From Clostridia bacterium (lineage in GTDB: Bacteria; Bacillota; Clostridia; Oscillospirales; Acutalibacteraceae): a DNA stretch of 64,000 nucleotides. The stretch is from contig JAFQRA010000018.1 of NCBI GenBank assembly GCA_017410325.1, positions 1 through 64,000 of the forward strand, in the 5' to 3' direction. Positions within the stretch are counted from its first letter, which is position 1, and each line of letters opens with the position of its first letter. Under the pieces are notes generated by a model, which worked only from the letters and a program-made list of their open reading frames with translations, was not told the DNA's origin and searched no databases. Positions 1 to 64,000 of this stretch are shown here, piece after piece. Both the position numbers and the translations under genes were made by a program.

Positions 1-193
1 ACGGCGTCCTCGACGTCCCGAAAGGTTTGCGGAAATATCAATGTAAAAATGATATTGTAGGGGAGGGCTTCCACGCCCTCCCGACATTGATATATCGGTC
101 GCGTAACGGGAGGGGACAGAGCCCCTCCCCTACAGCTCACCATAAAATTGATATTACATTTTACAAAGGGACGTCGAGGACGCCGTCCCCTAC
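1..193. repeat. Cluster of GTAG-headed REP-like palindromes
   Basis: This gene-free stretch holds four short palindromic units. Unit 1 (1-19) and its perfect reverse complement (168-186, followed by CCCCTAC to 193) form an inverted pair; each unit has a GGGACG/CGTCCC stem with a 10-base loop. Unit 2 is GTAG at 57-60 followed by the hairpin GGGAGGGC (61-68)/GCCCTCCC (75-82). Unit 3 is the hairpin GGGAGGGG (108-115)/CCCCTCCC (122-129) ending in CTAC (130-133), so it carries GTAG on the minus strand. The GTAG head plus an imperfect hairpin is the known plan of REP sequences mobilised by RAYT transposases, and a RAYT gene lies at 53251-53754. The spacers are AT-rich with repeated ATTGATATT/ATATCAATG-like words. 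A 70-codon reading frame across it is judged non-coding. Confidence 0.8.
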
Positions 194-247
194 GGTTGAT
201 AACCAATTTTACATTGATAAAGAGCTCGACAAACCGTAATTTGTCAA

Positions 248-1087
248 TCAATCCACCAACAATTTATAAATATCGCTCTTTTTAAAGCCTGTTTCTTTGG
301 CGGTCTGCTTTGCGGCTTCGCTCGTGCCGACACCGTCTGCAATCAGCCTTTTTGCGAGCTTTACAGCCTGTTCAAGGGTCATTTCCTGCTTTTCTTCCTC
401 GGGTGCGCCGTCAACGATAATTACGTATTCACCCTTGAGGTTGGCGTTTTCATATTCCTTTGCCGCCTTGTAAAGCGTTGTTCTGATTACTTCCTCGTGA
501 ATTTTTGTAATTTCGTGGACTATTGCTATTCTTCGGTCGCCGAAAACCTCTGCCATTTCCTTTAATGTGTTTTCAAGCTTGTGCGGCGCTTCATAAAAGC
601 ACATTGTACGCTTTTCGTTTTTAACTTCTTCAAGGTGCTCTTTTCGCCTGGGTTTGCTGCCGCTTAAAAAGCCTTCAAATGTGAAGCGCTTTGCGCTCAT
701 GCCCGAAAGTGCAAGCGCGCTGACAAAAGCACACGGTCCGGGTACAACGGAAACGGGTATACCGAGCTTGTGGCAAAGGTCAACCAACTCTTCTCCGGGG
801 TCGGAAACGGCAGGCATACCTGCATCTGTTACAAGGCAGCAGTCTTCACCGCCCTGAATTCGTGCGGCAATCTGTTCGCCTCGCTCTTTTCTGTTGTGCT
901 CGTGGTAGCTTACCATAGGTTTTTTGATTTCAAAGCGGTTGAGCAGCTTTACCGTAACTCTCGTGTCCTCAGCGGCAATAAAATCGCAGGAGGCGAGAGC
1001 TTCAACTGCTCTGGGTGAAAAATCACCGAGATTGCCTATCGGCGTGCCGACAATATAAAGTGTACCCGTTTTGTTTTCAGTTTGCAT
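248..1087 (-). CDS. rsmI: 16S rRNA 2'-O-ribose C1402 methyltransferase RsmI
   Basis: Product (279 aa) uses S-adenosylmethionine to 2'-O-methylate C1402 in the 16S rRNA decoding centre. The N-terminus has the tetrapyrrole-methylase-family SAM signature GTPIGNLGD (about residue 12), followed by AAEDTR and VTDAGMPAVSDPG, both hallmarks of the RsmI/YraL family; length is normal for the family. The start is set at ATG 1087 because AGGA lies about 10 bases upstream; an upstream in-frame start at 1123 would have no clear ribosome site and would intrude further into the upstream gene. It overlaps the end of trmN by 11 bases, so the two are probably translationally coupled and form a small RNA-modification operon. 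Confidence 0.95.
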   Translation of the reverse strand: MQTENKTGTLYIVGTPIGNLGDFSPRAVEALASCDFIAAEDTRVTVKLLNRFEIKKPMVSYHEHNRKERGEQIAARIQGGEDCCLVTDAGMPAVSDPGEELVDLCHKLGIPVSVVPGPCAFVSALALSGMSAKRFTFEGFLSGSKPRRKEHLEEVKNEKRTMCFYEAPHKLENTLKEMAEVFGDRRIAIVHEITKIHEEVIRTTLYKAAKEYENANLKGEYVIIVDGAPEEEKQEMTLEQAVKLAKRLIADGVGTSEAAKQTAKETGFKKSDIYKLLVD

Positions 1088-1787
1088 AGCCGCCGTATAT
1101 CCTTTCAAGCTCTGTTTTGTCATTCATATAAAGAGTTTTTTCTGTGGTGAGTGAAGGCTTGGCATCTTTTTTGCCCTCGATAAGCACAAGCCACGGTGCG
1201 CTTCTTTCGTTTTTGGCAACGAACCGAAGCCGCTTGGGTTCAATTTTGTTTTCTCTCATTGAGCAGATGATATCTGCCAGCCTTTCCGGTCTGTGACACA
1301 TACACATTCTGCCGCCTGAGCGGAGTAACCAAGCCGCTTGCCTTACAATATCCTCAAGCGTGCATCCAACCTCACTTCTTATAAGTCTGTGAGGCTCGTC
1401 TTCGCAGTCGTAACCGCTGCCGACGGGGAAATAGGGGGGATTTACCGTAAGCAAATCAAAGCTGCCTGCATCAAATTCATCCCGTATCTGCTTTAAATCT
1501 TTATTTACTATATTCAGCCTGCCGTCAAGTCCGCCGGCTTCAACAGCCTTTTTCATAAGGTCGCAGGCATCTTTCTGAATTTCAACAGCCGTAACGGGCT
1601 TGTTTTGCTTGTCCCTTAACATCAACAGCGGAATTATACCGCAGCCGCTGCAAAGGTCACAGGCGGCTTCCCTGTGCTTTACGCCGGCAAAATCATATAG
1701 CAGGAAGGCATCTGTGCCGAATGTGTGTATTTCGCTGAGTATGGCAAAAACACCGCCTCCAAGCGATTCCGTCTTTTCTTCAGCCAT
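1077..1787 (-). CDS. tRNA1(Val) adenine-N6 methyltransferase-like protein
   Basis: A 236-aa class I SAM-dependent methyltransferase of the TrmN6/YfiC type. Visible motifs are the glycine-rich SAM loop (CDLCSGCGIIPLLML, about residues 43-57), an acidic strand end (TAVEIQKDACDL) and the catalytic NPPYFPVG motif (about residue 114), which is the N-P-P-Y signature of amino-group (adenine N6 or glutamine) methylation. Family members modify A37 of tRNA1(Val). GGAGGG lies 7-8 bases before ATG 1787. It is the first gene of the trmN-rsmI pair; the same arrangement is common in Clostridia. The exact tRNA target in this organism is inferred only from the family. Confidence 0.88.
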   Translation of the reverse strand: MAEEKTESLGGGVFAILSEIHTFGTDAFLLYDFAGVKHREAACDLCSGCGIIPLLMLRDKQNKPVTAVEIQKDACDLMKKAVEAGGLDGRLNIVNKDLKQIRDEFDAGSFDLLTVNPPYFPVGSGYDCEDEPHRLIRSEVGCTLEDIVRQAAWLLRSGGRMCMCHRPERLADIICSMRENKIEPKRLRFVAKNERSAPWLVLIEGKKDAKPSLTTEKTLYMNDKTELERIYGGYAN

Positions 1788-1817
1788 ATTTCACCCTCCG
1801 TAAAGCTATAATGTATA

Positions 1818-1845
1818 ATTATAATATATTATTTAAATTTGTCAA
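1818..1845 (-). promoter_or_regulatory. Promoter of trmN-rsmI
   Basis: On the minus strand TTGACA (1840-1845) and TATAAT (1818-1823) are separated by 16 bases, a near-consensus housekeeping promoter about 30 bases upstream of the trmN start. Confidence 0.75.
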
Positions 1846-1862
1846 ATTACGGTTTGTCGCAC

Positions 1863-1892
1863 AAAAAACCGCCATTCCGATGAATGACGGTT
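1863..1892 (-). terminator. Terminator after the PHP-domain gene
   Basis: Hairpin with arms 1867-1877 and 1882-1892 (one mismatch), loop of four, followed on the minus strand by a run of T. It lies just downstream of the stop at 1907 and separates this gene from the trmN promoter. Confidence 0.7.
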
Positions 1893-1906
1893 TAGTTCTT
1901 TATAAT

Positions 1907-3268
1907 TTAGAAAGCTCTTGCGATTTCCTGGAAGAGGACGTAGAGTCTTGTATCCTTGAACCAGCCGATGATTTGGTCAATGATGCTGATTTCCTCTTCA
2001 ACAAACTCAAGGGGTTCGCTGCCGTTGTCTATAACGAGAGGCTGTGATGCACACATACCGCCTTCGCCGAGAAGCTCAACTCTGACGTAGAGGAAATCTT
2101 CTGCGTTTTCGATTTGGTCAAGGTCGATTGTAACCTCGCCGCTGCCGTTGAGTGCCTTCTTTTCGATAACCTTGCCGTTTGCAATGAACTGAATCTGCTG
2201 AGCATCCTCTGCAGTAGCAGTAATCTTATGGCCGTCAACGGTAAGCTTTGTGAACATCGGGTAGGGGAGGTCAGTACCGCAAACGTCAAACTCGTCCTTG
2301 GGGCCGATTTCAAAATTGTTGCCGCGAAGCTTTCTTGTAACTGCGAAGAAAGCACCGGACTGCATGGTTTCCTTAACGTGGTCCATATCGTTTTCTTCCA
2401 TCATAAACACGCTGAAAGAGGTGTCGATTGTTTCAAGCCAGTGAGCGTCTGTGTTGCTGTAGCCCCATACCATTTTGCCGTAGGGCAGGCAGTACATAAG
2501 CAGGTTGTCCCAGAGAATTCTGTCGTAGCCCGTTGTGCCGTTACGCTCGTTGAAAACCTCTGTACCAAGGCAGGAATCGTACTTGATAAGAATATCGCCA
2601 AAGTATTTGATGCTTTCGGGGTCGTTTACAATTTCAGGGTTGCTGTTGGAGTTGAGCCAGTCGCCGGGGTGGTTGATGTGGGAAAGGCCGCCGTTTTCCT
2701 CGATGAATTTAACAGCGTCTTCAAAGCTGTTTTCACCGCCGTCCCAAGCGTTGCCGACATCGGCAGGCAGGAAATAGCCGTTTGTGTGGCTCTTTGTAAG
2801 TGTTATGTAGCCGAATTCGTTTGCACCCGTAACGCAGACCATCTTCTTGTTTCTGATTGTGCCGTCTTCAAGAGGATACGTGCCCGTTGTGATTGCTTCG
2901 TATTCTTCGTCGGTCAGGTGACATACCTTTTTACCGAGAAGGTACTGGTAAAGGTAAAGTGCAAGGCGTGCAGGCTCCTTGTTCCATTCAACGCCCGTAA
3001 CACCGTGGTCGGCATTTGCAACGAAATCAAAACCTTCGTTGTAGTAGCCCTTGATCATTGTGGGCAGGTCAAGCTCAGCATCGCTGTAGGTTGTGTGTGT
3101 GTGAAGAGTGCCCTTGTATGCGCCCCAGGCACCGTCACCCTCCCAGATAACGTCCTTGTAGGGTGAAACAATTGTGTATTCAGCGCTTTCTGCGCCTGCG
3201 CCGATAACGGCAACAGACATAACCATAAGTGCTGACAGGATAAGTGCGATAAACTTTTTTGCTTTCAT
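1907..3268 (-). CDS. Secreted PHP-domain metal-dependent phosphoesterase-like protein
   Basis: 453-aa protein with a classic signal peptide (MKAKK, a hydrophobic core, then AGAESA as cleavage region near residue 27). The mature part begins with a PHP domain: GTLHTHTTYSD (metal-binding HxH, about residue 54), FVANADHG, then LSHINHPGDW and GYSNTDAHW further on, which supply the remaining His/Asp metal ligands. PHP domains hydrolyse phosphoesters; the substrate of secreted versions is unknown. After about residue 330 comes a beta-rich region and, following an acidic linker (FVEEEI), a terminal 25-residue amphipathic segment ending in FQEIARAF. A similar tail occurs on the secreted protein at 13548-15167. 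ATG 3268 is preceded by AGGAGG. It stands alone between a promoter and terminator. Confidence 0.82.
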   Translation of the reverse strand: MKAKKFIALILSALMVMSVAVIGAGAESAEYTIVSPYKDVIWEGDGAWGAYKGTLHTHTTYSDAELDLPTMIKGYYNEGFDFVANADHGVTGVEWNKEPARLALYLYQYLLGKKVCHLTDEEYEAITTGTYPLEDGTIRNKKMVCVTGANEFGYITLTKSHTNGYFLPADVGNAWDGGENSFEDAVKFIEENGGLSHINHPGDWLNSNSNPEIVNDPESIKYFGDILIKYDSCLGTEVFNERNGTTGYDRILWDNLLMYCLPYGKMVWGYSNTDAHWLETIDTSFSVFMMEENDMDHVKETMQSGAFFAVTRKLRGNNFEIGPKDEFDVCGTDLPYPMFTKLTVDGHKITATAEDAQQIQFIANGKVIEKKALNGSGEVTIDLDQIENAEDFLYVRVELLGEGGMCASQPLVIDNGSEPLEFVEEEISIIDQIIGWFKDTRLYVLFQEIARAF

Positions 3269-3302
3269 TTTTTTGCCTCCTGCTTTGGTTTTTATAATCT
3301 AT

Positions 3303-3331
3303 ATTATCTCATTTCAGAACCTTATTGTCAA
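3303..3331 (-). promoter_or_regulatory. Promoter of the PHP-domain gene
   Basis: TTGACA (3326-3331) and GATAAT (3303-3308) on the minus strand, 17-base spacer, about 35 bases before the start codon. Confidence 0.75.
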
Positions 3332-5191
3332 TCATTTTCGCAAAATTACTGCTCCGTAGGCAGGAATATCCACGCTTGTGTACTTTATATCCGTGCCGCC
3401 AAGCAACAGTCTTGCGCCGTGCCATTCTTCGGGCAGGTGATAGGTTATGGGGTGAACGTTGCGGTTTGCGATTGTGAGAAGCTTGCTCACGCTGTTTTCC
3501 CTTGCATAGGCTATACAGCCTGCCGCCTCGGACACGGGAACGAAGCTGCCTTCTGCGAGTTCGGGGCAGCTGCGGCGAATTCTGCCCAACCTTCTGTACC
3601 AGTCAAGCAGTTCCTTGTTTTCGTTGCCCCACGGGAAACAGCCTCTGTTGAACGGGTCGCGGCAGCCTTCAAGACCGACCTCATCGCCGTAGTAAATGCT
3701 CGGTATGCCCGGCAGGGTGAACTGTATTGCGGCGGCTGTTTTCATCATTTTGATGCCGATTCCTTTCTGTTCAGCCGTCAGCTTCTGGTTTGCCTGCCAC
3801 CTGCGGTCCTTGCCGGAGATGCTTTCACCCACCATAGCCGTAATTGCCCTTACCGTATCGTGCGTGCCTATGTGGTTCATCAGCAGGCTGACACATTGCG
3901 GCGGATAGTTTTCGAGTATTGAAGTAATCTTTTCGGTAAAGCCGTTTGCTATTCCCGTTCTCATAAAATACATTACGGCATCGGCAAACGGGTAGTTCAT
4001 AACGCTGTCAAGCTGGCCGCCGAGAAGGTATCTTCTGCGTTTATTATAGGCGCATTTGTTGGAAGCATCCTCCCACACCTCGCCCAGAATAAGCGCGTCG
4101 GTTTTTTCGGATTTTACGCAGGCGCAAAGCTCATCGAGAAAGCTGTCGGGCAATTCGTCTGCAACGTCAAGCCTGAAGCCGGAAGCGCCGAGCCTGAGCC
4201 ATTTTTTTATAACGCCGGTGTCGCCGAATAAAAACTTGCGGAAGCCTTCGTCGGTTTCATTGGTATCGGGCAAGGTGTCAAAATCCCACCAGCTGTCGTA
4301 TTCGTCGGGCCATTTGCGGAAGGAATACCAGGAATAATAAGGTGAGTCCTTGCTCTGGTATGCTCCTATACTGCCGTAACGGCCTGCCTTATTGAAATAA
4401 ACGCTGTCCGAGCCCGTATGGTTGAACACGCCGTCAAGGATTATGTCAATTCCCTTTTTCTTTGCGGCTTTGCATAGGTCGGCAAAATCCTCTTCCGTAC
4501 CGAGAAGCGGGTCAATTTTAGTATAATCCGCCGTGTTATAGCGGTGGTTGGAATGGGCCTCAAAAATAGGGTTTAAATATATGCAGGTAACACCGACAGA
4601 TGCAATATAATCGAGCTTTTCTTCAATGCCTTTAAGGTTTCCGCAGAAATAGTCGCTGTTGGTTACCTTACCGTTTTTGTTCGGCTCCCAACGGGGAAGC
4701 TCGCCCCAGTCGGTGCGTATTTCTCGGTCCTCGGGTATATCTTGATATTCGATTTTCGCATTATTGAAGCGGTCGGGAAAAATCTGGTATATTATTCCGC
4801 CTTTAAATCGGTCGGGCGTTTTGAAATTCTTATCGTATACCGTTAACTGCCAGTCCTTTCCCTCAGCACACAGTGCACCGATACCGTTGCCCCTGTGGTA
4901 AATCTTTCCGCTTCCGAAAGGAATATCGTATTCAAAATGATACCAGTAAAGACCGGGGGAATGTGGCGTGAAATCAATTCTCCACCACTCCTCGGCGTGA
5001 CCCTCCATACAGTCCCAGTCAAAGGAATATTTCACCTCATCCTCGCCGTCTTTTTTTACGCACAGCCTTACGGCACTGCAACGCATCTCGCGGGGAAGTA
5101 TTACACGCAAACAAACGGTGCAGTCCGAAGGAATTGCACCGAATTTGTTTTTATGAAATTGAAGGCGTGAGTTGTAGGGGATATAGTGCAT
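3332..5191 (-). CDS. GH13 alpha-glycosidase (neopullulanase/cyclomaltodextrinase-like)
   Basis: 619-aa cytoplasmic enzyme (no signal peptide) acting on alpha-glucan oligosaccharides. Residues 1 to about 120 form a beta-sandwich N-terminal domain; the GH13 barrel follows. The conserved regions are visible: DGVFNHTG (region I), GFRLDVADE (region II, with the Asp nucleophile), LGEVWED (region III, acid/base Glu) and MNHIGTHDT (region IV, transition-state Asp in a spaced form typical of this subgroup). A small C-terminal beta domain closes the protein. It starts about 25 bases after mgtE ends, on the same strand, so it could be read from the mgtE transcript. In the cell it would turn imported maltodextrins or branched glucans into glucose and maltose. 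The precise specificity cannot be read from sequence. Confidence 0.88.
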   Translation of the reverse strand: MHYIPYNSRLQFHKNKFGAIPSDCTVCLRVILPREMRCSAVRLCVKKDGEDEVKYSFDWDCMEGHAEEWWRIDFTPHSPGLYWYHFEYDIPFGSGKIYHRGNGIGALCAEGKDWQLTVYDKNFKTPDRFKGGIIYQIFPDRFNNAKIEYQDIPEDREIRTDWGELPRWEPNKNGKVTNSDYFCGNLKGIEEKLDYIASVGVTCIYLNPIFEAHSNHRYNTADYTKIDPLLGTEEDFADLCKAAKKKGIDIILDGVFNHTGSDSVYFNKAGRYGSIGAYQSKDSPYYSWYSFRKWPDEYDSWWDFDTLPDTNETDEGFRKFLFGDTGVIKKWLRLGASGFRLDVADELPDSFLDELCACVKSEKTDALILGEVWEDASNKCAYNKRRRYLLGGQLDSVMNYPFADAVMYFMRTGIANGFTEKITSILENYPPQCVSLLMNHIGTHDTVRAITAMVGESISGKDRRWQANQKLTAEQKGIGIKMMKTAAAIQFTLPGIPSIYYGDEVGLEGCRDPFNRGCFPWGNENKELLDWYRRLGRIRRSCPELAEGSFVPVSEAAGCIAYARENSVSKLLTIANRNVHPITYHLPEEWHGARLLLGGTDIKYTSVDIPAYGAVILRK

Positions 5192-5217
5192 AGGTAAAGT
5201 CCTTACAGAGAAAGTTC

Positions 5218-6567
5218 TTACAGCAAAAATACCTTTGCAAGCGCAAAGTAAATTACGAGCGTAACGATATCAACAAGCGTTGCAATCATCGGGCCTGCCA
5301 TAAGAGCGGGGTCAAGCTTTACTATTTTTGCAAAAATGGGCAGTGAACAGCCGATGAGCTTTGCAACGACAATTGCAATAAACATCGCCAGGGAAACCAC
5401 GAGGAAAACCTCTATTGTACCCTCGCTGAAAAGATACATTCTTAAAATATTTGCCGCACCAAGCACAACACCGCAGACTGCGGCAACACGCAGCTCTTTC
5501 ATTACGATTTTGAAATAGTCTTTTATTTCAATTTCGCCGACTGCAAGGCCGCGTATGATAAGCGTTGATGCCTGACTGCCTGCATTACCGCCGGTACCCA
5601 TAAGCATAGGCATAGAGGCTGTAAGTGCAACAAAGCCTGCGAGCAGAGTTTCGTAGCCCTCAATAATCTTGCCTGTAAAAGTGCCCGAAATCATAAGAAT
5701 GAGAAGCCACAGAATTCTGTTTTTCGCCAGCTTGAAAACACCGGTTTTAAGGTATTCATCGTCAGACGGGGTCATAGCCGCCATCTTTTCAAAGTCTTCG
5801 GTGACCTCTTCTTCAATAACGTCAATAACGTCGTCGATTGTGACGATACCGACAAGGCGGTTTTCTTTGTCAGTTACGGGGACACTCAACAGGTCGTATT
5901 TTGTTACGATTTCTGCAACATATTCCTGGTCATCGTGTGTGTTTACGCTTATTAACGAGGCGTCTTCCTCCATAATATCGCTCAGGAGTGTGTTGCCGTC
6001 GTTAAAAATGAGCTCACTCAGGTCAATCGTACCGACAAGGTGGCGTGCCTTATCAATACAGTAACAGGTGTAAATCGTTTCTTTATCAATACCTGTACGT
6101 CGTATGTTTTCAATTGCCTCTTCAACCGTCAGATAGTCGTGCAGCTGTACCATTTCAATGGTCATAATACTGCCTGCACTGTTTTCCGGGTAGCTTAAAA
6201 AGCGGTTGATAAGCTGTCTTGTTTCCTTGTCTGCAACCTTTAAAACACGCGTTACAACGTTGGCGGGCACTTCCTCAAGAAAATCCACCGTATCATCAAG
6301 GAAAAGCTCGTCAACGAGCTCACTGAGCTCTCGGTCCGTGATAAGGTTAACTATGTTTATCTGGTCATCGGAGTCAAGGTAAGCAAAGACCTCTGCCGAC
6401 ATATCCTTTGAAAGAATACGGAATACGAGAAGCTGCTGCTTTGGCTCAAGGCTGCCGAAGAATTCGGCAATATCGACTTCGTTAAGCTCGTTGAGCTCCG
6501 ATTTGAGTGTGCCGAATTTGCCTGCGGCAAGCAGTTCGTTGAGCATATCAAAATTCATTTCATCCAT
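5218..6567 (-). CDS. mgtE: Magnesium transporter MgtE
   Basis: 449-aa Mg2+ channel/transporter. In order: an N-terminal helical MgtE_N superhelix (about residues 1-125, ELNEVDIAEFFGSL), two CBS domains (about 130-250) that sense cytosolic Mg2+, and five membrane helices at the C-terminus including the MLMGTGGNAGSQ signature, which lines the pore. Length is standard. ATG 6567 is chosen; the frame could begin at a TTG at 6618, but that lies inside the leader, upstream of a strong hairpin, and lacks a ribosome site. The ribosome site AAAGGG (6571-6580 region) is part of the 3' arm of that hairpin, so translation or read-through is probably switched by the leader (see 6575-6753). A GH13 gene follows. 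Confidence 0.95.
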   Translation of the reverse strand: MDEMNFDMLNELLAAGKFGTLKSELNELNEVDIAEFFGSLEPKQQLLVFRILSKDMSAEVFAYLDSDDQINIVNLITDRELSELVDELFLDDTVDFLEEVPANVVTRVLKVADKETRQLINRFLSYPENSAGSIMTIEMVQLHDYLTVEEAIENIRRTGIDKETIYTCYCIDKARHLVGTIDLSELIFNDGNTLLSDIMEEDASLISVNTHDDQEYVAEIVTKYDLLSVPVTDKENRLVGIVTIDDVIDVIEEEVTEDFEKMAAMTPSDDEYLKTGVFKLAKNRILWLLILMISGTFTGKIIEGYETLLAGFVALTASMPMLMGTGGNAGSQASTLIIRGLAVGEIEIKDYFKIVMKELRVAAVCGVVLGAANILRMYLFSEGTIEVFLVVSLAMFIAIVVAKLIGCSLPIFAKIVKLDPALMAGPMIATLVDIVTLVIYFALAKVFLL

Positions 6568-6605
6568 AAAAATACCCTTTCCGCAGTCGTTCTGTGCGGA
6601 AAGGG
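6568..6605 (-). terminator. Leader hairpin of mgtE: terminator and/or ribosome-site sequestor
   Basis: Perfect 11-bp stem (6575-6585 with 6595-6605, 9-base loop) followed on the minus strand by TATTTTT and then directly by the mgtE ATG at 6567. It has the form of an intrinsic terminator and its 3' arm contains the AAAGG ribosome site, so it could block transcription or translation. Confidence 0.8.
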
Positions 6606-6756
6606 CGAAATAAGCCAATCAGCTCTCAAAGGTGCTTTACTGCACACGGAGGCTGACAGCTGCCGTTTTCACGGTTGAGCGACTGCTGTTTTGTTTTAAA
6701 ACCTGAGCAACATAAAGGTATGCTGTCCTTACTGTCCAAAACAGTTTGCCTCCTTT
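6606..6756 (-). ncRNA. Structured mgtE leader, candidate cation-responsive RNA
   Basis: On the minus strand GGAGGC (6748-6753) can pair with GCCTCC (6648-6653), closing a domain of about 105 bases. Inside lie CTGT/ACAG and AGCATA/TATGTT small hairpins, ACAGC (6685-6689) pairing with GCTGT (6656-6660), and within that a CCGT-GAAA-ACGG hairpin with a GNRA loop (6663-6674). A GTGC/GCAC hairpin follows before the terminator-like stem. An aptamer-plus-expression-platform layout in front of a Mg2+ transporter suggests a riboswitch. I could not match it to the M-box (ykoK) consensus, so its class is unassigned. Confidence 0.55.
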
Positions 6757-6768
6757 TTAGTAATAAAG

Positions 6769-7881
6769 TTATTTGATAACTGCGTTTTCGATAGATTGTC
6801 TTATAATGTGTTCGGGTAAGCAGTTATTTAAAAAATAGTTATAGTTTGCTTTTTCCATTGCTTTGATTTGGCCGAGGTCGTCTGCAATTGTACAAGCTGA
6901 TGAAACGATTTCTTCAGCAGTTTTGCAGCCGATGTAATTGGTGTCCCGAATAAGGGGGACGGGAAGCTGATAATGAAATTCCTGCGATATTAAAGCACGG
7001 CCGGAAGCCAAGTATTCGGTTACTTTTGCTCCGTAGCAATGGTGCAGGCCTTCGGTGTTGATACAAATATAATTCTGCTTTAAGCTTTGCTTATAAGCCG
7101 GCTTGGTGTCTAATTCCGGACACGGCTGCAATAAATCGGGGCACAGCTGCTTTGCTGTTTCGTTAACGTATATTCCGTAAACAAAGCGCGGTCCGAACTG
7201 TTCCTTCATTAATCTGACGGTGTCAATGCGGAACTGATTGCAACTGTCTATCATTTCGTGAACCAAGCCGTTGTAATAATGAGCTTCGGCTGCCGAAAGA
7301 TACGGATAGCTTTTATGGTATTCCGAATCGCTTTTGTTGTTTTCCCAAAGACGGGTCCAGAATAAAAACCTGTAATAATCGTAGCTGTTATCGCATAGGT
7401 ATGATTCCACTGACCCGTTTTGAAGATTTTCGTTAAAACGTTTGATTTTCGACAAAAAGCCCAAAGCGGAATCACGCTTGAGAGAAGGCATCAGGAACGG
7501 GTTGCCTATGCACAAAATACCGGTTAGCGTTAATCCTAAAGATTTGACTTTGTGTTCATTGCGCATACCGGCTTGAAACAGCGGATTATATGAAATCATA
7601 TAATATGCATCCAAGTTATCGAGGCATAAGTCAAACATCTCTTTTTTGTGAATGGACTGATAGCCGTCCGCCGTATCATAAGCGATTTTTTTGTCGCCTA
7701 TTTGCACTTCAATAATTGCATTGTGCAAATAACCTGCTTTTCTGAAATCGTTGCAGGGTATTATTTTATCGATTTTTATTAAACCAGAATGTGCTGCTTT
7801 GATTAATCCCGTCAAGAGAGATGCTGTTATTGCCTGAATTTCTTTTGAGGAATAACTTATAGTGCAATGCGGAACACCCAT
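6769..7881 (-). CDS. GT-B-type glycosyltransferase (family 1-like)
   Basis: 370-aa protein, AT-rich compared with neighbours. The C-terminal half (about residues 270-365) has the shape of a group 1 glycosyltransferase: YICINTEGLHHCYGAKV, then EYLASGRALISQ (the helix that contacts the nucleotide-sugar in GT-B enzymes, usually E-x-L-A-x-G), then YIGCKTAEEIV and a terminal helix. The N-terminal half (MGVPHCTISYSSKEIQ) would be the acceptor-binding Rossmann domain. No membrane segments or signal peptide. The acceptor and donor are unknown. It starts at ATG 7881 with GGGAGA upstream, stands as a single gene with its own promoter, and its composition suggests horizontal acquisition. The mgtE leader begins within 20 bases of its stop. 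Confidence 0.6.
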   Translation of the reverse strand: MGVPHCTISYSSKEIQAITASLLTGLIKAAHSGLIKIDKIIPCNDFRKAGYLHNAIIEVQIGDKKIAYDTADGYQSIHKKEMFDLCLDNLDAYYMISYNPLFQAGMRNEHKVKSLGLTLTGILCIGNPFLMPSLKRDSALGFLSKIKRFNENLQNGSVESYLCDNSYDYYRFLFWTRLWENNKSDSEYHKSYPYLSAAEAHYYNGLVHEMIDSCNQFRIDTVRLMKEQFGPRFVYGIYVNETAKQLCPDLLQPCPELDTKPAYKQSLKQNYICINTEGLHHCYGAKVTEYLASGRALISQEFHYQLPVPLIRDTNYIGCKTAEEIVSSACTIADDLGQIKAMEKANYNYFLNNCLPEHIIRQSIENAVIK

Positions 7882-7899
7882 ATTACATTCTCCCGTATC

Positions 7900-7944
7900 G
7901 TATTATACTATTTCAGTATAGTATTACAAACGATTATTTGTCAA
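7900..7944 (-). promoter_or_regulatory. Promoter with overlapping imperfect palindrome, glycosyltransferase gene
   Basis: TTGACA (7939-7944) and TATACT (7915-7920), 18-base spacer, on the minus strand. An imperfect palindrome (7900-7911 with 7918-7927; GTATTATACTAT against ATAGTATTAC) covers the -10 region and could be an operator. Confidence 0.5.
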
Positions 7945-7963
7945 GCAATATAAGAAGATAATT

Positions 7964-10450
7964 TTATTTGTCTTTTTTTGCTGCAGCTTTTTTTGCTGTT
8001 TTGCTTTCGGTCTTCTTTGCAGCCTTCTTTTTTGCTTTTTCGGCGGGCTTCACTGCGGGAGCGGTGTTCCAGATATTTGCGGCATATTCGTTGATTGCTC
8101 TGTCTGCCGCAAATACGCCTGCACCGGAAATATTCATAAGAGACATTCTGTTCCAGGTCTCACGGTCTTTCCAAAGCTCGTCAATTTTCTGCTGTGCCTT
8201 ACGGTAATCGGCAAAGTCTGCAAGCACCATATACGGGTCGTGGTAGATAATGGATGCGCTTACATCGGGGAAGGCTTTGCCGTTGATGCCTTTATTAATG
8301 AAATCAACAACCTTGTGTATCTCGGAGTTGTTCTCATAATAGGTATGGGGATTGTAGTTGGGCTTGAGAGCGTTTACCTCAGGTGTCTTCATACCGAAGA
8401 TTATAATGTTCTCTTCGCCGACAGCCTCGTGAATTTCGATGTTTGCGCCGTCCATTGTGCCGAGCGTAATTGCACCGCTCAGCATCAGCTTCATATTGCC
8501 GGTGCCGCTTGCCTCAGTTCCGGCAAGGGAAATCTGCTCGCTTACATCGGCAGCAGGCATAAGCATTTCGGCAACAGAAACGTTGTAATCCTCAACGAAT
8601 ACAACCTTGAGTCTGCCCCTTACGTCGGGGTCGGCATCGATAAGCTTGCCGAGTTCGCAGATGAAGTTGATGATTCTCTTTGCCACAATATAGCCCGAAG
8701 CGGCTTTTGCGGCAAAAATGTATGTGTGGGGAATGAAATCGCCGTCGGGATTTTCCTTGATTGCAAGGTACTTGGAAACAATGTGCATTGCATTAAGGTG
8801 CTGGCGCTTGTACTCGTGAAGTCGCTTTACCTGAACGTCGAAAATGGAGTTCGGGTCAATGTCAACACCCTGCTTGTGCTTGATATACTTTGCAAAACGC
8901 TGCTTGTTGGCAAGCTTGATGCTCTCAATTTTTTCAAGAACTTCCTTGCTGTCCTTGTACTCACGAAGCTTTAAGAGCTCTGCGGCGTTATAAGTGAAGC
9001 CGTCGCCGATAAGCGAGGTGAGGTGCTTGGTAAGCTCCGGGTTGGACTGGTTAAGCCAACGGCGGTGAGCAATACCGTTGGTTACATTTGTGAATTTTTC
9101 GGGCATCAGCCTGTAGTAGTCGTTAAATACCGTGTCCTTAAGAATCTGGCTGTGCAGAGCGGAAACACCGTTGACGTGGTGGCCTGCGGCAACACAGAGG
9201 TTAGCCATTCTCACCGAGCCGCCCGAAATAACTGCGGTGCGCTCAACGTAATCTGCATTGTAGGTGGATTCCCATACATAGGAACGGAAGCGGTTGTCAA
9301 TTTCTTTTGTGATCTGATAAATTCTGGGCAGCAGACGCTTGAACAGGTCTTCGCTCCAGCATTCAAGTGCTTCCTTCATAACCGTGTGGTTTGTGTAAGC
9401 GCAGGTTTGGCTGACAATTCTCCACGCATCGTCCCAACCGTAGCCGCATTCGTCAAGGAATATTCTCATCAGCTCGGGAATAGCGATTGTGGGATGTGTG
9501 TCATTGATATGAACTGCGTTCTTTTCGGCAAAATTCTCAATTGTGCCGAAGCGGCGCAGGTGACGGCTTACGATATCCTGAATAGAAGCGGAAACGAGGA
9601 AATACTGCTGCTTGAGGCGAAGGCTCTTACCCTCGGGATGGTTGTCGGAGGGATAGAGCACCTTGCTGATAACCTCTGCCATTGCGTTTTGCTCAACAGC
9701 CTTGAGGTAGTTACCCTGGTTGAAGTTTTCCATATCAAGACCCGGTGCCCTTGCAGACCACAGGCGAAGCACGCTTACTGCCTTGCCGTCCTTACCGGGA
9801 ACAAAAAGGTCGTAGGGAACAGCCTTGATGGGTGTGTAATCCTTGAGCTCTACGTGGTGATAGTGCGTATCCCAGTAATCCTCGACCCAGCCCTCAAAAC
9901 GAACTTCCTGCGCATCCTGAGGACGTTCAATAAGCCATGCGCTTCCGCCGGGAAGCCAGAAGTCGGGAAGCTCTGTCTGCCAGCCGTCAATAATCTTCTG
10001 CTTGAAAATACCGAATTCATAAAGTATGGAGTAACCCATACCGTTGTAGCCTTGTGTTGCAAGACCGTCAAGGTAGCATGCGGCAAGTCTGCCAAGGCCG
10101 CCGTTGCCAAGGCCTGCATCGGGCTCACATTCGTAAAGCTTATCAAGCTTTATACCGAAGGAGTCAAGTGCCTTTTCAATCGTGGATGTAAGGTTGAGGT
10201 TGAAAAGGTTGTTTTTAAGTGAACGACCCATAAGAAATTCCATTGAAAGATAATAGACGTTCTTTGTGTCGGATTCATTTGCCTGCTTTTTAAATTCCGC
10301 TCTGCCCTTGCGGAGCATATCTCTTATAACCGTAGCGACAGCCGTGTAGTACTGCTCGTAGGTTGCCTCCTCGGGCGTAACGCCGAGATTGTGAGAAAGT
10401 TTAGTTTCAATGAGCTCTTTTGCTTGAGCTGTTGTAAGTGCATAATTCAT
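7964..10450 (-). CDS. glgP: Glycogen/starch phosphorylase with lysine-rich tail
   Basis: 828-aa pyridoxal-phosphate enzyme that releases glucose-1-phosphate from glycogen or maltodextrin. Family markers: YYLSMEFLMGRSL, EPDAGLGNGGLGRLAACYLDG, NDTHPTIAIPELMR, the catalytic region VKRLHEYKRQ, and EASGTGNMK where the Lys holds the cofactor, followed by GTMDGANIEI. The phosphorylase fold ends near NEYAANIWN (about residue 800); the last 26 or so residues are a tail of repeated AKK/AAKK units, not part of the family. ATG 10450 follows GGAGG by six bases; a start eight codons upstream would be inside the ribosome site. Single gene with promoter at 10505-10533. Probably supplies glucose-1-phosphate from stored glycogen, with the GH13 gene nearby handling branched fragments. 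Confidence 0.96.
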   Translation of the reverse strand: MNYALTTAQAKELIETKLSHNLGVTPEEATYEQYYTAVATVIRDMLRKGRAEFKKQANESDTKNVYYLSMEFLMGRSLKNNLFNLNLTSTIEKALDSFGIKLDKLYECEPDAGLGNGGLGRLAACYLDGLATQGYNGMGYSILYEFGIFKQKIIDGWQTELPDFWLPGGSAWLIERPQDAQEVRFEGWVEDYWDTHYHHVELKDYTPIKAVPYDLFVPGKDGKAVSVLRLWSARAPGLDMENFNQGNYLKAVEQNAMAEVISKVLYPSDNHPEGKSLRLKQQYFLVSASIQDIVSRHLRRFGTIENFAEKNAVHINDTHPTIAIPELMRIFLDECGYGWDDAWRIVSQTCAYTNHTVMKEALECWSEDLFKRLLPRIYQITKEIDNRFRSYVWESTYNADYVERTAVISGGSVRMANLCVAAGHHVNGVSALHSQILKDTVFNDYYRLMPEKFTNVTNGIAHRRWLNQSNPELTKHLTSLIGDGFTYNAAELLKLREYKDSKEVLEKIESIKLANKQRFAKYIKHKQGVDIDPNSIFDVQVKRLHEYKRQHLNAMHIVSKYLAIKENPDGDFIPHTYIFAAKAASGYIVAKRIINFICELGKLIDADPDVRGRLKVVFVEDYNVSVAEMLMPAADVSEQISLAGTEASGTGNMKLMLSGAITLGTMDGANIEIHEAVGEENIIIFGMKTPEVNALKPNYNPHTYYENNSEIHKVVDFINKGINGKAFPDVSASIIYHDPYMVLADFADYRKAQQKIDELWKDRETWNRMSLMNISGAGVFAADRAINEYAANIWNTAPAVKPAEKAKKKAAKKTESKTAKKAAAKKDK

Positions 10451-10504
10451 ACAAAACCTCCAAAATTGTTTCAAAAAAATGTGCTTTTTTGAGATTTCTT
10501 GTAC

Positions 10505-10533
10505 ATTTTACACTAAAATTACTCACTTTTCAA
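10505..10533 (-). promoter_or_regulatory. Promoter of glgP
   Basis: TTGAAA (10528-10533) and TAAAAT (10505-10510) on the minus strand with a 17-base spacer, about 55 bases before the start codon. Confidence 0.7.
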
Positions 10534-10554
10534 TACCTAATGAAAAATATATTT

Positions 10555-10581
10555 AAAAACCGGCCGAAATTTTTCAGCCGG
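10555..10581 (-). terminator. Terminator after mazF
   Basis: GC-rich hairpin (arms around 10560-10569 and 10572-10581, one wobble pair) followed on the minus strand by TTTTTAAAT, 40 bases after the mazF stop. Confidence 0.65.
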
Positions 10582-10621
10582 GAAAGTTATATTGCTTTTT
10601 CGGAAAAAGAAACTGATGTAC

Positions 10622-10984
10622 TTAAACGGTAAATGCCCCGGAATCAAGGCCGAAGCTTACGCTTAACGCTCTGTCAATTCTGCCCATATCCGTTTCGCCG
10701 AGGTTGCCCATTTTCTCCTTTAGCCTGCGTTTGTCAATTGTCCGAACCTGTTCAAGCAGAACAATGGAATCCTTTGCAAGTCCGCAGCCGTCTGCATTTA
10801 CCTTGATGTGTGTGGGTAAGCCCGTTTTGTATTTCTGGCTTGTGATAGCGGCGGCTATGACGGTTGGGCTGTATTTGTTGCCTACGTCGTTCTGTACAAT
10901 CAGTACGGGCCTTATACCGCCTTGTTCCGAACCCACAACGGGGCTTAAATCAGCGTAATAGATTTCTCCACGCTTAACGTTCAT
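10622..10984 (-). CDS. MazF/EndoA-type mRNA interferase toxin
   Basis: 120-aa endoribonuclease of the PemK/MazF family, which cuts mRNA at short specific sequences. The N-terminus VKRGEIYYADLSPVVGSEQGG is the Bacillus EndoA signature and includes the catalytic Arg; RPVLIVQND and the TSQ-K region follow, and LLEQVRTIDKRRL carries the second conserved part. Length is typical. ATG 10984 matches the family start; a GTG four codons upstream sits directly on the AGGAG. No antitoxin gene (MazE/EndoAI, about 80-90 aa) is visible in the 280 bases upstream or elsewhere nearby, so either it is encoded elsewhere or lost. Confidence 0.92.
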   Translation of the reverse strand: MNVKRGEIYYADLSPVVGSEQGGIRPVLIVQNDVGNKYSPTVIAAAITSQKYKTGLPTHIKVNADGCGLAKDSIVLLEQVRTIDKRRLKEKMGNLGETDMGRIDRALSVSFGLDSGAFTV

Positions 10985-11268
10985 ATTTTCAGTCACTCTC
11001 CTATGTTTAACCTGTTACAGTTATTTTTGCCGTTTGGCAACGCAATTAAACATCGGGGAGCAGTTTTTTGCGTTTGTTTTATATTATGCTTGACATATAC
11101 TTTTCGAAACAGCAATTGATTTTTAGAAGTTAAGGTGTTTTAAAAGGAAAAATTTGTTACAACAAGGCCAAAAAATGAAGGAAAACGAGGCTGTTTCAAA
11201 ACTATTTTATGTTGATGTTTCGGAATCTTTTCCTTCAAAAACAAATAATTATTTTTATAAACAATTAT
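10985..11268. other. Intergenic region upstream of mazF, no gene seen
   Basis: About 280 bases, AT-rich. Checked for a MazE-like antitoxin frame on both strands; none seen. A 65-codon plus-strand frame beginning at 11154 would run 80 bases into the convergent acyltransferase gene, lacks a good ribosome site and family features, and is not called. Confidence 0.5.
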
Positions 11269-12267
11269 TTATCGTTCTCCGATGGCTATGCGGTAGGGTG
11301 AAGGCAACAGCTTTTTTAACAGCACGGCGGCTGCTATACACACTGATATAACTGCCAGCGGTAAAAGGAAGTAGCCAACCGTTACCGTGAGAGTGGTCTG
11401 TGCTATCAGCTTTGTATACAAAATCTGAACAACGGACAGGATTTTACCGTGAAGCACGTAGACGGGAAAGCTGAAGGTGAGCAGGGCTGAGGCCTTTTTG
11501 AAATCGCAAAAAGAAAGGGCTATGCATACGGCCGTAAAGCCCAGAAGTAACGGTAACCGCCAAAGAAGGCTCTTTCTGTCAAGACCGGGTAAGAAAGCGC
11601 AGGCGGCAACGAGCACGGCGCAAATAACCGCTGTAATTTTTGCAGGCTTGCTGAAATTAAAAGAAAACTTCTTTCGAGCCAAAAGGCCGCCGAGAATAAA
11701 GAATGATACGCTTTGGCCGAATTTATACCACATTCTGTACGGTAAAAGGAAAAAGCAAGCTGCAGCTGCGGCAGCGGTAACCCATACGGGCAGGCGGTCA
11801 ACAGCTTTTTTAATCAGCGGAGCAACCGCGTTGAGCAAAAACAAATCCCGCACGAACCACAAAGGTACATAATAAGGAGAGTCGTCAAAAGGGGTGCCGA
11901 AAAAAGACTTTAGCAGATCGGGAAAGCTTGTTAAAGAAACAGAGCTGAAATAAGCAGGCAGAACAAGAGAACCGATTAAATCGAACAGCAGCCAGAACAG
12001 ATTCCAGATCAGAAAAGGAACGAGCAGTGTGCGGCATTTCTTTTTCATATTGTCGGCCCACTTGAAATCCTTTATGAAAAGCAGATAGCCCGAAACTGCA
12101 AAAAACACGGGCACACCCACAGCGGCAATAATATCAAAAAAAGTCAGCAGAAAGTTGAAGCGAGTGTACGCCGCATATCCCGTCAGATTCATAGAGTGAA
12201 CCATAACCACAAGCAGTGTAGCCGTGATTTTCAGTCTCGTCAGATATTTAGATGTTTTAGGCTCCAT
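11269..12267 (-). CDS. Acyltransferase family 3 membrane protein
   Basis: 332-aa integral membrane O-acyltransferase (OafA/WecH-type, Acyl_transf_3). About ten hydrophobic helices run through the whole length. Family landmarks are the first helix with a conserved His (LKITATLLVVMVHSMN), FFAVSGYLLF, and PLWFVRDLFLL. Such enzymes acetylate cell-surface polysaccharides, peptidoglycan or lipids; the target is unknown. ATG 12267 follows AGGAGG by eight bases; upstream in-frame codons to 12321 have no such site. It is the last gene of a four-gene minus-strand run (beta-helix protein, xpt, GDPD, this gene) with a 34-base gap to the previous gene. A link to wall or capsule modification is inference. 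Confidence 0.85.
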   Translation of the reverse strand: MEPKTSKYLTRLKITATLLVVMVHSMNLTGYAAYTRFNFLLTFFDIIAAVGVPVFFAVSGYLLFIKDFKWADNMKKKCRTLLVPFLIWNLFWLLFDLIGSLVLPAYFSSVSLTSFPDLLKSFFGTPFDDSPYYVPLWFVRDLFLLNAVAPLIKKAVDRLPVWVTAAAAAACFFLLPYRMWYKFGQSVSFFILGGLLARKKFSFNFSKPAKITAVICAVLVAACAFLPGLDRKSLLWRLPLLLGFTAVCIALSFCDFKKASALLTFSFPVYVLHGKILSVVQILYTKLIAQTTLTVTVGYFLLPLAVISVCIAAAVLLKKLLPSPYRIAIGER

Positions 12268-12301
12268 AAAACAAGCCTCCTGACACTTAAATGTACCCGA
12301 G

Positions 12302-12943
12302 TTATTTATTAATAATTGCAATAAGCTCGTCGGGCTTTCTTGTCGTTATATTGTCGGGCGACAGGGAAATGATTTTTTTCATCATTCTCCTTTGGTCAAC
12401 CGTCCATATTGAAACAAGCAAACCGTTTTTGCGGAAGGTATTTACAAGCCTTTTTGTGGCTTTGTTCTTGTTGAAGTTTATGCCTAACGCCCCGCTGTCT
12501 TTAACCTTACTAAGAAGCGACTGCAGATATTTATCTGTCTGCTTCCATTTGGGGGCTACGTTTACGTTGAGGTAATAATTTACCTCAGGTGAACGTGTTT
12601 TAACCGCTTCAACAAAGCCCTCATGAACACCCGTGTAAAATATTCTGTCAAGTACGTTGTTCTTTTTTGCAAGCGGAGTGACTTTTTCAATTGCTTCAAC
12701 GGTTTTTACGTCAACGTTTGCTTTGAGCCCGTTGCATTTTGCGAGGACGGCAAACGCTTCATCGAGTGTAACCTCTCCACCTTTCGGTGTATCGTGTGAA
12801 AGCACGGGTGTACCGTCATTGTCAAAGTTCAGGTCGAATTCAATTATGTCTGCGCCCGCTTCGCAGCCTTTTAATATTGATTCAATCGAATTAGCTTTCG
12901 TGCCCATACAGCCCGTATGGGCGGTTACTGTAAATGTTTTCAT
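12302..12943 (-). CDS. Glycerophosphodiester phosphodiesterase-like protein (variant active site)
   Basis: 213-aa single-domain protein of the GDPD fold (TIM barrel), which hydrolyses glycerophosphodiesters to glycerol-3-phosphate. Visible motifs: AHTGCMG at the N-terminus in place of the usual AHRG, then IEFDLNFDNDG with the E-x-D metal ligands, LSHD with the second catalytic His, and a C-terminal GLLVSIWTVD strand typical of the family. The conserved Arg beside the first His is Thr here, so the exact substrate may differ. The xpt stop overlaps an in-frame GTG at 12952 (GTGA); ATG 12943 is three codons later. Either start gives translational coupling to xpt. Confidence 0.8.
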   Translation of the reverse strand: MKTFTVTAHTGCMGTKANSIESILKGCEAGADIIEFDLNFDNDGTPVLSHDTPKGGEVTLDEAFAVLAKCNGLKANVDVKTVEAIEKVTPLAKKNNVLDRIFYTGVHEGFVEAVKTRSPEVNYYLNVNVAPKWKQTDKYLQSLLSKVKDSGALGINFNKNKATKRLVNTFRKNGLLVSIWTVDQRRMMKKIISLSPDNITTRKPDELIAIINK

Positions 12944-12948
12944 AATTA

Positions 12949-13530
12949 TCACTGTTCTCTGAATTTTATTTCGCCCGTTTCGGCGTTCATTTCGTCAACT
13001 ATTGCAAGCGATTCCAGCTTGTAGCCCAGATTTCTTATAACCTGGCCGCCTATCTGGAAGCCCTTTTCAATTGCTATGCCAAGCCCTTCAACCGTTGCTC
13101 CCGATGCTTCGGTTATTGAAATAAGACCCTGTAAGGCACAGCCGTTTGCAAGAAAATCGTCAATAATAAGCACGTGGTCGTCTGCATTGAGGAATTTCTT
13201 TGAAACAATAACCTGGTTTTTGTTCTTGTGAGTGAAGGACTCCACCTCGGCTATGTACATTTCGCCCTCGATATTTACGCTTTTGGATTTTTTTGCAAAA
13301 ACAAGCGGTACCTTGAAGCACCTTGCAACAGAGCAGGCGATAGCTATACCCGAAGCCTCAATGGTAAGCACCTTTGTTATATTTTTATCGGAAAAACGGC
13401 GGTGGAATTCTTCGCCCATTCTGTCCATAAGCTCAATATCCATCTGGTGGTTTAAAAAGCTGTCAACCTTGAGCACGTTTCCGGGTTTTACAATGCCGTC
13501 CTTTAAAATTCTCTCTTCAAGAAAGTTCAT
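12949..13530 (-). CDS. xpt: Xanthine phosphoribosyltransferase
   Basis: 193-aa purine-salvage enzyme converting xanthine and PRPP to XMP. Family features: N-terminus [16 protein letters not shown], the [13 protein letters not shown] stretch and the PRPP-binding loop [14 protein letters not shown] (acidic pair followed by small residues). Length equals Bacillus Xpt. GGAGG precedes ATG 13530. Only 17 bases separate it from the upstream secreted beta-helix gene, and no purine riboswitch is seen in front, unlike Bacillus, so control must come from the upstream promoter or an internal one. Confidence 0.94.
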
Positions 13531-13547
13531 TTTGTTTGCCTCCGCTG

Positions 13548-15167
13548 TTAATCAAATATAACGAAAATCTCGTGCTTTATTGTTTCAATAATATCAAGAA
13601 TTGTTCTTATAAGCTTTTCAATAAAGCTTTCCTTCTCGTACGGTGCGTCAACACCTTCGCCGCCGTAACAGCCGATGTTGGTGCTTGTAATCTCGTTGCC
13701 GAAGAAGTCAGTCGTGCACTCGTCATCCTCAATTTTCAGGCCTGCGCCGATAAGAGGGGATTTGTCAGAAAGGAAATACTGCTCAAGCCCTTCAAAGCCT
13801 TCGCCTGCAAAGCCGGGTACCGTGTTGAATGAGCCTAAATCAATAAGCGGTGTCATTACGCCGTAGTAGCAGTTGTTGGTTACCGTGTTGCCTCTTGTCG
13901 GGTCAAGGTCGTAAGCAATTGTGAAACCGTCTGCGGGAATTATAATGTTATTTGCAAAAAGTGATTCATAAAGGTTAACTATCTGGAATTCGCCGCAGTT
14001 GATAATCGTGTTGTTGTAGAAGCTGAAGCCGTATTCACCTGCGCCGCCTGCAGTGGTGCTTCTGCCGCCGTTATCGTTAACGGAAAGGCAGTATCTTACC
14101 GTGTTGCCGTGCTGACCGCTGTGGTTGGGGCAGTTGCACATAAAGCGCATATTGTCGTGGGAATATATGTACTGGTAGGTGCAGTTGTGTGAGAAGGAGT
14201 CAAAGTCAACGGCCATACCGTCGCCGAAGTTCTTCTGTCCGGCAATTTCACAGTACTGTATTGTGCTGTTAACGCTTCCCCAGAACCACATAGCGGCGGT
14301 GAAATATTCAATCTCGCCGTTTTCGTCAACACCCTCGCCCTGACAGCAGTTTATTGACCTGCAATGCGTTACGAGTGCACCGTCGCACATACCGATTACA
14401 ACAGCCTCTGCATCCATTTCGTGGAAATAACAGCCTTCAATAAGAAGTCCCGTGTTGAAAATGGGGTCGATATCCTCTTCCTCACACCACGGTGTCTGCG
14501 ACTCATTCCACGAGCCCCAGATGATAAAGCCGTTTGCGCAATCATAAACCTCGCAGTTTGTAATGGTCAGGTCGTTAACTGCGTATCTTGACTTTGCGGG
14601 AAGACCCTTTACCATTACTGCCGCTCTTGCGCCGGAGGCACCGTTCTGGAAATCGTCACGGCTGTGAACCTTGCCGTTGGGCATACCGTAGAAATAAACG
14701 TTGTCAATCGTAATGCCCACCGAGGTTTTGCTGTAGGTATCAATCCATATTCCGCCGCCCTTAGGAGCGGTAATGTTAAGGTCGGAAATCGTAACATAAG
14801 AGCAGTCAAACAGCTGGAAAACCTCTTTTTTCTCGTTTGTGTAAAGAACGGCTGTTTCGCCCTCGCCGTATGAAGAAATTACAACGGGGTTATCCTTTGT
14901 GCCTTCGCAGGTGAGCGTTACGGCACACTCGTATTCGCCGCCGTTTCTGAAAAGGAAGTGAGTGCCGGGGCCGATACGCAGGTCCTTAAGGCCGGCTATG
15001 CTTTTTACAGCGTTGTTGATGTCGGTGCCGCTGTTGGCATCATCGCCGTCAATTGCGTCTATGTAGTAATAATTTTTGCTGTCCGAAGCGTTTGCAAAAA
15101 GCCCCGTTGTGCTTGCAAGAACGGCAAACACAAGCAGTAAACTTAACGCTTTTGTGATTTTCTTCAT
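13548..15167 (-). CDS. Secreted right-handed beta-helix protein
   Basis: 539-aa protein with an N-terminal signal peptide (MKKITK, hydrophobic core, cleavage near ANASDS, residue 27). The mature part has repeated short strands typical of parallel beta-helix (pectate-lyase-like) folds, e.g. [57 protein letters not shown]. Such proteins bind or cleave polysaccharides; no catalytic residues can be assigned. The start [17 protein letters not shown] is the usual leader of this group. The C-terminus is a hydrophobic amphipathic tail ([14 protein letters not shown]...) after an acidic linker, as in the PHP protein at 1907-3268. First gene of a run with xpt, GDPD and the acyltransferase, with promoter at 15204-15232. 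Confidence 0.8.
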
Positions 15168-15203
15168 AACGATAACCTCACTTGTCCGCTGATTTTTATT
15201 GTT

Positions 15204-15232
15204 ATTATATCTTTTTATGTGCGATTAGTCAA
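15204..15232 (-). promoter_or_regulatory. Promoter of the beta-helix gene run
   Basis: TTGACT (15227-15232) and TATAAT (15204-15209) on the minus strand with a 17-base spacer, about 37 bases before the start. It is back-to-back with the plus-strand promoter at 15246-15274. Confidence 0.75.
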
Positions 15233-15245
15233 TAAATATTATAAG

Positions 15246-15274
15246 TTGACAGCAAAGTACAAATGGCGTACAAT
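15246..15274 (+). promoter_or_regulatory. Promoter of the GPH symporter gene
   Basis: TTGACA (15246-15251) and TACAAT (15269-15274), 17-base spacer. It supports the symporter start at 15309 rather than an upstream in-frame codon. Confidence 0.78.
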
Positions 15275-15308
15275 CAGTTTATATATTCACAACGTAAGAG
15301 GTGCTGTG

Positions 15309-16946
15309 ATGGGTGAGAGAATAAAAAAAGCAATAGGCGTACAGGGCGATTTCAGAACGGCCATACTGCCGATGATTAACTACAGCTACGCCAATATGTA
15401 TATGGGCGGTGCAGGCTACATAATCAGTATGTATTTTACTGTTTTCCTTACCGACGTTGTAAACCTGTCGCTTAATCAGGCGGGTATAGTCGTTATGCTT
15501 GCAACGGTATGGGATGCTGTTACCGACCCTGTTATGGGTATTATTACCGACCGTACGCGTGCCGCATCGGGTAAGCACAGGCGTTATCTTTTTTGGGGCA
15601 TACCTCTTATGGTAATTTCTTATACGCTTTTGTGGAATTCATACGGGCTCAGCGGCTCAAGGGCTATGGCGTATTTCGTAATTGTATATATGCTTTACAA
15701 AACGGCTTATACGGTTATCGGCGTGCCGCATACGGCTATGCTGCCCGAGCTTGCACCTGAATATAATCTGCGCACACAGTATAATTCTGTCGGCTATCTT
15801 TTCAATTCCGCAGGTATGGTGCCTGCTTTCGGTATAGTTGTCTTGATTCTTGCCGCCTTCGGCTCAAACGACAACATTACCTCCGCTTCAAAAGCGCCTT
15901 TCCTTGTTATCGGTATCGTGCTTTCGGTATTCTTCGGCGTTGCCGTTTTCCTCACTTACTCGAAAACCCGTGAGCCGAGCTCACTAAACAACAAGGTTGA
16001 TAAGCTGGATGTTAAATACATTATCCGTGAATACGTCCTCGTTTTCAAAAACAGGTCGTTCAGGCAGTATTTCTTTATGAGCCTTGCCTATCAGTTTTCA
16101 ACCGGCTTCTATGCCAATTCAAAGGTGTATTACATAAAATATCTTGCAAATCAGTACAGCAAATATGCACTTTTCAACGCTGTTGCGGGTGTTGCGGAGG
16201 CTGCGGCGTTTCCGCTTAACTACGCCCTTACAATGAAGCACGGCAAGAAAAAGTGCGGTAATATTGTCACTCCGCTTATGGTTGCCGGTCTTGCAATCGG
16301 TCTTATTATGCAGTCGGGCGGTTCGTTTTTCTGGTCTGCACTTATGATGCTGAGTATGCTGCTTTATCCCTTCGGTATGTCGGGCTTAGGCTTTGTTTCA
16401 ACGAATATTTTTCCCGACCTTACCGACGTTGACGAGCTTATTACGGGCCGCCGCAGAGAGGGCGTTATCGCAACCTTCAGTACGCTTATCAAAAAGAGTA
16501 TCAGCGGTGTTATGGCGGCGCTCGTCGGCTTTACGCTCCAGGGCTTCGGCCTTATTACGGGCGATACCGTTTCAACCTACGAAAAAACAACCGGTCAGCT
16601 TTTTTCGCAGAGTGCAAGCGCCGTAACGGGTGTCAGAATCTGTGTTGCCGTTATTCCGATTGCTGCGGCTCTGATTTCGCTGATTCTTCTCAAGCGCTTC
16701 CGTATGACTAAGGATGACCATACTATGATTCGTGCCGCAATTGCAACCAAGCACAAATACGGCAGTGTAACTCTTTCGGATGAAGAAAAACACATCTGTG
16801 AGCTTGTTTCCGGTCAGAAGTTTGAAAACACGTGGCTTGGTCAGAACAACGGCGGCGAAGCTCATACGCTCGAAACAAACGAAAACGGCGAATATCTTAT
16901 ATTGCTTGAGCTTAAAGCAGAAAAGGAGAAAATAAACAATGCCTGA
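15309..16946 (+). CDS. GPH-family sugar:cation symporter (MFS)
   Basis: 545-aa membrane transporter of the glycoside-pentoside-hexuronide family, importing sugars with Na+ or H+. About 12 helices; landmarks are INYSYANMYMGGAGY near the N-terminus, AGIVVMLATVWDAVTDPVMG with the conserved Asp residues of the cation site, TDRTRAASGKHRRYLFWG (loop 2-3) and a C-terminal soluble segment of about 70 residues. ATG 15309 lies 35 bases after the -10 box with AGAGGTG upstream. The next gene overlaps by eight bases. The sugar is unknown. A second, more divergent GPH transporter is at 46515-48011. Confidence 0.88.
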   Translation: MGERIKKAIGVQGDFRTAILPMINYSYANMYMGGAGYIISMYFTVFLTDVVNLSLNQAGIVVMLATVWDAVTDPVMGIITDRTRAASGKHRRYLFWGIPLMVISYTLLWNSYGLSGSRAMAYFVIVYMLYKTAYTVIGVPHTAMLPELAPEYNLRTQYNSVGYLFNSAGMVPAFGIVVLILAAFGSNDNITSASKAPFLVIGIVLSVFFGVAVFLTYSKTREPSSLNNKVDKLDVKYIIREYVLVFKNRSFRQYFFMSLAYQFSTGFYANSKVYYIKYLANQYSKYALFNAVAGVAEAAAFPLNYALTMKHGKKKCGNIVTPLMVAGLAIGLIMQSGGSFFWSALMMLSMLLYPFGMSGLGFVSTNIFPDLTDVDELITGRRREGVIATFSTLIKKSISGVMAALVGFTLQGFGLITGDTVSTYEKTTGQLFSQSASAVTGVRICVAVIPIAAALISLILLKRFRMTKDDHTMIRAAIATKHKYGSVTLSDEEKHICELVSGQKFENTWLGQNNGGEAHTLETNENGEYLILLELKAEKEKINNA

Positions 16947-17430
16947 TATTACAAAAAAATCACCTGATAAAAGAGAAAAGAACGCAAAAAACGCGGTGCT
17001 GGATTTCCTGTTTTACTTCGTTCAATGGACTTGGGGTCTGCCCGTAAACATAGTGGGCGCAATAGCGTTTCTGATTTGTACAAAAATCAAAAAGCGCCGC
17101 TGGCAGCGCTTCGGCTATTCATATATTGTTTATCTGCCGTGGAAATCGGGTGGACTTTCACTCGGCTTGTTTATTTTTATGAAAGACCGGCATAAGAGCA
17201 GAAAGTGGACCTATAATACCCGTATTCATGAGTACGGCCACACCTGGCAGTGCCTTCTTCTCGGCCCGCTTTATTATATCGTAATTGCCGTTCCGTCAAT
17301 GATATGGTGTAACTGCTTTGCAGGCTACAGAAAGAAGAACAATGTTTCTTACTATAAGCTTTACTGCGAAGCCTGGGCAAACGCATGGGGACAGAAATTC
17401 AGCAAAATGGAAATGGAAAAAGAAGGCTGA
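16939..17430 (+). CDS. Small membrane protein with HEYGH metallopeptidase-like motif
   Basis: 163-aa protein overlapping the GPH symporter by eight bases. A charged N-terminus is followed by a hydrophobic helix (VNIVGAIAFLIC, about residues 35-50), a second around LSLGLFIF, and a third (LLLGPLYYIVIAVPSMIW, about 108-126). Between them lies RIHEYGHTWQ (about residue 97), an HExxH zinc motif, and after the last helix comes YCEAWANAWG (about 142), which offers a Glu as third ligand, as in gluzincin peptidases. This combination recurs in uncharacterised small membrane proteins of Firmicutes and Bacteroidetes. Function unknown; peptidase activity is inference. Confidence 0.7.
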   Translation: MPDITKKSPDKREKNAKNAVLDFLFYFVQWTWGLPVNIVGAIAFLICTKIKKRRWQRFGYSYIVYLPWKSGGLSLGLFIFMKDRHKSRKWTYNTRIHEYGHTWQCLLLGPLYYIVIAVPSMIWCNCFAGYRKKNNVSYYKLYCEAWANAWGQKFSKMEMEKEG

Positions 17431-17446
17431 AATTAAAAAACAGAAT

Positions 17447-17484
17447 GCTCTGCTTAACCAAACGGCTAAGCAGAGCGCTTTTGT
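17447..17484. terminator. Bidirectional terminator
   Basis: Perfect 10-bp hairpin (17447-17456 with 17467-17476) between the plus-strand HEYGH gene and the minus-strand lipoprotein gene, flanked by AAAAAA on the left and TTTTG on the right. Confidence 0.8.
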
Positions 17485-18332
17485 TATAATAATGTAATTG
17501 TGTTTACCATAACAACTGATGTTGTTTCAACGTCCTTGCCGAAAACCTTGTAATTGTTCATTCTGATATCAACCGTGTAGCTCCATTTTCCGCTGATGAT
17601 TCTGCCGTTCTGGTCAACGGTTACTTTGAGCTTTGCGTTGGAATAATGAATGGAAGTGTCTTTGTCGGAAAGCTCCATGGGCAGACCGTACTCTTTCAGC
17701 TGGTCAACCACAACGCCTATATCGCCGACAACTGCCATAGCGTGGCCGACCGTGCCCTCGTTCATATCCTCACGCGGGCCTGCAACCTGGTTTTTCATAG
17801 TCATTTCAATAACCGTGTTGCTGCCGTTTTTGTATGCTTTTGCGGTTTTGATATCAGCTTCGGAAAGCTTGGTGAAGCCGCCGGTAATTCCGTCAACCTC
17901 GGTTGAGTTGCGGGCAAGAATCTTTGACATTATCGGTGTAATAAACTCGAACACGTTTTCGTACTGTCCGTTGTTGACGTCAATGCTCGTAAGAGTAATG
18001 TCACGGCGTGATTTTGCACCGGGATTGGTCTTTATTGCGGCGTTTTTGTAAAAATCAGCTATTTGTGCAAAAGTCCATTCGGAAATATCATCAACCGCTT
18101 CTTCCGTTAAGTTTTCAGCGGTTTCGATTTCGTCTGTACTTTCTTCAGCTTTGGTTTCATCGGATTTGTTTTCTGTTATATTTTCTTCTGTAATATCCTG
18201 TGTAACTGTCTGTTCAACACTTTCTGTTGTGTTATCAGCAGGGGAGTTGAATTCTTCCTTTTCGCCGCAACCGGTTAGCGAAAGCACGGCAATTACACCG
18301 ATTATAAGTGCTGTAAATTTTTTGGTCTTCAT
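17484..18332 (-). CDS. Predicted lipoprotein, unknown function
   Basis: 282-aa secreted lipoprotein: signal peptide MKTKK...VLSLTGCGEKEE with lipobox LTGC (Cys about residue 22). Residues about 28-85 are a low-complexity acidic/Thr-Ser linker (TESVEQTVTQDITEEN type), as usual for exposed spacers. The rest (about 85-282) is a globular domain with helix WTFAQIADFYKNAA and several beta strands; no family recognised. It may bind a ligand or interact with the wall. ATG 18332 follows AGAGGTG. Monocistronic, transcribed toward a shared terminator. Confidence 0.75.
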   Translation of the reverse strand: MKTKKFTALIIGVIAVLSLTGCGEKEEFNSPADNTTESVEQTVTQDITEENITENKSDETKAEESTDEIETAENLTEEAVDDISEWTFAQIADFYKNAAIKTNPGAKSRRDITLTSIDVNNGQYENVFEFITPIMSKILARNSTEVDGITGGFTKLSEADIKTAKAYKNGSNTVIEMTMKNQVAGPREDMNEGTVGHAMAVVGDIGVVVDQLKEYGLPMELSDKDTSIHYSNAKLKVTVDQNGRIISGKWSYTVDIRMNNYKVFGKDVETTSVVMVNTITLL

Positions 18333-18472
18333 AACAGTTGCACCTCTAAAGTTGTTGTTTAAATCAGTTTATCAAATGACAAGTTAAAAGTAAAGTACGT
18401 GAAAGAATATAACCGTTTGTTTACAGGTATTTTACTGTAAAACAAAAAGAGTGGCTTTTAGTACCTAACTGT

Positions 18473-18697
18473 TTACCTGAAATCAAATAATTCCTTTGGG
18501 GTTATTTCAAGAACTTCACATAGCTTGAAAATAACATCAAACGATACACCGACCTTACCAAGCTCAATTGCACTTATATGGCTTCTGTCAATATCGGCAA
18601 GCTCGGCCAGCTGAAGCTGTGTCAGTTTTTTTCTTTTACGGTAAAACACAACGTTTAATCCGAATTTTTCGTAAAGTTCTTTGTATTCCTGTTTCAT
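18473..18697 (-). CDS. Small XRE-family transcription regulator
   Basis: 74-aa protein made almost entirely of one lambda-repressor-like helix-turn-helix: LNVVFYRKRKKLTQLQLAELADIDRSH (split over helices 1-3) and ISAIELGK, then the dimerisation-type end LCEVLEITPKELFDF. No effector domain. Such short regulators often repress a neighbouring gene; the divergent lipoprotein at 18839 and the lipoprotein at 17484 are candidates. Start ATG 18697 with AAGGTG upstream. Confidence 0.85.
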   Translation of the reverse strand: MKQEYKELYEKFGLNVVFYRKRKKLTQLQLAELADIDRSHISAIELGKVGVSFDVIFKLCEVLEITPKELFDFR

Positions 18698-18779
18698 TTA
18701 ATCACCTTCAAATCTTCTTTACCTATATTTTAGGGTGATTTGCACTAACAATAAACCTTGCCACAATCGCATAATGCTA

Positions 18780-18808
18780 TTGACACAAGTCAAAAGTGGG
18801 TGTATAAT
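18780..18808 (+). promoter_or_regulatory. Promoter of the OB-fold lipoprotein gene
   Basis: TTGACA (18780-18785) and TATAAT (18803-18808) with a 17-base spacer, a full-consensus promoter 30 bases upstream of the start at 18839. Confidence 0.85.
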
Positions 18809-18838
18809 GTCAATAAAATCAGAAAGGCGGTAAATGTT

Positions 18839-19552
18839 ATGAAAAAAATTATTGCATTATTTTTATCTGTTGCGATGTGTTTATCGTTAGCGGCCTGCGG
18901 AAACAAAGGTATTTCAAAAGAAGAAATGTTAGCTCAAGCCGTTGAGATTGACGATTATACATCAGAAATGATGGGTAATTTTGCTCGTGCTGAAGAAAAA
19001 TATGTAGGAAATATTTACTATATCACTGGACAGGTTAGCGATATTACGGGAGAAACTTTGGAGGTAGGTGATTTTACAGTCAATCTTCCAAAAGAAGATA
19101 TAATGAAGGTAACCACCGGTCAGAGAATTAAAATCGTAGGAAAAATAGATTCTATTTCTTACGAACAAGTTCCTAATGAGTATGGTTTTGAACATCAGTG
19201 TAAAGGTGTTATGTCTAATGCATATTTTGTAACGGACATTATGGAAATTACCGGTACTCTCAGATTTTATTATACTACTTTGAGAGATATTGATGGAAGA
19301 GTTCATAATCGAAACGGAAATCCCGATGCATGGTTAATTGGTCTTGATCTAACTGATGATAGTTATCTGACTGTTGATTATAGTTTAGAAGAATCAATTC
19401 CTGTAAATCATATTTCTGGTAAAGACATTACATCGGTACAGTTTGGCGGTAAGGATTTGACGGATAATACAGAAATTACAGTATCTGGCAAAGTGTTTTA
19501 TGAAAACAATAAATTTGTAATTAAAGAAGCTGAATTGGTGTCTGTAGGTTAA
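18839..19552 (+). CDS. Lipoprotein with OB-fold (tRNA_anti-like) repeats
   Basis: 237-aa lipoprotein, AT-rich. Signal peptide MKKIIALFLSVAMCLSLAAC with lipobox LAAC (Cys about residue 20). The mature part has two OB-fold-like units of the tRNA_anti-like type: KYVGNIYYITGQVSDI...GQRIKIVGKIDSI (about 55-105) and a second near the C-terminus, TEITVSGKVFYENNKFVIKEAELV. These secreted OB folds are widespread in Clostridia with unknown ligand. GGCGG before ATG 18839; an upstream in-frame start at 18758 would precede the promoter and is rejected. Confidence 0.75.
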   Translation: MKKIIALFLSVAMCLSLAACGNKGISKEEMLAQAVEIDDYTSEMMGNFARAEEKYVGNIYYITGQVSDITGETLEVGDFTVNLPKEDIMKVTTGQRIKIVGKIDSISYEQVPNEYGFEHQCKGVMSNAYFVTDIMEITGTLRFYYTTLRDIDGRVHNRNGNPDAWLIGLDLTDDSYLTVDYSLEESIPVNHISGKDITSVQFGGKDLTDNTEITVSGKVFYENNKFVIKEAELVSVG

Positions 19553-19568
19553 AAAGTATGATAAAAAA

Positions 19569-19594
19569 AGAGTGGCCTGAAAAGCCACTCTTTC
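19569..19594. terminator. Bidirectional terminator between lipoprotein and rubrerythrin genes
   Basis: Hairpin GAGTGGC/GCCACTC with a seven-base loop, preceded by AAAAAAA and followed by TTTC, between convergent genes. Confidence 0.75.
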
Positions 19595-19614
19595 GTAATT
19601 AATAGGGGAGATGA

Positions 19615-20157
19615 TTAACCGAAATATCTCTCAAGGAGACCCTGGAATGCCTTGCCGTGTCTTGCCTCGTCCCTTGCCATTTCATGCACGGTATCGTGGA
19701 TAGCGTCGAGGTTGAGCTCTTTTGCCATCTTTGCAAGGTCGAACTTGCCCTGTGTTGCGCCGTTTTCAGCTTCAACTCTCATTTCGAGGTTCTTCTTTGT
19801 GCTGTCTGTTACAACCTCACCGAGAAGCTCTGCAAACTTTGCTGCGTGCTCTGCCTCTTCATAAGCTGCCTTTTCCCAGTAAAGACCGATTTCGGGGTAA
19901 CCTTCTCTGTGAGCAACTCTTGCCATTGCAAGGTACATACCAACCTCTGTGCACTCGCCCATATAGTTAGCTCTAAGACCCTCGATGATTTCTTCGGGAG
20001 CACCTGCTGCAACGCCGACAACGTGCTCGGCTGCCCAGCTCATTTCACCGCTCTGCTCATTGAACTTGGAAGCAGGAACCTTACACTGGGGGCAGAATTC
20101 GGGAGCTGAATCGCCTTCGTGAACATAACCGCATACAGAACATACAAACTTTTTCAT
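19615..20157 (-). CDS. Rubrerythrin (N-terminal rubredoxin type)
   Basis: 180-aa non-haem iron peroxidase that reduces hydrogen peroxide in anaerobes. Residues 1-35 form a rubredoxin-like centre ([10 protein letters not shown] and [10 protein letters not shown], two CxxC pairs), placed N-terminally as in reverse rubrerythrins. The four-helix diiron domain follows with [23 protein letters not shown] and, in the last helix, DEARHGKAF (E/D-x-x-H ligands). All metal ligands appear present. It lies 45 bases downstream of perR on the same strand, with no terminator between, so it is probably in the PerR regulon. Confidence 0.94.
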
Positions 20158-20202
20158 AATAAATTTTCCTCCAAAAATTAAATTTTTAATATTGATTTTA
20201 AA

Positions 20203-20586
20203 TTATTCAACGGTATTGCAGTTTTCGCAAAGACCGTAAAAAACTAAAAGATGTGAACGGATTTTACCGTTATACCCTTGTGCAAACAGAGTATCAAGCT
20301 CTGTCAGGGGAGTGTGGTCCAGGTCGTATAACCTGCCGCAGTTTTCACATATCAGGTGATAGTGCAGGTTGTTGTTTCCGTCAAACCTGTCGCAGGTACC
20401 GCAATGGAATTTGAGTATCGTTCCGTTTTCGGTAAGCATAGCAAGATTTCTGTATAGTGTACCTAAGCTTAAATTCGGAAGTTCTTCTTTCAGGTCAATA
20501 TACAGCTCGTCTGCCGTGGGGTGGTCGGTGCGTGAACAAAGGTTATTCAGTATCGTTTCTCTCTGGCGGCTGTATTTGGTCGCCAT
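20203..20586 (-). CDS. perR: Fur-family peroxide regulator PerR
   Basis: 127-aa metal-dependent repressor. The DNA-binding half has SRQRETILNNL and LSLGTLYRNLAML (recognition helix). The residues that bind the regulatory metal in Bacillus PerR have counterparts: His in DHPTADELY, Asp in RFDGNN, the HYH pair, and Asp in LYDLD. Two CENC pairs (CENCGRL and CENCNTVE) form the structural zinc site, the second almost at the C-terminus. This pattern favours PerR over Fur or Zur. Peroxide oxidises the metal-binding His and releases DNA. Likely autoregulated (palindrome at 20612-20632) and controls the following rubrerythrin gene. Slightly shorter than the usual 140-145 aa. Confidence 0.9.
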   Translation of the reverse strand: MATKYSRQRETILNNLCSRTDHPTADELYIDLKEELPNLSLGTLYRNLAMLTENGTILKFHCGTCDRFDGNNNLHYHLICENCGRLYDLDHTPLTELDTLFAQGYNGKIRSHLLVFYGLCENCNTVE

Positions 20587-20611
20587 ACAATCACCTCACT
20601 TGTTAAAGCAT

Positions 20612-20632
20612 TAACGATATCAGTAATCGTTA
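20612..20632. promoter_or_regulatory. Candidate PerR operator
   Basis: Perfect 7-bp inverted repeat TAACGAT (20612-20618)/ATCGTTA (20626-20632) placed at the expected transcription start of perR, next to a shorter GTTAA/TTAAC repeat (20602-20615). Position fits an autoregulatory site; sequence differs from the Bacillus TTATAATNATTATAA box. Confidence 0.55.
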
Positions 20633-20637
20633 CTGTT

Positions 20638-20666
20638 ATTATAATTGCAGTTTTAATTTTTGTCAA
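20638..20666 (-). promoter_or_regulatory. Promoter of perR-rubrerythrin
   Basis: TTGACA (20661-20666) and TATAAT (20638-20643) on the minus strand with a 17-base spacer: full consensus. Confidence 0.88.
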
Positions 20667-20689
20667 CACTTTTTTAAAATTTTTTCAAA

Positions 20690-20729
20690 AAAAGTTTGCC
20701 TGTGCAGTAAATCGTTACCGCACAGGCAA
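20690..20729 (-). terminator. Terminator after prs
   Basis: Hairpin with 10-bp arms (20696-20705 and 20720-20729), followed on the minus strand by ACTTTTTTTG, 30 bases after the prs stop. Confidence 0.85.
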
Positions 20730-20759
20730 TTATATGTTTTGTTTTAAATTTTTATAATA

Positions 20760-21950
20760 TTATTTTGCTTCCTTATAGCCTTTGGAAACAAGAAGGTTTT
20801 CAATTCTGTCTGCCGGGTCAAGCAGACCGCTGACGGAAAGGTCGTGGTTGAGTGTATCGATAAGAAGTGATACGTACTTGGAAAGGTCAACCTCTGCATA
20901 CCATTCACGCGAAAGAAGCTCGGGTGTGCGGTAAATAAGGTTGGTTGTGAAGACCTTGTGGATAAGACCCTTCTCATAAGCTTCGTCAAATGCGTCAAGT
21001 CCGTTGCAGAAAAGGCCGAAGCTTGTGCAGATGAAGATGCGTTTTGCTTTGAGAGCCTTGAGCTTTGTGGCTACCTCAATCATTGATTCGCCGGAGGAAA
21101 TCATATCGTCAACAATGATAACGTCCTTGCCTTCAACGTTTGCGCCGAGGAATTCGTGTGCAATAATGGGACATCTGCCATTAACAACTCTTGTGTAGTC
21201 ACGGCGCTTGTAGAACATACCGAGCTCAACACCGAGAACGGTTGAGTAGTAAATGCATCGGCCCATGCCGCCTTCGTCAGGGGAGATGACCATAAGGTGT
21301 TCTTTATCGAAATGGAGATTGTCAATGCTTCTTGTCATAGCCTTTATCATCTGATAAACAGGCTGAACGTTTTCAAAGCCCTTGAGCGGAATAGCGTTCT
21401 GAACTCTGGGGTCGTGTGCATCAAAGGTGATGATGTTGTCAACGCCCATCTCGTTGCAGAGCTCCTGAAGCATATTTGCGCAGTCGAGGGATTCACGTGA
21501 GGAACGCTTGTGCTGTCTGCCTTCGTAAAGCATAGGCATAATTACGGTGATGCTTCTTGCCTTGCCGCCGATAGCGCTGATTGCACGCTTGAGGTTGGCA
21601 AAATGCTCGTCCGGGCTGAGCGGAACGTTCATGCCGTACATCTCGTATGTAACGCCGTAGTTAAAGCAATCGCAGAGAATGAAAAGGTCGTAGCCTCTTA
21701 CCGTCTGGTGAATTGTTGCTTTGCCTTCGCCTGTGCCGAAACGGGGGAAACGTACGTCAATAAGGTATGTGTCGCGCTCATAGCCTCTGAAATGGAGTGT
21801 TTCCTTGTGCTCCTCATGTCTCTTGGATCTCCACGTGGTGAGATACCAGTCGATTTTCTGGGCAAGCTCCTCACAACCGGGAAGAGCAATTATGCCGAGA
21901 GGGCCGTTGGGAATAGTCTGAAAGTTGTCGTCAAGCTCGGTGAATTTCAC
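20760..21950 (-). CDS. prs: Ribose-phosphate pyrophosphokinase (long form)
   Basis: 396-aa PRPP synthase, making PRPP from ribose-5-phosphate and ATP for purine, pyrimidine, NAD, His and Trp synthesis. Motifs: DNIITFDAHDPRVQNAIP (catalytic flexible-loop region), MVISPDEGGMGR, and the PRPP-binding loop DVIIVDDMISSGESM. About 80 residues longer than the standard 310-320 aa enzyme, mainly N-terminal (to about residue 90) and around KYVSLLIDTLNHD near the C-terminus; this long type is known from Clostridia. The start codon is GTG 21950 with AAGGAG 11 bases upstream. Promoter at 22059-22087 and a hairpin at the very 5' end of the message. Confidence 0.9.
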   Translation of the reverse strand: MKFTELDDNFQTIPNGPLGIIALPGCEELAQKIDWYLTTWRSKRHEEHKETLHFRGYERDTYLIDVRFPRFGTGEGKATIHQTVRGYDLFILCDCFNYGVTYEMYGMNVPLSPDEHFANLKRAISAIGGKARSITVIMPMLYEGRQHKRSSRESLDCANMLQELCNEMGVDNIITFDAHDPRVQNAIPLKGFENVQPVYQMIKAMTRSIDNLHFDKEHLMVISPDEGGMGRCIYYSTVLGVELGMFYKRRDYTRVVNGRCPIIAHEFLGANVEGKDVIIVDDMISSGESMIEVATKLKALKAKRIFICTSFGLFCNGLDAFDEAYEKGLIHKVFTTNLIYRTPELLSREWYAEVDLSKYVSLLIDTLNHDLSVSGLLDPADRIENLLVSKGYKEAK

Positions 21951-22002
21951 AGTTGCACAATCTCCTTTGTTATATAGTGTAGTCTGTTAATCCAAACCCA
22001 TA

Positions 22003-22051
22003 CTCTTTGAAATACTGCATTTCGGACAAATTCAATTGCCATTTCAAAGAG
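22003..22051 (-). promoter_or_regulatory. 5'-end hairpin of the prs transcript
   Basis: Perfect 11-bp inverted repeat CTCTTTGAAAT (22003-22013)/ATTTCAAAGAG (22041-22051). The 5' arm on the minus strand begins within a few bases of the predicted transcription start, so the prs message would open with this stem; it may affect mRNA stability or be a regulator site. Confidence 0.5.
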
Positions 22052-22058
22052 CATATAT

Positions 22059-22087
22059 ATTGTACATAATTAGTAAGCGTTTGTAAA
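22059..22087 (-). promoter_or_regulatory. Promoter of prs
   Basis: TTTACA (22082-22087) and TACAAT (22059-22064) on the minus strand, 17-base spacer. Confidence 0.75.
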
Positions 22088-22140
22088 CCTCAAAACGCTT
22101 TTTGCTCAAAAATATCGGATAGAAAAATTTGCATAAAATA

Positions 22141-22176
22141 CGGCAGAGTTTTGTCGAAACTGCCAAAACTCCGCCG
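22141..22176 (-). terminator. Terminator after the CDF transporter gene
   Basis: 13-bp hairpin with one mismatch (22141-22153 and 22164-22176), followed on the minus strand by TATTTTATG, 22 bases after the stop at 22199. Confidence 0.75.
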
Positions 22177-22198
22177 ATACTTATTAAAAAGAAAAATG

Positions 22199-23365
22199 TT
22201 AATGGTAGCTACGGTCAACCGTAATAACCGCATAATAGTTTTTCTCCAGCTTTTCAAGCGCACGGTTAATCTGCCCGATTATTACAGCACTGTCTGTCTT
22301 GACGGCAAAGGGGATAACAAGGTCAAAAATCAGGTTTGTGTGGTGCGGACCGGATACTACACGGAAATCGTGTATTGAAAGCGTGGGCTCAATATCCGTT
22401 ACTATACCCGTTACCATAGCTTTTGCTGTGTTTATCGTTTCATCGTTTACAACCAAGGGATCCATGTGAATGGTTATTGAATATCCCATTTCGGCTGTTA
22501 TATCCTGCTCAATTATATCAATGAGGTCGTGGCTTTCCATTATATCCGTCAGCGAGGAAACCTCGGCGTGTGCGGACACAAAGCATCTGCCCGGGCCGTA
22601 ATCGTGAATTATAAGGTCGTGTACGCCGAGTATGCCGTCGTAAGAGAGTATTTTATCCTCAATTGCTCTGACAGTTTCTTCCGTGGGCGGCTGACCGAGA
22701 AGGGGACTGACCGTGCTTTTAAAAACACCGAAGCCGGCGAAAAGCACGAAGCCCGAAACAATAACGCCGAATATGCCGTCAAACGGTAAGGTAAAGTAGT
22801 TTGAAAGTACAAGCGCAATAATGGAAGCGGTTGTTGCAACGATGTCGCTTATACTGTCCGTTGCAACCGCCGAAATGGCTTCGGAGTTAATTGTTTTACC
22901 GATTTTTTTGTTGAATACCGCAAGCCATATTTTGCCGAGAATTGAAACCGCAAGAACGATTACCGCTACCCACGAAAAAGCAGTTTTTTCGGGGCTGATA
23001 ATCTTGGATATTGAGCTTTTTACGAGCTCAAAGCCCATAAAGAGAATGAGTACGCCTACCGCCATGCCGCAAAGGTATTCGAGTCTGCCGTGGCCGTAGG
23101 GATGCTCTTCATCGGCGGGCTTTGAAGCAAGCTTGAAGCCGAAAAGAGAAACAACCGAGCTTGCGGCATCGGAAAGGTTGTTGAAAGCATCGCCCGTAAT
23201 GGCAATGCTTCCCGTTATTGCACCGATTGCAAACTTAACCGCGCAAAGCAGAATATTTACGGCTATTCCCGCAAAACCGCTGAGCATACCGTATTTGGCC
23301 CTTACCTGCGGAGAAGAAATATTTTTGCTGTCCTTAATAAAAACTTTGATAAGCAAATCCGTCAT
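22199..23365 (-). CDS. Cation diffusion facilitator family metal exporter
   Basis: 388-aa membrane transporter that exports divalent cations (Zn2+, Mn2+, Fe2+ or Co2+) in exchange for protons. Six helices in the first two thirds: GSIAITGDAFNNLSDAASS carries the metal-site Asp pair in helix II, and EAISAVATDSISDIVATTAS the second pair in helix V. HPYGHGRLEY is the conserved cytoplasmic loop. The C-terminal 110 residues form the cytosolic dimerisation domain with LIIHDYGPGRCFVSAHAEV, characteristic of the MamB/MntE-like CDF group; so Mn2+ or Fe2+ is plausible but not proven. AAAGGAT precedes ATG 23365. Confidence 0.92.
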   Translation of the reverse strand: MTDLLIKVFIKDSKNISSPQVRAKYGMLSGFAGIAVNILLCAVKFAIGAITGSIAITGDAFNNLSDAASSVVSLFGFKLASKPADEEHPYGHGRLEYLCGMAVGVLILFMGFELVKSSISKIISPEKTAFSWVAVIVLAVSILGKIWLAVFNKKIGKTINSEAISAVATDSISDIVATTASIIALVLSNYFTLPFDGIFGVIVSGFVLFAGFGVFKSTVSPLLGQPPTEETVRAIEDKILSYDGILGVHDLIIHDYGPGRCFVSAHAEVSSLTDIMESHDLIDIIEQDITAEMGYSITIHMDPLVVNDETINTAKAMVTGIVTDIEPTLSIHDFRVVSGPHHTNLIFDLVIPFAVKTDSAVIIGQINRALEKLEKNYYAVITVDRSYH

Positions 23366-23437
23366 TGTTAATATCCTTTACATTCAAATTATAACAATAT
23401 TATCCTTTTTAATGTCGGTTAGTCAAGCGTAATTTGA

Positions 23438-24958
23438 TTATTTTCTTGCGGGAATAGGTCGGCGGATGTCTTTTTTGTTAATACATCCGAGAATACGCAG
23501 ACAGAAAAAGTACAACAGAACGAAAAGAACGGTAATAATTGCAAGGATTAGTTTTGAGGCTTCATCGGGAAAAGCATAATAGGTCAGAAGATTAAGTACG
23601 GAGCCTGCACCCAGAGCGGCAAGGAGAGGTTTGCCAAGGTCTGAAAGCAGATTTATTTTTATTTCGGCTGTTTTTGTAAGCCTGTTGAAGCTGAAAGCGA
23701 AGTTTATTATTTCGCTTAAAAACAAAATAAAAATATATCCCTTTACGGCAAATTGCGGAAGAAGAAAATATACAAGCACTACACACAGTCCCGAGTCAAT
23801 AATGTTATATCTCATCGAGGCAAGCTGTTGGTCAAGCCCTTTAAGCAGTCCGTCGGTAACGGTATCGAGATACATTACGGGCAGTAAAACGCTGAGCAGC
23901 TTTATATAAAAAGCACTTTCCGAATCTGAGTAAACGGCGGCAGAGGTTTTATCGGCAAAGAAAAACATAAATACTCCTGTGCCCAATGCAAACATCGCGG
24001 TTAATTTCAGGCATTCGTTTGAAACGCGGTTGATTTTTTCTTTCTGTCCCATAGCCAGAAAGCCCGAAAGCTCTGGCACAAGTAAGCCCGAAAGCGCAGT
24101 CAATACGGCGGCAGGGTAGAGGATTACCGGCAGTGCCATGCCGTGTACCGTGCCGTAGGTGCTCAACGCTTCTTCCGTTTTCTGTCCGGATTTCCGAAAG
24201 CCTACGGGTATCAGCAGGTGTTCAACCGTAAGCAGTACCGAGCGCATTCCCGAGCCGACAGCATCAGGCACGGAGATATGCATAAGTCTTTTGAGTAAGC
24301 CTCTTTCGGAAAAACTGTTCTGTTCTTTTTTATCAAATAAATAAAGTGTACAGCAAAGGACGCAAGAAATAATTTCAGAAGCTGTTGTTCCTGCGGCAAT
24401 TGCTCCGCACAGAGCGGAAAGTCCGTTTCCTGCCGAAACCGCAAGGCCGAACACCGTTACGCATATTCTGCAAAGCTGTTCGATAAGCTGAACCGCTGAA
24501 TACTTTATAAGCGTTTTGCGGGCGGTAAAATAGCCGTTAAGTGCGGCTGAAACGGCAACGGGAGGCAGGCTGAGCGCAAGAATCTTCAGCGAATATTCCG
24601 CCCGTTCATCCATAATCCATTTACGGCTGATAAAGCCCGAAAGCAGAAACATTATTCCTGCAACAGCACAGCCGGTAACGAGTGAATATTTAATACACAG
24701 CTTAACTATTGTTTTGGCAGGTGCTTCTTTTTTACACAGCGAATCCGTTACCAGCCTTGTTGCCGCGAGTCTTATTCCTGCCGAGGCAAAGGTGACGGCA
24801 AGGGCGTATACGCTCATTATAAGCTGAAACAGTCCTATTCCGGCTGAGCCTATACGGCCGGTCAGATATACGTTGAATGAAACCGCAATTGTCCTCATAA
24901 GAAAGCCGGAAAGAGTAAGCACCGTTGTGTTGAGTATCAGCAGTTTTGAATTTCTCAT
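23438..24958 (-). CDS. SpoVB-like polysaccharide/lipid II flippase family protein
   Basis: 506-aa integral membrane protein of the MOP superfamily (MATE-like, polysaccharide transporter group), about 14 helices. The N-terminus LLILNTTVLTLSGFLMRTIAVSFNVYLTGRIGSAGIGLFQL is strongly SpoVB-like (reported here in parts; the GRIG-AGIG-LFQL core is the clearest), followed by AGIRLAATRLV. SpoVB and its relatives move lipid-linked precursors across the membrane and SpoVB is needed for spore cortex synthesis. ATG 24958 is chosen because GAGGTG is six bases upstream; a GTG two codons earlier overlaps it. Single gene. Confidence 0.82.
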   Translation of the reverse strand: MRNSKLLILNTTVLTLSGFLMRTIAVSFNVYLTGRIGSAGIGLFQLIMSVYALAVTFASAGIRLAATRLVTDSLCKKEAPAKTIVKLCIKYSLVTGCAVAGIMFLLSGFISRKWIMDERAEYSLKILALSLPPVAVSAALNGYFTARKTLIKYSAVQLIEQLCRICVTVFGLAVSAGNGLSALCGAIAAGTTASEIISCVLCCTLYLFDKKEQNSFSERGLLKRLMHISVPDAVGSGMRSVLLTVEHLLIPVGFRKSGQKTEEALSTYGTVHGMALPVILYPAAVLTALSGLLVPELSGFLAMGQKEKINRVSNECLKLTAMFALGTGVFMFFFADKTSAAVYSDSESAFYIKLLSVLLPVMYLDTVTDGLLKGLDQQLASMRYNIIDSGLCVVLVYFLLPQFAVKGYIFILFLSEIINFAFSFNRLTKTAEIKINLLSDLGKPLLAALGAGSVLNLLTYYAFPDEASKLILAIITVLFVLLYFFCLRILGCINKKDIRRPIPARK

Positions 24959-25030
24959 TTTCACACCTCAAGTAACCCTATTTAATCAGCGGTTACTCAA
25001 ATATCTATGTGAAAAACAGTGTATAAATGC

Positions 25031-25059
25031 TTGATTTTCATTCTGCTGTTTGATATTAT
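25031..25059 (+). promoter_or_regulatory. Promoter of sialidase-like/hydrolase operon
   Basis: TTGATT (25031-25036) and TATTAT (25054-25059), 17-base spacer. The same two hexamers with TTTGA before the -10 occur upstream of the GH27 gene (58839-58867). Confidence 0.65.
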
Positions 25060-25093
25060 TACATTATAAAAATTATATCAGAGGTGACTGATT

Positions 25094-26068
25094 ATGAAAT
25101 TTGAAGTAACCAAAGAGTTTATAATTGACAGCACTAATGCCCCCACTCCCTCCGCACACGCTTCAACTCTCGTTAAAATGGACAACGGTGAAATTCTTGC
25201 GGCGTGGTTCGGCGGCAAGCACGAAAAGAATGACGACGTAGATATATGGTATTCCCGCAGAAGCGCAAGAGGCTGGTCAAAGCCCGAAAGAATTTCTGCG
25301 GCTGAGGATATTCCGCACTGGAATCCCGTTCTGTATAAAAAGGAAGACGGCACGGTTGTGCTTTTCTTCAAGGTAGGTAAGGAAATTGCCGACTGGCAGA
25401 CATATTATGTTACAAGTACCGACAATGCACGCACCTGGTCGAAGCCCGTTGAGCTTGTTGAGGGCGACGTCAGCGGCGGCAGAGGCCCCGTTAAGAATAA
25501 GGCTATCCGTTTGCAAAGCGGCAGAATTCTTGCGCCCACTTCCTGCGAGAAGAACAAGGATTGGAAGGCTTTTGTCGATTACTCCGACGATGATATGAAG
25601 ACGTGGGAGAGAACAGAGTTCGTTGAACGGCCCAAGAGATACGGCAGGGTAGTCGGTATGATTCAGCCTACCCTTTGGGAATCCGAGCCCGATAAGGTTC
25701 ATATGCTGCTTCGTACCAACGCACATTTCATCTACAGAAGCGATTCCGTTGACGGCGGTAAAACCTGGTGTCCCGCTTATAAAACGGCGCTTTTCAATAA
25801 CAACAGCGGCATCGACGTTGCACAGCTTGATGACGGAAAGCTCTACCTTGTTATGAATCCTATTAGACAGAACTGGGGCGAAAGAACACCGCTTAACGTT
25901 ATTGTTTCCGAGGACAACGGTAACACCTGGGATATGGGTGCCGTTCTTGAAAGTATGCCCGGCGAGTATTCCTACCCCGGTATGATTGCAAACGGCAATG
26001 AGCTTCTCATTACATATACGTGGAACAGAAAGTTCATAGTCTTTGCAAAAATTAAGGTTGTTAAATAA
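25094..26068 (+). CDS. Sialidase-family (BNR repeat) protein, cytoplasmic
   Basis: 324-aa six-bladed propeller protein of the sialidase-like group. Asp-box repeats (S-x-D-x-G-x-T-W) are visible: STDNARTWSK (about residue 112), SVDGGKTWCP (about 217) and SEDNGNTWDM (about 276), the first slightly degenerate. An N-terminal AHASTLVKMDNGEILAAWFGG with YSRRS supplies an Arg as in the sialidase arginine triad. It lacks a signal peptide and lectin domain. Members act on sialic or other acidic sugars, but many BNR proteins of this subgroup are uncharacterised. AGAGGTGA precedes ATG 25094. Followed after 19 bases by an alpha/beta hydrolase, probably one operon, suggesting deacylation plus glycan cleavage (inference). 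Confidence 0.75.
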   Translation: MKFEVTKEFIIDSTNAPTPSAHASTLVKMDNGEILAAWFGGKHEKNDDVDIWYSRRSARGWSKPERISAAEDIPHWNPVLYKKEDGTVVLFFKVGKEIADWQTYYVTSTDNARTWSKPVELVEGDVSGGRGPVKNKAIRLQSGRILAPTSCEKNKDWKAFVDYSDDDMKTWERTEFVERPKRYGRVVGMIQPTLWESEPDKVHMLLRTNAHFIYRSDSVDGGKTWCPAYKTALFNNNSGIDVAQLDDGKLYLVMNPIRQNWGERTPLNVIVSEDNGNTWDMGAVLESMPGEYSYPGMIANGNELLITYTWNRKFIVFAKIKVVK

Positions 26069-26087
26069 AATAATAGGTGGTTGAATT

Positions 26088-27035
26088 ATGAAAACCGAAA
26101 GAACAGAATTTACGCTTCCTTCCGCGCTTGAAGGAACAAACATAAAGGGCTTTATGTATACGCCCGTTGTAAAAGCAAACGTCAAGGCTATATTCGTCAT
26201 TGCTCACGGTATGGCAGAGCACAAGGAAAGATATGAGGAATTCTGCGATTTTCTTGCACAGAACGGTTACGCCGTGTTTATTCACGACCATCTCGGCCAC
26301 GGCCAGTCTGTCAACAGTGATGATGAGCTTGGCTTCTTCGGAGAGAACGACGGTTGGAAAAACCTTGTTGAGGACTGCCGTACCGTTACGGATTTTGCAA
26401 GAGCGGAATTTGAAAAGCGTCCCGTAATTTTCTTCGGACACAGTATGGGCTCATTTGTGGCAAGGGCTTATACCCGTCTGCACGATAAGAAAGACCTCAA
26501 GGGAGTAATTTATGCAGGTACGAGCGGTACAAACCCTGCTGCCGGTATTGCCGTCAAGCTTGCCGATGCGGTTGCAAAAAGCAAGGGTAATATGCACCGC
26601 AGTGAGCTTATAAATACGCTCGCCTTCGGTACCTACAACAAAAAATACAAGCCTCAGCGCACAGCCTTCGACTGGCTTACAACCGATAACGATATAGTGG
26701 ATAAATATATAGCCGATAAGTACTGCGGCTATCTGTTTACCGCCTGCGGATACAGGGATTTATTCTCTGTTCTTAAATACGTTTCCGGCAAGGATTGGTA
26801 TAAAAACGTTCGTAAGGATTTGCCGATTTTCCTCGTTGCGGGCGATAAGGACCCTGTCGGCGAATACGGCAAGGGTGTAAAGCAGGTTGCCGAAGACTTG
26901 AAAAAAACGGGTCATACAGCCGTGCACACCAAGCTTTACAAGGGTATGCGCCACGAGCTTCTCAACGAAATTGACAGACAGACCGTTATGAATGACATCC
27001 TTGAATGGGCTGACGCACAGATAATTAAAAGATAA
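26088..27035 (+). CDS. Alpha/beta hydrolase (monoacylglycerol lipase/lysophospholipase-like)
   Basis: 315-aa serine hydrolase of the Hydrolase_4 (PldB) group. Landmarks: VIAHGMAEHKERYEEF (oxyanion region), FIHDHLGHGQS, the nucleophile elbow FFGHSMGSF (Ser about residue 120), acid in LVAGDKDPVGE (about 254) and catalytic His in GMRHELLNE (about 288). No signal peptide, so cytoplasmic. Typical substrates are monoglycerides or lysophospholipids, or acylated sugars given its place behind the sialidase-like gene. A strong terminator follows. Confidence 0.88.
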   Translation: MKTERTEFTLPSALEGTNIKGFMYTPVVKANVKAIFVIAHGMAEHKERYEEFCDFLAQNGYAVFIHDHLGHGQSVNSDDELGFFGENDGWKNLVEDCRTVTDFARAEFEKRPVIFFGHSMGSFVARAYTRLHDKKDLKGVIYAGTSGTNPAAGIAVKLADAVAKSKGNMHRSELINTLAFGTYNKKYKPQRTAFDWLTTDNDIVDKYIADKYCGYLFTACGYRDLFSVLKYVSGKDWYKNVRKDLPIFLVAGDKDPVGEYGKGVKQVAEDLKKTGHTAVHTKLYKGMRHELLNEIDRQTVMNDILEWADAQIIKR

Positions 27036-27041
27036 AAATAT

Positions 27042-27083
27042 AAATCTCCTTCGATTAAAAAGTAATTTCGAAGGAGATTTTTT
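27042..27083 (+). terminator. Terminator after the hydrolase gene
   Basis: Hairpin with 12-13-bp arms (27042-27054 and 27068-27080) running into TTTTTTG. Confidence 0.85.
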
Positions 27084-27090
27084 GTAACCT

Positions 27091-27117
27091 TTTATTGCGT
27101 TGGTTTGTTATATAAGT
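27091..27117 (+). promoter_or_regulatory. Promoter-like element shared with 28192-28221
   Basis: TTTTATTGCG-TTGGTTTG-TTATATAAG before the ECF sigma gene closely matches TTTTAAAGCGAATTGGTTTCGATATATAAG (read in parts) before the XRE gene at 28298. Spacing does not fit the housekeeping consensus, so recognition by the encoded ECF factor is possible. Confidence 0.5.
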
Positions 27118-27150
27118 GAAAGGACCTTTCAGAAAAAAGTTGGTGAATCA

Positions 27151-27642
27151 ATGACGAGCGAAGAATTTGAATCAGCCGTAAAGCGAAACAATCAAAGGCT
27201 TTACCTTATCGCACTTTCTTTTACAAAGAATACCTGCGATTCGGAGGATATATTACACAACGTATTCTTAAAGCTGTGGAAATATAAAAAGCCCTTTGAG
27301 GATGATGAACATATTGACAAATGGCTGACCGCTGTTTGCGTGAATGAAAGCAGAAACTACATAAAAGCATTGTTCAGAAATCATACGGATATTGATGACT
27401 GTACAATTGTTTCACCCGACAGCTTCAAAACGCAGTCACAGCAGGATTTGTTCAACGCCGTTATGAATTTGCCGAAAAAATACCGCACGGTAATACACCT
27501 GTTTTACTACGAGGATTTGAGTGTAAAGGAAATTTCAAAAATACTGAATATCAAGCATTCGGCAGTAAAAACAAGGCTTACCCGTGCAAGAGAAAAATTA
27601 AAGCAAGAATTGGGAGATGATTGGATAAATGAACAGGACTGA
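27151..27642 (+). CDS. ECF-type RNA polymerase sigma factor
   Basis: 163-aa sigma-70 factor with only regions 2 and 4. Region 2 runs over about residues 8-70 (SFTKNTCDSEDILHNVFLKLWKY is the 2.2-2.3 core), region 4 over about 105-160 (LPKKYRTVIHLFYYEDLS, then VKEISKILNIKHSAVKTRL, the -35 reading helix-turn-helix). ATG 27151 is used; an earlier in-frame start at 27100 lies within the promoter element. It overlaps the next gene, a membrane protein with the topology of an anti-sigma factor, by 14 bases, so the two are translationally coupled. The regulated genes probably include this operon and perhaps the XRE gene downstream. Confidence 0.9.
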   Translation: MTSEEFESAVKRNNQRLYLIALSFTKNTCDSEDILHNVFLKLWKYKKPFEDDEHIDKWLTAVCVNESRNYIKALFRNHTDIDDCTIVSPDSFKTQSQQDLFNAVMNLPKKYRTVIHLFYYEDLSVKEISKILNIKHSAVKTRLTRAREKLKQELGDDWINEQD

Positions 27643-28150
27643 TTATAAAAGCGCTTTTTCACAAATCCGTCCTTCCGATAGCTCAATTGAAAGGATAATG
27701 GAGATGACAAATAAAAAGCACCGTACAAACGTAAAAAGACTCGTTGCCTGCATTGCCGCCGTTGCCCTGATTATATGCACACTCGGCGTTATAGCAAACG
27801 CCGCAACAGACGGCGCAGTAAGCGAAGCAATTTCGGACGCAGCTGAAAAGTTTACAAAAAAGGTTCACGTTTTTGTAAACGGAGAAGCGGTCGATTTCGA
27901 CGTAAATGTTGAAGAGCACACCGGCGAAGACGGCGAAACATATTTCGTAGGTGAGATTTCCGTTACCGAGCCCAACGGAGACACTTATTCAAAGATTGAA
28001 TTTGAAATTGACGGCTCAGAGGGCGACGGTGATATCGGTTTCGGTACGGTAATAATCAACGATAAATCCGAAAGCTCTCAAGCAGCGGAAATTGACGTAA
28101 TACTCAATAACAGCATAGAAGCGCACATTCCCACAACATCAGCTGAATGA
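27629..28150 (+). CDS. Single-pass membrane protein, putative anti-sigma factor
   Basis: 173-aa protein encoded directly after and overlapping the ECF sigma gene. Residues 1-38 are cytosolic and charged (SSIERIMEMTNKKH), 39-59 form one membrane helix (ACIAAVALIICTLGVIAN), and the rest is an acidic extracytoplasmic domain with beta-strand-rich VHVFVNGEAVDFDVNV and ETYFVGEISV. This is the layout of Firmicutes anti-sigma factors of the DUF4179/RsgI-like type, but no zinc (ZAS) motif is present. Role inferred from topology and coupling. A terminator follows. Confidence 0.7.
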   Translation: MNRTDYKSAFSQIRPSDSSIERIMEMTNKKHRTNVKRLVACIAAVALIICTLGVIANAATDGAVSEAISDAAEKFTKKVHVFVNGEAVDFDVNVEEHTGEDGETYFVGEISVTEPNGDTYSKIEFEIDGSEGDGDIGFGTVIINDKSESSQAAEIDVILNNSIEAHIPTTSAE

Positions 28151-28159
28151 TTTTCACAG

Positions 28160-28190
28160 CTTCCCTTGTTAACAGCAAGGGAAGTTTTCT
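28160..28190 (+). terminator. Terminator of the sigma/anti-sigma operon
   Basis: 9-bp hairpin CTTCCCTTG (28160-28168)/CAAGGGAAG (28176-28184) followed by TTTTCTATTTT. Confidence 0.85.
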
Positions 28191-28191
28191 A

Positions 28192-28221
28192 TTTTAAAGC
28201 GAATTGGTTTCGATATATAAG
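28192..28221 (+). promoter_or_regulatory. Promoter-like element of XRE gene, matching 27091-27117
   Basis: Carries GCG, TTGGTTT and TATATAAGT in the same order as the element before the ECF sigma gene, with two extra bases before and one within the block. Confidence 0.5.
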
Positions 28222-28297
28222 TTATTGATATCGGCAAAGAATTAAGATAATATTAGCTTACAACGGCGCTGTTGAATAATGAAAAAAGGTGATATCA

Positions 28298-29374
28298 ATG
28301 AATATATACTTTGGCGAAAATTTAAGAGAGTTAAGACAAAAAAGAAAACTTACACAGGAAAAACTTGCTGATTTTCTTAATGTTACTTTTCAGACTGTAA
28401 GCAAGTGGGAAAGAGGGGAAAACTACCCCGATATATGCACTCTGCTTGAAATTTCCAGCTTTTTCAAAGTTAGTGTTGACGATTTGCTTGGCGTTAACAG
28501 GGCAGAAAGCGAAGAAGAAATTATAAACTGCATTAATGAATATGATAATCTCACAGATTATAAACTTATGTGGGAATTAATTAAGGGATTAAAAGAAAAA
28601 TACCCTAATGATTTCAGGGTACTGGTTCGTTATCTTGCCTGTCTTGTTATGGTTAGTCCGACAAAGAAAAGTGAAAACGAAGTTATGTCTATATACGATA
28701 ACATTCAGCATTACTGTACCGTTGACAGAATTCGTATTACGGCAAAACGAGCTGTTATTTCCTACTATCATACTCTTGCGATTCAAAGCGATGAACAAGT
28801 GACGTTTGAACTGTATGAAAAGTATATTGAGGACATGCCCCGTATGAGAGACAGCGCAGAAATGTTTTCTTTCTACTATCCCGAAAATCATCCGCAGTAT
28901 AAAACCAAAATGATAAAAGCGTTGGAAGAAGAGCTTTTATTATTTAGCAATACTTTAAGCCATTACTATCTTTTCAACGATGAATTTGACAACGAATTTA
29001 AAATCAAGGTGCTCGAAAAGGAAATTGATTTGTTGAATTTTATTTATGACGACGGTAATTACAGTAAAATGTGGCAAACAGTCATATATAATTATGGTTA
29101 TCTCGGCGTTTACTATCACAAAATCGGTGATGATGAAAAGGCTTTGATGAGCTTTCAAAAGTGTGCGGAACTGGCATTGCGTTTTGACGATATGGATAAA
29201 ATAACCGTTTTAAATTCAAAGTTATTCAGAGGTAAATATTTTAATAAAGAAACTCTTGGAAGTACATATAAAGCTAAAAACAGATTGAAAATGCTTTTTA
29301 CTGAAAAGTATCCTTTGTCAGAAGATTTTAAATCAAAAAATGAGTTCAAAGAAATATTGAAATCACTCGGATAA
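28298..29374 (+). CDS. XRE regulator with tetratricopeptide-like helical domain
   Basis: 358-aa regulator, AT-rich. Residues 1-65 form a lambda-type helix-turn-helix: NLRELRQKRKLTQEKLADFL and VTFQTVSKWERGENYPD, then SVDDLLGVN. The remaining 290 residues are alpha-helical with TPR-like features (YLGVYYHKIGDDEKALMSFQKCAELA) typical of regulators that sense peptides or other proteins (Rgg/PlcR-like architecture; no specific family assigned). ATG 28298 follows AAAGGTGAT; a GTG three codons earlier is part of that ribosome site. The promoter resembles that of the upstream ECF operon, suggesting joint control. Confidence 0.75.
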   Translation: MNIYFGENLRELRQKRKLTQEKLADFLNVTFQTVSKWERGENYPDICTLLEISSFFKVSVDDLLGVNRAESEEEIINCINEYDNLTDYKLMWELIKGLKEKYPNDFRVLVRYLACLVMVSPTKKSENEVMSIYDNIQHYCTVDRIRITAKRAVISYYHTLAIQSDEQVTFELYEKYIEDMPRMRDSAEMFSFYYPENHPQYKTKMIKALEEELLLFSNTLSHYYLFNDEFDNEFKIKVLEKEIDLLNFIYDDGNYSKMWQTVIYNYGYLGVYYHKIGDDEKALMSFQKCAELALRFDDMDKITVLNSKLFRGKYFNKETLGSTYKAKNRLKMLFTEKYPLSEDFKSKNEFKEILKSLG

Positions 29375-29380
29375 TAAACA

Positions 29381-29415
29381 ATGACCCTTGCAGTTCATCA
29401 AATTGCAAGGGTCAT
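29381..29415. terminator. Bidirectional terminator between XRE and icd genes
   Basis: Perfect 12-bp hairpin (29381-29392 and 29404-29415) between convergent genes. Confidence 0.85.
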
Positions 29416-29431
29416 TTAATGTTGTTAGTAA

Positions 29432-30598
29432 TCAGTTCATTGCTTCGACTGTTTCCATAAGGTAATCGCCGAATTCACTGCAGGTGCAGCCGTCCTCTCT
29501 GCCTGTGATTACGAGCTTCTTTTCCGTAATCATACACTTGTCGAGTGCGGCTTCAAGTGCGTTTGCCTTTTCAACGTAGCCGATGTGTGAAAGGAGCATA
29601 ACGGCGGCTCTGAGCATCGAACAGGGGTCAGCGTAAGCGCCTCTGCCTTCCTTTATCATTCTGGGGGCCGAGCCGTGAATAGCCTCAAACATAGCGTACT
29701 TCTTGCCGATGTTTGCGCTGCCTGCCGTACCTACACCGCCCTGGAATTCTGCGGCTTCGTCTGTGATAATATCGCCGTAAAGGTTGGGAAGAACGAATAC
29801 CTTGAAGTCCTTACGGCGCTTGGGGTCGATAAGCTTTGCCGTTGTGATATCAATGTACCACTCGTCTGTGGTGATTTCGGGGTATTCCTCGCCGATTTTC
29901 TTGCAGATATTGAGGAATTTGCCGTCGGTTGTCTTGATGATGTTTGCCTTTGTGATAATCGAAACTCTTTCTTTGCCGTTGGCGCGTGCGTAGTTGTAGG
30001 CAAGGCGTGCAATACGCTCGGTACCCTCTGTTGTGGTAACGACAAAGTCTGTTGCAAGCTCGTCCGTTACGTTAACACCCTTTGAGCCTACTGCGTAAGC
30101 ACCCTCCGTGTTCTCACGGAAGAATGCCCAGTCAATGCCTTCTTCGGGGATTTTAACGGGGCGGAGGTTGCAGAAAAGGTCAAGTGCCTTTCTCATTGCA
30201 ACGTTTGCGCTCTCAATGTTCGGCCACGGATCGCCGGCCTGGGGTGTGGTTGTCGGGCCCTTGAGTATAACATGGCAGGCCTTGAGCTCTTCCATAACGT
30301 CGTCAGGAATAGCTTTGTTGACGGCAACACGGTTTTCGATTGTAAGTCCGTCAATTTCCCTGAATTCCACCTTGCCGCTTGCAACCTCGTCAGCGAGCAT
30401 ATAGCGCAGAACTCTTTCGGCTTCCTTACAGATAATCGGGCCGATACCGTCGCCGCCGCAGATGCCGATGATGATTTTATCAAGCTTTGCGTAGTCGGTA
30501 AAATCGCCGATGGATTTTATTCTTTCGTTTCTTTCAAGCTGCTCACGAAGGAGTGCCTCGTATTTTGCGGCAGCTTCTTTAATCTGTGCTTCGTACAT
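29432..30598 (-). CDS. Isocitrate dehydrogenase (NAD-type, IDH/IPMDH family)
   Basis: 388-aa beta-decarboxylating dehydrogenase. It has the family fold with IGICGGDGIGPIICKEAERVLR near the N-terminus, FRENTEGAY, ANIIKTTDGKF, the Asp metal ligands in NLYGDIITDEAA, and the cofactor stretch EAIHGSAPRMIKEGRGAYADP. The isopropylmalate branch is unlikely because of the NIESANVAMRKALDLFCNLRPV arginine region and the direct coupling to aconitase (stop and start two bases apart). It would make 2-oxoglutarate for glutamate synthesis. Cofactor preference (NAD versus NADP) is not certain from sequence. An N-terminal helical extension of about 40 residues precedes the fold. Confidence 0.85.
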   Translation of the reverse strand: MYEAQIKEAAAKYEALLREQLERNERIKSIGDFTDYAKLDKIIIGICGGDGIGPIICKEAERVLRYMLADEVASGKVEFREIDGLTIENRVAVNKAIPDDVMEELKACHVILKGPTTTPQAGDPWPNIESANVAMRKALDLFCNLRPVKIPEEGIDWAFFRENTEGAYAVGSKGVNVTDELATDFVVTTTEGTERIARLAYNYARANGKERVSIITKANIIKTTDGKFLNICKKIGEEYPEITTDEWYIDITTAKLIDPKRRKDFKVFVLPNLYGDIITDEAAEFQGGVGTAGSANIGKKYAMFEAIHGSAPRMIKEGRGAYADPCSMLRAAVMLLSHIGYVEKANALEAALDKCMITEKKLVITGREDGCTCSEFGDYLMETVEAMN

Positions 30599-30600
30599 TT

Positions 30601-32541
30601 TCAGTTGTCCTTTCCGTTTTCTCTTGTGTAGTTGAGCAGGCCGCCTGCAAGAATCATATCACGCTGACGGTCGGAGAGCTCGTAGCAAAGTGTATATTCC
30701 TCGTTCTTCGTCTTGTTGATGAGCTTTACTTCCTTGTTTTCGGAAATCTCTGCTCTGACATCGGGCATATAAAGAACGTCGTTCCGGTCAATTCTGTCGT
30801 AATCGTCCGCGTTTTTGAAGGTGAAGGGGATAATACCCGCGTTTACAAGGTTTGCACAGTGAATTCGTGCAAAGGACTTTGTAACAACGGCCTTGATGCC
30901 GAGGTAAAGCGGAACGAGTGCGGCGTGCTCACGTGATGAGCCCTGGCCGTAGTTGGCACCGCCGATGATAATGCCGCTGCCCTCACGCTTGCAGTTTTCC
31001 GCAAAGTGCTCGTCACACTGTCTGAAGCAGAAGTTTGAAAGGAAGGGGATATTTGAGCGGTAGGGGAGTATCTTTGCACCTGCGGGCATAATATGGTCGG
31101 TTGTAATATTGTCGCCTACCTTGAGCACGGCCTTTGCCTCAATGCTTTCGGGCAGGGCAACGCTTGTCGGGAACGGCTTGATGTTCGGGCCGTACTTGAT
31201 TTCAACCTTGTCCATATCCTCAACGCTTGCGGGCAGTTCAACCATATTGTCGTTGATGAGGAACTGCTCGGGCATTGTGATTTCGGGGAATTCGCCGAGT
31301 GTTCTCGGGTCGGTGAGTACGCCCGTGATTGCGCTTGCGGCGGCAACCTCGGGGCTTACAAGGTAGATGCCTGCATCTGCCGTGCCGCTTCTGCCCTCAA
31401 AGTTTCTGTTGAACGTTCTAAGCGAAATACCGCCTGACTTGGGTGACTGACCCATACCGATGCACGGGCCGCAGGCAGATTCGAGAATTCTTGCGCCTGC
31501 CGCAATCATATCGGCAAGAGCGCCGTTGAGTGACAGCATTGTGAGTACCTGCTTTGAGCCGGGTGCAATCGAAAGGTCAACGTCGGGGTTGACTGTCTTA
31601 CCCTTAAGAATGGCGGCAACCTTGAGCATATCGTGAAGCGAGGAGTTTGTGCATGAACCGATACATACCTGGTCAACCTTAATCTGACCGATTTCTGTAA
31701 CGGACTTTACGTTGTCGGGCATATGGGGCATAGCGGCCATGGGAGCAAGATTTGATAAGTTAATATCAATAACCTTCTCGTATTCCGCGTCCTCGTCAGC
31801 CTTAAGCTCTGTCCAGTCCTCCTCTCTGCCCTGTGCGGCAAGGAATGCCTTTGTCATTTCATCGGACGGGAAGACGGAGGTTGTTGCGCCGAGCTCAGCG
31901 CCCATATTGGTGATTGTGGCTCTTTCGGGCACGGTAAGCGTCTTTACGCCCTCACCGCCGTATTCGATAATTCTGCCAACACCGCCCTTGACACTCATAA
32001 TGCGGAGCACTTCAAGTATAACGTCCTTTGCGGCAACCCACGGAGAAAGCTTACCCGTAAGGTTTACTTTAACTACCTTGGGCATCGGGATGTAGTATGT
32101 ACCGCCGCCCATTGCAACGGCAACGTCCATGCCGCCTGAGCCTATAGCGAGCATACCGATGCCGCCGCCCGTAGGTGTGTGGCTGTCGGAGCCGATAAGT
32201 GTCTTACCGGGCTTGCCGAAGCGCTCAAGGTGTACCTGGTGGCAGATACCGTTGCCGGGGCGTGAATAGCGCAGACCTCTCTTTTTTGCAACGCTCTGAA
32301 TAAAGCGGTGGTCGTCTGCGTTTTCAAAGCCCGTCTGCAGAGTGTTGTGGTCGATATATGCAACGGAAAGCTCCGTTCTTACTCTTTCAACACCCATAGC
32401 CTCAAACTCAAGGTATGCCATTGTACCCGTGGCATCCTGTGTGAGGGTCTGGTCAATTTTAAGTCCGATTTCCGTTCCGGGAATCATTTCGCCGCTGACA
32501 AGGTGGCTCTTTATCAGCTTTTGTGCTATGTTGTAACCCAT
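30601..32541 (-). CDS. Aconitate hydratase
   Basis: 646-aa [4Fe-4S] aconitase of the shorter bacterial class (mitochondrial/LeuC-like rather than AcnB). The three cluster cysteines lie in VCIGSCTNSS (one Cys) and SACGPCIGMGQ (two). IGSDSHTPTGGGIGMLAIG and, in the swivel domain, GGANYGQGSSREHAALVP are diagnostic. Catalyses citrate to isocitrate for the adjacent isocitrate dehydrogenase. GGAGG lies nine bases before ATG 32541; farther in-frame starts to 32601 precede or overlap the promoter. Oxygen-sensitive, consistent with an anaerobe. No citrate synthase gene is in the window. Confidence 0.93.
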   Translation of the reverse strand: MGYNIAQKLIKSHLVSGEMIPGTEIGLKIDQTLTQDATGTMAYLEFEAMGVERVRTELSVAYIDHNTLQTGFENADDHRFIQSVAKKRGLRYSRPGNGICHQVHLERFGKPGKTLIGSDSHTPTGGGIGMLAIGSGGMDVAVAMGGGTYYIPMPKVVKVNLTGKLSPWVAAKDVILEVLRIMSVKGGVGRIIEYGGEGVKTLTVPERATITNMGAELGATTSVFPSDEMTKAFLAAQGREEDWTELKADEDAEYEKVIDINLSNLAPMAAMPHMPDNVKSVTEIGQIKVDQVCIGSCTNSSLHDMLKVAAILKGKTVNPDVDLSIAPGSKQVLTMLSLNGALADMIAAGARILESACGPCIGMGQSPKSGGISLRTFNRNFEGRSGTADAGIYLVSPEVAAASAITGVLTDPRTLGEFPEITMPEQFLINDNMVELPASVEDMDKVEIKYGPNIKPFPTSVALPESIEAKAVLKVGDNITTDHIMPAGAKILPYRSNIPFLSNFCFRQCDEHFAENCKREGSGIIIGGANYGQGSSREHAALVPLYLGIKAVVTKSFARIHCANLVNAGIIPFTFKNADDYDRIDRNDVLYMPDVRAEISENKEVKLINKTKNEEYTLCYELSDRQRDMILAGGLLNYTRENGKDN

Positions 32542-32572
32542 ATTCATTTTCCTCCAAAAAACATATGGTACT

Positions 32573-32601
32573 ATATTAAAACTTATTGATTTATTTGTCA
32601 A
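32573..32601 (-). promoter_or_regulatory. Promoter of the aconitase-isocitrate dehydrogenase operon
   Basis: TTGACA (32596-32601) and TAATAT (32573-32578) on the minus strand, 17-base spacer, about 30 bases before the start. Confidence 0.78.
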
Positions 32602-32622
32602 TGTTTAATTTCTATAAATAAA

Positions 32623-34950
32623 TCAAGCGTTTAATTCAATTTTTTCGCCCTCGTCAAGCTGTACAATAAGAACGCCGTTTTCAACGGCGCAGGTCTTTTC
32701 GGTTTTAAGCTGTTCGGTTTTGTCGGTGAGCTTTATCCGCAATGTTGCCGTTTTGTCTGCGGCTATTTTTATTTTTGTTGTCTTACGTTCGTTCCAGAAA
32801 ATATCCACGGTGAAGCCGCCGCGTGCCTTCAGACCGCATATGCTGCCGCTTTTCCAAGCCTCGGGCAGTGCCGGCAGGATTTCGATGATTCGTTCACCGG
32901 GCTTGCCGAGGTGGCTTTGCAGAAGCATTTCGTTAATGCCGGCAACACCGCCGAAGTTGCCGTCAATCTGGAAGGGCGGATGAATATCAAAAAGATTGTT
33001 TGCGGTGAATCTTGTAATCAGCTGCTGCAGATTATCCCAAGCGTTTTCACCGTCTTTAAAACGGGCATAAAAGTTTATTGTCCACGCTCTTGACCAGCCT
33101 GTTGACCCGCCGCCACGGGAAAGTCGGCGTACAATTGTGTTCTTTGCTGCCTGGTATATTTCGGGCTTCGTTTCGTTAATACAGTCGCCGGGGTACAGAC
33201 CGAATAAATGCGAAATATGGCGGTGGTTGGGCTCAACCTCTTCATAGTCGTTTATCCATTCGCAAAGTGTGCCGTAGCGCTTGCTTACACGAAGCGGAGG
33301 CAATCTTTTAAGGATATTCTGCATACCTTCGGCAAAATCCTTGTCAACTTCAAGCTTTTCGCAGGCGTAAATTGTGCGTGTGAACAGAGCATCAATAATC
33401 TCAAAGTCTATCGTTGCACCATGTGTGAACATACTGCTTTTTCTGTTGCCGTTTTTATCGTAGTAATAAAACCAGTTTTCGGGTGAATTTGACGGTGCGG
33501 TGGTAAGTCCGCCCTTGCCGTCGTCAATCAGATAGTCACACAAAAATTCGCACGAACCCTTAAGCACGGGATAAATTTCCTTAAGTGCAGCATCGTCGCC
33601 TGAATACTCATAATAATCCCAAAGGTTCAGGCAAAGCCAGGGGCCTGCCATCGGGAAAAAGCAATGAATCGTGTCATGCGGGCCTGTTCTGCCGAAAATA
33701 TCGGTTGTGTGGTGAATAACCCAGCCGTTACAGCCGAGCTGCTCCTGCGCCGTCTGCTGACCGAAACGGCTTATCATCTTCATAAAATGCACGAACGGAC
33801 GCATCGCGTGGAGCATATTTCCGGGGCCGGCGGGCCAATAGTTCATCTGCATATTTATGTTTGTGTGATAATCGCTTCCCCATTCGGGGCGGTAGCCGTT
33901 GCACCATATTCCCTGCAGATTGGCAGGAAGCGTTGCATTTTTGCCCGATGACTCAATGAGCAAATACCGCCCGAAATTATAGTAAAGCTCATACATATCA
34001 AGGTCTTCCTGGCGGTTGCGCTGCAGGAAATAAATTCTCCAGTCAACGGGAATGTCATCGTATGTCGGTGCGTTGAGCTTGAATGAAACCTTCTCAAACA
34101 ATGCCTTGTGTGCGGCAATATGTTCATTCTTGAGTGTTTCGTAATCAACTGCCGTAATAGCTTCCAGCTTTCGTCTGAGAATTGCACGGTAATCAATTGA
34201 TTCGTCAATGTCGTATTTTTCAACGCTGTAATTCGTTTCAAATACGCCGTAAACGATAACCCAGGTTGCATCGTGAACGATTATACGCTTTTTATCGTTG
34301 AGCAGTGTGCCGTCAGTGCGTACAAAAATATTTGCGCCGAAGGACATACCTTCACCGCAGTCGCCGTATATATCCTCATCATACCAGGTTACACGGCCGT
34401 TCATAAAAAGAAGGTCTTTATGAAGTGCGGAGGTGTAGGCATCCTGCTCACGCTCCATAGTAACATAGCAGTCAAAGGTTGAGGATGCACTGATTTTATA
34501 AACCAGACCGTCGTATTTTTCGCTTACAAAGGTCTCGCTTTTGTATTCCGTTCTGCCTTTGTTATACGATACTCTGCCTATTGCTTCGCTCAGCTCAAGC
34601 TCCTTGCGGTAGTTTTCGTAGCGGCTTTTGTCTGGGAATTCAATTCGCAATTCACCCATGCTTTCAAAGAAACGTACACGCTCGGGTGATGACATAAAGG
34701 TTTTTTCGCAAAGCTCGGCGGCTTCCTCGTAGCATTCATCAAGTAAAAGCTGCCGTATTTTTGCAAGAGCCTCGGGAGAGCTGTTGTATTTTTCTTTAAT
34801 CTGCCTGCCACTCCAGAGCGATTCTTCGTTTATTTCAATTGTTTCTTCATACGGGTCGCCGTACAGCATTGCGCCGATGCGGCCGTTGCCCAGAGGAAAA
34901 GCCCGCATCCAGTCCCGTTCATAGTCCTCGTGCCAAAGCGTTGTTGACAT
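32623..34950 (-). CDS. GH95 alpha-L-fucosidase
   Basis: 775-aa inverting 1,2-alpha-L-fucosidase family protein. N-terminal beta-domain with [20 protein letters not shown] and IGAMLYGDP (family opening), [11 protein letters not shown], an (alpha/alpha)6 barrel with [21 protein letters not shown] (split: the NxN region lies in [11 protein letters not shown]), [21 protein letters not shown] and QIDGNFGG carrying the conserved Asp. No signal peptide, so it would act on imported oligosaccharides. AGGG before ATG 34950; an upstream in-frame start at 35010 would include the promoter. Works with FucO (42843) in fucose use, though no fucose kinase/aldolase genes are in the window. Confidence 0.93.
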
Positions 34951-34990
34951 ATAAAACATCCCTTCGTTAAATGCTTTATTGATTTTTTCC

Positions 34991-35018
34991 ATTATAACAT
35001 ATTTCTTCATAACTACAA
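34991..35018 (-). promoter_or_regulatory. Promoter of the GH95 gene
   Basis: TTGTAG (35013-35018) and TATAAT (34991-34996) on the minus strand, 16-base spacer. Confidence 0.6.
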
Positions 35019-35057
35019 TAATATAGCATAATTTTATATCTTCTTTTTGCGGAAAAG

Positions 35058-35068
35058 TATGGTATAAT
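35058..35068 (+). promoter_or_regulatory. Extended -10 promoter of the zinc-ribbon membrane protein gene
   Basis: TATGGTATAAT has a TGN-extended -10 box (TATAAT at 35063-35068) with no strong -35, 32 bases before ATG 35101. Confidence 0.5.
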
Positions 35069-35100
35069 ACTTTAGGACAAAAAATGAAAGGCGGTGTATT

Positions 35101-35502
35101 ATGGGAGCAATGCTGGTTGGAATGGCAACGGGCTTTGCCGCTATGGCCTTTTCGTTTGTATTATTAGGCATCTCGCTTGTGCTGAGGGTTGTAATTGCAC
35201 TTGTCGTTCGGGTAAAAGCACGCCGTCTTGATATGGAAATCGGTCTGTGGGCTGTTTCGGGCTTTTTTCTCGGGCTTTGGATTATTCCCGTTTACATAAT
35301 CGCTCAAAGAAAAATAACCTCGTCAAAATGTACGGCTTGCGGTCAGCAAATCGTGCGCGGCGAAAATTACTGTATCTCGTGCGGTGCGCCCGTAAAAGTA
35401 TTTGATGACGGAGCGTTTCTGAAAAGAATCCTCTTAATTGCCGCCGCTGTTTTTGTTGCGTTTTATATTTTCTGTGCGGTTTACACTGCGGTCACGGCAT
35501 AA
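35101..35502 (+). CDS. Zinc-ribbon membrane protein, unknown function
   Basis: 133-aa protein with two or three N-terminal helices ([26 protein letters not shown] in pieces; [18 protein letters not shown]), then a cytosolic zinc ribbon ([19 protein letters not shown]: two CxxC pairs) and one last helix ([15 protein letters not shown]). Membrane-tethered zinc ribbons of this type are common in Clostridia with no known role. GGCGG precedes ATG 35101. Confidence 0.75.
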
Positions 35503-35580
35503 ATAATCCGATTCAGAAAGCTGTTCTGCTTTTATTGGCAGAGCGGCATTTCCTTTATAAAAATATTTATAGTAATTCTA

Positions 35581-35609
35581 TTGAACAAATGTTTAATTGG
35601 TGGTATAAT
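35581..35609 (+). promoter_or_regulatory. Promoter of ftsK
   Basis: TTGAAC (35581-35586) and TATAAT (35604-35609), 17-base spacer; places the ftsK start downstream at 35656. Confidence 0.8.
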
Positions 35610-35655
35610 ATCAAAAATATGTAAATTTTTCAGAACAGTTGAGGATATAAGAACA

Positions 35656-38328
35656 ATGGCAGAAAATACAAATAAGAAAAAGTCAACCGCACCCAAGAAA
35701 AATACGGGTGCCGCTTCCAACACAAAGAAGCAGACTTCGCAGAAGAAACCGAGTAATCAAAAAACAAATCAGACGAAAAAACAGCAGTCGGAAGCCGCAG
35801 AGAGAAACACCGCACGCAAGCAGGTTATCTCCAGCGTTATGTTTGCCGTCGGCCTTTTTTTGCTGTTTGTCACTATTGTGCCCAGCGGCGCTGCCGAGGA
35901 TGAAACAAACCTCTGGCAGGGTATGAAGGATATTTTCTTCGGCCTTTTCGGCGTTTGCGCCTTTGCCGTGCCCGTGCTTTTGTTCTACACGGCATACGTG
36001 CTTGCCAAGGACAGGCCTCTGGGCAGCCTTGCTATGCGCATAGGCGGCATTGCAAGTGCAACAGTCTGCCTCTCTTCCTTTATTCACGCCGCATCAAATT
36101 CAGGTGATTATCTTAATCAGACTTCTTTTTCCGAGCAGATTAAAGCCGCATGGGCTGAGGGTCTGAGCCTTACCAACGGCGGTGCCGCAGGTGCGGTTTT
36201 CGGCGGTGCAATCGCAAAGCTTTTCGGTAAAACAGGCGGTCTTATTACTGTCATAATCATACTTCTTGCCCTCGTTATGCTTCTCACCGGTACAACTATG
36301 CCAAAGCTCATTGAGCTTATCAGAAGACCTCTTAGCCGTGCAACTGATTACACACAGCAGAAAATAGAGCAGAAGCGCTATGCAGAGGATATTCCCGAAG
36401 AAGAAAAGCCGAAGAAAAAGAAGAAAAACGACGATTATCAGCTTCCCGAGCCCGAAAAAACTCTCAAGAAACCTAAGCTCGGCAGAGGCTTTTTCAGCGA
36501 TGATTACGACCCCGTTCCGGGTAAAGAGGACGAGCCCGTGGAGTATGTTGAACAGCCTGAGCCCGAAAAGACTGCGGATATTCCCTCGTTTAGCCCGATG
36601 CCCTCGGGTGTTGACCTTACCGTTGATTTTGATGACGAGCCGCAGAAAACACAGCCCGAACAAGCTGAACCGCCTTACGAAGATATTCCGGTCAGCAAAA
36701 AGCCGATTCAGGCACAGGAGGTTGTTGACCTTATCGAAAAGGCAAGCCTTGAAGCGGAAAAGGACACTCACGAACAGCAGTCAATCATCACCGACGATGA
36801 GGACGAGGCTGCTGAGCCCGAGCACGTTTATGTTCTGCCCGATGTTGAGTGCCTTGCTCAGAATATTAGTAATGGCGATGCAGATGTCCAAGAAGAGCTC
36901 ACTGCAAACGCCAGCAAGCTCGTCGAAACCCTTAAGAGCTTTAACGTTGAAACGAAAATTGTCGGTATTGTCAGAGGCCCCTCCGTTACCCGCTATGAAA
37001 TTCAGCCTGCACCCGGTGTTAAAATCAGCCGTATTACGGGTCTGGCTGATGACCTTGCAATGAATCTTGCAGCTTCGGGTGTGCGTATTGAAGCGCCAAT
37101 CCCGAATAAAGCTGCCGTCGGTATTGAGGTGCCCAATAAGACGAGGCAGACCGTAACCCTGCGCGAAATCGTTGATTCTCCGCAGTTCAAAACCGCAAAA
37201 AGCAAGCTTAACGTTGCTCTGGGCAAGGATATTTCGGGTAACGTTACCTGCACCGACCTTGCAAAAATGCCTCATCTTCTTATTGCAGGTACTACCGGCT
37301 CGGGTAAATCCGTTTGCCTTAACGCAATGATAGTCAGTATTCTCTTTAACTCAACGCCTGATGAGGTCAAGCTTATTATGATTGACCCCAAGCAGGTTGA
37401 ATTTACGGTTTATAACGGCATACCGCATCTTATGGTGCCCGTTGTTGCAGACCCGAGAAAGGCGGCAGGTGCTCTTGCCTGGGCTGTTTCCGAAATGCTC
37501 AAGCGCTATAAGATGTTCTCCGAAAAGGGTGTGCGTGATATTTCGGGCTACAACAAGCTTGCCGCAAAGAATCCCGATATGGCCCCGATGTATCAGATTG
37601 TTATTTTTATCGATGAGCTTTCCGACCTTATGATGGTAGCGCATAACGAGGTTGAAGATTCTATCTGCCGCCTTGCACAGATGGCGCGTGCCGCAGGTAT
37701 GCACCTTGTTATTGCCACACAGCGTCCGTCCGTTGACGTTATTACGGGTATCATCAAGGCAAATATTCCCAGCCGAATTGCACTTTACGTTTCGTCTCAG
37801 GTTGACTCCAGAACGATTATCGATACCGCAGGTGCCGAAAAACTTCTCGGTAACGGTGACCTTCTGTTTAATCCCGTAGGTGTTTCCAAACCGGTAAGAC
37901 TTCAGGGCTGCTACGTTTCGGATGAGGAAGTTGAAAAGGTAGTTGACTTCATCAAAACGCAGGGCTCCTGTCAGTATGACGATTCCGTTATGGAAGAAAT
38001 CGAAAGACAGGCGGTTGCCGAAAAGAAGAAGGGTGACGGCTTGCCCGACCCCGACAGCAGTCCCGACAGTGCTGCTGACGAAGAAACAATGCGTGCAATT
38101 GAAGTTGTTGTTGAAAATCAGCTTGCTTCAACAACGCTTCTTCAGCGCAAAATGAAGATAGGCTATGCCAAGGCTGCGCGTATTATGGACGAGCTGGAAG
38201 AAAAAGGTGTCATCGGTCCGTTTGAGGGCAGTAAGCCCAGAAAGGTGCTTATGACAAAACAGCAGTTCAACGAAATGCGTGCACTGGGCGACAATAATTA
38301 CGTCGGTGTTGACGGCGGTGAGGAGTAA
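35656..38328 (+). CDS. DNA translocase FtsK/SpoIIIE
   Basis: 890-aa motor that pumps DNA through the division or sporulation septum. Residues 1-55 are Lys/Gln/Thr-rich and disordered; four membrane helices follow (about 55-210, e.g. [38 protein letters not shown]). A Pro/Glu-rich linker (about 225-390) leads to the motor: alpha domain with the [23 protein letters not shown] region, then RecA-like beta domain with Walker [10 protein letters not shown] (about 540), the Walker [11 protein letters not shown] and [14 protein letters not shown]-terminal winged-helix gamma domain ([18 protein letters not shown]) reads KOPS/SRS-type sequences. Start 35656 follows GAGGATATAAGAACA. First gene of a plus-strand run with YgiQ and others. 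Confidence 0.95.
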
Positions 38329-38331
38329 AAA

Positions 38332-40254
38332 ATGCCCTTTTTTCCCGTGAATATGCAAGAGGTAAAAGAACGAGGCTGGGAGGATATAGACTTTGTCTAT
38401 GTCTGCGGCGACGCTTATGTTGACCACCCAAGCTTCGGTGCCTCGATTATATGCCGTGTGCTTGAAAGCAAGGGGTACCGCGTTGCCTTTCTTTCACAGC
38501 CCGATTGGCGCAGTAATGACGATTTTCTGCGCTTCGGCAGGCCGCGTCTCGGCTTTTTTGTCAGCAGCGGCAATATAGATTCAATGGTGGCTCATTATAC
38601 TGCCGCCAAAAAACGCAGGCACGATGATGCCTATTCTCCCGGCGGTATCGGCGGCAAAAGACCCGACCGCGCTGTAATTGTCTATTGTAACAAAATCCGT
38701 GAATTATACGGCGATATTCCGATAATTATAGGCGGCCTGGAGGCATCACTGCGCCGCTTTGCCCATTATGATTACTGGGACGATAAGGTGCGCCGTTCAA
38801 TTCTTTTCGATTCTCAGGCAGACCTTATTTCTTACGGTATGGGAGAAAAGCAGACTGTTGAAATTGCCGATAGGCTGAATAACGGTGAGCATATATCAAC
38901 ACTTCGTGATATAAAGGGTACCTGCTATGCCTGCGATGTCAGGGAAACACCACTCACGGGCGCTGAATGTCCTTCTTTTGAAAACGTTATTTCAAATAAG
39001 CGTGAATACGCCGTTTCCTGCCGCATACAAATGGATGAGGCGGATCATATCAGAGGCAAACTTATTAAACAGCGCCACGGCAATAAAATGCTTGTGCAGA
39101 ATCCGCCTATGCCTCCGCTTACCACACAGGAGCTCGATGCGGTTTACAAACTTCCCTTTATGCGTGCCGTTCATCCTATGTACGCTGATATGGGCGGTGT
39201 TCCCGCAATTGAAGAGGTTGAATTTTCGATTACACACAACAGGGGCTGTTTCGGCGCCTGTAATTTCTGTTCGCTTGCTTTTCATCAGGGCAGATTCATA
39301 ACCTCAAGAAGCAAGCAGTCTATTCTGGAAGAAGCAAAGCTTCTTACCCGACAGCCGAATTTCAAAGGATATATTCACGATATCGGCGGTCCTACAGCCA
39401 ATTTCCGCCGCCCCGCCTGCGATGTTCAGCTTGAAAAGGGGCTTTGCAAGGGGAGAAAATGTCTTGCCCCCAAGCCCTGCCCGAATCTTATAGCAAATCA
39501 CGAGGAATATCTCGGCATTCTGCGTGAGGTTCGCTCACTGCCGAAAATCAAAAAGGTGTTTATCCGTTCGGGCATACGTTTTGATTACCTTATTGCCGAT
39601 AAGGACGATGAATTTTTCCGTGAGCTTGTGGAAAACCACATCAGCGGTCAGCTCAAGGTGGCTCCCGAGCACTGTTCTGCAAGCGTGCTTGATGCTATGG
39701 GTAAGCCGCACATAGAAACCTACCTTGAATTTGCGAGAAGATATTTTAAATACAATAAAGAAATCGGTAAGGAACAGTATCTCGTGCCTTATCTTATGTC
39801 TTCGCACCCTGGCAGTACGCTTAAGGATGCCGTTGAATTGGCTTTGTTCCTGAAAAATAACCGCATCCGACCCGAACAGGTGCAGGACTTTTATCCTACG
39901 CCCGGTACCGTTTCTACCTGTATGTTCTATACTGGTCTTGACCCCTATACACTTAAAGAGGTATATGTTGCCCGCAACGAGCACGATAAGGCTTTGCAAA
40001 GAGCCTTGCTCCAGTATTTCAACCCGAAAAACAAAGCGCTCGTTACGGAAGCACTCAAAAGGGCAGGGCGTACCGACCTTATAGGCAGCGGTCCGAATTG
40101 CCTTATAAGAGGCGAACAGAACGAAAAATATCCTTCATACAAAAACAAGCAGTCGAAAAACGGCAACTCAAAATCCAAAAACACTAACAATAACAACCGT
40201 AATCCGAAAGGCAAAAATTCTTATGGAACAGAAACCAAACGTAAAAAAAGGTAA
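38332..40254 (+). CDS. YgiQ-family radical SAM protein
   Basis: 640-aa radical SAM enzyme, starting three bases after the ftsK stop. N-terminal domain (MPFFPVNMQEVKERGWEDID) is the YgiQ-specific leader with DFVYVCGDAYVDHPSFG; the radical core has NRGCFGACNFCSLAFHQGR with CxxxCxxC (about residue 308) binding the [4Fe-4S] cluster, plus Cys residues at CKGRKCLAPKPCPN that might hold a second cluster. The last 45 residues are Asn/Lys/Ser-rich and low-complexity. The reaction is unknown for the family. It overlaps the next gene by 32 bases. Confidence 0.93.
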   Translation: MPFFPVNMQEVKERGWEDIDFVYVCGDAYVDHPSFGASIICRVLESKGYRVAFLSQPDWRSNDDFLRFGRPRLGFFVSSGNIDSMVAHYTAAKKRRHDDAYSPGGIGGKRPDRAVIVYCNKIRELYGDIPIIIGGLEASLRRFAHYDYWDDKVRRSILFDSQADLISYGMGEKQTVEIADRLNNGEHISTLRDIKGTCYACDVRETPLTGAECPSFENVISNKREYAVSCRIQMDEADHIRGKLIKQRHGNKMLVQNPPMPPLTTQELDAVYKLPFMRAVHPMYADMGGVPAIEEVEFSITHNRGCFGACNFCSLAFHQGRFITSRSKQSILEEAKLLTRQPNFKGYIHDIGGPTANFRRPACDVQLEKGLCKGRKCLAPKPCPNLIANHEEYLGILREVRSLPKIKKVFIRSGIRFDYLIADKDDEFFRELVENHISGQLKVAPEHCSASVLDAMGKPHIETYLEFARRYFKYNKEIGKEQYLVPYLMSSHPGSTLKDAVELALFLKNNRIRPEQVQDFYPTPGTVSTCMFYTGLDPYTLKEVYVARNEHDKALQRALLQYFNPKNKALVTEALKRAGRTDLIGSGPNCLIRGEQNEKYPSYKNKQSKNGNSKSKNTNNNNRNPKGKNSYGTETKRKKR

Positions 40255-41155
40255 AAAGCTTATCATAAGTATTTTAAGCGCAGTTATTGTGCTTGTGCTT
40301 ACACTGCTTTCCGAACAGCTCTTATCGCTTTTTGAGCCGCTTGAAGTAAATAACTCAAAAATTGATAGTGAATTTTCGGTTCATTTTATTGATGTCGGTC
40401 AGGGGGATTGCACGCTGATTAAAACGCCCGACGGAAATATGCTTATTGACGCAGGCGAAAACGGCTACGAAACAACCGTGCTTGATTATCTTGAAGCACA
40501 GGGTGTTGACAGCCTTAAATACTTTGTCGCAACCCATCCTCATTCCGACCATATAGGCGGTGCGGCCGAGGTGCTTGAGGCTGTGTCGGTTGAAAACGTT
40601 ATAATGCCGAAGCTCTCAAAAGACAATACTCCCGCAACGGCTACCTACGAAAAAATGCTGACTGCAATCAAAAACAGCAGTGCTAAAGCTATATCCGCAA
40701 AGCCCGGCAGTGAATATTCCTTCGGCGGTGCGGAGTTTACCGTGCTTGCTCCGTTTGAGCAGGACGAAAACCTCAATAATATGTCCGTCGTTCTGAAACT
40801 TACCTATAAAGGCTATTCGTTTATGCTTTCCGGCGATGCCGAAAAAGAGGTAGAAAACCGTATTCTCAAGGCAGGCTATGATATTTCGGCAGATGTCTAT
40901 AAGGGTGCGCATCACGGCAGCTCAACCTCAAATTCAAAGAAGTTTGTCAAAGCAATTAACCCGACTTATGCAGTATTATCCTACGAGGAGGGCAACAGCT
41001 ACGGCCACCCTCACAGAGAAACCGTTGAACTGTTCAATGAAGAGGGGATAGTGTACTATTCTACGGCCGATTACGGCACGATTGTGTTTACCGTTGACAA
41101 TAGTATTCTTGATATTCTCACCGTTAAAAATGATACAGCCGAGGTAACAAAATGA
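40223..41155 (+). CDS. ComEC/Rec2-like metallo-beta-lactamase-fold hydrolase, membrane-anchored
   Basis: 310-aa protein with one N-terminal membrane helix (IISILSAVIVLVLTLLSEQL) followed by an MBL domain: VHFIDVGQGDCTLIKTPDG (ComEC-type opening), THPHSDHIGG (metal HxHxDH, about residue 98), MLSGDAEKE and KGAHHGSSTS. ComEC itself is a large channel; this form is the isolated hydrolase domain facing outside, often a nuclease-like enzyme of unknown role. It begins inside the end of the YgiQ gene and overlaps the DUF3006 gene by four bases, hence strong translational coupling. Confidence 0.9.
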   Translation: MEQKPNVKKGKKLIISILSAVIVLVLTLLSEQLLSLFEPLEVNNSKIDSEFSVHFIDVGQGDCTLIKTPDGNMLIDAGENGYETTVLDYLEAQGVDSLKYFVATHPHSDHIGGAAEVLEAVSVENVIMPKLSKDNTPATATYEKMLTAIKNSSAKAISAKPGSEYSFGGAEFTVLAPFEQDENLNNMSVVLKLTYKGYSFMLSGDAEKEVENRILKAGYDISADVYKGAHHGSSTSNSKKFVKAINPTYAVLSYEEGNSYGHPHRETVELFNEEGIVYYSTADYGTIVFTVDNSILDILTVKNDTAEVTK

Positions 41156-41373
41156 AAAAGCTGACTGTTGACAGAGTTGAAGAGAATATTGCCGTATGTA
41201 CGGATGAAAACGAAACACTTACTCAGATTTTTGTTTCGGATTTGCCTTTTGAAGTGCGCGAGGGAACATTAATTATTTTTAATGATGACGGTACCATTGA
41301 GCACGACACCAACTCCGAGGAGAACCGCAGAAAAGAGCTTTTCGATTTACAGGAAAGCTTGTTTGATGAATAA
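41152..41373 (+). CDS. DUF3006 small protein
   Basis: 73-aa acidic protein: KKLTVDRVEENIAVCTDENE is the DUF3006 opening (TVDRxEE), then VREGTLI and a C-terminal helix (EENRRKELFDLQESLF). DUF3006 genes often directly follow secreted ComEC-like MBL genes, as here with a four-base overlap, so a functional pair is likely. Function unknown. Confidence 0.85.
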   Translation: MKKLTVDRVEENIAVCTDENETLTQIFVSDLPFEVREGTLIIFNDDGTIEHDTNSEENRRKELFDLQESLFDE

Positions 41374-41452
41374 CTTTATATTGCTGCAATATTTTTATCA
41401 CAATCTAATGATATAATCCGTATTGTACCAATCAAAAAGGAAGCACGAGAAA

Positions 41453-41869
41453 ATGAAACAGTATTTAATGAAGGCCCTTGCGTGGCTTCGCCGCTTTATG
41501 GCGGGCAGATACGGCCCCGATGAACTGACGGCAGCTATTGTAATTCTTGGCTGTGTGTTCACTTTTTTATCAAACTTCAGACCGCTCAGATTTATGTACT
41601 TCATAGGTATGCTTGTTATGGCAGTTGCAATATGGCGCACGCTGTCAAAGAATATTGATGCACGCATACGCGAAAGAATGTGGTTTCTGCGTGTGATTGA
41701 AAAGCCGAAGGCTGAATTCAAGCTGCTTTCCAACGTAATTCGTGACAGAAAAACCCATAAATACTTCAAGTGTAAAAACTGCGGCGCATCTCTGCGTGTG
41801 CCCAGAGGCAAGGGTAAAATTTCGGTAACCTGCCCTAAGTGCAGGGTAAAAACGGAAAAGAAAACGTAA
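41453..41869 (+). CDS. Zinc-ribbon membrane protein
   Basis: 138-aa protein: amphipathic N-terminus (MKQYLMKALAWLRRFM), a helix pair (AAIVILGCVFTFLS; FMYFIGMLVMAVAIW), a basic helix, then a C-terminal zinc ribbon (FKCKNCGASLRV and VTCPKCRVK). Start ATG 41453 has AAGGA upstream; the earlier frame to 41423 has none. A TATAAT at 41412-41417 may be its -10. Unknown role; a phosphoesterase gene follows after 15 bases. Confidence 0.72.
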   Translation: MKQYLMKALAWLRRFMAGRYGPDELTAAIVILGCVFTFLSNFRPLRFMYFIGMLVMAVAIWRTLSKNIDARIRERMWFLRVIEKPKAEFKLLSNVIRDRKTHKYFKCKNCGASLRVPRGKGKISVTCPKCRVKTEKKT

Positions 41870-41884
41870 GGTGCGGTGCTGTCA

Positions 41885-42727
41885 ATGAAAAATCAGCTTA
41901 AAGTGCTTGAATCCACAATAGAAATCGGCCTTGAAAAGCCGCTCAAACTGCTTCATATAACCGATACTCATCTTGCTTTTGATGACCCCGGCAAAGACAG
42001 CGGCAGACAAAGGCATTTTGAGGGTGAGCACAAAGGCTGTATAGCCGATTACTATTTTCAGGCTGTTGACTATGCCCGTAAAAACGGCTTGCTTATCGTA
42101 AATACGGGTGATATGCTGGATTTTTTGTCCGATGCGAATTTTGCTTTTACGGACAAGCATCTGAAAGATGCTGACTGTATTTATGCCGCAGGAAATCACG
42201 ATTTCTGTCACTGTGTAGGCGAGGCAAAAGAGGACGCGGAGTATAAGCGGAATAATATGAAGATAACAGCTCCGCATTTTAATACAAACCTGCTTTTTGA
42301 CTCGCGTGTTACAGGCGGCATCAATTTCGTAACGCTTGATAATTCCTATTATCTAATCAGTGACGGTCAGATTGATATGTTAAGGGCGGAAGCCGCAAGG
42401 GGATACCCAATAGTGCTTTGCGTTCACGTGCCCTTTTTTACGCAGGCGCTTGCAAAATCGGTTTACGGCGAAGGGAACGACTGCGCTTATCTTGTTGCCG
42501 CACCCGAAGAGCATCTGAAGAATTACAGCGAGCACAGAAGAAGTCAGCAGAAACCCGATGCAGCAACGCTTAGAGCTGTTACTTATATCAAAAGCGAACC
42601 GCTCATAAAAGCCGTAATAGCAGGACACCTGCATTTGAATTTTGACGGTACGCTCGATAACGGTATTCCGCAGCTGGTTACACACGGTACATACGCAGGC
42701 TATGTAAGAGAAATTACGATAGTCTGA
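41885..42727 (+). CDS. Calcineurin-like metallophosphoesterase
   Basis: 280-aa soluble phosphoesterase. Five conserved motifs are readable: LLHITDTHLAFDD (DxH), VNTGDMLDF (GDxxD-like), AAGNHDFC (GNHD), CVHVPFF (His) and VIAGHLHLNFDG (GHxH). Typical substrates are phosphomonoesters, diesters or nucleotides; not resolvable here. AAGGTG upstream of ATG 41885; a GTG three codons earlier overlaps it. No signal peptide. Confidence 0.88.
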   Translation: MKNQLKVLESTIEIGLEKPLKLLHITDTHLAFDDPGKDSGRQRHFEGEHKGCIADYYFQAVDYARKNGLLIVNTGDMLDFLSDANFAFTDKHLKDADCIYAAGNHDFCHCVGEAKEDAEYKRNNMKITAPHFNTNLLFDSRVTGGINFVTLDNSYYLISDGQIDMLRAEAARGYPIVLCVHVPFFTQALAKSVYGEGNDCAYLVAAPEEHLKNYSEHRRSQQKPDAATLRAVTYIKSEPLIKAVIAGHLHLNFDGTLDNGIPQLVTHGTYAGYVREITIV

Positions 42728-42766
42728 TTTCTGCTCATAAAAATTATTTATACCCGTTATTCTGCC

Positions 42767-42795
42767 TTGAAAAAATTTCTTGTTTTGTGTATAAT
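42767..42795 (+). promoter_or_regulatory. Promoter of fucO
   Basis: TTGAAA (42767-42772) and TATAAT (42790-42795), 17-base spacer. Confidence 0.82.
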
Positions 42796-42842
42796 AATAT
42801 TCAGCAAAAATTCCAATTAAATAAATTATGAAGGTGATTAAG

Positions 42843-43988
42843 ATGAACAAATTTGTACTTAACGAAACTTCCTACCACGGCGCAGGCGCAATTGCTGCAA
42901 TTCCGGACGAAATCAAGGCAAGAGGCTACAAGAAGGCTTTTGTTGCTTCCGACCCCGACCTTATCAAGTTCGGCATTACCGCAAAGGTTACAGACCTTCT
43001 CGACAAGGCTGAAATTCCCTACGCTGTATATTCCGATATCAAGCCCAATCCCACAATCGAGAACGTTCAGAACGGTGTTGCTGCTTACAAGGCGGCAGAG
43101 GCTGACTGTATCGTAGCTATCGGCGGCGGTTCTTCGATGGATACCGCAAAGGCTATCGGTATCATTATTACAAACCCCGAATTTGAGGATGTACGTTCTC
43201 TTGAGGGTGTTGCACCCACCAAGAATCCCTGCGCTCCCATCATCGCCGTTCCCACAACGGCAGGTACTGCAGCAGAGGTTACAATCAACTATGTTATTAC
43301 CGATGTTGAAAAGAAGCGTAAGTTTGTCTGCGTTGACGTTCACGATATTCCCGTAGTAGCTGTTGTTGACCCCGATATGATGGCTTCAATGCCCGCAGGC
43401 CTCACCGCCGCAACGGGTATGGATGCTCTTACTCACGCTATTGAAGGCTACATCACCAAGGGTGCATGGGAGCTTTCCGATATGTTCCACATCAAGGCTA
43501 TCGAGGTTATTGCAAAGAGCCTTCGCGGCGCTGTAAAGAACGAGAAGGAAGGCCGCGACGGTATGGCTCTGGGCCAGTACATTGCAGGTATGGGCTTCTC
43601 AAACGTAGGTCTCGGTGTAGACCACTCAATGGCTCACACTCTTTCCGCTTATTACGATATGCCTCACGGTAAGGCTTGCGCAACTCTTCTTCCCGCGGTT
43701 ATGGCTTTCAACGCTCCCGCAACAGGTGAGAAGTACCGTGACATTGCAAAGGCAATGGGTGTTGAGGGTGTCGATGCTATGAGTATTGAGGATGCAAGAA
43801 ACGCCGCTGTCGAGGCTGTGCGTCAGCTTGCAGAGGATGTCGGTATTGTTACAAGCCTTAAGGGTGTTGTTAAGGAAGAAGACGTCAAGGCTCTTGCCGC
43901 AGACGCTTTTGCCGACGCTTGCCGTCCCGGTAACCCCAGGGATATCAGCGTTGAGGAGATTGAGGCACTCTACAGAAGCCTTATGTAA
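42843..43988 (+). CDS. fucO: Lactaldehyde reductase (iron-dependent alcohol dehydrogenase)
   Basis: 381-aa group III alcohol dehydrogenase reducing L-lactaldehyde to 1,2-propanediol with NADH, the last step of fucose and rhamnose fermentation. It reads closely like E. coli FucO throughout, e.g. NETSYHGAGAI, AIGGGSSMDTAKAIGI, VPTTAGTAAEVTINYVI, DALTHAIEGYITKGAW, GMGFSNVGLGV and GEKYRDIA. Fe2+ ligands: Asp before the second half and His in DALTHA, DHSMAH and MPHGKA. Codon choice is strongly biased, implying high expression. AAGGTG precedes ATG 42843. Its end is 60 bases before the rpsB promoter. Confidence 0.93.
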   Translation: MNKFVLNETSYHGAGAIAAIPDEIKARGYKKAFVASDPDLIKFGITAKVTDLLDKAEIPYAVYSDIKPNPTIENVQNGVAAYKAAEADCIVAIGGGSSMDTAKAIGIIITNPEFEDVRSLEGVAPTKNPCAPIIAVPTTAGTAAEVTINYVITDVEKKRKFVCVDVHDIPVVAVVDPDMMASMPAGLTAATGMDALTHAIEGYITKGAWELSDMFHIKAIEVIAKSLRGAVKNEKEGRDGMALGQYIAGMGFSNVGLGVDHSMAHTLSAYYDMPHGKACATLLPAVMAFNAPATGEKYRDIAKAMGVEGVDAMSIEDARNAAVEAVRQLAEDVGIVTSLKGVVKEEDVKALAADAFADACRPGNPRDISVEEIEALYRSLM

Positions 43989-44040
43989 ATATTAGCTAAT
44001 AATATTATAAAAATATTTTCATTTTTATAGCAAAAAACAC

Positions 44041-44079
44041 TTGAAAATGCACGGGCAATGTGGTATAATTGCCCGTGCA
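44041..44079 (+). promoter_or_regulatory. rpsB promoter overlapped by a 12-bp palindrome
   Basis: TTGAAA (44041-44046) and TATAAT (44064-44069) with a 17-base spacer. A perfect inverted repeat (44048-44059 and 44068-44079, arms TGCACGGGCAAT/ATTGCCCGTGCA) encloses the -10 box. It may be the fucO terminator placed on top of the promoter, or an operator. Confidence 0.8.
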
Positions 44080-44185
44080 TTTCGCACGTGGAGTGGTCCT
44101 GCCGAAGTGCAGTCGGTCACGGAATCGTCTGTTCGGTAAATTCAAAACAGCTCCACGGAGGAAAAACTAAGGAGGAAAAAACACA
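44080..44185 (+). promoter_or_regulatory. Structured rpsB leader
   Basis: CGTGGAG (44087-44093) can pair with CTCCACG (44151-44157), closing a domain that contains a CCGA/TCGG hairpin (near 44102-44116) and a short ACG/CGT stem. The ribosome site AAGGAGG follows. A protein-binding autoregulatory leader (S2 on its own message) is plausible. Confidence 0.55.
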
Positions 44186-44908
44186 ATGGCAACAGTATCA
44201 ATGAAGCAGCTCCTCGAAGCTGGCGTACACTTCGGTCACCAGACCAGAAGATGGAACCCCAAAATGGCTCCCTACATCTTCGCAGAGCGCAACGGCATCT
44301 ACATCATCGACCTTCAGAAGACAGTCAAGAAGCTCGATGAGGCCTACAAGTTCGTAGCAGACATCGCAGCAGATGGCGGCGAAATCCTTTTCGTCGGCAC
44401 AAAGAAGCAGGCTCAGGACTCCGTCCGTGAGGAAGCTATCCGTTGCGGTATGCCCTTTGTCAACGCTCGTTGGCTCGGCGGTATGCTCACAAACTTCAAG
44501 ACAATCCAGAAGAGAATCAAGAGACTTGCTCAGCTCAAGAATATGGAGGCTGACGGCACATTCGATCTCCTTCCCAAGAAGGAAGTTGTTCAGCTCAAGC
44601 TCGAAATCGAAAAGCTTGAGAAGTTTATGGGCGGTATCACAGGCATGAAGAAGCAGCCCGCTGCAATGTTTGTTGTTGACCCCCGCAAGGAAAAGAACGC
44701 AGTAGCTGAAGCAAAGAGACTCGGTATCCCCGTAGTAGCTATTGTTGACACAAACTGTGACCCCGATGAAATCGACTACGTAATTCCCGGTAACGACGAT
44801 GCTATCCGTGCCGTTAAGCTCATCGCTGCAGAAATGGCAAACGCTGTTCTCGAAGGCAGACAGGGCGAGCAGGTTGTTGCTGAAGAAGCAGAAGAAGCTG
44901 CTGAATAA
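44186..44908 (+). CDS. rpsB: 30S ribosomal protein S2
   Basis: 240-aa S2 protein of the small-subunit head-body junction. Opening [27 protein letters not shown] is the universal S2 start (given here in pieces: [18 protein letters not shown]), followed by [41 protein letters not shown] and [17 protein letters not shown] lies nine bases before ATG 44186. Codon usage is highly biased. Followed by tsf after 45 bases. Confidence 0.97.
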
Positions 44909-44953
44909 TTAATATTGTATTAAATCTTACTAATATATAGGAGGATAATCACT

Positions 44954-46054
44954 ATGGCATTTACAGCTAAAGACGTACAGGCTCTTCGTGAGAAGACCGG
45001 CGTTGGTATGATGGACTGCAAAAAGGCTCTCGCTGCAACAGACGGCGATATGGAAAAGGCAATTGACTTCCTCAGAGAAAAGGGCCTTGCTGCTGCCACA
45101 AAGAAGGCAAGCAGAATTGCTGCTGAAGGTATGGTTTATCCCTACTACGATGCTGACAAGAACGTTGGCGTTATTGTTGAAGTTAACGCAGAAACAGACT
45201 TCGTTGCAAAGAACGATAAGTTCACAACATTCGTAAAGGCTGTTGCAAGAACAGTTGTTAACGATGCTCCCGCTGATCTCGATGCTCTTCTTGCTTGCAA
45301 GCTTGACGGCAGCGACAGAACAGTTCAGGAAAACCTTCAGGACAACATCCTCTCCATCGGTGAGAACCAGAAGGTTCGCCGTTTCGAGAGAGTTGAGGGT
45401 GTTTGCGCAACTTATATCCACGGCGGCGGCTCCGTTGGTGTTCTTGTTAAGTTCGATACAGACCTTCCTGCAGACAACGCAGATTTTGTTGCTATGGGTA
45501 AGAACGTTGCAATGCAGGTTGCAGCTATGAACCCCGAATACCTCAGCAAGGAAGATATTTCCGATGAAGAGCTTGCTAAGATGAAGTCTATCACAATCGA
45601 CAGCTCACTCAACAAGCCCGAATCTCTTCCCAAGCCCATCCTCAGAAAGCTCTTTGAGAAGTGCGTAAGCGAAAAGCTCTTCAGCGATGAGGACATTGCA
45701 GCTTACGAAGCACAGAAGAACAACAACTTCCTCTTCAACTTCCTTTCCAAGGAAGCAGTTGCAACACTTGCTCAGCTCGCAGTTGCAGGTAAAGAAGAGT
45801 ATGTTAACGATAAGATCTTCTCCGGCGCTGTTGAGGGCCGTATCAAGAAGCAGCTCAAGGAAATCTGCCTTCTTGACCAGCAGTTCGTTCGTTCCGACCT
45901 TTTCGACGGCACAGTAGGCGGCTATATTGCTGACGTTGCCAAGAAGCTCGGTGCAAACATCCAGATTGCAGGTATGGTTCGCTTCGGTAAGGGCGAAGGC
46001 CTTGAAAAGAGAGAAGACAATTTCGCAGACGAAATTGCAAAGATGGTTAAGTAA
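44954..46054 (+). CDS. tsf: Elongation factor Ts with an internal insertion
   Basis: 366-aa nucleotide exchange factor for EF-Tu. The UBA-like N-terminal domain (VQALREKTGVGMMDCKKALA, residues 8-27), the core beginning VEVNAETDFVAKND (TDFV motif that displaces Mg2+ in EF-Tu) and the C-terminal GLEKREDNFADEI are all present. Between YLSKEDISDEE (about residue 196) and VEGRIKKQLKEICLLDQQFV (about 293) there are roughly 50 residues more than in the usual 280-310 aa protein, around KPILRKLFEKCVSEKLF and AYEAQKNNNFLFNFL. AGGAGG precedes ATG 44954. Confidence 0.95.
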   Translation: MAFTAKDVQALREKTGVGMMDCKKALAATDGDMEKAIDFLREKGLAAATKKASRIAAEGMVYPYYDADKNVGVIVEVNAETDFVAKNDKFTTFVKAVARTVVNDAPADLDALLACKLDGSDRTVQENLQDNILSIGENQKVRRFERVEGVCATYIHGGGSVGVLVKFDTDLPADNADFVAMGKNVAMQVAAMNPEYLSKEDISDEELAKMKSITIDSSLNKPESLPKPILRKLFEKCVSEKLFSDEDIAAYEAQKNNNFLFNFLSKEAVATLAQLAVAGKEEYVNDKIFSGAVEGRIKKQLKEICLLDQQFVRSDLFDGTVGGYIADVAKKLGANIQIAGMVRFGKGEGLEKREDNFADEIAKMVK

Positions 46055-46079
46055 TTAACCGATAGATAATAAAAAATTA

Positions 46080-46112
46080 ACGGAGAATGGCTCATGCTGT
46101 TCTCCGTTTTTT
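46080..46112 (+). terminator. Terminator of rpsB-tsf
   Basis: ACGGAGAA/TTCTCCGT hairpin (46080-46087 and 46100-46107) followed by TTTTTTT. Confidence 0.9.
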
Positions 46113-46124
46113 TATATAAAATTA

Positions 46125-46156
46125 CCGCCATCTTCACCAATGAAGATGGCGGCGTT
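46125..46156 (-). terminator. Terminator of the GPH-ArsC-like operon
   Basis: Perfect 12-bp hairpin (46125-46136 and 46141-46152) with T-rich sequence on both sides, 20 bases after the minus-strand stop at 46172. Confidence 0.8.
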
Positions 46157-46171
46157 TTATAGATTGCCGTG

Positions 46172-46513
46172 TTATTCCCAGGTTTTCCAAATATCGGGCT
46201 GATAACCGATTGTAGCTTTCTTGCCGTTGCGCACTATCGGAGTTTTGAACAGGGCAGGGTTTTCGAGCAGCTTTTCTTCTTTGGCTTCAACCGAAGCAAG
46301 ATACTCTATAAAAAGCTCCTCATACAGCTTGGACTGCTTGTCAACAAGATTTTCAAAGCCTCCGACAGCGGATTTAACGCTTTGGTATTCGCCTTTGCTC
46401 ATACCGAATTTTGCAACGTCTATCATCTGGAATTTTATTCTTCGTTCCTTGAAATAACGCTCTGCTTTCTTTGTGTCAAAGCACTTTGACTTACCGAATA
46501 TCTGTATATTCAT
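46172..46513 (-). CDS. ArsC/Spx-family thioredoxin-fold protein
   Basis: 113-aa protein of the arsenate-reductase-like group. IQIFGKSKCFDTKKAERYF holds the single catalytic-type Cys (residue 10), then FQMIDVAKFGMSK and ALFKTPIVRNGKKATIGYQPDIW with the conserved Thr-Pro and Arg. Single-Cys ArsC-like proteins may reduce arsenate with thiol partners, or, like Spx (which has CxxC), bind RNA polymerase; with only one Cys here a YffB-like role is more likely. Its start is two bases from the stop of the GPH symporter, so they are co-transcribed. Confidence 0.82.
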   Translation of the reverse strand: MNIQIFGKSKCFDTKKAERYFKERRIKFQMIDVAKFGMSKGEYQSVKSAVGGFENLVDKQSKLYEELFIEYLASVEAKEEKLLENPALFKTPIVRNGKKATIGYQPDIWKTWE

Positions 46514-46514
46514 A

Positions 46515-48011
46515 TCAGTTTTCCTTATTGTTGAGTGTTTTCATCGAGCGCTTTGCGTTGAGCTCGGCAAGCATATTCTCGCGGAATTTGCCGTGAACGT
46601 TAAAGAAAATGTTTGCAAAGCCGTAGCCGAAGCGGGCAATTGCAGGGGCGATACAGAATATTGCCCAGATGCCGTGGAGAATATCAGGGTCAGTATGGGG
46701 CACGAGGTTGCCTGCAATATCCTTGATGGGGGTGTAGTGGATAAATTCAAGCACGAGACCCGAAAGAGCGCCGACAAGCGTGCCGGAAAGCTTTGTTACG
46801 TAGCCCTGTACGGCGTTGACAAGACCTTCGTTTCTTACACCGGATTTCCATTCAAGATAGTCGTACACGTCACCCTGGAGTACGGGGCCGCAAACGCCCA
46901 TAAGGCAGTTGGGCAGACCGCAGATTGTGAGCATTATTATTACAAAGGCAAAGTTTGCGATGTTGAAATCATCACCGAACGGTTTGTAGCCTATAAGGTA
47001 AAGAGTTGTGTATGCAACACCTGCAAATATACCGCCGAAAATTGCACAGCTTCTTGCACCGAAACGCCTGATAAGCTTAGGGGCAAGCGGAGTTATAATG
47101 TAGTTGGGAATGCCCGTGAAAAGGCCGCAGATTGTGCCGTTTGTAAGCTTGCCCGTACAGTTGAGCCAGAAAAGGCTTTCGTTTGCGCCGCCAATGCCCT
47201 TGACGCTGGCAAAAAACGACGAAAGAATTACGATGAACAAAGGACGGTTGCTGACAGTATACTTGATTGATTGGAATATGGAAACGTTTTCCATATCCTC
47301 TTTGGAAGCAATCGGAACTCTTTCCTTGATGTTGCGGAACGCAAAAACAGAGCAAAGAACAAGTATGCCTACGAAGAACAGTGCAAAACCGCCGTAGATA
47401 CCCTCCTGAGACCAGCCGGTAAGTCCGGGCAGGAAATCAACGGTTATCGGCACCATTGACGGAATCCACACACCGAACAATTCTACGAACTTCTGTACGG
47501 TGATAAGGTTGTTTCTCTCGTTGAGGTTTGGCGTTATGTTATAAAGCAGAATTGTCCAGGCGTTGTAATAAGACCAGCCGATGCTGTTGAGTATGCTGAT
47601 TATAATTGCATAAACGGGTCTGTATGCCATGGGAATGGCATACGGAACAAGGAAGAACAGCATTGTACATATAGCCCAAATAGGCATCGGCAGAATAAGA
47701 AACGGGCGAAGTCTGCCCCAGCGTGTTCTCATTCGGTCTATAACAATACCCGAAAGCGGGTCATCAAGAGCGTCCCATATACTTGTAATTGCGTTCATTG
47801 AAGCAATTGCCGAGCCGGAAAGGCCCGTGTAGTTGAGCAGGAAATATTGCTTCCAAGTATCAACGTAAGAATTCAGGTTTTTTGTACCGTATGACGTCAA
47901 GACGTAGGCAGCGATTTCTTTGGGGGTTAAGAATCTTCGGTTCTGTTTGTCAAGCACTGGTGCCTGAGCGGGCTCTATTGTTTCAAGAACCGGGGAGTTG
48001 TTGGCCTGCAT
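46515..48011 (-). CDS. GPH-family sugar symporter (MFS), second copy
   Basis: 498-aa 12-helix transporter related to the protein at 15309-16946. Landmarks: YVLTSYGTKNLNSYVDTWKQYFLL near the start (read in two parts: YVLTSYGTKNL and VDTWKQYFLL), ITSIWDALDDPLSGIVIDR with the cation-site Asp residues, RTRWGRLRPFL, and GGANESLFWLNC. The substrate is unknown. Promoter TTGAAA/TATTAT with a 17-base spacer at 48067-48095. The divergent gene starts the 48233 complex; a metabolic link is not evident. Confidence 0.85.
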   Translation of the reverse strand: MQANNSPVLETIEPAQAPVLDKQNRRFLTPKEIAAYVLTSYGTKNLNSYVDTWKQYFLLNYTGLSGSAIASMNAITSIWDALDDPLSGIVIDRMRTRWGRLRPFLILPMPIWAICTMLFFLVPYAIPMAYRPVYAIIISILNSIGWSYYNAWTILLYNITPNLNERNNLITVQKFVELFGVWIPSMVPITVDFLPGLTGWSQEGIYGGFALFFVGILVLCSVFAFRNIKERVPIASKEDMENVSIFQSIKYTVSNRPLFIVILSSFFASVKGIGGANESLFWLNCTGKLTNGTICGLFTGIPNYIITPLAPKLIRRFGARSCAIFGGIFAGVAYTTLYLIGYKPFGDDFNIANFAFVIIMLTICGLPNCLMGVCGPVLQGDVYDYLEWKSGVRNEGLVNAVQGYVTKLSGTLVGALSGLVLEFIHYTPIKDIAGNLVPHTDPDILHGIWAIFCIAPAIARFGYGFANIFFNVHGKFRENMLAELNAKRSMKTLNNKEN

Positions 48012-48066
48012 TTCTTCACCTCTAGTCAGAATTGTGTAATATGTAATCTGAATATTAACCTTTAAA

Positions 48067-48095
48067 ATAATAACATATACTTATAATTCTTTCAA
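48067..48095 (-). promoter_or_regulatory. Promoter of the GPH symporter-ArsC-like operon
   Basis: TTGAAA (48090-48095) and TATTAT (48067-48072) on the minus strand, 17-base spacer. Confidence 0.7.
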
Positions 48096-48174
48096 TAGAA
48101 ATTTTTATTATTTCTGATTAGAAAAAATCAGTATAATTAATTTCTTATTACATTTAATTGCTTCCTTAAAAGAC

Positions 48175-48202
48175 TTGATTATTTCAGCGGAAGGAGTATA
48201 AT
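48175..48202 (+). promoter_or_regulatory. Promoter of the NuoEF-like complex operon
   Basis: TTGATT (48175-48180) and TATAAT (48197-48202), 16-base spacer, 30 bases before the first start. Confidence 0.65.
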
Positions 48203-48232
48203 TAACTTTGTATTTTAAATTGGAGTGATTTT

Positions 48233-48739
48233 ATGTCTTGTAACTGTTCTTGCGGCAAGAGTGATTTGTCCTTGCTCAATGATACACTTGAACATTATGC
48301 CGCAATACCCGGCAGTCTTATTACAATTCTTCAGAAGGCTCAGGGGATATACGGCTATCTTCCGGCCGATGTGCTTAATCACATCGCAGATAAAACGGGA
48401 ATTCCTGCCGCTAAGGTCTTCGGCGTGGCAACATTCTATACTCAGTTCAGATTCAAGCCTGTCGGCAAGTATCTGATTATGCTTTGCCAGGGTACTGCCT
48501 GCCACGTTAACGGCTCGCTTATGCTGGAAAAAACAATATTTGATACTCTCGGCATCAAGGACGGCGAAACAACCGAGGACGGTTTGTTTACCCTCAAAAA
48601 CGTTGCCTGCCTCGGCTGCTGCTCGCTTTCACCCGTTATGATGATTAACGATGAAACCTACGGCTCTCTTACCCCGCAGAAGGTAAGGGGAATTATTGCC
48701 CGTCTTAAGGATGAGGCGCTTAAGGAGGCGGCTGAATAA
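48233..48739 (+). CDS. NuoE-like [2Fe-2S] subunit of an electron-bifurcating complex
   Basis: 168-aa thioredoxin-like ferredoxin subunit. Helical N-terminal part PGSLITILQKAQGIYGYLP, then GVATFYTQFRFKPVGKYLIMLCQGTACHVNGS with the first two cluster Cys, and ACLGCCSLSPVM with the second two (CxxxxC ... CLGC pattern of HydC/HndA/StnA proteins). Connects the NADH-binding subunit to the electron network. ATG 48233 has GGAGTG upstream. Its last codon overlaps the next start (TGA within ATGA type arrangement), showing coupling. First of three genes with the subunit plan of the Stn-type bifurcating transhydrogenase. Confidence 0.9.
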   Translation: MSCNCSCGKSDLSLLNDTLEHYAAIPGSLITILQKAQGIYGYLPADVLNHIADKTGIPAAKVFGVATFYTQFRFKPVGKYLIMLCQGTACHVNGSLMLEKTIFDTLGIKDGETTEDGLFTLKNVACLGCCSLSPVMMINDETYGSLTPQKVRGIIARLKDEALKEAAE

Positions 48740-50496
48740 TGATTACCGTTAAAGTCGGACAGGGCAGCTGCGGCATTTCCGCAGGTGCAGGTAAGGTTTT
48801 CAACAGCCTTAAAAATATAATATCGGAACAGAATATAAACGCAAATCTTTCGGTTACGGGCTGTATAGGTATGTGCTACCTTGAGCCTATTGTCGATATT
48901 TATAATGACGGTGTACTTGCGGCAAGACTGGTAAGAGTTACCGAAAACGATGCTCAGAGCATTGCCGCATATCTCACTGACGGCGATGTTTCAAAAATCG
49001 AAAACCTTCTTCTCAGTGATGAAGATAGAGTATTCCTTGATTCACAGACAAGAATTGCTCTTAACGGCTGCGGCGTTATTAATCCCGAAGAGATTGACGA
49101 TTATATTTCCAACGGCGGTTATACAGCACTTAAAAGGGCTCTTACCGAAATGACTCCCGAAACAGTTATTGAAGAAATAAAGATTTCGGGTCTTGCAGGC
49201 AGAGGCGGCGCAGGCTTCCCGACGTGGTTTAAATGGAACGCCGCAAGAAGCAGTCAGGGCGAAGAAAAATACCTCATCTGCAATGCGGACGAGGGTGACC
49301 CCGGCGCATTTATGGACAGAGCAGTAATTGAGAGCAACCCGCATAACCTTATTGAGGGTATGCTTATAGGCGCTTATGCAATAGGGGCTAAGGAAGCAAT
49401 TGTCTATGTCCGTGCCGAATATCCTCTTGCTATAATCAGGCTTGAACGTGCCATTGAACAGGCAAAGGAAAAGGGCATTGTCGGCGATAATATTTTCGGT
49501 ACCAAATTCTCATGTTCTTTCCGAATAAAAGCAGGTGCAGGTGCGTTTGTCTGCGGTGAGGAAACCGCTCTTATTGAGTCGCTCGAAGGCTCAAGAGGTA
49601 TGCCTCGCCTCAAACCTCCTTTCCCTGCACAGTCGGGCTATTGGCGTAAACCCTCAAATATCAATAATGTTGAAACCTTCGCCAACGTTTCGTGGATTAT
49701 CCGCAACGGCGGCGAAGAATTTGCAAAGCTCGGTACACCCGACAGCAAGGGTACCAAGGTTTTTGCAATTACGGGTAAAATCAAGCGCGGCGGTCTTGTT
49801 GAAGTGCCTATGGGTAAGAAGCTTTCCGACGTTATTTTTGATATCGGCGGAGGAATGAAGACCGATAAATCTTATAAATGCGTTCAGCTCGGCGGCCCTT
49901 CGGGCGGCTGTATTCCCGCCGATATGCAGGACACCGAAATTGATTATAAAAAGCTTTCCGCGACGGGCGCAATTATGGGCTCGGGCGGTATGGTTGTAAT
50001 GGATGAAAGCACCTGTATGGTCGGTATGGCACGCTTCTTCCTTGACTTTACCGCTAAAGAATCCTGCGGCAAGTGTACGCATTGCCGTATCGGCACGAAG
50101 CGCTTGCTCGAAATTCTTGACAGAATCTGTAAGGGCGAGGGCAAAGAAGGCGATATAGAACTGCTTGAAGAAACCTGCAATGAAATTAAGGCAGGTGCAC
50201 TCTGCGGTCTCGGTCAGACTGCGCCCAATCCCGTTCTTACAACAATTAAATATTACCGTGATGAATACGAGGCACATATTAATGAAAAGCGTTGCCCGGC
50301 AGGTGAGTGTATAGACCTTGTCAAGTACACTATCAATGAGGACAAGTGCATTGGCTGTTCACTCTGCAGTAAAAAGTGTCCCGTAGGTGCAATAAGCGGT
50401 GAAATAAAGAAGAAATTTACTATTGACACGGCTGTATGTATCAAGTGCGGTCAGTGTATGGATGCCTGCCGCTTCGGTGCGGTAGAGAAAAAGTAA
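48739..50496 (+). CDS. NuoF-like FMN/NADH subunit with extra ferredoxin domains
   Basis: 585-aa subunit of HydB/HndC/StnB type. N-terminal thioredoxin-like [2Fe-2S] domain (about 1-85, VGQGSCGISAGAGKVF and VTGCIGMCYLEP), NADH-FMN domain with SGLAGRGGAGFPTWFKW (about 148-164) and NADEGDPGAFMDRAV, GEETALIESLEGSRG, then the N3-type cluster motif ESCGKCTHCRIG with a later Cys in GALCGLG. Two C-terminal [4Fe-4S] sites: CIGCSLCSKKCPVG and CIKCGQCMDACRFG. FMN here is the bifurcation centre in related enzymes. Starts one base inside the previous gene; the third gene starts 15 bases after its end. Confidence 0.93.
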   Translation: MITVKVGQGSCGISAGAGKVFNSLKNIISEQNINANLSVTGCIGMCYLEPIVDIYNDGVLAARLVRVTENDAQSIAAYLTDGDVSKIENLLLSDEDRVFLDSQTRIALNGCGVINPEEIDDYISNGGYTALKRALTEMTPETVIEEIKISGLAGRGGAGFPTWFKWNAARSSQGEEKYLICNADEGDPGAFMDRAVIESNPHNLIEGMLIGAYAIGAKEAIVYVRAEYPLAIIRLERAIEQAKEKGIVGDNIFGTKFSCSFRIKAGAGAFVCGEETALIESLEGSRGMPRLKPPFPAQSGYWRKPSNINNVETFANVSWIIRNGGEEFAKLGTPDSKGTKVFAITGKIKRGGLVEVPMGKKLSDVIFDIGGGMKTDKSYKCVQLGGPSGGCIPADMQDTEIDYKKLSATGAIMGSGGMVVMDESTCMVGMARFFLDFTAKESCGKCTHCRIGTKRLLEILDRICKGEGKEGDIELLEETCNEIKAGALCGLGQTAPNPVLTTIKYYRDEYEAHINEKRCPAGECIDLVKYTINEDKCIGCSLCSKKCPVGAISGEIKKKFTIDTAVCIKCGQCMDACRFGAVEKK

Positions 50497-50511
50497 AGGA
50501 GGGGATTTGCA

Positions 50512-53193
50512 ATGAGTGAAAAATATATCATTACTATTGACGGTGCTGAAATTGAAGCAACACCCGGTATGACAATTCTTCAGGCGGCAGAATCTGTCGG
50601 GTATGATGCAATTCCCACCCTTTGCCACGATAAGAGAATTGAGGAATACGGTGCCTGCGGTATATGCGTTGTAGAGGTTGCAGGTGTGCCGAAGCTTCTT
50701 CGTGCGTGTTCTACAAAGGTTACCGATGGTATGAATATAAATACTTTTTCTGAAAGAGTTGAGAGAGCGCGAAAGTTTGCGCTTGATATGCTTCTTTCAA
50801 ACCATACGGGCGACTGCAAAGCCCCTTGTTCTCTTGCCTGTCCCGCCGGTACGGACTGTCAGGGCTATGTCGGCCTTATAGCCAACGGCGAGTATGAGGA
50901 CGCACTTAAATTAATCAAGAAAAAAGTTCCTCTCCCAGCCGCAATCGGCAGAGTTTGTCCGCATCCGTGCCAGACTGCCTGCCGCAGAGGCCTTGTGGAA
51001 GACCCGATACAGATTGCATATTTAAAGAGCTTTGTTGCGGATATTGATATCGCAAGCGAAAACACCTATGTTCCCGAGTTGCAGGAATTAAACGGAAAAA
51101 CTGTCAGCATTATCGGCGGCGGCCCTGCAGGTCTTACTGCGGCGTATTTCCTTCGTATAAAGGGCTTCAGCGTTAAAATCTACGATAAAATGCCTAAAAT
51201 GGGCGGTATGCTTCGCTACGGTATTCCGCAGTACAGACTGCCTAAAGAGCTTTTGGATAAAGAAATAAAGCTCATAGAAGACCTCGGTATTGAAATGATT
51301 AACAATAAGACTCTCGGCGTTGATTTCACAATAGAGAGCCTCAAGGCTGAAAGTGATGCCGTTGTCGTTGCTGTCGGTGCGTGGAAAAGCAGTCCTATGC
51401 GTGTTGAGGGCGAAGACCTTGACGGAGTTTACGGCGGTATTGATTTCCTGCGCAGTGTAATTGAAGGCAAGCCATTTGAAATCGGCAAAAAGGTTGCTGT
51501 CTGCGGCGGCGGTAATACTGCAATGGATGCCTGCCGTACGGCGGTAAGGCTCGGTGCAGACGAGGTTTACGTTGTTTACCGCAGAACAAGGGACGAAATG
51601 CCTGCCGAAAAGCTTGAGATTGACGAGGCGGAGGAAGAGGGCGTAATTTACAAGTTCCTCACAAATCCTGCCGAAATTATCGGTGCAGACGGTAAAGTAA
51701 GCACCGTTAAGCTTCAGGTTATGGAGCTCGGTGAGCCCGATGCAAGCGGCAGACGCTCACCCGTACCCGTAGAGGGTAAATTTGAAATCCTTGACGTTGA
51801 CAGCGTTATTATGGCTATCGGTCAGCAGACGGATATCAACGGCCTTGACGGACTTGAGCTGACACGGAAAAATACAATTGTTGCCGATGAAGCAACGTTT
51901 ATGACTAATATTGACGGTGTGTTTGCCGTTGGCGATGCAACGAATAAAGGGGCATCAATCGCCGTTGCAGCGATAGGCGAGGCACAGAAAGCGGCAGACG
52001 TTATTGAGAGCTACATTTACGGCTATACACTCGGCTACCGTAAACCCTTCGTTGTTGAAAAGCAGGTTACTGCCGAAGATTTGGCTGACAGAGAAAAAGT
52101 TCCCTGTGCCAAAATGCCCACAATGTCTGCCGAAGAAAGAAAGCACAATTTTAAAGAAGTTGCTTTGGGCTTTACTGAAGAAGCGGCAAAGAAAGAAGCT
52201 GACCGTTGCCTTGAATGCGGCTGTCTGGATTACTTCAGGTGCAAGCTTCTTGAATATTCAAGGTTTTATGAGGTTAATCCCTCGGTTTATGCCGGCGAAA
52301 AAACACTCTGCGGTAAGGATTCAACACACCCTTTCCTTATACACGATAACGACAAGTGTATACTCTGCGGTCAGTGTGTCAGAGTTTGTGACGAGGTTAT
52401 GGGTGTAACCGCCCTCGGTCTTGTAAACCGCGGCTTTATCACGGTTGTTTCGCCCGAATTCAATAACACTCTCGATTCTTCACGCTGTATTTCCTGCGGT
52501 CAGTGTGCCGCACTTTGTCCTACGGGCGCTCTTGAGCCCAAGGTTCCGTTCAAAAAGAACGTTCCGCTTGAAACGAAGGTTACGAAAACGTTCTGTACGG
52601 GCTGTGCAAATTTATGCGAAATGAACGTTCACACCTCTGGTAAAACCATTGTCCGCTGTGAGCCTACAGACAGCAACGTTCTGTGTAAGGTCGGCGCTTT
52701 CGGTTTTGCGGCGCTCAATAATCCGCTGAGAATAATAAATTCAACCGTTGACGGTAAAGCGGTTACAAGAGAAGAGGCACTTCGGGCAGCTTCTGCAAGA
52801 ATTAACAATACCGTTGTTATCGTTAACAGTTCAATGAGCAATGAGTCTCTTGAAGAAGCGGTTGATTTTGCAAAAGCAAACGATGCCGATATAAGATATT
52901 TCAACGATACGGCTTATATTGATGCGGAAATAAAAGCCTTCGGCGAAGAAAGAAAAATCGGCGCAAATATGCCCAAAATCAAAGCCCTGGGAATTGAAGA
53001 ATATTCAGGCGGGAAATATGACAGTGCAGTCGTTTTCGGCGGAAAAGTGCCCCAAATTGACTGTAAGGTCATCGCCGCAGAAGTGTTTGAAAACACCGGT
53101 GCGGATATAATAATCAAAGCAGTTTCAAGCCTTGAAACAGAAAGCTCATTCACAACCGATTCGGGTGTTATTACAACAAAAGCGGTATATTAA
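50512..53193 (+). CDS. NuoG-GltD fusion subunit (Stn/Nfn-like NADPH site)
   Basis: 893-aa fusion. Order: N-terminal NuoG-like [2Fe-2S] domain (about 1-80, EYGACGICVVEV), His/Cys cluster segment (HTGDCKAPC), a GltD/NfnB-type flavoprotein (about 120-500: CPHPCQTACRRG, FAD loop GGGPAGLTAAYFL, GGMLRYGIPQYRLP, NADPH loop CGGGNTAMDACRTAV, MAIGQQTDINGL), two [4Fe-4S] motifs (CILCGQCVRVCDEV about 617, CISCGQCAALCPTG about 661), and a C-terminal piece with CTGCANLCEM like the first cluster of molybdopterin subunits, then 180 residues with no catalytic domain. There is no H-cluster and no formate dehydrogenase site. The subunit set matches Stn-type transhydrogenases, which couple NADPH oxidation to ferredoxin and NAD+ reduction reversibly. 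The assignment is by architecture. Confidence 0.85.
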   Translation: MSEKYIITIDGAEIEATPGMTILQAAESVGYDAIPTLCHDKRIEEYGACGICVVEVAGVPKLLRACSTKVTDGMNINTFSERVERARKFALDMLLSNHTGDCKAPCSLACPAGTDCQGYVGLIANGEYEDALKLIKKKVPLPAAIGRVCPHPCQTACRRGLVEDPIQIAYLKSFVADIDIASENTYVPELQELNGKTVSIIGGGPAGLTAAYFLRIKGFSVKIYDKMPKMGGMLRYGIPQYRLPKELLDKEIKLIEDLGIEMINNKTLGVDFTIESLKAESDAVVVAVGAWKSSPMRVEGEDLDGVYGGIDFLRSVIEGKPFEIGKKVAVCGGGNTAMDACRTAVRLGADEVYVVYRRTRDEMPAEKLEIDEAEEEGVIYKFLTNPAEIIGADGKVSTVKLQVMELGEPDASGRRSPVPVEGKFEILDVDSVIMAIGQQTDINGLDGLELTRKNTIVADEATFMTNIDGVFAVGDATNKGASIAVAAIGEAQKAADVIESYIYGYTLGYRKPFVVEKQVTAEDLADREKVPCAKMPTMSAEERKHNFKEVALGFTEEAAKKEADRCLECGCLDYFRCKLLEYSRFYEVNPSVYAGEKTLCGKDSTHPFLIHDNDKCILCGQCVRVCDEVMGVTALGLVNRGFITVVSPEFNNTLDSSRCISCGQCAALCPTGALEPKVPFKKNVPLETKVTKTFCTGCANLCEMNVHTSGKTIVRCEPTDSNVLCKVGAFGFAALNNPLRIINSTVDGKAVTREEALRAASARINNTVVIVNSSMSNESLEEAVDFAKANDADIRYFNDTAYIDAEIKAFGEERKIGANMPKIKALGIEEYSGGKYDSAVVFGGKVPQIDCKVIAAEVFENTGADIIIKAVSSLETESSFTTDSGVITTKAVY

Positions 53194-53201
53194 AATTTTT
53201 T

Positions 53202-53240
53202 CGGTGAGATAGTAAATCAAACTGTCTCACCGTTGTTTAT
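53202..53240 (+). terminator. Terminator of the bifurcating complex operon
   Basis: 12-bp hairpin with one wobble pair (53202-53213 and 53221-53232), loop of seven, then TTGTTTAT. Confidence 0.7.
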
Positions 53241-53250
53241 AGGTGTTTAT

Positions 53251-53754
53251 ATGGAATTGCCAAAGAGAAAACCCAATAGGCTAAAAAATTATAGCTATAG
53301 CTCTCCGGGAGCTTATTTTATTACTATATGTACCAATAATAAAGAGAAGTTGTTGGGCGATATAATCGTAGGGTTCGGCGCTTGCGACGAACCGAAAAAT
53401 ATTCTGTCAAAGTATGGCGTGATTGCTGAAAAGTATATTCATCTTATGAATGAAAAATATGAATATGTAAGTATTGATAAATTTATAATAATGCCTAACC
53501 ATATTCATATGATTATCGTGATTGAAGAAGAGGCTGTTAACGGTTCGTCGCAAGCGCCGAACCCTACAAATGATATATTACCAAAGTTTATATCACTATT
53601 TAAACGGTACTGTAATTTGGAATTTAAAAGGAATATCTGGCAAAAATCTTATCACGACCATATAATCAGAAATGATAAAGAGTATGAAGATATCTGCAAT
53701 TATATTGAATACAATGTTTATAAATGGTTGGATGATCGGTATTATTCTAAATAA
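53251..53754 (+). CDS. RAYT (REP-associated tyrosine transposase, Y1_Tnp)
   Basis: 167-aa IS200-like single-strand transposase of the RAYT type, AT-rich. Opening LPKRKPNRLKNYSYSSPGAYFITICT is the RAYT leader (given in pieces as PKRKPNRLKNYSYSSPGAYF), the metal-binding HUH motif is in MPNHIHMI (about residue 85), and the C-terminal helix NDKEYEDICNYIEYNVYKW carries the catalytic-type Tyr residues. The gene contains two copies, in opposite orientation, of a GTAGGG-headed palindromic half (53368-53394 and 53541-53567) that encode GFGACDEP and GSSQAPNP segments. There are no flanking insertion-sequence ends, so it is a domesticated, repeat-spreading type rather than a full element. Confidence 0.9.
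   Translation: MELPKRKPNRLKNYSYSSPGAYFITICTNNKEKLLGDIIVGFGACDEPKNILSKYGVIAEKYIHLMNEKYEYVSIDKFIIMPNHIHMIIVIEEEAVNGSSQAPNPTNDILPKFISLFKRYCNLEFKRNIWQKSYHDHIIRNDKEYEDICNYIEYNVYKWLDDRYYSK
53368..53394 (+). repeat. REP-like palindromic unit inside the RAYT gene (plus orientation)
   Basis: GTAG at 53368-53371 followed by GGTTCG, a 10-base loop GCGCTTGCGA and CGAACC, then G. Perfect reverse complement of 53541-53567. The same plan (GTAGGG, hexamer ending CG, GCG....CGA loop, hexamer) is seen in the unit at 1-19. Confidence 0.9.
53541..53567 (-). repeat. REP-like palindromic unit inside the RAYT gene (minus orientation)
   Basis: Perfect 27-base reverse complement of 53368-53394, ending in CCCTAC, i.e. 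GTAGGG on the minus strand. The two copies face each other 146 bases apart and stay in frame. Confidence 0.9.
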
Positions 53755-53821
53755 CAGCATAAAATGTCGGGATTTTTATAAATCTTCATAGTATAATCCA
53801 ATCGAGACAGGAGGAAAAGCT

Positions 53822-54691
53822 ATGAATATTGTTGACGATATAAATAATGCTCTGAATTATATTGAAGAAAATATTTGTGAAGAAATTCCGCTTGAATTGA
53901 TTTCAGAACAGGCGCATTTGTCTGCATTTTATTTTCAGCGTGTTTTTCACATTGTCTGTGGATATTCTTTGGGTCAATATATCAGGTGGCGCAGACTTAC
54001 TCTTGCCGGCGAAGAGTTAAGGCTGAACAATTTAAAAGTCATTGATGTTGCATTGAAATACGGTTATGAAAGCCCTGACAGCTTTGCAAAAGCTTTTGTC
54101 AAGTTTCACGGTTTTTTGCCCTCAGCTGTAAATGATAACAAAAACAGTCTTCGCAGCTTTGAAAAACTGTCTTTGGATTTTTGTAATAAGGATGGTTTTT
54201 TTATGAAATGCGTTATTGAATTAAAACCGAAAATATCTTTGGTTGGACACGGTGAACGTGTTGTGTTTGACAATTACGGCATTAATGAAAAATTTGAGGC
54301 AACTCAACAGCATTGGATTAACAGCAGGGAAGAGCAGGCTCTAATGAAGAAACGTTTTACCGATAATCAAACACGGATATGGTATGATGTCTATTTGGAT
54401 TTTGCTGAGAACGGATTTCGGCATTATATTGCTGTTGAAGATAATAAAAGTGTTGATAGTATTAATCTTGAAAGGTTATCTGTTGAGTCCGGTTTGTATG
54501 CAATATTTAAAACATCTTGCTGTGAATCTCCCGAGAATGAGTGGAAAAGCGTAATGCAAACTGCATTATTGGATTGGTTGCCGAATTCGGATTATGTTCT
54601 CTCGCAAAGACCGCAACTTAACAAGGTTATTTATTCAAACGATGTTTCAAAACGCTTTATGGAAATATGGATACCGATTGAAGAAGCATAA
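53822..54691 (+). CDS. AraC-family regulator with GyrI-like effector domain
   Basis: 289-aa regulator, AT-rich. Residues 1-105 form the double helix-turn-helix (ISEQAHLSAFYFQRVFHI and VIDVALKYGYESPDSFAKAF). From about 130 onward is a GyrI-like/SbmC-type small-molecule-binding domain (ELKPKISLVGHGERV, HYIAVEDNKSVD, YAIFKTSCCESPENEWKSV, then the last strand FMEIWIPI). The arrangement is that of Rob/BltR-like multidrug or stress regulators. AGGAGG precedes ATG 53822. Its target is unknown; no efflux gene is next to it. Confidence 0.87.
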   Translation: MNIVDDINNALNYIEENICEEIPLELISEQAHLSAFYFQRVFHIVCGYSLGQYIRWRRLTLAGEELRLNNLKVIDVALKYGYESPDSFAKAFVKFHGFLPSAVNDNKNSLRSFEKLSLDFCNKDGFFMKCVIELKPKISLVGHGERVVFDNYGINEKFEATQQHWINSREEQALMKKRFTDNQTRIWYDVYLDFAENGFRHYIAVEDNKSVDSINLERLSVESGLYAIFKTSCCESPENEWKSVMQTALLDWLPNSDYVLSQRPQLNKVIYSNDVSKRFMEIWIPIEEA

Positions 54692-54731
54692 AAACAAAGA
54701 CCTGTATCGGCTGTGATACAGGTCTTTGTTT
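54692..54731. terminator. Bidirectional terminator
   Basis: Perfect 17-bp hairpin (54692-54708 and 54715-54731), A-rich left and T-rich right, between convergent genes. Confidence 0.92.
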
Positions 54732-54732
54732 C

Positions 54733-55491
54733 TTATAATAACATCATAAATTCTTCATACGCTTTCGGGTTTGCAAACACTACGTCATTGGGCTTTGTGA
54801 AATCAATTTCGCCGCCTTCGTAATTTTTTGCAAAACCGCCGGCCTCTTTAATAATCAGCGTGCCAGCCGCAACGTCCCACGGCTGAAGGTCTTTTTCGAA
54901 GAACACCTCACATCTTCCGCAGGCAACCATACATATATCGTTTGCTGCCGAGCCGCTTCTGCGAATATCACGGGATAAATCAAAGACTTTTCTTAGAAGC
55001 GCGAAGGTTTCGTCAGTATTCTCGGGGTGGTAGGGTGAGGTGCCGAAAAGCGCAAGTCCGTCTGAAAGAGGACGGTCGCTTACCGATATTTTTTCACCGT
55101 TGAGGTAAGCACCCTTGCCTTTTTCCGCTGTGAATATTTCGCCCGAATACGGATTGTAAACGACACCGGCAATAATATCGTTTTCTTTGCAAAGTGCAAC
55201 GGAAATACAGCTGCAGCGGTAGTCCTGCATAAAGTTTGTCGTGCCGTCAATCGGGTCAATGATAAATCTCAACGCCCGGCTTTTCAGGTTTGTTTCGCCC
55301 TCTTCGCCTACGAATTCTGCTTCGGGAAATGCTTTGCCGAGTTCAGCGAATAAGAACTCCTGCACTGCAACATCGTATTTGGTTACAAAATTCTTTTTGC
55401 CTTCCTTGGCAGTTATCGCGCTTTCCTGATTGTGCGCGGAAAGAATAATCTTTCCTGCTTGCTTTGTGATTTCAATAATTTTGTTCAGCAT
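54733..55491 (-). CDS. Inositol monophosphatase family protein
   Basis: 252-aa Mg2+-dependent phosphatase. Metal-binding motifs: EFVGEEGE (Glu about residue 61), DPIDGTTNFMQ (about 78-88) and PWDVAAGTLIIKEAGG (about 199-214), the complete IMPase set. Substrates in bacteria include inositol phosphates, 3'-phosphoadenosine phosphates and fructose-1,6-bisphosphate. AAAGGAT precedes ATG 55491. Starts three bases after the upstream phosphoesterase; the three genes GH27, phosphoesterase and this one form a tight operon. Confidence 0.93.
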   Translation of the reverse strand: MLNKIIEITKQAGKIILSAHNQESAITAKEGKKNFVTKYDVAVQEFLFAELGKAFPEAEFVGEEGETNLKSRALRFIIDPIDGTTNFMQDYRCSCISVALCKENDIIAGVVYNPYSGEIFTAEKGKGAYLNGEKISVSDRPLSDGLALFGTSPYHPENTDETFALLRKVFDLSRDIRRSGSAANDICMVACGRCEVFFEKDLQPWDVAAGTLIIKEAGGFAKNYEGGEIDFTKPNDVVFANPKAYEEFMMLL

Positions 55492-55494
55492 AAC

Positions 55495-57075
55495 TTATCC
55501 TTTAATCTCTTTACTGTATTTGATTTGGTTGCTGATAAAGCCGAATAACAACAGCAGTATTATCAGCGGCAGAAATATAATTATACCCAGCAGACCGAAT
55601 ATGATTATTGCAGGGCCTTTTCGGCTTGGCGGAATTTCTGCAAACGGGTCTTTGGCTTCGGGTACTTCACGCTTTGAGCCTTCTTCAACGTAATCAAAAA
55701 CGGCAAATTCAGCATTGTACGCATCAAATTCACCCTTGTAAGCAAGCGGTGCCAACAGATCGACCGCATCGGGTGCAACCTTTATCAGCTTGCCTAAATC
55801 AACGTGAAGCGTTGAAAGTATGCTGTCGATGATTCTTAAAAATCCTATGTAAATCCTGCATTTCGGGTCAGTCAGCTCCATATTGTTTTCGCCCGAAAAA
55901 AGGTTTGAAACAAGACCGATTATAAAGTCTATAACCTTGTCGTCCTTTATGGATTTTATGTCTTCCTTGTCAAGTCCTGTTTCTTTTCTTGTCCAGGCGG
56001 CAAAGGTTTTGAATTTAACGCAGTTTAGCCATTTGAATACCGGCTTTATAATCCAGCCGAATTTATAAACGAGCTTTGGCTTTATGCTTATTCCCTGTGC
56101 CATATACGCAAATTTTTCAATGTCACTTCCCGCGGCTTTAATCATTTCACTTATAACACCGATAAGCTGTTTTTTCAAATGCTCTTTAAGAGTAAGCCCC
56201 TTGGTGTCAATATCAGCTTCATCAATTGTTTGGGTTGAAACGCTTACGGTTTTTCTGTCGGTATCAATTTCAAGCTTTCTTACGGGCGCGGGATAACCGC
56301 AGGTTGCACCGGTGCTTATTGCGTAAAATGCATTGCCTCTGTCGGAAAAAATTCTGCCGATGTTGTGGGTGTGAGTGTGACCCGTGAGCATAAACTGAAT
56401 GCCTATGTCGGCATATTCTTTCCGTTTTTCTTTATAGTTTCGGTGCATATCGCCCCTGCCTATGAGTTCATACATAGGCGACGGGGGTATTATGGGATGG
56501 TGCGTCATTGCAATGATGAACTGACCGTTTTTTCGTGCATCCTCCGCTTGCTCTTTAACCCACTCATACATTCCGTCTTCTATGCCGTAATCGTCATTCA
56601 GTGCAAAAAGGCGGATGTTTCCGGGCAGCTGAGCAACGTAGCTCATATATTCAGGCTTTGAGGAAACAGCCTGCTCGGGGCCGAATTCAGCGTAAAAATC
56701 ATACAGCTCCTCGCGCAGAAGACCGGGCATTTCTTCAATATTGTCACCGACGTATTTTTTGCACTTTTCTTTGTAATCGTGTGTTGCGGTGATTACAAAA
56801 ATCTGCTTGCCTTTTTCTTTTAGCTCACGGAGCATTTCACGAAATTCTTCATGAGCGCACTTTTCGCCGTCGTTGGAAACGTCACCTGCAATCAGCAGTA
56901 TGTCGCTTGTCGTATCAGCGGCAATTTTATCAAAGGCTGCCTGCAATACCTCGCGGCTGCCGCCCAGAAGCTTCTGGCTGCGCATCAGTGCCGCTTCGTA
57001 GGCCTTGCCCTTCGTGCCCGTTTCGGGTGAATAATAGTGGGTATCGGTTATAACGTTAATTTTTAGGGGAGCCAT
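55495..57075 (-). CDS. Metallophosphoesterase with C-terminal membrane anchor
   Basis: 526-aa protein. N-terminal calcineurin-like domain: NVITDTHYYSP (DxH), IAGDVSNDG (GDxxxDG), TATHDY in place of the usual GNHD, MTHHPIIPPS and LTGHTHTHNIG. A long central helical region (about 290-470) is specific to this group. The C-terminal residues about 490-512 form one membrane helix (AIIIFGLLGIIIFLPLIILLL) with a basic tail inside; so the catalytic part would be cytosolic or outside depending on orientation (no signal peptide, favouring cytosolic). Substrate unknown. Confidence 0.8.
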   Translation of the reverse strand: MAPLKINVITDTHYYSPETGTKGKAYEAALMRSQKLLGGSREVLQAAFDKIAADTTSDILLIAGDVSNDGEKCAHEEFREMLRELKEKGKQIFVITATHDYKEKCKKYVGDNIEEMPGLLREELYDFYAEFGPEQAVSSKPEYMSYVAQLPGNIRLFALNDDYGIEDGMYEWVKEQAEDARKNGQFIIAMTHHPIIPPSPMYELIGRGDMHRNYKEKRKEYADIGIQFMLTGHTHTHNIGRIFSDRGNAFYAISTGATCGYPAPVRKLEIDTDRKTVSVSTQTIDEADIDTKGLTLKEHLKKQLIGVISEMIKAAGSDIEKFAYMAQGISIKPKLVYKFGWIIKPVFKWLNCVKFKTFAAWTRKETGLDKEDIKSIKDDKVIDFIIGLVSNLFSGENNMELTDPKCRIYIGFLRIIDSILSTLHVDLGKLIKVAPDAVDLLAPLAYKGEFDAYNAEFAVFDYVEEGSKREVPEAKDPFAEIPPSRKGPAIIIFGLLGIIIFLPLIILLLLFGFISNQIKYSKEIKG

Positions 57076-57078
57076 AAC

Positions 57079-58803
57079 TCAGTCCTCTTTTGCTGTGATT
57101 TTATAAATCTTTACCGAGTGGGGAGCAATATAGGCTTCAATCTCATCGTCTGTATCAAATTCCTCGCCTGTCCAAAGCTCTTTGCATTCGTAGTATACGG
57201 CATCGGGCAGGTTGCAGTAATCCTTGCCGATGATTTCTTTTATGCTGAGCTCTTCTTCAATTGCTTCACCGAACTTGTTGAAGAAGCAAACTGCGGCAGT
57301 ACCGTCTGAAAGCGGCTTTACAAGCACGTCAACCTTGATGTTGGTTTTGTGCCTTACGCACTGTACGCCGAGAGAATCCTGGTCAATTGCAATAAGGTCT
57401 TTGTTTGTAAGAATTCTGAGGATTGCATCGTCTTCTTTTGCCGTGCCGTCTTCGTTGAGGAAACGGCGGATATCGTTACCGAGAATAAGGGGAGCCGCCA
57501 TCATGCACCAAAGTGTGAAATGTGCTCTGTTTTCATCCATGGAAAGGCTGCCGTTGCCGACCTCAAGCATATCGGGGTCGTTCCAGCCGCCGGGACCTGC
57601 GTGCTTTGCAAGACGGACGTTCTGCTCATAAATAGATACAATTGAAGGCCAGTTTGCCTTAATATCCATTGTCGTGCGCCAGAGGTTACCTGCTTCCTTG
57701 CCCCAGTTCCACGGCCTGTTGAGACCCCATTCGCATATTGAATAACAAATGGGCTTTTCTTCTGTACCCATTCTTTCAGCAAATTCCCTTGTTGCACGCT
57801 TGAGTTCGAGACCCATTTTTGTATACTGGTGTGCCGCCGCATCCATACGAGAAGCAAAGGGGTTGAAAATCTTAACGCTGTTTGCACCGATGTTGAGCTT
57901 AACGAGCACCTGTGCTCTGCCTTCGGCACTCTGGGCCATTGTGGGTGCCGTGGTGATTTCGTATTCATCCGAACCGTTTACGACTATTCGGGCGTATTTA
58001 TAGTAATTGCCTCTTTTTCTGAGCGTGAAGCTGAGAATGTATTCGCCGTCTTCTTCAACAACTATGTCGTTAAAGGTTGCCGTACCGATGTTTCCGCCAA
58101 GACCCGTGATGTATTCGCCGGGGAAGCGCGTGTCCTTTGCAACTCTTGCGTGACCCGTAAGAACAGCATCTTTGGCTTCAAGTGTAAGAATGTCAGCGCC
58201 GCTTATATCGCTGACAACCATTCTTTCAATGTTGGGTGCTGAGGTGGATGTAGGCTTGTTGTGGCAGAAATCGTACTTGAAGTATTCAATACCCCATTCT
58301 GCAAATGTATCGGCATCAACCGCTTCAAAGCCGAGAGAAGCGGGGAGATCCTCACAGGTATGTGTTCCGTTGGAGGAATAAATACCAACCTTGAGTCCGA
58401 GCTCGTTGATTTCGTCAACAAGGGGCTTGATTCCGCGGGGGAAGGTGGCGTAGTCTGCAACAAACCTGCCGTTTTCATCTCTTGCCGATGACTGCCAGCA
58501 GTCGTCAAGATTGATGTACTGATAGCCTGCCTGCTTAAGGCCGCTGTTTGCCATTGCGGTTGCAACCTCAAGAATGAGCTTTTCGTTAATGTTTCTGCGG
58601 AAGGTGTTCCAGCTTGACCAGCCCATAGGCGGTGTAAGCGCAACACCGTTGTCATAGCTCTTTTCGCTTTTCTTTGTTACCTTGGCGGCATTGACAGCTC
58701 TTGCCGCAACTGCAGAAGCGGAAACCGTCTTATTGTTGAGCGAAAGGGCAATGCCCGTTGCTGCCGCCGCTGCTGCGGTAGCCTTGAATAAACTTTTAAG
58801 CAT
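57079..58803 (-). CDS. GH27 alpha-galactosidase with inserted carbohydrate-binding-like domain
   Basis: 574-aa enzyme removing alpha-galactose from oligosaccharides. N-terminus MLKSLFKATAAAAAATGIALSL resembles a weak signal peptide (split: MLKSLFK plus a 12-residue Ala-rich core); secretion is uncertain. The catalytic barrel opens PPMGWSSWNTF, has the nucleophile in YFKYDFCHN (about residue 175) and later ICEWGLNRPW and the acid/base in GGWNDPDMLEVG, MSMDENRAHFTLW. Between these, about residues 190-315 form an extra beta-sandwich-like domain (ITGLGGNIGTATFNDIVV, EDGEYILSFTLRKRGN), absent from ordinary GH27. GGAGG lies six bases before ATG 58803. Promoter at 58839-58867. Confidence 0.88.
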   Translation of the reverse strand: MLKSLFKATAAAAAATGIALSLNNKTVSASAVAARAVNAAKVTKKSEKSYDNGVALTPPMGWSSWNTFRRNINEKLILEVATAMANSGLKQAGYQYINLDDCWQSSARDENGRFVADYATFPRGIKPLVDEINELGLKVGIYSSNGTHTCEDLPASLGFEAVDADTFAEWGIEYFKYDFCHNKPTSTSAPNIERMVVSDISGADILTLEAKDAVLTGHARVAKDTRFPGEYITGLGGNIGTATFNDIVVEEDGEYILSFTLRKRGNYYKYARIVVNGSDEYEITTAPTMAQSAEGRAQVLVKLNIGANSVKIFNPFASRMDAAAHQYTKMGLELKRATREFAERMGTEEKPICYSICEWGLNRPWNWGKEAGNLWRTTMDIKANWPSIVSIYEQNVRLAKHAGPGGWNDPDMLEVGNGSLSMDENRAHFTLWCMMAAPLILGNDIRRFLNEDGTAKEDDAILRILTNKDLIAIDQDSLGVQCVRHKTNIKVDVLVKPLSDGTAAVCFFNKFGEAIEEELSIKEIIGKDYCNLPDAVYYECKELWTGEEFDTDDEIEAYIAPHSVKIYKITAKED

Positions 58804-58838
58804 AATAAACCTCCGTATAATTACTGAAATACAATTTA

Positions 58839-58867
58839 ATAATATCAAAAACTATTTTTAAAATCAA
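58839..58867 (-). promoter_or_regulatory. Promoter of the GH27 operon
   Basis: TTGATT (58862-58867) and TATTAT (58839-58844) on the minus strand, 17-base spacer, with TTTGA before the -10 as at 25031-25059. Confidence 0.65.
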
Positions 58868-58882
58868 TAACATTATTAAAAT

Positions 58883-58902
58883 AACCGCCGCTACGGGCGG
58901 TT
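58883..58902 (-). terminator. Terminator of the spore cluster
   Basis: 7-bp hairpin AACCGCC (58883-58889)/GGCGGTT (58896-58902) followed on the minus strand by ATTTTAAT, 10 bases after the stop of the germination gene. Confidence 0.75.
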
Positions 58903-58911
58903 AGAGTGTAA

Positions 58912-60333
58912 TCAGTTGTTTTTATCGTTGAGCCTTTTTCTTATCAGCAGACCCGACAGCTTCTGCCAATCAAACGGAATGAGCGGATAAAGGTAGCATC
59001 GGCCGGTAACGGTTGAATTGAATGCTATAAGCGCAGTCGTTATCAGCAAACCTGCTATAAAGCCCCAAAGGTTGAACAGGGCAATCAGTACTATCATCAT
59101 CATTCTGCAAAGCTTGAAGGCGTAGCCCAATTCGTAGCTCGGCTGTGTAAAATTGGTTATTCCGACAAAAGCCATATAAAGCACCACCTCCGAAGAAAGC
59201 CAGCCCGACTGTACGGCAAATTCGCCCAGAACAAGTGCACCGACTATACTCAGTGAATTACTCAAAGCCGACGGTGTGTTCAGTGATGCAAGTTTCAATG
59301 CGTCAATGATGATTTCAACTATCAGCAGTTGTGCAAAGGGCGGAATAAGGTAATCATCCTGTATTTTGATGAATTCCAACCACGGCGGTATGACGCTCTC
59401 GTTCTGAATAAGAAGAAGCCAAACTGGTGTCAGAAGCAGTGTCAAAGCAAAAATCAGCATACGGATTATACGCAGATATGAGCCAATCAGTGCAGGGAAA
59501 TAATAATCGTTTGAGTCTTGCAGAAAATCGAATATTCCCGTCGGCACAATCATGGCAGACGGAGAATTGTCAACCATTATGACTATGCTTCCTTCGTTAA
59601 TGCTTGCTGCTGCAGCATCCGGTCTTTCCGTGTACCTTATTTTCGGAAAAGGGTTAAAATGCTGTTTTTTCAGTAACGCTTCCGCAAGTGAAGCCTGACC
59701 CATGGGCAGATTTTTGATTTTTACGCTGTCGATTTTTTCTTCAATTGACTTTAACGCTTTTTTGTCAACCTTATCATCGAGATAACATATAACGAGGTCT
59801 GTGTGTGAAAGCGTACCAACGTTTTTGTATTTTACGGTAAGCTGCGGATTTCTCATCCTTCGCCTTAGCAAAGCCGTGTTGAAAATCATTGTTTCGGTAA
59901 ATCCGTCGTGTGCACCGCGGAGCACCTTGTCGTTTTCGGGTTCGCCGACACTTCTTACGGGATAAGTTCTTGCATCTATGATTATTGCCTGCTCATAGCC
60001 TTCAATCATTATGCACAGAGCACCCGAAAGCACCATTGTTGTTACAACATCTATGCTGCCCGTTACATCGGTTTCTATATAGCTGATAAACTGATTGACA
60101 AAATCTCTGGCGGTCGGAGCACTTTTCAGCTTTTCCGCCGTTATTGCCTGAATGCCCTGAATTACCTTTACCATTGAGTCATCCTTGACCAGCCCGTCAA
60201 CAAAATACAGCTTCGCTTTTCTTTTTGCAAATTCGAAGTTTCGGCAGACAATGTCAAAGCTGTCATTCACACGAAGCTTACGGTCAATAAGGTCAATGCT
60301 GTTTTTGAAATCTTTTGAAAAATCCTGCGACAA
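58912..60333 (-). CDS. GerA/SpoVAF-family spore germination protein
   Basis: 473-aa membrane protein of the GerA family. Soluble N-terminal region (about 1-230) with ETDVTGSIDVVTTMVLSGA and VRSVGEPENDKVLRGAHDGFTETMIFNTALLRRR (the RGAHDGFTE signature), followed by five or six membrane helices (IIRMLIFALTLLLTPVWLLL, VVLYMAFVGITNF and others). GerA-type subunits form the nutrient germinant receptor; SpoVAF relatives sit in the dipicolinate channel. I cannot separate these without partners. The start is taken as TTG 60333, since GGAAGTGAT serves as ribosome site; a GTG at 60342 lies within it. Same operon as the two genes upstream. Confidence 0.85.
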   Translation of the reverse strand: MSQDFSKDFKNSIDLIDRKLRVNDSFDIVCRNFEFAKRKAKLYFVDGLVKDDSMVKVIQGIQAITAEKLKSAPTARDFVNQFISYIETDVTGSIDVVTTMVLSGALCIMIEGYEQAIIIDARTYPVRSVGEPENDKVLRGAHDGFTETMIFNTALLRRRMRNPQLTVKYKNVGTLSHTDLVICYLDDKVDKKALKSIEEKIDSVKIKNLPMGQASLAEALLKKQHFNPFPKIRYTERPDAAAASINEGSIVIMVDNSPSAMIVPTGIFDFLQDSNDYYFPALIGSYLRIIRMLIFALTLLLTPVWLLLIQNESVIPPWLEFIKIQDDYLIPPFAQLLIVEIIIDALKLASLNTPSALSNSLSIVGALVLGEFAVQSGWLSSEVVLYMAFVGITNFTQPSYELGYAFKLCRMMMIVLIALFNLWGFIAGLLITTALIAFNSTVTGRCYLYPLIPFDWQKLSGLLIRKRLNDKNN

Positions 60334-60386
60334 AACTATCACTTCCGTAAATCTTATTAATTGAATTTTGCCGCAAATAATGCATT

Positions 60387-61733
60387 TTATTCTCTGTATT
60401 CGTTATACATATTAATTATCGTGTTCCACGTTACGGGCCCTACGGCACCGTTTTCGGGAAGACCGTTTATCCTTTGAATAACCCTTACCGCATTTTCTGT
60501 TCCGGGGCCGTAAACTCCGTCAACGGTTACAAGCGGTACGGCAGGGTCGTTTCTTGCAATTGTGTTAATAAACGTCTGCAGCTGTTCAACAACCTTACCC
60601 ACGGCACCCGTAGTTATTAAATAACCCGGATAGAGCAGGCTGGAATAGCTTTTGTATTCATCGGGCAACGCACGGATTATAGCATCATAGGCATCCTGGA
60701 TAGCGTACCAGGTTTGTCTGCCGACAATGCCGTCCTGCGGCAAACCGAACTGTCTTTGAAACGCAAGCACGGCGTTGAGAGTATCGCTGCCGAAAATTCC
60801 ATCAATTGCTATGTCGGGCAGTGTATCGTAAAAAGAGGCGAGAAAATCCAGATAATACTGCAGTGTAGAAACGTCAATGCCCGTATTGCCCTGCTGAAGA
60901 ACTTCACGGAACTGTCTTTGAGCTTCGCTGATTGTAATACCCTCGGAATACAATTCCGAAAGCTTCTTAACGCCGTTATAAATCTGCTTGATTTTATACC
61001 ACGTTGCTTTTCCGACCTGACCGTCGGGTGTGAGGTTGAATATACGCTGAAACTGTTCTACGGCACGCCTTGTGGTCTCATCGAAAATTCCGTTAATCTG
61101 CGGTATTTTCGGTATTGAAGGATAGTTGGCGGCTATTCTGTTTAACTGCCTTTGAATTGTACGCACGTCTTCGCTTGATGAACCTAAACGCAGAATAATT
61201 CCGGGATAAGACGGTACGTTTGCGCTTATCGGTGCGTTTTGCACGATGTTGATATCATCGCCGTAATAATACTGCAGTATTTCATAAGGTACAAGTCCCT
61301 GTTCGGCAAGAGAAACCGTGCCCCATTGCGAGAGTCCGTCGCAGGTGACGGTTGTTCCGTTACAGTATGTGGTAAAATACGGCTGTATCTGGTTGCCCTT
61401 GGTGACGTAATCGTTGAAGATATCATCAACAATAAGGCTTATATTTTCAAATATTTCACGGTTGTTTATGAATTTCTGGTCGTACTGTGTTGAAGATGTT
61501 ATGTCAAAATCATAGCCTCTGCTTCGGTAAAACTCCGTATAATACCTGTTGAGTGCAAAGGATATAATTGCATAAATATTTGCTCTTAAAGCACTCTCGG
61601 GCCAGGTGGGATATATCTCGCTTGATGCAACGTTTTTGATATAGTCAGCAAACGGAAGTGTAATATTCTGTGCTGCTGAATCCGGTGCGCCGAGGTGTAC
61701 TGTTATCGTTTCGGGTACGGTAGGATTAGGCAT
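60387..61733 (-). CDS. SpoIID-like protein with three peptidoglycan-binding repeats
   Basis: 448-aa protein without signal peptide. Residues about 15-165 resemble the SpoIID/amidase-enhancer domain: ADYIKNVASSEIYPTWPESALRANIY (in parts), GLSQWGTVSLAEQG and ILQYYYGDDI, the SpoIID landmarks. Three PG_binding_1 units follow, each with an RxxQxxLxxL type opening and DGxFGxxT pattern: DVRTIQRQLN to TPDGQVGKATW, STLQYYLDFL to LPQDGIVGRQTW, and VEQLQTFINT to LPENGAVGPVTW. Probably acts on spore cortex or coat peptidoglycan. AGGAG precedes ATG 61733; a three-base gap joins it to the next gene upstream. Confidence 0.85.
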   Translation of the reverse strand: MPNPTVPETITVHLGAPDSAAQNITLPFADYIKNVASSEIYPTWPESALRANIYAIISFALNRYYTEFYRSRGYDFDITSSTQYDQKFINNREIFENISLIVDDIFNDYVTKGNQIQPYFTTYCNGTTVTCDGLSQWGTVSLAEQGLVPYEILQYYYGDDINIVQNAPISANVPSYPGIILRLGSSSEDVRTIQRQLNRIAANYPSIPKIPQINGIFDETTRRAVEQFQRIFNLTPDGQVGKATWYKIKQIYNGVKKLSELYSEGITISEAQRQFREVLQQGNTGIDVSTLQYYLDFLASFYDTLPDIAIDGIFGSDTLNAVLAFQRQFGLPQDGIVGRQTWYAIQDAYDAIIRALPDEYKSYSSLLYPGYLITTGAVGKVVEQLQTFINTIARNDPAVPLVTVDGVYGPGTENAVRVIQRINGLPENGAVGPVTWNTIINMYNEYRE

Positions 61734-61736
61734 AAT

Positions 61737-62408
61737 TTATCTCCTCACAGTTCCTGCATCGGTATCCATAATTACCTTGGAATTTAAACTGTCGGCTTTC
61801 GGCGTCATTGCGGCAGGCTGCATCGATTCAATTGAATCGAAGATCGGCACCCTGTCAAAAACAAGCGTTTCAAACTGCGGATGCGAAACCGTTACGGTGT
61901 AAGTAGTGTAGGGGATTTCTCCGCTTGCCGTAAGCGACAGTCTTTTGTCTTTGGCGGGAAGAACAATATTCTGTGCAATTCCGTCAATATCCGTATAGCT
62001 TTCGTTAAACAGATATCTTCCGTTTCTGAAATCCTTTTCTACCGTAACCTTTGCGTTCTGAATGGGAAATACCTGCTGCGAAGCGTAGGCCTGTATTCTG
62101 AGCTTGCCGCTTTTCGTGTTATCGGCGGTGAATTTGTCAACATTGTCGTAAAGCGGAGTGTTAGCGCTTGTTTCTTCAATAACCGATGACCCTGACGGTG
62201 AAGCAACGGTATCATTATTTCCGTCATATTCTCTCGGCATAGGTCTGTTGCTGACGTATGCCGCATTATATTTAGTTGTACGGTATACTTTTTCTTCTTT
62301 GGGTACGGTTTCGTTATTGTCCTGTTCGTAATATACCGTGCCGTGCTTTTTCGCATATTTTACGAGTTCCTGTCTGTATCTTTCTATCTGCTTGTCAAAG
62401 CTGTCCAA
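61737..62408 (-). CDS. Spore-cluster protein with carboxypeptidase-regulatory-like domain
   Basis: 223-aa protein, no signal peptide or membrane segment. N-terminal charged helix (FDKQIERYRQELVKYAKKHG), a low-complexity linker with many Asn/Ser/Thr, and from about residue 110 an Ig-like CarboxypepD_reg-type sandwich (LRIQAYASQQVFPIQNAKVTV, YLFNESYTDIDGIAQNIVLP). Start taken as TTG 62408, with GAGGAGTGAT as ribosome site; a GTG at 62417 is inside that site. First gene of the three-gene spore run; a coat or cortex role is inferred. CATATAAT at about 62441-62448 on the minus strand resembles a sporulation-sigma -10. Confidence 0.65.
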   Translation of the reverse strand: MDSFDKQIERYRQELVKYAKKHGTVYYEQDNNETVPKEEKVYRTTKYNAAYVSNRPMPREYDGNNDTVASPSGSSVIEETSANTPLYDNVDKFTADNTKSGKLRIQAYASQQVFPIQNAKVTVEKDFRNGRYLFNESYTDIDGIAQNIVLPAKDKRLSLTASGEIPYTTYTVTVSHPQFETLVFDRVPIFDSIESMQPAAMTPKADSLNSKVIMDTDAGTVRR

Positions 62409-62529
62409 TACAATCACTCCTCAATATATCTCTGGTAATCATTATATGTATTTGGTAAAATTGTGATAACTTTTATTTGTTGCAGGAAATCCTATAAAAT
62501 TTCGCATAAGTCTTTATATTTACAGAAAA

Positions 62530-62541
62530 ATATGTTATAAT
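62530..62541 (+). promoter_or_regulatory. Extended -10 promoter of purD
   Basis: TATGTTATAAT carries a TGN-extended -10 (TATAAT 62536-62541) without a good -35 and no purine riboswitch upstream. Confidence 0.5.
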
Positions 62542-62585
62542 ACATTGCTAAACGGAGAATTATATTCTTGAAAGGGGATTTAAAT

Positions 62586-63866
62586 ATGAAAGTACTTATG
62601 ATTGGCTCAGGCGGCAGAGAGCACGCCCTTGTAAAAAAACTGCTTGAAAGCGACAGAGTAGACAGCGTTATCTGCGCACCCGGTAACGGCGGTATTTCGC
62701 TTGATGCCGAATGCTTTAATGTTTCCGTTATGGATATCGACGGAATGATTTCACTTGCCGCGGAACAGAGCGTTGATTTTGTTTTCGTTGCACCCGATGA
62801 CCCGCTTGCAGCAGGTATGGTTGATGCTTTTGAAAAAGAAGGCTTTAAGTGCTTCGGTCCTTCGGCGGCTGCCGCAAGAATTGAAAGCAGTAAGGTCTTT
62901 TCTAAAAATCTTATGAAAAAATATGGTATTCCTACCGCTTCGTATGAGGTTTTCTCTGAAGCTGAAAAGGCAATTTCATATATTGAACAGCAAGGCAAAT
63001 TCCCCGTTGTCGTCAAGGCAGACGGTCTTGCACTCGGCAAAGGCGTTATCATTGCCGAAAATATGGCTGAGGCCGCTGATGCCGTTAAGTCAATAATGGA
63101 AGACAAGGTTTTCGGTGCATCAGGCAACAATATTGTCGTTGAGGAATTTCTCACGGGTCCCGAGGTTTCCGTGCTTGCATTTACTGACGGTAAAACCGTT
63201 GTTCCCATGGTTTCTTCAATGGACCATAAGAGAGCACTTGACGGCGACAAGGGTCTCAATACCGGCGGTATGGGCACCGTTGCGCCCAACCCGTTCTATA
63301 CAGATGAAACGGCAAAGGTATGTACAGAAACAATTTTTGAGCCTACGATAAAGGCTATGCAGGCTGAGGGCTGTCCCTTTAAGGGCTGTCTGTATTTCGG
63401 CCTTATGCTGACTCCCGACGGCCCCAAGGTAATTGAATACAATTCCCGCTTTGGTGATCCCGAAACTCAGGTTGTTCTTCCGCTGCTCAAAACGCCGCTT
63501 ATCGATGTTATCGAAGCCGTTGCCGACGAAAAGCTTGAGGAAATTTCCGTTGAATTTTCCGATGAGGCCTGTGCCTGTGTTATTCTGGCTTCGGGCGGTT
63601 ATCCCGGTTCGTATAAGAAGGGCTTTGAAATCAACGGTCTTGACGAAAAGGGTAACGTTGACGGTGCTACCGTTTATCACGCAGGTACAAAGTGTGAAAA
63701 CGGTAAAATTCTCACAAACGGCGGCAGAGTTCTCGGCGTAACCGCTAAGGCTGAAAGTCTTGAAAAAGCACTTGAAAAGGCTTATACCGCTGCCTCAAAA
63801 ATTGATTTTGATGGTGTACATAAGCGTAACGATATCGGTCAGAGAGCTTTGTCGGCTTTGAAATAA
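62586..63866 (+). CDS. purD: Phosphoribosylamine-glycine ligase
   Basis: 426-aa ATP-grasp enzyme of purine synthesis (GAR synthetase). Opening VLMIGSGGREHALVKKL, CAPGNGG, DFVFVAPDDPLAAG, the ATP-grasp PVVVKADGLALGKGVIIA, VEEFLTGPEVSVLAFTDG, DHKRALDGDKGLNTGGMGTVAPNP (read in parts), and GPKVIEYNSRFGDPETQVVLP are diagnostic. Length is normal. AAAGGGGAT lies before ATG 62586; a TTG 18 bases earlier is not used. No other pur genes are in the window. Confidence 0.96.
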   Translation: MKVLMIGSGGREHALVKKLLESDRVDSVICAPGNGGISLDAECFNVSVMDIDGMISLAAEQSVDFVFVAPDDPLAAGMVDAFEKEGFKCFGPSAAAARIESSKVFSKNLMKKYGIPTASYEVFSEAEKAISYIEQQGKFPVVVKADGLALGKGVIIAENMAEAADAVKSIMEDKVFGASGNNIVVEEFLTGPEVSVLAFTDGKTVVPMVSSMDHKRALDGDKGLNTGGMGTVAPNPFYTDETAKVCTETIFEPTIKAMQAEGCPFKGCLYFGLMLTPDGPKVIEYNSRFGDPETQVVLPLLKTPLIDVIEAVADEKLEEISVEFSDEACACVILASGGYPGSYKKGFEINGLDEKGNVDGATVYHAGTKCENGKILTNGGRVLGVTAKAESLEKALEKAYTAASKIDFDGVHKRNDIGQRALSALK

Positions 63867-63897
63867 TATTTTCTAATTTTTCTCGGAGGGATTGTAG

Positions 63898-64000
63898 ATG
63901 AGGAAAAACAAAAAAACAGCGAAGATTGCGGTTTCGCTGGTTTTGGTTGTTGCGATTATTGCTGCCGCAGTTATCTTTGTCAAGCGTGAAACCGACAACA
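63898..64000 (+). CDS. Truncated membrane-anchored/secreted protein (5' part only)
   Basis: Starts at ATG 63898 with TCGGAGGG upstream and runs off the window after 34 codons. The N-terminus is MRKNKKTAK followed by a long hydrophobic stretch (VSLVLVVAIIAAAVIF), then VKRETDN, typical of a signal anchor or signal peptide. No family can be named. Confidence 0.6.
   Translation, partial: MRKNKKTAKIAVSLVLVVAIIAAAVIFVKRETDN

Follow-up and report, generated by a model that had tools for sequence, protein, structure and literature searches.

Paired REP-like hairpins within the reading frame of a RAYT-like transposase gene from a Clostridia bacterium and its relatives

In the field it has yet to be explained how REPs spread and what keeps a RAYT matched to its REP. 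Both are raised by a gene of a Clostridia bacterium (contig JAFQRA010000018.1, assembly GCA_017410325.1), within whose reading frame two inverted REP units reside. Are these units a substrate of the encoded enzyme, or REPs which happened to enter its gene? In the former case gene and substrate would be inseparable, so that their co-evolution could be read from one gene. We studied the gene in a window of 64,000 bp, i.e., the whole stretch of DNA that was analysed, and compared it with its relatives.

The window gene and its two hairpin units

The original prediction of a RAYT-like gene at this locus is supported by the HuH motif, the tyrosine, the WQ residues (Table 1) and the family alignment. 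The only NCBIfam match of the protein was NF047646 (REP-associated tyrosine transposase), with 54.7 bits against a cut-off of 80, while Pfam Y1_Tnp scored 17.6 bits (cut-off 23). All 47 aligned members matched NF047646 at E≤0.001, and H84, H86 and Y151 were invariant in the 47 rows, the putative catalytic set thus consisting of HuH and a single tyrosine. The window protein displayed the fold of the E. coli TnpAREP. It shares NHIH, WQ and in-frame REPs with TnpAREP subclass 2.4, but the Y motif YIxNNP of this subclass was not found in the window gene (YIEYNV); the consensus of the 47 rows is YIDxNP. By its sequence the gene appears to be related to subclass 2.4, and we do not call it a member.

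Table 1. Coordinates of the window gene, its hairpin units and associated features
Feature	Position	Strand	Remarks
RAYT/TnpAREP-like gene	53251..53754	+	167 aa, ATG to TAA
Slot 1 REP unit	53368..53394	+	encodes V40-P48; predicted loop between strands 36-39 and 49-52
Slot 1 unit, layout	GTAG 53368-53371; stem arms 53372-53377 and 53388-53393		
Slot 1 unit, interior	inner pairs 53379-53380/53385-53386; loop 53381-53384		
Slot 2 REP unit, inverted	53541..53567	-	minus-strand GTAG 53564-53567; encodes about residues 97-106
HuH motif N83-H84-I85-H86	53497..53508	+	between the two units; (nearly) invariant across the 47 aligned rows
WQ of the presumed GTAG-reading stretch WQKSYHDHIIR	53638..53643	+	from the alignment
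Y151, presumed catalytic tyrosine in Y-I-E-Y-N	53701..53703	+	invariant column; role presumed from the family
Stretch (514 bp) missing from the G005 site	53235..53748	+	boundaries placed by eye
Terminator-like hairpin after the upstream gene	53203..53231	+	3 bases before the left boundary of the 514-bp stretch; putative function
Composite elements	L149 745-950; L150 713-905; L151 817-1016; L152 717-921		

The inverted repeat was confirmed as perfect: a repeat search gave two arms of 27 nt that are 100% complementary and spaced by 146 nt. Each arm folds into GTAG, followed by GGTTCG, one G.A mismatch, CG, the loop CTTG, CG and CGAACC. Of the hairpin originally described, the GTAG head, the six-pair stem and the 10-base loop stood, while two inner pairs within this loop had been overlooked. 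As single-stranded DNA one arm has a predicted folding energy of -8.2 kcal/mol. The GTAG tetranucleotides are situated at the feet of the hairpins and point outward, and the reading frame stays open through both arms, as had been proposed. The unit pattern (≤3 mismatches) matched the window four times versus 0.24 expected matches, the four being the two units, each on both strands. In 50 trials with the codon-shuffled window gene the best arm match was 21 instead of 27, and for all genes with a pair, the gene's own score was reached by three of 3000 codon shuffles. From the excess of the pattern and the codon shuffles we concluded that the inverted pair of the window is far beyond chance.

In the predicted structure of the window protein (mean pLDDT 81; residues 99-105 under 50), slot 1 (residues 40-48) forms a turn between two short strands and slot 2 a low-confidence loop just before a helix at residues 106-125. 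According to a profile alignment, both slots are short or absent in E. coli TnpAREP (4er8). Residues following slot 2 correspond in this alignment to the E. coli helix that bears K82, a residue named in PMC8266576 as touching the REP; the corresponding contact in the window protein is putative. The E. coli residues matching the WQKSYHDHIIR stretch are named in PMC6006769.

The original prediction expected the unit to recur elsewhere in the genome. For the exact 27-mer this did not hold, as no copy outside the window gene was detected in its own genome at ≤3 mismatches. Thus, the window gene itself shows no product of dispersal, and there was no further unit copy in its fetched flanks either. 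This absence does not refute the prediction, because the unit-class pattern (≤2 mismatches) gave 39 matches in the same genome (control 0), sister genomes G007 and G001 contain near-exact relatives of the unit, and other RAYTs carry units that are multi-copy in their own genomes. Two of the 39 matches lie in the window gene and two in the RAYT copy C32; most represent one variant. Altogether, the genome harbors five RAYT loci (the window gene, C38, C29, C11 and C32), of which C32 is frameshifted and split over two frames. The unit of the C29 copy gave 28 matches at ≤3 mismatches (control 0), often as REPINs with units about 46 nt apart. Exceptions to the multi-copy state are, e.g., L072 and L061, whose genomes contain four matches each, two of them being the gene's own. 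At ≤2 mismatches, the window unit occurred in three of 150 family genomes including its own. In G104, which belongs to another genus, it lies inside a RAYT gene whose slot 1 exhibits a paired change and the same CTTG loop and whose slot 2 contains a further variant; in G141 it is one half of a pair about 120 bp across, and no HuH frame was seen nearby. Counts of same-class units in 14 genomes were patchy and did not reveal strict own-genome specificity. G014, G018 and G021 hold unit types other than those of the gene that brought them into the study, and unit types are in general not strictly tied to the genome of the carrier gene.

Dispersed composite elements of about 200 bp were also observed (Table 1), in which an outer inverted pair of the window class encloses an inner inverted pair of another class. 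A partial composite is located at the contig edge within the window (positions 56-193), with a window-class unit at 168-193 and inner-class matches at 56-83 and 106-134, and several contigs of the genome end close to composite-type units. Same-class unit pairs spanning 167-180 nt were considered as RAYT remnants. This idea was rejected, as those that were read proved to be nested composites matching RAYT DNA only in the units.

Two slots across the family and the concerted change of their units

The window protein matched 8 of 11 genomes of the genus, its own included. With the best 80 of 130 loci from public genomes, the survey set comprised 109 loci with a tblastn match, among them the window gene and three genes listed twice (L005/L008, L024/L026 and L028/L029). 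By a lenient count, 69 of the 109 loci contained an inverted pair in the gene region, compared to 4 of 102 upstream stretches, and the four control pairs were REPIN-like. The remaining 40 loci include fragments, one-slot genes, other layouts, genes without units, and genes with a mutated GTAGG (L047, L054, L070). Measured from the gene start, slot 1 is found at about 100-135 nt and slot 2 at about 240-320 nt; the pair has an outer span of 158-257 nt (median 191). A slot analysis, which searched for inverted pairs only and was complemented by a unit scan of both strands, was possible with 89 loci (20 were dropped for want of anchors) and, after removal of one duplicate, covered 88 distinct genes. 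Slot 1 and slot 2 reached a complementarity score of 14 or more in 60 of them, but only in 4.8% of 7656 comparisons between genes. The summed score of these 60 genes was 1334 versus 575 ± 28 in 2000 permutations (maximum 679). Among all 60, the gene's own slot 2 was the best or tied-best match to slot 1 in only 33 cases, since relatives share unit types. The proposal that REPs had inserted into this particular gene after its domestication was not borne out; the pair is family-wide at two slots.

Relatives with one unit, without units or with units at other positions exist as well. In L006 (1463-1781), L020 and L022, the partner of the slot 2 unit lies immediately 5' of the start codon, and in L110 (2259-2411) and L111 (2259-2414) both units are located 3' of the HuH motif. 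In L078 and L079 (2261-2366 each), the slot 2 unit is followed after about 80 nt by a weaker one (4 mismatches) on the opposite strand, the GTAG ends facing each other. Two unit copies 39 nt apart were found in slot 2 of L047 (2285-2347) and L068 (2288-2350), with the frame being kept, and the translations of slot 2 of L080 and slot 1 of L093 look like longer arrays. Upstream of the L069 gene there are five direct-repeat units at 32 nt spacing (1520-1671). Homologues were rare on plasmids (4 of 72,556 records) and phages (1 of 50,697) at E 1e-5, and IMG/VR yielded three loci. An exact 24/24 pair was present in IMG/VR locus L211, on phage scaffold L217, and around a truncated gene on the Monoglobus plasmid L216. 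No pair was found in the Bacteroidota plasmid gene L215 or in IMG/VR loci L212 and L213, three of the four plasmid records being covered; Chloroflexota locus L214 contained units upstream only.

The hairpins themselves are well kept. Paired stem cells amounted to 223/243 in slot 1 and 232/252 in slot 2 of the 26-nt units (shuffle maxima 191 and 198), to 126/128 and 135/136 of the 23-nt units (104 and 111), and to 32/32 and 39/40 of the 24-nt units (30 and 36). Between the two units of a gene, 20 stem differences were paired changes, six were one-sided through G.T, and 25 involved an unpaired state, three of 63 genes having been dropped from this count for unlike unit length. By manual reading, 12 of the 25 fell into the two innermost pairs, and three came from a misregistered unit of L067. 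The paired changes indicate that each hairpin is kept, rather than pairing from arm to arm. They bear on the suggestion that the arms form a long stem in the mRNA, which would limit translation or stability of the transposase message. Such a stem was indeed predicted by folding: the RNA of positions 53351-53590 gave -88.4 kcal/mol (z -9.4) with the arms paired. The arms are largely complementary in most genes, and the partner unit just before the start codon in L006, L020 and L022 would fit this function, too. However, the differences between the arms mostly preserve the hairpins, and the 20 paired changes break arm-to-arm pairing; moreover, the GTAG heads and the dispersed same-class REPs would be left unexplained. 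We consider a function in RNA quite unlikely.

The encoded peptides follow the units. Slot 1 encodes VGFGACDEP in the window gene and, for example, VGAIHESPE, VGADIIRPL or VGEGLCALP elsewhere. It is read in one frame in 61 of 63 genes, whereas all three frames are used for slot 2 (53, 9 and 1 genes). Selection might act on the peptides, the DNA symmetry being a by-product, and residues do recur, namely V-G at slot 1 and P-T at slot 2. But most other residues change with the unit; conservation of the segments at the protein level irrespective of the DNA, which would have counted against the original prediction, was not seen. As slot 2 also uses other frames in 10 of 63 genes and codon shuffles destroy the arm match, this explanation is hardly credible.

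To relate the units to the transposase, a slot-free tree was computed (95 rows, 126 columns, many unresolved forks); L067, L048, L045 and L035 were removed before the tree and concerted-change tests. The 63 genes with a pair contained 51 different slot 1 bodies. Unit length class changed nine times on this tree compared to 23.3 times after shuffling (minimum 18, 200 shuffles). For 26- and 23-nt units the Mantel r was reached 9, 1, 0 and 0 times in 1000 permutations, while for 24-nt units (129 and 282 of 1000) the test fell short of significance. The two units of one gene differed on average by 2.2, 1.6 and 0.1 mismatches (26-, 23- and 24-nt units; 32, 18 and 8 genes), as opposed to 3.9, 4.2 and 2.9 mismatches between the slot 1 units of a gene and its nearest relative. 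Nevertheless, the relative's slot 1 was closer than the gene's own slot 2 in 10 of 32 genes with 26-nt units and in 2 of 18 with 23-nt units. Among the most similar genes (33 pairs at ≥60% identity), only 49 of 121 slot 1 differences were mirrored in slot 2, a number rising with distance to 1029/1563, 2279/3167 and 237/278, though these pair comparisons are not independent. The data indicate that the match within a gene is restored with a lag.

Could the two slots simply be neutral landing sites, i.e., permissive loops that repeatedly receive whichever REP is active, so that matching units reflect nothing but the recent insertion of one REP into both? The published interpretation of the in-frame REPs of subclass 2.4 (PMC6006769) is similar. 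Both slots are predicted loops that are short or absent in E. coli 4er8, and the double units in slot 2 of L047 and L068 and the array-like slots of L080 and L093 are as expected of such sites. On the other hand, the same two slots recur, slot 1 in one frame in 61 of 63 genes, and unit length class follows a transposase tree from which the slots were excluded. In addition, the hairpins are kept by paired changes instead of decaying, and the window pair is perfect even though its genome contains no other copy. Landing sites of this kind are, in our opinion, an unlikely explanation.

Probable movement of the gene and breakage of relatives at the units

In sister genome G005, both flanks of the window gene are present (83% and 81% identical) and adjoin each other to within 2 bp. 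The 514-bp stretch missing there runs from 16 bp 5' of the ATG to just before the last codon and the stop; the terminator-like hairpin preceding it is present at the empty site, too. Compared with G005, the boundaries showed no clear target duplication, and the units lie 133 and 181 bp inside the ends of the stretch. The corresponding loci of G004, G002, G010, G001 and G007 are without the gene, but also without the right flank. With an empty site from one sister genome, the comparison points either to an insertion at the window locus or to an exact loss in G005.

Several related pairs at different sites likewise have little more than the ORF in common, their similarity running roughly from the start codon to the stop. 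Examples are L076/L096 (92%, one genome), L074/L084 and L088/L092 (one genome each), L040/L055 and L084/L094, the ends being those of local alignments, which are rough for less alike pairs. By comparison, L013/L017, L045/L096, L049/L058 and L069/L078 share their flanks, as expected of genes at one old site. Beyond the last conserved residues, the C termini vary in length and sequence (72 rows), as would be expected if the target supplied the stop. Two further candidates for movement of the bare ORF were rejected: the second RAYT copy of L067 represents a common tandem duplication that extends into the flanks (681 of 683 bases identical), and L004 has only a left boundary (12 bp before the ATG) in an insertion of about 1.6 kb. 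Judged by these comparisons, the gene seems to have moved on the time scale of the genus as little more than its ORF.

Within the genus five structurally truncated RAYTs were noticed, in each of which the break coincides with a unit or lies no more than about 20 bp from one; the set is small, was examined after the idea had arisen, and leaves frameshifted copies and a contig-end copy aside. In L028, the G001 orthologue of L011, the stretch between the units was lost and one fused, double-footed unit remained, with the frame being open. In L031, half of a 5' unit is joined to sequence just beyond slot 2. Both units and the intervening stretch are missing from L030, as judged against relatives rather than an orthologue. 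The end of L032 directly follows slot 1, whereas slot 1 is where L027 starts; L027 and L031 have hybrid or half units. Such broken relatives may record past excisions. Yet, deletions between hairpins can arise by replication slippage without any enzyme, and excision by an enzyme and slippage at palindromes would leave similar scars. It is conceivable that palindromes within the gene are homogenised merely by template switching at replication, with no use by the transposase. The fusion in L028 and the hybrid or half units of L027 and L031 fit slippage at palindromes, but the GTAG heads, the tie between unit type and transposase tree, and the dispersed same-class copies would remain unexplained, and we give such passive copying a slim chance. 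A different event was observed in L007 (959-1572), which shares its locus and the first 60-70 nt of the RAYT gene with L013, L015 and L017, followed by a different body. The sequence is that of a replacement or conversion from slot 1 onward.

A probable coding REPIN and its relation to known systems

What can be read directly from the compared sequences are the two slots, the match within genes, hairpin covariation, the agreement of unit type and tree, dispersed REPs of the same class and breakage at the units. We consider it reasonably probable that the pair represents a coding REPIN, i.e., a cognate substrate which resides inside the gene of its enzyme, at two tolerated loops flanking the HuH motif, and co-evolves with it. 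The protein would bind each unit as single-stranded DNA, the GTAG by WQ...DH..R and the stem by the helix after slot 2, and would be able to nick its units. The doublet may be the seed of dispersed REPs or REPINs and may be carried along when the gene reaches new sites and hosts. Since both have to suit a single enzyme, the units would remain similar, to which copying from one unit to the other or from REPs elsewhere in the genome probably contributes. The suggestion that the gene may be a source or substrate of its own REP is supported in this respect, on sequence grounds. Concerning the assumption that RAYTs bind and cut REPs at GTAG, the binding is correct, whereas cleavage occurs at CT or CA sites in the systems discussed in PMC8266576.

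A further reading goes beyond the coding REPIN and regards the gene as a self-referential mobile element, in which one stretch of DNA would be both the recognition hairpin and the code for two surface loops, the bare ORF being the mobile unit. One of the loops would adjoin the helix that reads the REP stem in E. coli TnpAREP. If true, each change of the REP would alter the reader too, explaining the joint change of unit type and protein. We regard this extension as quite unlikely.

Quentin et al. (2018, PMC6006769) described in-frame REPs inside tnpAREP genes as a property of subclass 2.4. Thus, in-frame REPs in RAYT genes have been known since 2018, and the basic fact is not new. The two-slot pair, the match within genes, the co-evolution with the protein and the ORF-sized insertion were not found in the literature covered, which did not extend to supplements such as Figure S10 of PMC6006769. 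The window gene resembles subclass 2.4 in its HuH/Y1 protein, N-H-I-H, WQ, in-frame GTAG REPs, the kept frame and a variable surface region. Subclass 2.4 corresponds to Bertels group 4, and according to the text of PMC6006769 its insertions generally lie between HuH and Y; here, by contrast, one unit precedes HuH and one follows it, the two are matched and inverted, and the Y motif is Y-I-E-Y-N-V and not YIxNNP. The same paper explains a "double foot" REP by a deletion between an inverted dimer, a form also seen in the scar of L028.

For REPINs, Bertels and Rainey (2011, PMC3116915) found reads in which doublets had been excised and noted paired changes in the hairpin, the elements described there being extragenic. 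The inverted REP doublet with a spacer and the paired changes across the hairpin are common to both, but the spacer of the window pair is coding sequence with the HuH motif, and the pair lies inside an ORF. In-frame REPs or RPEs have also been reported in other genes of Rickettsia and other bacteria (PMC3733652). They share with the window units that short palindromes are tolerated in frame, but are spread across unrelated genes, whereas matched pairs in the cognate transposase gene are found here.

In IS200/IS605 elements such as IS608 and ISDra2, the hairpins lie close to the element ends, outside the tnpA frame. The units of the window gene, in contrast, are not subterminal.

A REPtron is a RAYT gene bordered by REPs (PMC8266576, PMC3733652). 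It likewise combines a transposase gene with cognate inverted REPs, which in the window gene are inside instead of at the borders. According to PMC8049555, RAYT genes are present in a single copy, are inherited vertically and do not duplicate themselves. The five RAYT loci in the genome of the window and the ORF-sized insertion within the genus are at odds with this view, at least in this clade.
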